A stretch of DNA of 21,198 nt, taken from Candidatus Eiseniibacteriota bacterium (GTDB taxonomy: Bacteria; JAFGKV01). Below are positions 1-21,198 of the stretch, piece by piece. Below the pieces are notes generated by a model. The model made no database searches and had not been told where the DNA came from. It worked only from the letters and a program-made list of their open reading frames with translations. Every line of letters begins with the position of its first letter. The stretch's first letter is position 1. The stretch spans positions 1-21,198 of the forward strand of contig JALOPK010000014.1 of assembly GCA_025453925.1 (NCBI GenBank), in the 5' to 3' direction. The position numbers and the translations under genes are program-made.

Positions 1-2343
1 AGCCGCCTCATTCTCGGTGACAGCTCCTACGCGGCGTCCCAGTGGATCTTCGACACCTATGCGTCCTGGGGGTATGAGGCCCGATTCGACAGCTTCTACA
101 TCCCCGAGGCGGTCATGGGAGATTGGCCGGGCATCGGCTGGGAGCGCAACGTGATCGCCCCCAAGGAGGGCACCAGCGGCGCCGACGCGCGGCTGGTGAT
201 CGGTGGACACTTCGACTCCATCGTCTGGTCGGACACCGCCGTGGCCCGCATCGACGCGCCGGGCGCCGATGACAATGCCACGGGCATCGCGGGCGCCATG
301 GAAGCCGCGCGGGTGCTGCGGGACTTCCCCATGGAGAAGGACGTGGACTTCGCGGGGTGGGGAGCCGAGGAAATCGGCCTCATCGGCAGTGTGGTCTATG
401 CCTTCACAGCCGATCAGCAGGGCGATGCCATCGAGGGCATGATCAACATGGACATGATCGGCTACATGGACGATTCACGGCTGGACTGCATCATCCAGTA
501 CGCGGCCTCTCCGGCGCTCTGGTTCGCCGAGCTCTACCGCCAGGCGTCCCAGACCTACGTGCCGTCTCTCACTGTCACGCCGACCATCGCATCAGGCGGA
601 TCCGACTGGTATCCGTTCGCGTATGTGGGCTACCCGGCGGTAGGTGCGGCCGAACAGGACCGCACGAACTTCAACCCGCACTACCATGACCCGTCGGATC
701 GCATTGAGACGTTGACTCCTGAGCTCTACACCGCGATCACCAAGGCGTCCCTGGCGACGCTCGTGATTCTCGGGGTGTGCCCCGGCCCGGTGCTCGACGT
801 GCGCGCCCAGGATATGGGCGACGGCGAGACTGTCCTGGTGCAGTGGTCGCCCAGCGGCGAGCCTGACATTGCCGGGTACTGGGCGTGGTGGGGCGTCACG
901 AGCCAGACGTACACCGACTCGGCCCTGATCAGCGGTGCGGCCAGTGCGTCATATCTCCTGAGCGGCCTCACGGCAGACACGCCGTACTACTTCGTCGTCC
1001 GGGCCATGGATACCGAGGGGCACCAGAGCTACCGCGCCACCGAGGTCGTCACCGTACCGCGGGAAGTGCCCCAGGCCCCTTCGGGCGTAGCGGCGACCCC
1101 GATTGCAGGCGGCATTCGGATCGACTGGTTCCCGAACGGGGAGGCCGACATCGCGGGATACCGGGTGCATCGGCGCATCAACGCCGGTGACTATGACCTC
1201 CTGGCCGATCTCCTCCCTGACACCAGCTTCGTCGATCCCGGTCTCTCCGGTGCAAACCAGTACTACTACCGCGTGGAGGCCGTGGATGGCGCCGGTCACG
1301 TCAGTGCCCCCAGCGATAATGCGTATGGACGACCCATGACCCTGGACCAGGGCATTCTGGTCGTGGACGAGACCCGCAACTACACCAGCCCCCCGGACAG
1401 CGTCCAGGATGCCTTCTATCGCGCCGCCCTGGAAGGATTCAGGTTTACCGAGTTCGAGTATGGATCGCCGGCCGAAGCGCCCGTGCTCTCCGATTTCGCC
1501 CCCTACTCTACGGTACTCTGGCATGCCGACGACTTCGCCCAGTTCCTCGCGGCCGGCCACGTGCCCGAACTTGAGGCCTATCTCGACGCGGGCGGCAACC
1601 TGTGGTTCACGGGGTGGAAGGCAACGGCGGATCTGAGCGGATCCTCCACCTATCCAATGACCTTCGAGGCCGGGTCGTTCATGTATGACTACATGGGCGT
1701 GGAACGGGTAGAGCTGTCAGGCATGGCCGACTCGCTGGTCGGAGTCACGGGGGAAGGCGGCTATCCCGACCTGACGGTTGACCCCGCGGCCATTCCCACC
1801 CCCGCGTGGGGGTCGACGCTCCGATACGTGGAGTCATGGACTCCAGTCCCATCTGCGGAGGTGGTCTACCGGGCGGACATGACGGACGACGGCAGCGCCT
1901 TCGACGGAGCCGTATGTGGTGTCCGAAGGCTGAACGACAGCCCTCGGGTCGTGTTCTTCGGCTTCCCGCTGTCCTTCATGGAGCCTGACGGAGCCCGGCA
2001 AGTCGCCCGGATCGTGCTTGCCGCCCTGGGCGAACCCCTGGAGGCCGACGACTCGCCGGTGATCGTAGCGACCCTCCAGGTCGAAGCATCGCCCAATCCC
2101 TTCCGCGGTACCACGACCATCTCCTTCGTCATCCCCGAGGCAGGGGCGGTCCAGGTCAGACTCTTCGACATGGCCGGCCACTTGGTGGTCACGCTCGTGG
2201 ATGAACGGGTGGCCGCAGGCAGCCATGTGGTAACCTGGGACGGCACCGACGCGGCGGGCAGTCCCGTGGGAAGCGGCGCCTACCTGTGCCGGTTTGAGGC
2301 GCCGGGAGGTCAATCGATCCGAAGGCTTCTCCTGGTTCGCTGA
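1..2343 (+). CDS. Secreted M28 zinc aminopeptidase with FnIII repeats and FlgD-like C-terminal domain (5' partial)
   Basis: The reading frame is open from base 1, so the start and any signal peptide lie outside the window; 780 residues are visible. The M28 metallopeptidase core occupies about visible residues 60-250. The family's co-catalytic zinc ligands and catalytic acid are all present: H70 (GGHFDS), D91 (GADDNATG), the E123-E124 pair (WGAEEIG), D151 (INMDMIGY) and H229 (HYHDPSD). Two fibronectin type III repeats follow at about 260-355 and 358-450, then an unassigned alpha/beta region at about 455-690. The end is a FlgD-type Ig/sorting domain at about 695-780, with SPNPFRGTTTISF, RLFDMAGHLV and GSGAYLCRF. 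The protein probably removes N-terminal amino acids from peptides outside the cell or at its surface. C-terminal domains of this kind are common on secreted proteins of FCB-type bacteria. A hairpin with a T-rich tail lies just after the stop. Confidence 0.9.
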   Translation, partial: SRLILGDSSYAASQWIFDTYASWGYEARFDSFYIPEAVMGDWPGIGWERNVIAPKEGTSGADARLVIGGHFDSIVWSDTAVARIDAPGADDNATGIAGAMEAARVLRDFPMEKDVDFAGWGAEEIGLIGSVVYAFTADQQGDAIEGMINMDMIGYMDDSRLDCIIQYAASPALWFAELYRQASQTYVPSLTVTPTIASGGSDWYPFAYVGYPAVGAAEQDRTNFNPHYHDPSDRIETLTPELYTAITKASLATLVILGVCPGPVLDVRAQDMGDGETVLVQWSPSGEPDIAGYWAWWGVTSQTYTDSALISGAASASYLLSGLTADTPYYFVVRAMDTEGHQSYRATEVVTVPREVPQAPSGVAATPIAGGIRIDWFPNGEADIAGYRVHRRINAGDYDLLADLLPDTSFVDPGLSGANQYYYRVEAVDGAGHVSAPSDNAYGRPMTLDQGILVVDETRNYTSPPDSVQDAFYRAALEGFRFTEFEYGSPAEAPVLSDFAPYSTVLWHADDFAQFLAAGHVPELEAYLDAGGNLWFTGWKATADLSGSSTYPMTFEAGSFMYDYMGVERVELSGMADSLVGVTGEGGYPDLTVDPAAIPTPAWGSTLRYVESWTPVPSAEVVYRADMTDDGSAFDGAVCGVRRLNDSPRVVFFGFPLSFMEPDGARQVARIVLAALGEPLEADDSPVIVATLQVEASPNPFRGTTTISFVIPEAGAVQVRLFDMAGHLVVTLVDERVAAGSHVVTWDGTDAAGSPVGSGAYLCRFEAPGGQSIRRLLLVR

Positions 2344-2355
2344 TCGTGCCCTCGA

Positions 2356-2399
2356 CGGCGCAGCCGCGGAGCTTGACCCCTCGGCTGCGCCGGTGTTTT
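2356..2399 (+). terminator. Probable rho-independent terminator after the M28 peptidase gene
   Basis: An 11-bp perfect stem (CGGCGCAGCCG at 2356-2366 with its complement at 2382-2392) encloses a 15-base loop and is followed by GTGTTTT. It lies 12 bases after the peptidase stop and before the ribosome site of the next gene. The T tract is short, so termination may be partial. Confidence 0.6.
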
Positions 2400-2441
2400 G
2401 TGCCGCTCGACATCCCTCCCTTTCATCCCCGCCCCCGACAT

Positions 2442-2446
2442 GGAGG
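2442..2446 (+). promoter_or_regulatory. Ribosome binding site fixing the start of the M23 gene
   Basis: GGAGG lies 7 bases before the ATG at 2454. It selects that ATG over the in-frame GTG at 2346, which lies before the terminator hairpin and would put unrelated residues ahead of a good lipoprotein signal. Confidence 0.75.
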
Positions 2447-2453
2447 AACCCCC

Positions 2454-3830
2454 ATGCCGTGGATCACGCGTCGCGCCCTCCGGCTTTGCTGTGACACCGC
2501 ACTCCTGGCGATGCTGAGCGGCTCGCTGGCATGCATCGTGATCCTGACCGGATGCACCGCGAAGCCGGACCCGCAGCCGCTCCGTGACCGGGACCTCGCG
2601 CTCTATCTGGCGCGGCTCATCGATGAGCACACGGTACACCGCATCGTTGCTGACACGCTGCGCACCGGCGACACCCTGCTCCGGCGCCTGGTGGCCCGGG
2701 GCCTTCCACACCGCGCCTCCCTGGAGATGGTCGAAGCCTCCCGCGGCGTTGACTACCTCGCGCGGTCGTACCCCGGGGAGACATACGAGGTCAGACTGGA
2801 TGGGGAAGGAAACCCCTCGGAACTACGCTATCGCAGGAATGACGGCCGCGTGGTAGTCATCGAGGACAGCGGGGGATCCTTCAGCAGCCGGGTGGAAGTG
2901 CCCGAAGTCACCACGGTGGTGCGCGCGGCGACGGGAGTGGTCGAGCAGTCGCTCTACCAGGCGTTCACGGACTGCGGGCTCTCCCCGGAACTCGTACTCC
3001 AGTTCGCCGATGTCTTTGCGTGGACCTTCGATTTCCTCACGGAGTGCCGTGTCGGCGACGAGTTCGGCCTCGTGTTCTCCGAACGCGACAATCCCCCGCG
3101 GGTGACGCTGCTCGGCGCGTCATATCGCCAGGCCGCCCGGCAGCTTGTGGCCGTCGGCGTGCAGAACCCGGACGGAGGGCTGGAGTACTTCGCTCCTGAC
3201 GGGTCATCTCTCCACGCCTCGTTTCTCCGCTCACCCCTCAACTACCGGCGCATCACCTCCGGCTTCTCCTTCGGCCGTCTCCACCCGGTGTTCAAGGTGC
3301 GTCGGCCCCACCTCGGCGTGGATTATGCCGCACCCGCCGGCACGCCGGTGGTGGCGGTGGCGGATGGCGCGATTGCCTTCGCCGGCCGGAAGGGCGGATT
3401 CGGGAACTACGTCGAGATCAAGCACGCGGGCGGATGTGTCACGACGTACGGTCACCTGCGCGGAATGGCCAAGGGCGTCACGCGCGGCAGCCGCGTGGAA
3501 CAAGGCCAGGTTATCGGATACGTCGGCGCCACGGGCGTCGCCACCGGTCCACACCTTGACTACCGTGTCATCGTGCAGGGTCGCCACGTGAACCCTCTCA
3601 GATTCGAACCTCCGCGCGGGCCTGCATTGGACCAGAGCCGGCTGCCCGAGCTTCGCCTGCGCACGTTGCTGGTCGAGAGCGCGCTGGCCCACGCTGACTC
3701 CAGCGTGATCGCCGCCGTCGGTGTCCCGGCGCAGCTTCTGTGCGCCGAGGCATGCCCGGATACCGCAGGGGTGCCGTCCCTGCCGGAATTCAACCACTCC
3801 CACCGAGACCTGGTCCGCGCGAACTTCTGA
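2454..3830 (+). CDS. MepM/YebA-like M23 peptidoglycan endopeptidase lipoprotein
   Basis: The 458-residue protein begins with a lipoprotein signal: basic residues, a hydrophobic stretch, and lipobox LTGC with C34 as the probable lipidated cysteine. Residues about 60-260 resemble the OapA/Csd3-type N-terminal region of MepM-like proteins. The M23 (LytM) domain covers about 270-380, with H286 and D290 (HLGVD), H334 (YGHL) and H367. The usual HLH motif reads HLD here (TGPHLDYRV), so D369 replaces the third zinc ligand; aspartate can bind zinc, and the rest of the site is intact. The family cleaves peptide cross-links in murein to allow wall growth, so this one is probably periplasmic and anchored by its lipid. 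The upstream hairpin suggests it has its own promoter, but I could not pick one out. Confidence 0.88.
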   Translation: MPWITRRALRLCCDTALLAMLSGSLACIVILTGCTAKPDPQPLRDRDLALYLARLIDEHTVHRIVADTLRTGDTLLRRLVARGLPHRASLEMVEASRGVDYLARSYPGETYEVRLDGEGNPSELRYRRNDGRVVVIEDSGGSFSSRVEVPEVTTVVRAATGVVEQSLYQAFTDCGLSPELVLQFADVFAWTFDFLTECRVGDEFGLVFSERDNPPRVTLLGASYRQAARQLVAVGVQNPDGGLEYFAPDGSSLHASFLRSPLNYRRITSGFSFGRLHPVFKVRRPHLGVDYAAPAGTPVVAVADGAIAFAGRKGGFGNYVEIKHAGGCVTTYGHLRGMAKGVTRGSRVEQGQVIGYVGATGVATGPHLDYRVIVQGRHVNPLRFEPPRGPALDQSRLPELRLRTLLVESALAHADSSVIAAVGVPAQLLCAEACPDTAGVPSLPEFNHSHRDLVRANF

Positions 3831-3872
3831 TCCCCGCGGCCGACTCGGGCCGGAGTCTAAGAAGACCGGGGA
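3831..3872 (+). other. Imperfect stem-loop after the M23 gene
   Basis: TCCCCG (3831-3836) can pair with CGGGGA (3867-3872), enclosing a second small hairpin, GACTC (3842-3846) with GAGTC (3853-3857). No T run follows, so it is at best a weak or rho-assisted terminator. The rest of the gap to 4022 holds no gene. It contains an A/T-richer patch at about 3893-3925 that could hold the promoter of the polyphosphate block, but no convincing -35/-10 pair is visible. Confidence 0.3.
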
Positions 3873-4022
3873 GTTGCCTGGAGACCGGTCGAATATGAGA
3901 TTATGACGGTGTCCTGTATCTTGATAATCGACCTGATCCACCTCCGCTCCCTGTGCACGCCTCCCGCATGTCCCTGACATGCGCCCCCGTGCGAAGCGGT
4001 CATCCCTGCCGGGTTGTGCCCC

Positions 4023-5927
4023 ATGAACGCCGTCGACAACGGAATCAAGCTCGAGATCGAGGCGAAGTTCGCCATTCCCGGCGAGCAGGTCCTGCGGCGG
4101 CTTCGGGCGGTGCCGACCCTGGCAGGGATGCGTCTGGGCCGGGCCGCGACTGTTGTCGTCATCGACACCTATCTTGATACCGAGACCGGTGCCGTCTCGG
4201 CCGGTAGCTACGCCTGGCGACGACGGGCACAGGGAGGCCGGATCACTACCACCCTGAAGCGCCTGATGCCCGCCGCCGATGGGGTTCACCGGAGGGAAGA
4301 GCTCGAGGTCGAGGCCGATGGCCATCCTTCCACCTGGCCCGAGGGGGTTACCCGAGACTGCGCCCTTCGCCTGGTGGGTGATGCGCCGCTCCTCCCCCTG
4401 GCGACAGTTTCGCAGCAGCGCTCGGTGCGGACGATTCGCTCCGGCCCGCGTCTCGTGGCGATGCTGAGCCTGGATACCGTGAACGCCCAATCAGGGAATC
4501 GCGTCGAGATGTACCGGCAAGCTGAAGTCGAATTGGCAAAAGACGGCACGGATGATGATATGGCCGCACTGGTTGCCGTTCTAAGAGATGAATGGAAACT
4601 TCCGGCGGAAACCCGATCGAAACTCGAACGGGCCGTGGCGCTTCTGCCTGTTGCGTTTCTCGACGACGGCGAACGCGCGGCATGTCGGATGCTGGCGGCA
4701 CGGAACGACCTCCACGGCCGCCGCGCCAGGGCCCTGCTCGCGATGGACGCCGGCGAGACCCAGGCTGCCGCCGGGCGGGCGGCGGGCATGTCGGAGCGCA
4801 GAGTGCGGTATTGGCGCGGGGCGTTTCGAACCAGGCGGCTCCAGGTCTTCCCGCGCCGCCTCCTCCCGTCTGAATCCTCCGTCCTGCCCCCCCGCCCCGC
4901 ACGCCACGCCGTCTTGCCCGCGCTCGCGTCGGACGCGGTGAGACTGACCCCGGCAACGCCCATGGCGGAGGCCGCCTGCCGCACGCTGGCCCGGCAGTTC
5001 AGCCGCATGCTTTCCCATGAACCCGGCACCCGTGCCGGCGAGGATCCCGAGGAGCTCCACGACATGCGCGTTGCCACTCGCCGGATGCGCGCCGCGCTTG
5101 ATATCTTCGCCGGCGCGTTGGAACCCTCCCGCGTGAGGCCCGTTCGCAAAGGTCTCCGCCGCGTGGGGCGCGCGCTGGGCGCGGTGCGCGATCTCGATGT
5201 GTTCTGGCTGAAGACGGCGCGCTATCTTGACGACTTGCCGCCTGACCGCAGCGGCGAGCTCGAACCGCTCCGGGCGGCCTGGTCGGCCGAACGGGAAGCG
5301 GCGCGGCAACGCTTGCTCGATCATCTGGACGGGCCGCGGCACGCACGATTTCTCGCCGCGTGCGAGGAGTTCCTGCAGAGGCCGGACATGTCGGCCCGCC
5401 CGCCTTGGGCTCCCGACGGATCTCCTGTTCCTCGTCGCGTCGGCCACGTGCTCCCCGCCATTGTCTATGCCCGGGTGGCCGCGGTGCGGGCGTTCGACGA
5501 GTGGGTCGGCGACTCCGGCGTGCCCCTGCCGCGCCTGCACCGTTTGCGCATCGCCGCCAAGGCCCTGCGGTACACTATCGAGTTTTTCCAGGAGTTGCTC
5601 GGCCCCGAGGCCGCTTCCGTGGTCGATGAGATGAAGGACCTGCAGGATCACCTGGGCGAACTCCAGGACACGGTAGTCGCCATGACCGTGCTCCGGGATT
5701 TCCTTACCTGGGGCACGTGGCGCCACGAGGAGGATGCGCGAGTGCCGCCGGACCCCGTACTTGCCCCGGGCGTCGCCACGTATCTGGCGGTGCGGCAGCG
5801 TGAGCTTGCCGCGCTGCTGGAAACCTTCACGAAGCGCTGGCGCGAGATTCAAAGATCCGATTTCGTCGCCCGCATCGCCGCAGCCTTAGCCTTTGTCGAA
5901 CGAGGAGAACCGGATGCCGCGGTCTAA
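4023..5927 (+). CDS. CYTH-HTH-CHAD domain protein (polyphosphate-associated)
   Basis: The 634-residue protein has three parts. The CYTH domain (about 8-205) carries the family signature ExExK as E11, E13 and K15, followed by basic/acidic tunnel strands (YAWRRRAQ, TTTLKRL, REELEVEAD). CYTH enzymes act on triphosphate-bearing substrates, including inorganic triphosphate. A basic homeodomain-like helix-turn-helix segment (about 212-275; AAGMSERRVRYWRGAF) comes next. The CHAD domain (about 312-600) has the conserved histidine and basic helices (LHDMRVATRRMRAALD, RVGRALGAVRDLDVF, HRLRIAAKALRYTIEFF). CHAD domains are known polyphosphate-binding helical bundles. The ATG at 4023 was chosen over a TTG at 4014; neither has a clear ribosome site. 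The stop overlaps ppk by 14 bases, so the two are probably coupled. Likely roles are tripolyphosphate hydrolysis with polyphosphate docking; whether the HTH binds DNA is unknown. Confidence 0.9.
   Translation: MNAVDNGIKLEIEAKFAIPGEQVLRRLRAVPTLAGMRLGRAATVVVIDTYLDTETGAVSAGSYAWRRRAQGGRITTTLKRLMPAADGVHRREELEVEADGHPSTWPEGVTRDCALRLVGDAPLLPLATVSQQRSVRTIRSGPRLVAMLSLDTVNAQSGNRVEMYRQAEVELAKDGTDDDMAALVAVLRDEWKLPAETRSKLERAVALLPVAFLDDGERAACRMLAARNDLHGRRARALLAMDAGETQAAAGRAAGMSERRVRYWRGAFRTRRLQVFPRRLLPSESSVLPPRPARHAVLPALASDAVRLTPATPMAEAACRTLARQFSRMLSHEPGTRAGEDPEELHDMRVATRRMRAALDIFAGALEPSRVRPVRKGLRRVGRALGAVRDLDVFWLKTARYLDDLPPDRSGELEPLRAAWSAEREAARQRLLDHLDGPRHARFLAACEEFLQRPDMSARPPWAPDGSPVPRRVGHVLPAIVYARVAAVRAFDEWVGDSGVPLPRLHRLRIAAKALRYTIEFFQELLGPEAASVVDEMKDLQDHLGELQDTVVAMTVLRDFLTWGTWRHEEDARVPPDPVLAPGVATYLAVRQRELAALLETFTKRWREIQRSDFVARIAAALAFVERGEPDAAV
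5902..5907 (+). promoter_or_regulatory. Ribosome binding site of ppk inside the CHAD gene
   Basis: GAGGAG ends 6 bases before the ATG at 5914 and lies within the last codons of the upstream gene. It supports the ATG over the in-frame TTG at 5893 and means ppk translation is probably coupled to that of the CYTH-CHAD gene. Confidence 0.75.
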
Positions 5928-8112
5928 GCGTCGGGCTACCACTCGCCACGCCGGTGCGAAGGAGAAAGGGCCATCGACTGCCCCGCTGCGGGCCCGCATT
6001 CCCGGCCCTCTGCCGGATCTCGATGACCCGAACCTCTACATCAACCGCGAGTTGAGCTGGCTCCAGTTCAACCACCGCGTGCTGGAGGAATCCCTTGACG
6101 CGCGTCACCCGCTGCTGGAGCGGGTGAAGTTCCTCGCGATCTTCGCCAACAATCTGGACGAGTTCTTCATGATCCGTGTGGCGGGTCTGCGATGGCAGCT
6201 TGCGGCGGGGACGCAGGAACGATCCTCGGACGGCATGACGCCGGAGCAGCAGCTCGCGGCCATCCGCCGGGAGGTGCTGCCGGAGGTCGCAACGGCCACT
6301 GAACACTGGCACGCCACGCTCCTGCCGCTGCTCAGGGAGACCGGCATCCGTATCCTCGACTACTCGGATCTGAAGCGCAATCAGCGGCGCCTGCTGCGGG
6401 AGTACTTCGAGCGGGAGCTGTTCCCCGCGCTGACGCCCCTGGCCTTCGACCCGGGCCACCCGTTCCCCCATATCTCCAACCTGAGCATGAACCTGGCCGT
6501 GGTCGTCCGTGATCCGCGGGAGGGGGAGCGGTTCGCCCGGATCAAGGTGCCCGACACGTTCCCCAGGCTCCTGCGTATTCCCAGCGAGGAGGCCTCCGCG
6601 GGATACGGCAGCCTGGGAGTGGCCCGGGCCGCCTCCAACCGTTTCGTCTGGACCGAGCAGGTGGTGGCGGCAAATCTCGACATGCTGTTCCCGGGGCTGG
6701 AGGTCGCGGCGGCCCACCCGTTTCGGGTCACCCGTGACGCCGACCTGGAAATCGAGGAGGACGAGGCGGCCGATCTGCTGGCGGCGGTGGAGCATGGCGT
6801 CGGGATGCGCCACTTCGGTTCGCCCGTCCGCCTGGAGGTGGACGGCGGGACCCCGGATCGCATCCGCGACATTCTTTCGTTGAACCTCGGCCTCGCGCCG
6901 TACCAGGTCTACGCGATGCCCGCCCCCATGGGTCTGGCGGACCTGATGCAGCTTGCGTCCATCGACCGGCCCGACCTGAAGGACGCGCCGTTCGTGGCTT
7001 CGACGCCGCCGGCGCTCCAGTCGGACCCGTTCGCCGCCATCCGGCATGGCCCGGTGTTCCTGTACCATCCGTACGACAGTTTTGCTCCGGTGGTCGATTT
7101 CCTCAATGTCGCCGCCCGCGATCCGTCGGTCATCGCGATCAAACAGGTACTCTACCGGGTTGGCAAGAACTCGCCGGTCGTCGCGGCATTGATGGAGGCC
7201 AGGGACCAGGGCAAGCAAGTGGCGGTTCTGGTGGAGCTGAAGGCGCGGTTCGACGAGGAGCACAACATCGAATGGGCCCGGGCCTTGGAGCATGCGGGCA
7301 TCCACGTGGTCTACGGCCTGGTGGGGCTCAAGACCCACGCCAAGCTGTGCCTGGTGGTACGGCGGGAAGCAGACGGAATCGTGCGGTACGTGCACCTGGG
7401 CACTGGAAACTACAACGAGTCCACCGCCCGCGTCTACAGCGACATGGGGTACTTCACCAGCGACCCGGATGTGGGCGCTGACGCATCGGACCTGTTCAAC
7501 GCCCTCACGGGCTATTCAAGGAACGATACCTACCGCACGTTGATCGTCGCGCCCGGCCGCATGCGCGACGAGATCATCACCAGGATCGACCGGGAGCGTG
7601 AACGGCATATGGCTTATGGCGATGGCCGCATCGCGTTCAAGCTGAACGGTTTGGTCGACAAGGAGTGCATTCAGGCCCTGTACCGTGCATCCCACGCGGG
7701 TGTGCCGATTGACCTGCAGGTCCGCAGCATCTGCTGCCTGCGGCCCGGCGTCCCCGGCGTCAGCGACACCATCCGGGTCACGTCGGTGGTGGGACGGTTC
7801 CTGGAGCATGCGAGGATCTTCTACTTCCATAACGGCGGCGACGAGGAGGTCCTGCTGGGCAGCGCCGACCTCATGCCTCGGAATCTCTATCGTCGTGTCG
7901 AAGTGGTGTTTCCGGTGCGAGACGCCCACCTGAAGACGCGGATACGCGAGATCCTGGAGGTGCATCTGGGGGATACCGCTCAGGCCCGGCGTCTCATGCC
8001 GGACGGCGCCTACGAACGATGCCAGCCCCCGTCCGGCGAGGCGCCGTCGGACTCGCAGGCGTGGATGGTCGCCCATCGCGGCTCCTGGCACCAGGGGACG
8101 GGATCTCCGTGA
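5914..8112 (+). CDS. ppk: Polyphosphate kinase 1
   Basis: The 732-residue protein matches Ppk1 end to end. It has the N-terminal motif YINRELSWLQFNHRVLEE, the helix FLAIFANNLDEFFMIRVAGL, and both phospholipase-D-like catalytic halves. H475 (KTHAKL) corresponds to the phosphorylated histidine of E. coli (H435). H632 (LEHARIF) corresponds to H592, with exactly the same 157-residue spacing. Other conserved stretches are GTGNYNESTARVYSDMGYF, LNGLVDKECI and GSADLMPRNLYRRVE. The enzyme reversibly moves the gamma-phosphate of ATP onto inorganic polyphosphate. It overlaps the CYTH-CHAD gene upstream by 14 bases and the HD-fusion gene downstream by 4 bases (GTGA), the arrangement expected for a polyphosphate operon. 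A 21-residue acidic/serine tail past the core is not conserved. Confidence 0.97.
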   Translation: MPRSKRRATTRHAGAKEKGPSTAPLRARIPGPLPDLDDPNLYINRELSWLQFNHRVLEESLDARHPLLERVKFLAIFANNLDEFFMIRVAGLRWQLAAGTQERSSDGMTPEQQLAAIRREVLPEVATATEHWHATLLPLLRETGIRILDYSDLKRNQRRLLREYFERELFPALTPLAFDPGHPFPHISNLSMNLAVVVRDPREGERFARIKVPDTFPRLLRIPSEEASAGYGSLGVARAASNRFVWTEQVVAANLDMLFPGLEVAAAHPFRVTRDADLEIEEDEAADLLAAVEHGVGMRHFGSPVRLEVDGGTPDRIRDILSLNLGLAPYQVYAMPAPMGLADLMQLASIDRPDLKDAPFVASTPPALQSDPFAAIRHGPVFLYHPYDSFAPVVDFLNVAARDPSVIAIKQVLYRVGKNSPVVAALMEARDQGKQVAVLVELKARFDEEHNIEWARALEHAGIHVVYGLVGLKTHAKLCLVVRREADGIVRYVHLGTGNYNESTARVYSDMGYFTSDPDVGADASDLFNALTGYSRNDTYRTLIVAPGRMRDEIITRIDRERERHMAYGDGRIAFKLNGLVDKECIQALYRASHAGVPIDLQVRSICCLRPGVPGVSDTIRVTSVVGRFLEHARIFYFHNGGDEEVLLGSADLMPRNLYRRVEVVFPVRDAHLKTRIREILEVHLGDTAQARRLMPDGAYERCQPPSGEAPSDSQAWMVAHRGSWHQGTGSP

Positions 8113-9440
8113 GGATCGCCATTCTGGGCGCTGTCAGGGCGAACCTTCCCGCGCTGGAGGCAGTGCTCGCAGACGCTTCCTCCCACAAGGTGGATGCCGT
8201 CTGGACCGTGGGCGATTTCGCAGGCTACGGGCCGTTTCCGGGGGAGGTCATTGACCTTCTGCGGGAGATGCGCGCGCTGTGCGTCTTAGGCAGCGATGAA
8301 CTGCTGCTGCTCAAGCTGCATCAGATGCACGAGTCGGCCCACCGGACGATGCAGCAGGAATTCGCGCCGCTGCGGCATGCGCACGCCCACCTGAGCGAAG
8401 AGCACCATCGCTTCCTCCTCGAGGCACCCCGGCAGATCGAACTCGCCATTGCCGGCGTGCGCGTGCTGGTGGTCAACGGCTCCTCGACGGTGTGGCCTTC
8501 CCACAAGACGACACTGGAGCACCTGCGTATTCTCGCCGACGAATCACATGCCCAGGTCGTGGTGTATGGCCATGGCCATGAGGCCCGTACCCACCGCATC
8601 GGCGGCATCGCATTCGTCAACCCGGGCAGCGTAGGCCAGTCCCACGACGGCGACCCCCGGGCAACCTATGGGATTCTGACGGTCACCCCGCGCGTGGTGC
8701 GGACCAGATTCATCCGCGTCTGCTACCCGGTGGAAGCCGCTGTCGCCGCCATCGGTGAGCGGGGCCTGCCCCCCTCCTTCGCCACCGCATTGCTCCAGGG
8801 CGCTCTCCCGGACCTCCCCACTGCCGAGGCTCCCCCCCAGGTTCCCGAGGAGGAAAGCGACCCGCGTGTCCGGGCGGTGCTGGAACTGGCCCGCTCCTGC
8901 GAGTATGAAGCGGAACATACCCACCAGGTCACACGATTGGCCATCAAACTATTCGACGATCTTGCCGGCCTACACGGACTCGGCGTGGGTGATCGTTTCC
9001 TTCTTCGGTGCGCGGCCCTGCTTCATGACATCGGCTGGGTCGAGGGCCAGCAGGCGCATCACAAGGCAGCGCTTCGGATCATCCTCAATTCCCCGCTGCT
9101 TCCGTTTGGCGAACGTGAGCGCCTCATCATCGGCTCAGTGGCGAGGTATCACCGCAAGGCGCTGCCGGCAGCGACCCACGAGCACTACACCGTGCTGACC
9201 GAGGCGGACCGGCGCCTCGTGGGCATGATGGCGGGCATCCTCCGCGTCGCCGACGGGCTCGACCGTACCCACCGCAGTCTCGTGGATGACTTCACCTGCA
9301 GCGTCTCTCCGAAGAAGATCATCATCAAGTGTCTGGTGCACTGGCCGGCCGAGATGGAACGCCAGGCAGCCCTGGACAAGGGCCAGCTCCTGGAGTCGGC
9401 GTTGGGCAGGCACCTGGCTATCGAATGGCGTCTTGCGTGA
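8109..9440 (+). CDS. Degenerate calcineurin-like phosphoesterase fused to a Ppx/GppA-type HD domain
   Basis: The start is the GTG at 8109, whose last two bases begin the ppk stop; the 443-residue product then begins VRIAILGAVRANLPALEAV. Residues 1-200 follow the YfcE/MJ0936-type metallophosphoesterase fold, but several metal sites are lost. Motif I DxH reads A8-V9-R10, the GNHD motif reads G61-S-D-E, and the HGS ligand reads N123-G-S. G35-D36, GYGP and G154-H-G-H157 remain, as does the typical NPGSVGQ...DGDPRATYGIL end. Residues about 255-443 form an HD domain like the C-terminal domain of exopolyphosphatase/GppA. It carries H270, H306-D307, H317, H348 and D382, with ARYHRKALP and RVADGLDRTH. 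The phosphoesterase half is probably regulatory or ligand-binding, and the HD half may hydrolyse a polyphosphate or nucleotide phosphoester. That function is inferred from domain kinship and coupling to ppk. Confidence 0.85.
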   Translation: MRIAILGAVRANLPALEAVLADASSHKVDAVWTVGDFAGYGPFPGEVIDLLREMRALCVLGSDELLLLKLHQMHESAHRTMQQEFAPLRHAHAHLSEEHHRFLLEAPRQIELAIAGVRVLVVNGSSTVWPSHKTTLEHLRILADESHAQVVVYGHGHEARTHRIGGIAFVNPGSVGQSHDGDPRATYGILTVTPRVVRTRFIRVCYPVEAAVAAIGERGLPPSFATALLQGALPDLPTAEAPPQVPEEESDPRVRAVLELARSCEYEAEHTHQVTRLAIKLFDDLAGLHGLGVGDRFLLRCAALLHDIGWVEGQQAHHKAALRIILNSPLLPFGERERLIIGSVARYHRKALPAATHEHYTVLTEADRRLVGMMAGILRVADGLDRTHRSLVDDFTCSVSPKKIIIKCLVHWPAEMERQAALDKGQLLESALGRHLAIEWRLA

Positions 9441-9446
9441 TCGCGG

Positions 9447-9480
9447 CGCCGGAAGACCGGAAACTCCGGCTGTTCCGGCG
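9447..9480 (+). other. Hairpin in the leader of the FKBP gene
   Basis: CGCCGGAA (9447-9454) pairs perfectly with TTCCGGCG (9473-9480). Inside it CCGG (9457-9460) pairs with CCGG (9466-9469) around a 5-base loop. No T run follows and the ribosome site comes 18 bases later. It may stabilise the message or cause partial termination between the HD-fusion and FKBP genes. Confidence 0.4.
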
Positions 9481-9498
9481 GTTACGCGTTCAAGAAAA

Positions 9499-9504
9499 GG
9501 GAGG
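9499..9504 (+). promoter_or_regulatory. Strong ribosome binding site before a TTG start
   Basis: GGGAGG ends 6 bases before the TTG at 9511. No in-frame ATG or GTG gives a sensible N terminus, whereas TTG begins a compact lipoprotein signal. This site is the main reason for choosing the TTG. Confidence 0.75.
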
Positions 9505-9510
9505 AATTCC

Positions 9511-10212
9511 TTGCGAACATGTTGTGTGGTGGTCGTCCTCGTCGCTCTGGCCTTTGGCCTCGCGTGCAGCAAAGCTGCCCCCCGTAAGACCAGCCTTGCC
9601 ACGGATGCCGAACGGTTCAGTTATGCGCTGGGCCTGGATATCGGCGCCAACCTCAAGAACATCGAGACCGAGGTCGATCTTCCGACCCTCATCCAGGGCA
9701 TGCAGGACACTCTGGGCGGCCAAGCATCCCTCATGACGCAGGAGGCGGCGGGAGAAGTGCGCCAGCAGTTTGCCACAAAGTTCCGTGAGGCGCAGGCCGC
9801 CAAGGCGCGGGAAGCCGGCGAGCGAAACCGTGCCGAAGGCGCGGCGTTCCTGGAACAGAACAAGACCAAAGAGGGCGTCATCACCACGGCCAGCGGCTTG
9901 CAGTACGTGATAATGACCGAGGGGACCGGGCCGAAGCCTGCGGCGGCGAACCAGGTCAAGGTCCACTACCGTGGCACGCTCATCGACGGCACCGAGTTCG
10001 ATAGCTCCTACAGCCGCGGGGAACCGGTGGTATTCGGCGTGGGCGGGGTCATCCCCGGCTGGGTGGAAGCGCTGCAACTCATGCCCGTGGGGAGCAAGTA
10101 CAAGCTGTTCATCCCGCCCCAGCTTGCCTATGGCGAGCGGGGAGCCGGCGCCCAGATCGGGCCCAACAGCGTACTCATCTTCGAGGTGGAGCTACTGGGC
10201 ATAGAGAACTAG
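9511..10212 (+). CDS. FKBP-type peptidyl-prolyl isomerase lipoprotein (FkpA/Mip-like)
   Basis: The 233-residue protein begins at a TTG. It has a short valine/leucine-rich signal peptide ending in lipobox GLAC, with C19 the probable lipidated cysteine. Residues about 35-135 are the helical FKBP_N dimerisation region seen in FkpA and Mip (AERFSYALGLDIGANL, then a charged coil rich in A, E, R and K). The FKBP catalytic domain is at about 145-233, with VHYRGTLIDGTEFDSSYSRG, GVIPGWVEALQLMPVG, LAYGERGAG and LIFEVELLGIEN. It should speed cis-trans proline isomerisation and act as a chaperone for exported proteins at the membrane. It follows the HD-fusion gene by 70 bases on the same strand and may be a distal member of the operon or separately expressed. 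Confidence 0.93.
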   Translation: MRTCCVVVVLVALAFGLACSKAAPRKTSLATDAERFSYALGLDIGANLKNIETEVDLPTLIQGMQDTLGGQASLMTQEAAGEVRQQFATKFREAQAAKAREAGERNRAEGAAFLEQNKTKEGVITTASGLQYVIMTEGTGPKPAAANQVKVHYRGTLIDGTEFDSSYSRGEPVVFGVGGVIPGWVEALQLMPVGSKYKLFIPPQLAYGERGAGAQIGPNSVLIFEVELLGIEN

Positions 10213-10247
10213 TCCGCCGCGAGCGCGGAGGACGTCCCCCGCCGAGG

Positions 10248-10347
10248 CGCGGAGACGCAGAGGAAGGGAGAGCTGGGGTGGATTCCCCTTCGTGGCGGAA
10301 GGTAGTTCGCCACGAACCCGTCCCCTCTGCCCCTCTGCGTCTCTGCG
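10248..10347. repeat. Nested inverted-repeat element between convergent genes
   Basis: Outer arms of 16 bases (CGCGGAGACGCAGAGG at 10248-10263; CCTCTGCGTCTCTGCG at 10332-10347) are complementary except for one G-T pair. Inside lies a perfect 9-bp hairpin, TTCGTGGCG (10289-10297) with CGCCACGAA (10308-10316), around a 10-base loop. The element fills most of the 169-base gap between the converging FKBP and histidine kinase genes. A symmetric structure there could act as a two-way terminator, but the arm type also resembles dispersed REP-like repeats; other copies would have to be sought in the genome. Confidence 0.7.
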
Positions 10348-10381
10348 GGAGTCAATGCCCTTCCGCATTCCACACTCGACA

Positions 10382-12751
10382 TCACCCCTCCAGCACGGCC
10401 CGCACCTTCGCCGCCAGCGCCCCGACGGTGAATGGCTTGGGCATGAAGTGCACCCCCTCATCCAGCACCCCGTGATGCGCGATCACATCCGATGGGTAGC
10501 CTGATATGAAGAGGCACCGGATTCCAGGCCTGAGCGCCTCGATCCGACCCGCCAGCTCGCGCCCGTTCATTTCCGGCATGATCACGTCGGTGATCAGCAG
10601 GTGTATGTCGCCGGAATGGGTCTCGGCCCGGCGAATGGCACTGCCGGGCGTCCCGGCTGCCAACACCACATAGCCCAACGCCTCCAGCATGAGGGTGGCC
10701 ATGTCCAGGATCACTCCGTCGTCTTCCACGAGCAGCACGGTCTCGGCGCCACCGGGACGCGCGTCCGGCTCGGAGGCCGGCTCGGGAGCTGGGCACTCAT
10801 CGCCGCACCGCGGGAGGTAGACCATGAAAGCCGTGCCCGAGCCCGGCTCGCTGGTCACGTGCACGAACCCGGCGTTCTGCTTGACGATGCCGTAGACGGT
10901 GGACAATCCGAGGCCGGTCCCGCGGCCGGCGTCTTTGGTGGTGAAGAACGGTTCGAACAAGTGGTCCAATACCTCTTGGCCCATGCCGCATCCGGTGTCA
11001 CGGATCGTCAGCATCACATAGGCGCCCGCCTCGACACCCGGAGGGCTGTCCTCGTGAGCAGGGCCGAAGCAGACGTTGCCGGTCTCCAGAGTGACCACGC
11101 CGACCCCGCCGATGGCATCCCGCGCGTTCACGCAGAGGTTGGCCAGGATCTGATCAAACTGGGTCGGATCAATCCTCACGTTCCAGAGCGCATCCCCGGG
11201 CATCCAGCGGAGCTCAACGTCTTCTCCAATGAGACGCCGCAGCATAGTCAGCATCCCATCCACCGTGTCATTCAGGTTCAGGACTCTGGGCGCTGCCGTC
11301 TGCCGCCGGGCAAACGCCAGCAGTTGTCGGGTGAGATCGGCCGACCGCGCTGCTGCCGTGCGGATATGGTCGAGGTCAGCATGAAGCGGATGGGCCGCGC
11401 CGATCTTTGAGAGGGCGAGGTCCGTGTGACCCAGCACAACCTGAAGCATGTTGTTGAAGTCGTGGGCCACACCACCGGCAAGCCGCCCTACAGACTCCAT
11501 CTTCTGCGCCTGGATCAGTTGCTCCCTTAGCCTCTCCCGTTCCTCCTCCGCGCGCTTGCGCTCAGTGATGTCTTCGGTCAGGATCACCACCCGTTCCACG
11601 GCTCCATCCGCACTGCAGATCGCATAGAAGTGCTGGGCAATCCACTCAGCGGCACCCTGACGGAACTGGCCGATCCGGAGTTCGGGGATGCGCAGGTGGC
11701 CGCCCTGTTCGTAGACGCGCCGCACCTCCGCCTGGTAGGGGCGCAGGTAATCGTCGCGATGGTTGAACGCCAGGGACTGCCGCTCGCGGGATACGTCGTC
11801 GGACATCGCGGGTTCCGGTATCGCCCAGATCCGTTTCCAGGCGGCGTTGGCCGAGAGCAGCCGCCCCGTCCGGCTCCGCACGGAGATTCCAATGGGCGAG
11901 TTCTCGATCACTGCCTGGCTGAACGCCTCGCTGGTACGAAGCGCGGCCTCCGCCAGGTTGCGATCGGTGATGTCGGTGATCAGTCCGACCGAACCGGTGA
12001 TGGCTCCATCCTGACCATAGACCGGCGCACCGCTGATGGACACCCAGAGGACGGTGCCGTCTGACCGCCGCATGGTCGTCTCGTACACGTCGGAGATGCC
12101 CGCACGGCGCAGGCGGTTCTTCTCTTTGATCAGCTCCCGGGCGGACTCGTCGACACAGAGTACCTCATTGCCGATCTTCCCCAGCAGGTCCTCCGGGTGC
12201 CACCCCAACATCCGGCACAACCGCTCGTTCACGAACAGGAGCCGGTCGTCATTGTCGACCTGCATCACCCCTTCACCCATGTGCTCCAGCAGGGATCGAT
12301 GGCGGGCCTCGCTGGCGCGAAGAGACTCCTCGACCCTGCGCCGTTCGGTGATGTCCTGGCCGGAGCTGAGTGTGCCGGCGATGCGCCCGTCGTCATCTTT
12401 CAGAATGGCGTTATGCCATGCGACGAGCCGCTCCTGCCCGTCTTTCCCCACCACGTGATTCTCGTAGTACTCAACGGGATCGATCCGGCCTGCCATGATC
12501 TCGGCGAATACCGCCCGGACCGGCTCCCTGGAGCCTTCAGGTATGCACGCGTCGAACCAGTCTCGCCCCGTCAGTTCGTCCGCCGTGTAGCCCAGGACTT
12601 CCCTTCCTTTGCGGTTAATGAGCGTGACCCGTCCGCCCCGATCCAACGCGACCATGATGACTTCCGCGACGTCGAGGTATGCATCCGCGGGACCGCGGCC
12701 GGCGCACGGGGTGCGGGGCGCCTCAGTATCGGGGACCTGCGCGTCATCCAT
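10382..12751 (-). CDS. Three-PAS hybrid sensor histidine kinase with receiver domain
   Basis: The 789-residue protein has no membrane segment or signal peptide, so it should sense in the cytoplasm. PAS domains lie at about 20-145 (VALDRGGRVTLINRKG), 150-275 (GVMQVDNDDRLLFVNE) and 285-405 (SPIGISVRSRTGRLLSAN), each ending in a DITxR/ITER-type linker. The HisKA phosphoacceptor is H430 (GGVAHDFNNMLQ). The ATPase domain at about 520-650 carries the N box (NLCVNARDAIGG), G1 (IRDTGCGM), F box (LFEPFFTTK) and G2 (GRGTGLGLSTVYGIV). The receiver at about 670-789 has the phosphoacceptor D722 (LLITDVIMPEMNG) and the KPF lysine motif. Nothing next to it looks like a partner regulator or output gene, so the signal and target cannot be read from context. 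The ATG at 12751 is preferred over a GTG four codons earlier because of the spaced GGAGG. Confidence 0.94.
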   Translation of the reverse strand: MDDAQVPDTEAPRTPCAGRGPADAYLDVAEVIMVALDRGGRVTLINRKGREVLGYTADELTGRDWFDACIPEGSREPVRAVFAEIMAGRIDPVEYYENHVVGKDGQERLVAWHNAILKDDDGRIAGTLSSGQDITERRRVEESLRASEARHRSLLEHMGEGVMQVDNDDRLLFVNERLCRMLGWHPEDLLGKIGNEVLCVDESARELIKEKNRLRRAGISDVYETTMRRSDGTVLWVSISGAPVYGQDGAITGSVGLITDITDRNLAEAALRTSEAFSQAVIENSPIGISVRSRTGRLLSANAAWKRIWAIPEPAMSDDVSRERQSLAFNHRDDYLRPYQAEVRRVYEQGGHLRIPELRIGQFRQGAAEWIAQHFYAICSADGAVERVVILTEDITERKRAEEERERLREQLIQAQKMESVGRLAGGVAHDFNNMLQVVLGHTDLALSKIGAAHPLHADLDHIRTAAARSADLTRQLLAFARRQTAAPRVLNLNDTVDGMLTMLRRLIGEDVELRWMPGDALWNVRIDPTQFDQILANLCVNARDAIGGVGVVTLETGNVCFGPAHEDSPPGVEAGAYVMLTIRDTGCGMGQEVLDHLFEPFFTTKDAGRGTGLGLSTVYGIVKQNAGFVHVTSEPGSGTAFMVYLPRCGDECPAPEPASEPDARPGGAETVLLVEDDGVILDMATLMLEALGYVVLAAGTPGSAIRRAETHSGDIHLLITDVIMPEMNGRELAGRIEALRPGIRCLFISGYPSDVIAHHGVLDEGVHFMPKPFTVGALAAKVRAVLEG

Positions 12752-12756
12752 CGAGT

Positions 12757-12761
12757 CCTCC
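12757..12761 (-). promoter_or_regulatory. Ribosome binding site of the hybrid kinase gene
   Basis: GGAGG on the minus strand, 5 bases before the ATG at 12751. It overlaps the alternative in-frame GTG at 12763 and so argues against that start. Confidence 0.65.
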
Positions 12762-13032
12762 ACGTTCAGGGCAGCCGACTCCGCTCACGGACCTCTGCTT
12801 CCGAACAGCAGGAGTCGCACGGTTGGAGAAAGGTAGGTGGGCACCGGTCTCCATACAAGGAGGGGAACGCCGATTCCGGGGAAGTGGGGAGTCTAAGAGT
12901 GCAGAGCAAGAGATGCCCGAAGATCCAAGTCAAGTGCGGCAACATGAATGGCAACAGCGGTGGAGTCAGGCTCTGCGGGTCTCATCCCCTCTCCCCTGGG
13001 CTCACCGCAAGGAGGTGACTGCCACCCCAAAA

Positions 13033-13083
13033 CTGTCAAATCGTGACCGGCGTTTCTGTCCAAAACGAAACCGGTGTTGACAG
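13033..13083. repeat. Imperfect inverted repeat upstream of vapBC
   Basis: CTGTCAA (13033-13039) is mirrored by TTGACAG (13077-13083). ACCG (13046-13049) pairs with CGGT (13072-13075), and GTTTC (13052-13056) with GAAAC (13067-13071). The arms differ by an insertion of a few bases. It could be a binding site or the relic of a mobile-element end. Confidence 0.4.
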
Positions 13084-13114
13084 CAATGCCAGACCCCGCG
13101 ATGCGCTCAAGACT

Positions 13115-13148
13115 CTGGCAAAAGGACAAAGAATCATGTAATATGATT
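13115..13148 (+). promoter_or_regulatory. Putative vapBC promoter with overlapping operator palindrome
   Basis: A -35-like CTGGCA (13115-13120) stands 18 bases before a -10-like TAATAT (13139-13144). The inverted repeat AATCAT (13132-13137) and ATGATT (13143-13148), separated by 5 bases, lies over the -10. This is the usual geometry for antitoxin or toxin-antitoxin complex autorepression. The patch is clearly richer in A/T than its surroundings. Confidence 0.5.
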
Positions 13149-13162
13149 ATCACATCGCGATG

Positions 13163-13169
13163 AAAGGAG
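13163..13169 (+). promoter_or_regulatory. Ribosome binding site of the antitoxin gene
   Basis: AAAGGAG ends 6 bases before the ATG at 13176 and is the best ribosome site in this accessory region. Confidence 0.7.
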
Positions 13170-13175
13170 AACCGA

Positions 13176-13454
13176 ATGCCTGAGATGCTTGCGGTGACCG
13201 AGGTCGTTCGCCACTTCGCAGACTACCTGAATCGAGTCGCGTATCGCCGCGAGTCGTTCGTGCTCGTTCGTGGAAAGAGGCCTATCGCGGAACTCCGCCC
13301 CGTTCCGCTCGGCAGGAAACTGACCGACCTGCCCGGCCTATTCGCCTCGGTCCCTCGCCTGACTCCTCACGAGGCAGATGAGTTTGCCGCCGATTTGGTG
13401 AAGGCGCGGATTGAGCTCTCCCACGTGGAGGTCAGTAATCCGTGGCGGTCCTGA
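13176..13454 (+). CDS. Phd/YefM-family antitoxin of a VapBC-type pair
   Basis: The 92-residue protein has the Phd/YefM layout. The N-terminal DNA-binding part (about 1-50; LAVTEVVRHFADYLNRVAY, then SFVLVRGKRPIAELRPV) should dimerise and bind the operator. The C-terminal tail (about 55-92; LTPHEADEFAADLVKARIEL) should wrap around and block the toxin. It precedes a PIN toxin gene with a 13-base overlap, the normal order for coordinated synthesis with the antitoxin first. Autoregulation is likely through the palindrome over the promoter. VapB-type antitoxins with other folds exist, but this sequence fits Phd/YefM better than AbrB or RHH. Confidence 0.85.
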   Translation: MPEMLAVTEVVRHFADYLNRVAYRRESFVLVRGKRPIAELRPVPLGRKLTDLPGLFASVPRLTPHEADEFAADLVKARIELSHVEVSNPWRS

Positions 13455-13885
13455 TTGACGCCAGCGTACTCATCGAGGCTGAGCGCGGCAGGCTCCGCAT
13501 CGAGCGCCACGCGGCGCGGCAACCGGACGCTGAGTGCTTCCTTTCCGTCATCACGGCCAGCGAGTTGCTGCACGGGGTGTACAGAGCCACTGACCCGCGC
13601 CAGCGCGCCAGGCGTTCCGCCTTTGTTGAAGGTGTTTTGGAGCGATTTCCCTTGCTGCAGGTCGATCTGGCCACGGCGCGCGCCCACGCACAGGTGTGGG
13701 CGACCCTCGCAGCCGGCGGCACACTCGTTGGCGCACATGACATGTGGCTTGCGGCCACCTGCATCGCACATGGGCTGACCATGGTTACCGCGAATGTCCG
13801 CGAGTTTGAACGAGTCCCCGGGTTGCGGGTCGAGACGTGGAGCGACGCCGAGGAGAACCTGGAGTCAGGGGCAATGCCCAGCTGA
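13442..13885 (+). CDS. vapC: PIN-domain ribonuclease toxin, VapC family
   Basis: The 147-residue protein starts at a GTG inside the antitoxin gene. It carries the PIN acidic residues D6 (VLIDASVLI), E41 (ITASELLHG) and D100 (VGAHDMWLAATC), with N118 in the fourth conserved position (MVTANVREFERVPGL). VapC toxins are magnesium-dependent endoribonucleases that cut tRNA or rRNA and stop growth when the antitoxin is degraded. All expected residues are present, so it is probably active. A short hairpin (CAGCTC 13903-13908 with GAGCTG 13917-13922) lies after the stop but lacks a T run. The pair sits next to transposase and gene debris, consistent with acquisition by transfer. Confidence 0.9.
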   Translation: MAVLIDASVLIEAERGRLRIERHAARQPDAECFLSVITASELLHGVYRATDPRQRARRSAFVEGVLERFPLLQVDLATARAHAQVWATLAAGGTLVGAHDMWLAATCIAHGLTMVTANVREFERVPGLRVETWSDAEENLESGAMPS

Positions 13886-14005
13886 CGCGTGGCTCGCTGC
13901 GGCAGCTCTCGGCTCTGAGCTGTCCGTTTCGGATCTCGTGCTTCGGGCGCCGGATGTCCCGGGCGGCGGCCGGGATGCCGACTTGCAGCCGCAAGGGCTC
14001 AAGAT

Positions 14006-14035
14006 GCCCACTATTCTAAGATTAGAATAGTGGGC
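14006..14035. repeat. 30-bp near-perfect palindrome
   Basis: GCCCACTATTCTAA (14006-14019) and TTAGAATAGTGGGC (14022-14035) are perfect 14-base complements separated by GA. The core is A/T-rich with G/C feet. There is no T run, so it is not a normal terminator. Its symmetry fits an operator for a dimeric regulator or a mobile-element end, but no gene begins beside it. Confidence 0.75.
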
Positions 14036-14068
14036 CGCACTGGACTGGTACGTTCAGTACCGTACACC

Positions 14069-14140
14069 TTACCAACGTGCCGCGCGTCGGCATACGTGGT
14101 ACAATGCGCCGGGGTAGTGGATGCGTGGTGTGCGTGCCAT
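14069..14140 (-). pseudogene. 5' remnant of a REP-associated tyrosine (Y1/IS200-like) transposase
   Basis: The first 16 codons read MARTPRIHYPGALYHV, the characteristic start of REP-associated transposases (TnpA_REP/RAYT). The frame then gives seven unrelated residues and a stop. A one-base shift after YH would give V-M-P-T-R-G, closer to the family's VMARGN, so a frameshift is likely. The rest of the roughly 150-300-residue enzyme, including the HUH and tyrosine motifs, is absent. The minus-strand leader (about 14141-14190) abuts the broken archaemetzincin-like gene. Confidence 0.6.
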
Positions 14141-14190
14141 GCCCGCAACCTACTCCTAAATCCCCCAAAGCAATACTTGACCCTGCTCCC

Positions 14191-14280
14191 GCTCCCGAAG
14201 GTGACGGACAGCGCCTCCCGCAGCGCCGAGAGCACCTCCCAGGGGAGCGCGGTCAGCGGCACCAGCAGGACGGACGGCAT
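14191..14280 (-). pseudogene. Truncated archaemetzincin-like gene, N-terminal fragment
   Basis: An ATG 3 bases after the radical SAM stop begins about 30 codons reading MPSVLLVPLTALPWEVLSAL and continuing REALSVTFG. This matches the beta-strand/helix opening of archaemetzincins, small zinc proteases of about 170-180 residues. Similarity ends at about G29. The frame then runs through transposase leader and palindrome to a stop at 14011 without any HExxHxxGxxH zinc motif. The fragment follows the radical SAM gene as an operon member would. The family call rests on a short N terminus and is tentative; that it is a broken gene end is better supported. Confidence 0.45.
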
Positions 14281-14282
14281 CG

Positions 14283-15356
14283 CTACTGGCCGCTCAGCAG
14301 ATGCCGGTTGCCGATTCTGACGCGGGTGAGCCCGGCTGCCCTTGCCGCCTCTTCGGCCTCCCGGGCGTGAGCTGCCGATGTCCGGGGCAGGTCGCCCGTG
14401 AGGTACTGAGGAGCGAACGCCAGCAGCGTGTAGGGAATGCGCGGATCCACCGACCCGATGAACGCCGCGATCCGCCCCACCTCATCCGGCGTCACATAGC
14501 CCGGCACCAGCAGCGTGCTGGCGACGAGCAGCGGCGGATCCTCCCGTCTGCGGGATTTGACACCGGCGCGGGCGAAGTTCTCCCGCGTGCGTTGATTGGA
14601 CATGCCCGTCATGGCGACGTGAAGCCTGTCGTCCGCGGCCTTGAGATCGAACTTGACGCATCCTCGCGTCGCCAGGGAGAGATCGACCGCCCGGTCCAGA
14701 AGGCGGGGATGCATGGTGCCATTGGTCTCCCAGCATACCCGAAGGCCGCGTGAGGCGAACCGCACCGATGCAGCCAGGGCATGCCCCATCTGAGAGGCCG
14801 GATCGCCGCCGAAGAAGCACACGCAGAAGGTCTGGGGCGTCGCGGCGTGTACCAGCGCGGGCACTGAGACCCCGGCGGCGTCATGGGGTGAGACGCCCCG
14901 GAAATGCCAGTTCTGGCAGAAGACGCAGTCCATGGTGCAACTGGCGTAGAACACCGCCAGGCTGGTCAGCCCTCGGTGGCGGCTGCCTTCGCACACCCAG
15001 TCGGCCACGCAGTTCGTGGGAAGCGGATCGCGATACCAGCGGAGAAGACCGCGAGAGGGGGTGCCGGCACAGTGGACGAGGCGGCCGCCCTTCACCGCCC
15101 GCAGGCCGCAGAAGCCACGCTCTCCCTCGGGGATGACGCATTCATTGGCGCACTGCACGCAGCGGACGCCACCGGGAGCGCGCGGAGGGAACACGGGGAG
15201 GCCGAACCGGGCGCGTGCCGCGTAACGAGCGGCCTCACCCTTGCCGGCCGGCCCCTGGCCTGACGTGAGACATGCGCGGCATACACCGAAGACTTCCGCC
15301 GCGGAGGACGGCGCGTTGCATCTCGTGCAGGTGGATAGTGCGCGCGGATGACTCAC
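14283..15356 (-). CDS. Radical SAM protein, PflA/AmmeMemoRadiSam-like, with N-terminal zinc ribbon
   Basis: The 357-residue protein starts at a GTG 18 bases after the DUF302 stop. It has a four-cysteine ribbon (C10, C13, C26, C29) and then a second cysteine cluster (CVQCANECVIPEGERGFCGLR), as in AmrS/PflA-like proteins. The radical SAM motif follows as C140, C144 and C147 (CTMDCVFCQNW), which should hold a 4Fe-4S cluster that cleaves S-adenosylmethionine. FFGGDPASQMGH fits the SAM-binding GGE-type region, and CWETNGTMHPRLLD and KFDLKA continue the barrel. Relatives activate glycyl-radical enzymes or belong to the AMMECR1/Memo-linked group, but no glycyl-radical enzyme, AMMECR1 or Memo gene is in the window. 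The substrate is unknown. It is followed at once by the broken archaemetzincin-like gene. Confidence 0.85.
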   Translation of the reverse strand: MSHPRALSTCTRCNAPSSAAEVFGVCRACLTSGQGPAGKGEAARYAARARFGLPVFPPRAPGGVRCVQCANECVIPEGERGFCGLRAVKGGRLVHCAGTPSRGLLRWYRDPLPTNCVADWVCEGSRHRGLTSLAVFYASCTMDCVFCQNWHFRGVSPHDAAGVSVPALVHAATPQTFCVCFFGGDPASQMGHALAASVRFASRGLRVCWETNGTMHPRLLDRAVDLSLATRGCVKFDLKAADDRLHVAMTGMSNQRTRENFARAGVKSRRREDPPLLVASTLLVPGYVTPDEVGRIAAFIGSVDPRIPYTLLAFAPQYLTGDLPRTSAAHAREAEEAARAAGLTRVRIGNRHLLSGQ

Positions 15357-15374
15357 GGGGCGCCCGCCCCCGGG

Positions 15375-15761
15375 CTACACGTGCCCGATGACGTTCTCCA
15401 GCTTGATCCCGATCTGCTTCGCAACGTCCTCCAGCGCCGGGTTGCCGACGGCGCCGACGGTGGCGCGCGGATCGATGGCCGCGACCTCGGTCACGTGCTC
15501 GGCGAGTTCCTGGACGATGACGTTGCACGGGAGCATCAGGCCGACCTTGTCGTCGATCTCGAGGGCCTTGTGGGCAAGGCCGGGATTGCACACGCCGAGG
15601 ATGAGATAGCGCTGGAAGGCGATATCGAGCTTCTCCTTCATTGTCTTGGCGACATCGATCTCGGTGATGATCCCGAATCCTTCTTTCTTCAGTTCCCCGA
15701 CCACCTTCTCGAGGGCGCGATCGAAGGGCATGGAAATGGTCTTGGCAAGATAGAAGCTCAT
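15375..15761 (-). CDS. DUF302 family protein
   Basis: The 128-residue protein begins at an ATG with GGAGG at 15766-15770, 4 bases upstream; longer in-frame starts only add noncoding-like residues. It matches DUF302 (TTHA1732/TT1751-like fold) along its length. It shows YLAKTISMPFDRALEKV at the start, the GFGIITEIDV strand, and the hallmark LGVCNPGLAHKAL followed by VGLMLPCNVIVQE. The family's biochemical role is not established. The protein is small, soluble and without a signal peptide. It is 18 bases upstream of the radical SAM gene on the same strand and probably shares its transcript. Confidence 0.9.
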   Translation of the reverse strand: MSFYLAKTISMPFDRALEKVVGELKKEGFGIITEIDVAKTMKEKLDIAFQRYLILGVCNPGLAHKALEIDDKVGLMLPCNVIVQELAEHVTEVAAIDPRATVGAVGNPALEDVAKQIGIKLENVIGHV

Positions 15762-16253
15762 GAATCCTCCATGTGGTGATGCCGGCGCCTCAGGGCGGTG
15801 CGGCGGTTGAAATGGCGGCCTGTATTGCCAGGATCCCGCCGTTCTGCCGAGGTGTCGCGGCCGGTCAAGGGCGGCCGGAGCACAGACAACAACGAGGCAG
15901 CGGGGAATGCAAGGCCTCTCGGCCCGACCCGAAGGACCGGCGACTGGCGAACGGCGCGAATCCCTCTCCGCGGCGGGCACGATGAAACGTGTCCCTCCAA
16001 CAATCGATCATGCCGCGCGAGGGAGGGTCATCCAGCAGTTGTCGGATCCTCGATGCTCTGTCATGACCGGAATCCCCCACGCAGCGGACACGATGAGATG
16101 TGGCGTCCGTTGATCGCGGGACCGCGAGTGGCGAATGGGGCCTGGAGAAAAAGGAAACGGCCGGCTCCGTGCAAGGGGGCGTACACGTAGGTGAGTCGGC
16201 CGTAGATGGTATGAATCCCGTGTCCCCGCTCGCGGGGACACGGGATTGTCATC
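15762..16253. other. Non-coding stretch with degenerate repeats between DUF302 and tRNA-fMet
   Basis: About 490 bases without a believable gene; several short frames are open but low in complexity and lack ribosome sites. Two copies of an imperfect unit of about 36 bases, each with GAATCCC and CACGATGA cores, lie at 15958-15993 and 16070-16103, about 112 bases apart. A related GACCG...TGGCGAA segment occurs at about 15936 and about 16121. The promoter for DUF302 must lie on the left side, but I cannot point to it. A 15-bp hairpin closes the right end. Confidence 0.5.
16214..16247 (-). terminator. 15-bp perfect stem-loop downstream of tRNA-fMet
   Basis: AATCCCGTGTCCCCG (16214-16228) pairs perfectly with 16233-16247 around a 4-base loop. 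It starts 6 bases beyond the encoded CCA end of the tRNA. On the minus strand it is followed by CATACC rather than a T run, so it may be a processing or rho-assisted terminator for the gyrBA-eno-ftsB-tRNA unit. Confidence 0.5.
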
Positions 16254-16329
<76 letters not shown>

Positions 16330-16343
16330 AACAGCCAATCATC

Positions 16344-20487
<4,144 letters not shown>

Positions 20488-20515
20488 CCCTCATCCTTTC
20501 AGGGCGCGACCCGCG

Positions 20516-21198
20516 CTACACGTCGAGGTTGCGGACCCGCGCCGCGTTCTGCTCGATGAACGCCCGCCGGGGCGGCACCTGTTCCCCCATCAGCACCGTG
20601 AAGATATGATCGGCCTCCACGGCGTCTTCCATGGTGACCCGCAGCATCGTCCGCCGCTCGGGGTCCATGGTCGTGCGCCACAACTGCTCGGGGTTCATCT
20701 CGCCGAGACCCTTGTACCGCTGGACGGACGAGCCGTGCCGCCCCACGCGTTCCAGCAACCGGTCCCGCTCCGCTTCGTCGTATGCGTAGTACTCTTCCTT
20801 GCCCTTCTTCACCCGGTAGAGCGGCGGTTGCGCGATGAAAACATGCCCCCGTTCCATCAGCTCCCGCATGTATCGGTAGAAGAAAGTCAGCAGCAAAGTG
20901 CGAATGTGGGCCCCGTCAACGTCGGCATCGGTCATGATGATGATCTTGTGGTAGCGCACCTTGTCCGGTTTGAACTCCTCCGAGCCGATGCCCGTGCCGA
21001 GCGCGGTGATGATGGTCCGGATCTCCTCGTTGCCGAGAATCTTGTCCAGCCGTGCCTTTTCCACGTTGAGGATCTTGCCCTTAAGCGGGAGAATGGCCTG
21101 GAAGCGGCGGTCCCGCCCCTGTTTGGCCGACCCGCCGGCCGAGTCGCCTTCAACGATGTACAGCTCGCACTGCTCGGGGTCGCTGAGGGCGCAGTCCG
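20516..21198 (-). CDS. gyrB: DNA gyrase subunit B, C-terminal part (5' end outside window)
   Basis: About 226 C-terminal residues are visible, and the frame is open to the window edge. It contains the TOPRIM domain: [15 protein letters not shown] with the catalytic glutamate, then [13 protein letters not shown] and the magnesium-binding [23 protein letters not shown]. The C-terminal end follows, with [30 protein letters not shown] and [16 protein letters not shown]. The C terminus ends RNLDV, as is common for GyrB. There is no sign of the large insertion found in proteobacterial GyrB between TOPRIM and the tail. GyrB supplies the ATPase; the immediate gyrA neighbour supports gyrB over parE. 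Confidence 0.96.

Follow-up and report, generated by a model that had tools for sequence, protein, structure and literature searches.

The polyphosphate (polyP) operon of a Candidatus Eiseniibacteriota bacterium encodes a fusion of a calcineurin-like metallophosphoesterase (MPE) with an HD domain of the type that forms domain III of Ppx/GppA proteins. The fusion gene is located on the forward strand at positions 8109..9440 of the window, which is the whole analysed stretch of 21,198 nucleotides from contig JALOPK010000014.1. It has a GTG start, at a site shared by its homologues, and encodes 443 amino acids. MPE-HD fusions are present in at least four bacterial lineages and are best explained as members of an ancient accessory family of polyP operons with a patchy distribution. 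The domain combination, its distribution, and a pseudoenzyme branch are new, whereas both domains and the polyP operon were known already. In agreement with the original prediction, which was made from the letters of the window, no description of the fusion was found in the literature searched, with most subscription journals outside the search.

The predicted fusion is real, since the two parts of the open reading frame are recognized by separate Pfam profiles. The N-terminal half (residues 1-232, positions 8109..8804), delimited by Pfam and by alignments to intact homologues and other fusions, matches Metallophos_2 (PF12850) at residues 2-193 with an E-value of 6e-18 and a score of 65.7 bits (cut-off 27). 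Its TIGR00040 score of 49.3 bits is under the cut-off of 56.25, and its nearest solved structure is the metallophosphoesterase 3rqz (1.5e-21). The C-terminal half (residues 251-443, positions 8859..9437) was assigned from profile, structure-relative, and alignment evidence. Its residues 253-402 match Ppx-GppA_III (PF21447) with an E-value of 1e-15 and a score of 58.2 bits (cut-off 27.3), a generic HD profile also matches (E-value 1e-6), and the nearest solved structure is the Deinococcus exopolyphosphatase 8jgo (3e-25). The linker between the halves (residues 233-250, positions 8805..8858) was defined by comparison with the fusion of a sister species; the two proteins are 40% identical in residues 216-250, which is below both halves. 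The Pfam search of the fusion protein gave no match to the ASKHA domain PF02541. An AlphaFold2 model computed from a two-sequence alignment, with a mean pLDDT of 38 and a pTM of 0.24, is too poor to be used.

The gene is the fourth of five consecutive genes on the forward strand. An M23 peptidase (2346..3830, Pfam) is followed by a CYTH(TTM)-CHAD protein (4014..5927), in which the CHAD domain has a Pfam E-value of 1e-57 and the CYTH assignment is based on an ExExK-like motif, EIEAK, in the sequence, with no Pfam support. The CYTH-CHAD gene overlaps the listed open reading frame of ppk (5893..8112), which encodes polyphosphate kinase 1 of 739 amino acids with four PP_kinase domains (Pfam) and a match to TIGR03705. 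Comparison with the sister genome indicates that the true ppk start is probably the ATG at 5914. The ppk stop and the fusion start share the predicted four-nucleotide GTGA overlap (8109..8112), which makes translational coupling of the two genes probable. An FKBP-type prolyl isomerase (9514..10212, Pfam) is located downstream. The same five-gene order, including the M23 and FKBP neighbours, is found in JAFGKV010000042.1, an independent metagenome-assembled genome of the window genus, whose fusion is 70% identical to that of the window. The set examined contains only three genomes of the GTDB phylum of the window genome.

An initial sample of 386 genomes contained fusions in the window genus and in two genomes of other candidate lineages, G135 and G319. 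With the 16 fusions identified among 185 genomes of the phylum of G261, taken here to be Synergistota, the total is 20, of which two are from the window genus and one each from G135 and G319. A second sample of the domain, drawn around a different centre, consisted mostly of the same genomes. The family was defined by an MPE and an HD domain in one open reading frame, the motif HDIGW-x-x-G, linkage to ppk or CHAD genes, and an MPE belonging to the fused clade, and the window protein has all of these features. The fused MPE halves form one clade relative to standalone MPEs (99/98), which is consistent with a single fusion event followed by transfer and loss. Two apparent variants of the architecture were rejected. 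In G319, the HD-only open reading frame starts inside the MPE tail, AGIRKNKLPEEF, at a contig end, and instead of separate HD-only and MPE-only genes there is one fusion gene split over two contig ends. A CHAD-MPE-HD triple fusion in G495 is probably a frameshift, with an N at the joint.

The coupling to ppk claimed for the window holds across the family, as 20 of 20 fusions are located in ppk/CHAD clusters. The gene order is ppk-CHAD-[MPE-HD]-ppx in Synergistota, where the four-nucleotide overlap of most fusions is with CHAD, CHAD-[MPE-HD]-ppx-ppk in G135, and ppk-CHAD-[MPE-HD] in G319. All 18 strong Synergistota matches (the 16 fusions and HD-only genes of G506 and G608) are in genomes with ppk, which is present in 61 of the 185 genomes (hypergeometric 3e-10, ignoring kinship). 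The two genes also co-vary within genera: both are present in G493, G495, and G496 and neither in their congeners G492 and G494, and similar divisions separate G507-G509 from G510 and G515 from G511-G514. Genome G002, from the sister genus, and G187, a congener of G319, have neither ppk nor the fusion. The operon slot of the fusion is filled by an HD-only gene in G261, G608, G656, and G506, and is empty in, for example, G596, G598, and G593. The G506 protein retains the first MPE strand (MKIAFVSDIH) and the MPE tail in front of its HD domain, the rest having been excised in frame. Because HD-only genes occupy the same slot, what stays constant in the family is the HD half; it is probably also the working part, to which the MPE half would be an optional addition.

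The HD half carries the complete pattern H...HD...H...H...D. The predicted ligands H270 (8916-8918), H306-D307 (9024-9029), and D382 (9252-9254) are present, and H317 (9057-9059) and H348 (9150-9152) complete the set. The five HD ligand positions are intact in 20 of 20 fusions. The HD motif is directly followed by the signature W310-x-x-G313, in which the tryptophan is found in 16 and the glycine in all of 17 fused HD domains, and neither in any of 39 Ppx HD domains; D382 is present in 17/17 fused but only 17/39 Ppx HD domains. In a tree of 60 HD sequences, the fused domains, together with four HD-only proteins, lie apart from all Ppx HD domains and eight other HD-only proteins (98/83). The HD half is thus of the Ppx type, as predicted, and no grouping with unrelated HD families is seen, but it is positioned beside the Ppx domains and not within them. 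HD-only members fall among the fusions, which alone do not form a single HD clade; for the first four fusions alone, the AU test of HD monophyly gave p 0.17.

The fusion resembles full-length Ppx/GppA proteins (domains I-IV; 8jgo and E. coli 1u6z) in its C-terminal PF21447 HD domain, its linkage to ppk, and its layout of a catalytic half followed by an HD half. However, the N-terminal half of Ppx/GppA is an ASKHA domain, whereas that of the fusion has a calcineurin-like fold, and the HD domains differ in clade, in the W-x-x-G signature, and in the invariance of D382. Processivity has been credited to the C-terminal half of Ppx (PMC12248826), and Alvarado 2006 and Saito 2005, both cited in PMC6537752, connect the two in their titles as well. 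YfcE/SapH-like metallophosphoesterases (3rqz, 3qfm, TIGR00040) share the fold and motifs of the MPE half; unlike the fusion, they are standalone proteins without an HD domain, and no ppk or CHAD neighbour was found at the 11 loci examined. The polyP-binding CHAD and CYTH-CHAD proteins (phosins, ygiF) are constant operon neighbours of the fusion, but their fold is unrelated to MPE-HD, and no fusion of the two was confirmed. The yeast endopolyphosphatases PPN1 and PPN2 are named in PMC6537752.

It was originally observed that the gene takes the place expected of a classical ppx, although no actin-like Ppx domain was seen in the window. None is encoded within the window, but one Ppx-GppA gene is present on another contig of the genome; its product of 312 residues has both P-loops intact and lacks an HD domain, and the fusion gene gives the sole PF21447 match in the genome. 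A ppx gene also adjoins the fusion in 15 of the 16 Synergistota operons. The fusion is therefore in most cases an addition to ppx and not a replacement for it. The Ppx of the G135 operon has lost P-loop 2. No Ppx-GppA domain was detected in G319 (87% complete), which has ppk and the fusion, and no Ppx in G370 (95% complete), which has ppk and an HD-only CHAD-HD protein.

The two-metal site of the MPE half, composed of DxH, GD, the asparagine of GNxD, the histidine of HxS, and GHxH, is complete in intact homologues and in the other fusions and incomplete in the window genus. Its seven ligand columns are invariant across 17 intact homologues wherever the sequence reaches. The window protein reads, as predicted, A8-V9-R10, G61-S-D-E64, N123, and G154-H-G-H157. 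Four of the seven ligands are lost (A8, 8130-8132; R10, 8136-8138; S62, 8292-8294; N123, 8475-8477), and D36, H155, and H157 are kept. The sister protein retains two, with G8, R10, N36, R62, H123, H155, and P157 in the seven columns. Three losses are common to both species (D8, H10, and N62 are changed to G, R, and R in the sister), and the others, N123 in the window and N36 and P157 in the sister, are private. Because the sister has corresponding losses, those of the window are not sequencing errors. The sequence G-S-D-E does occupy the GNHD position, but the closest intact relatives read GNYD or GNFD, so the histidine of GNHD is uninformative as a yardstick. The description of this half as a pseudoenzyme is appropriate for the window genus but not for the family: the MPE ligands are retained in the remaining 18 fusions, and all of these intact fusions are ppk-linked.

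We infer that the catalytic activity of the MPE half has been lost in the window genus. It is very unlikely that this half is still an enzyme with a remodelled metal site. D36, H155, H157, and an N-P-G-S-V-G loop persist in the window protein, and the half is, judged from codon comparison, under purifying selection; however, at least two ligands are missing from each metal site, and the additional losses differ between the species, as would happen if selection on the site had relaxed. The two species together keep one of the seven ligand columns, compared with 28 of 40 other near-invariant columns (one-sided Fisher p 0.009). More improbable still is that the gene is a decaying relic without present function, as could be argued from the ligand loss and from the faster evolution of one half. 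The identity of the MPE half minus that of the HD half is -7 to -9 points in the window genus and -1 to +11 points in all other fusions, and only in the window genus is the MPE clearly the faster-diverging half. This reading is largely refuted by the lack of frameshifts and stops, the same operon position in both species, the 79% identity of the HD half, and dN/dS values between window and sister that, though rough with dS near saturation, are about 0.16 for the MPE half and 0.105 for the HD half, as compared with 0.127 for PPK, 0.15 for FKBP, and 0.19 for M23.

Among the functions considered, we tentatively favour that of a polyP-binding regulator of PPK or polyP over hydrolysis of polyP or of an alarmone by the HD domain, because the HD half is constant, the MPE half is optional, and there is a parallel in Lacticaseibacillus. 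Ppx1 of Lacticaseibacillus paracasei, encoded beside ppk1, consists of a degenerate ASKHA half and an HD half and is required for polyP synthesis; the Lactobacillaceae Ppx1 is a pseudo-Ppx proposed to activate Ppk1, and the short Ppx2 of Lacticaseibacillus has exopolyphosphatase activity (PMC12248826). The window fusion is likewise adjacent to ppk, has a degenerate N-terminal half and an HD domain, and is accompanied by a separate short Ppx of the active type. However, the degenerate half is an ASKHA domain in one and a metallophosphoesterase in the other, and the precedent is therefore an analogy. The HD domain may bind polyP, or a complex of polyP, PPK, and CHAD protein, through its metal centre, and tune polyP turnover beside PPK. 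The net charge of the HD half is not strongly positive (pI 8.4 and charge +1.7 in the window, acidic in several relatives), so such binding, if real, must be local or metal-mediated. In most members, an MPE with a complete two-metal site would supply the hydrolase, and the whole protein would resemble a Ppx whose actin-like catalytic half has been swapped for another catalytic fold. In the window genus, the MPE half without a metal site would probably be a scaffold or partner-binding domain, the protein would mainly regulate PPK or polyP, and hydrolysis could be left to the short Ppx encoded elsewhere and the CYTH-CHAD protein. The full HD ligand set counts against a regulator, as it suggests catalysis over binding alone. 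It may be, although we consider this rather doubtful, that the HD domain is itself a metal-dependent polyphosphatase replacing Ppx, to which an intact MPE adds a second, for example endo-type, activity. PPN1 and PPN2 are endopolyphosphatases with a calcineurin fold, and no fusion lacks any of the HD ligands, whereas the HD domain of E. coli Ppx (1u6z) has lost some, its first two motifs reading 'seqarrv' and 'llheVG'. The lack of detectable Ppx in G319 and G370 also fits a polyphosphatase, but G319 is incomplete, Ppx accompanies the fusion in the window genome and nearly all Synergistota operons, and no polyP-cutting HD domain was found in the literature searched. It is unlikely that the HD domain hydrolyses a signalling nucleotide, be it ppGpp/pppGpp, Ap4A, or a cyclic one, and thereby links stress signalling to polyP synthesis. 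GppA is among the weaker matches of the HD half, and 3qfm, a relative of the MPE half, is an Ap4A hydrolase. Ppx domain III resembles the HD domain of SpoT (PMC12248826). However, the closest solved HD relative is an exopolyphosphatase and not GppA, and the neighbourhood is polyP-specific, although an alarmone gene could be missed because related loci were searched for polyP markers only. The hydrolase activity and sensor role of the original prediction remain hypothetical.

Bacterial polyP degradation is usually explained by Ppx, and a third partner that recurs in ppk-CHAD-ppx operons would add a part so far absent from the picture of polyP control. The results suggest that the fusion is a polyP regulator or an unrecognized polyphosphatase. 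Two ppk-containing genomes without detectable Ppx encode it in fused or HD-only form. More speculatively, and with considerable doubt, MPE-HD could be an undescribed, widespread polyP-metabolizing family that arose when a calcineurin-fold phosphoesterase was joined to a Ppx-type HD domain, arriving at the Ppx architecture independently and for a second time; it would act alone where Ppx is absent and would have become a pseudoenzyme regulator of PPK in the window genus. Dead catalytic halves recur on the same HD module beside ppk, in Lactobacillaceae Ppx1, the Ppx of G135 and G272, and the MPE of the window, and the control of Ppk1 by HD-bearing pseudoenzymes is therefore directly testable.

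The full-length Ppx proteins encoded next to ppk in genomes G135 (locus L037:9834-11393) and G272 (locus L051:1474-3030) have lost P-loop 2 and kept most HD ligands, and each genome also has an intact short Ppx encoded separately. This is the pattern of the Lactobacillaceae pseudo-Ppx1, a ppk-adjacent protein whose N-terminal half is catalytically degenerate and which occurs together with a separate short Ppx of the active type (PMC12248826). Genome G113 encodes two full-length Ppx proteins in tandem (locus L013:541-2061 and 2061-3557). The second of them has lost P-loop 2 (FANISSGN) and retains an intact HD motif, and is, from its sequence, another candidate pseudo-Ppx.

In G506, from Synergistota, the phosphoesterase of the MPE-HD protein has been excised in frame (locus L113:7191-7943). 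The residues MKIAFVSDIH and the phosphoesterase C-terminal tail remain, followed by the HD domain.

The CYTH-CHAD protein of the window (4014-5927) contains an HTH_28-like helix-turn-helix between its CYTH and CHAD domains (residues 236-274; Pfam E-value 1.2e-5, just above the cut-off). The CYTH-CHAD protein of the sister genome has a similar stretch. At 13176-13885 of the window, a small ORF overlaps a PIN-domain gene (PF01850, E-value 8.6e-15), and the two form a predicted VapBC-like toxin-antitoxin pair.

In the window genome, a GTGA overlap joins a small 194-aa ORF and the short Ppx (contig C116, locus L001:857-1441 and 1438-2376). A Pfam search of the ORF gave no match; judged by eye, it appears CYTH-like. 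The short Ppx and the CYTH-like ORF are possibly a second phosphate-linked pair.
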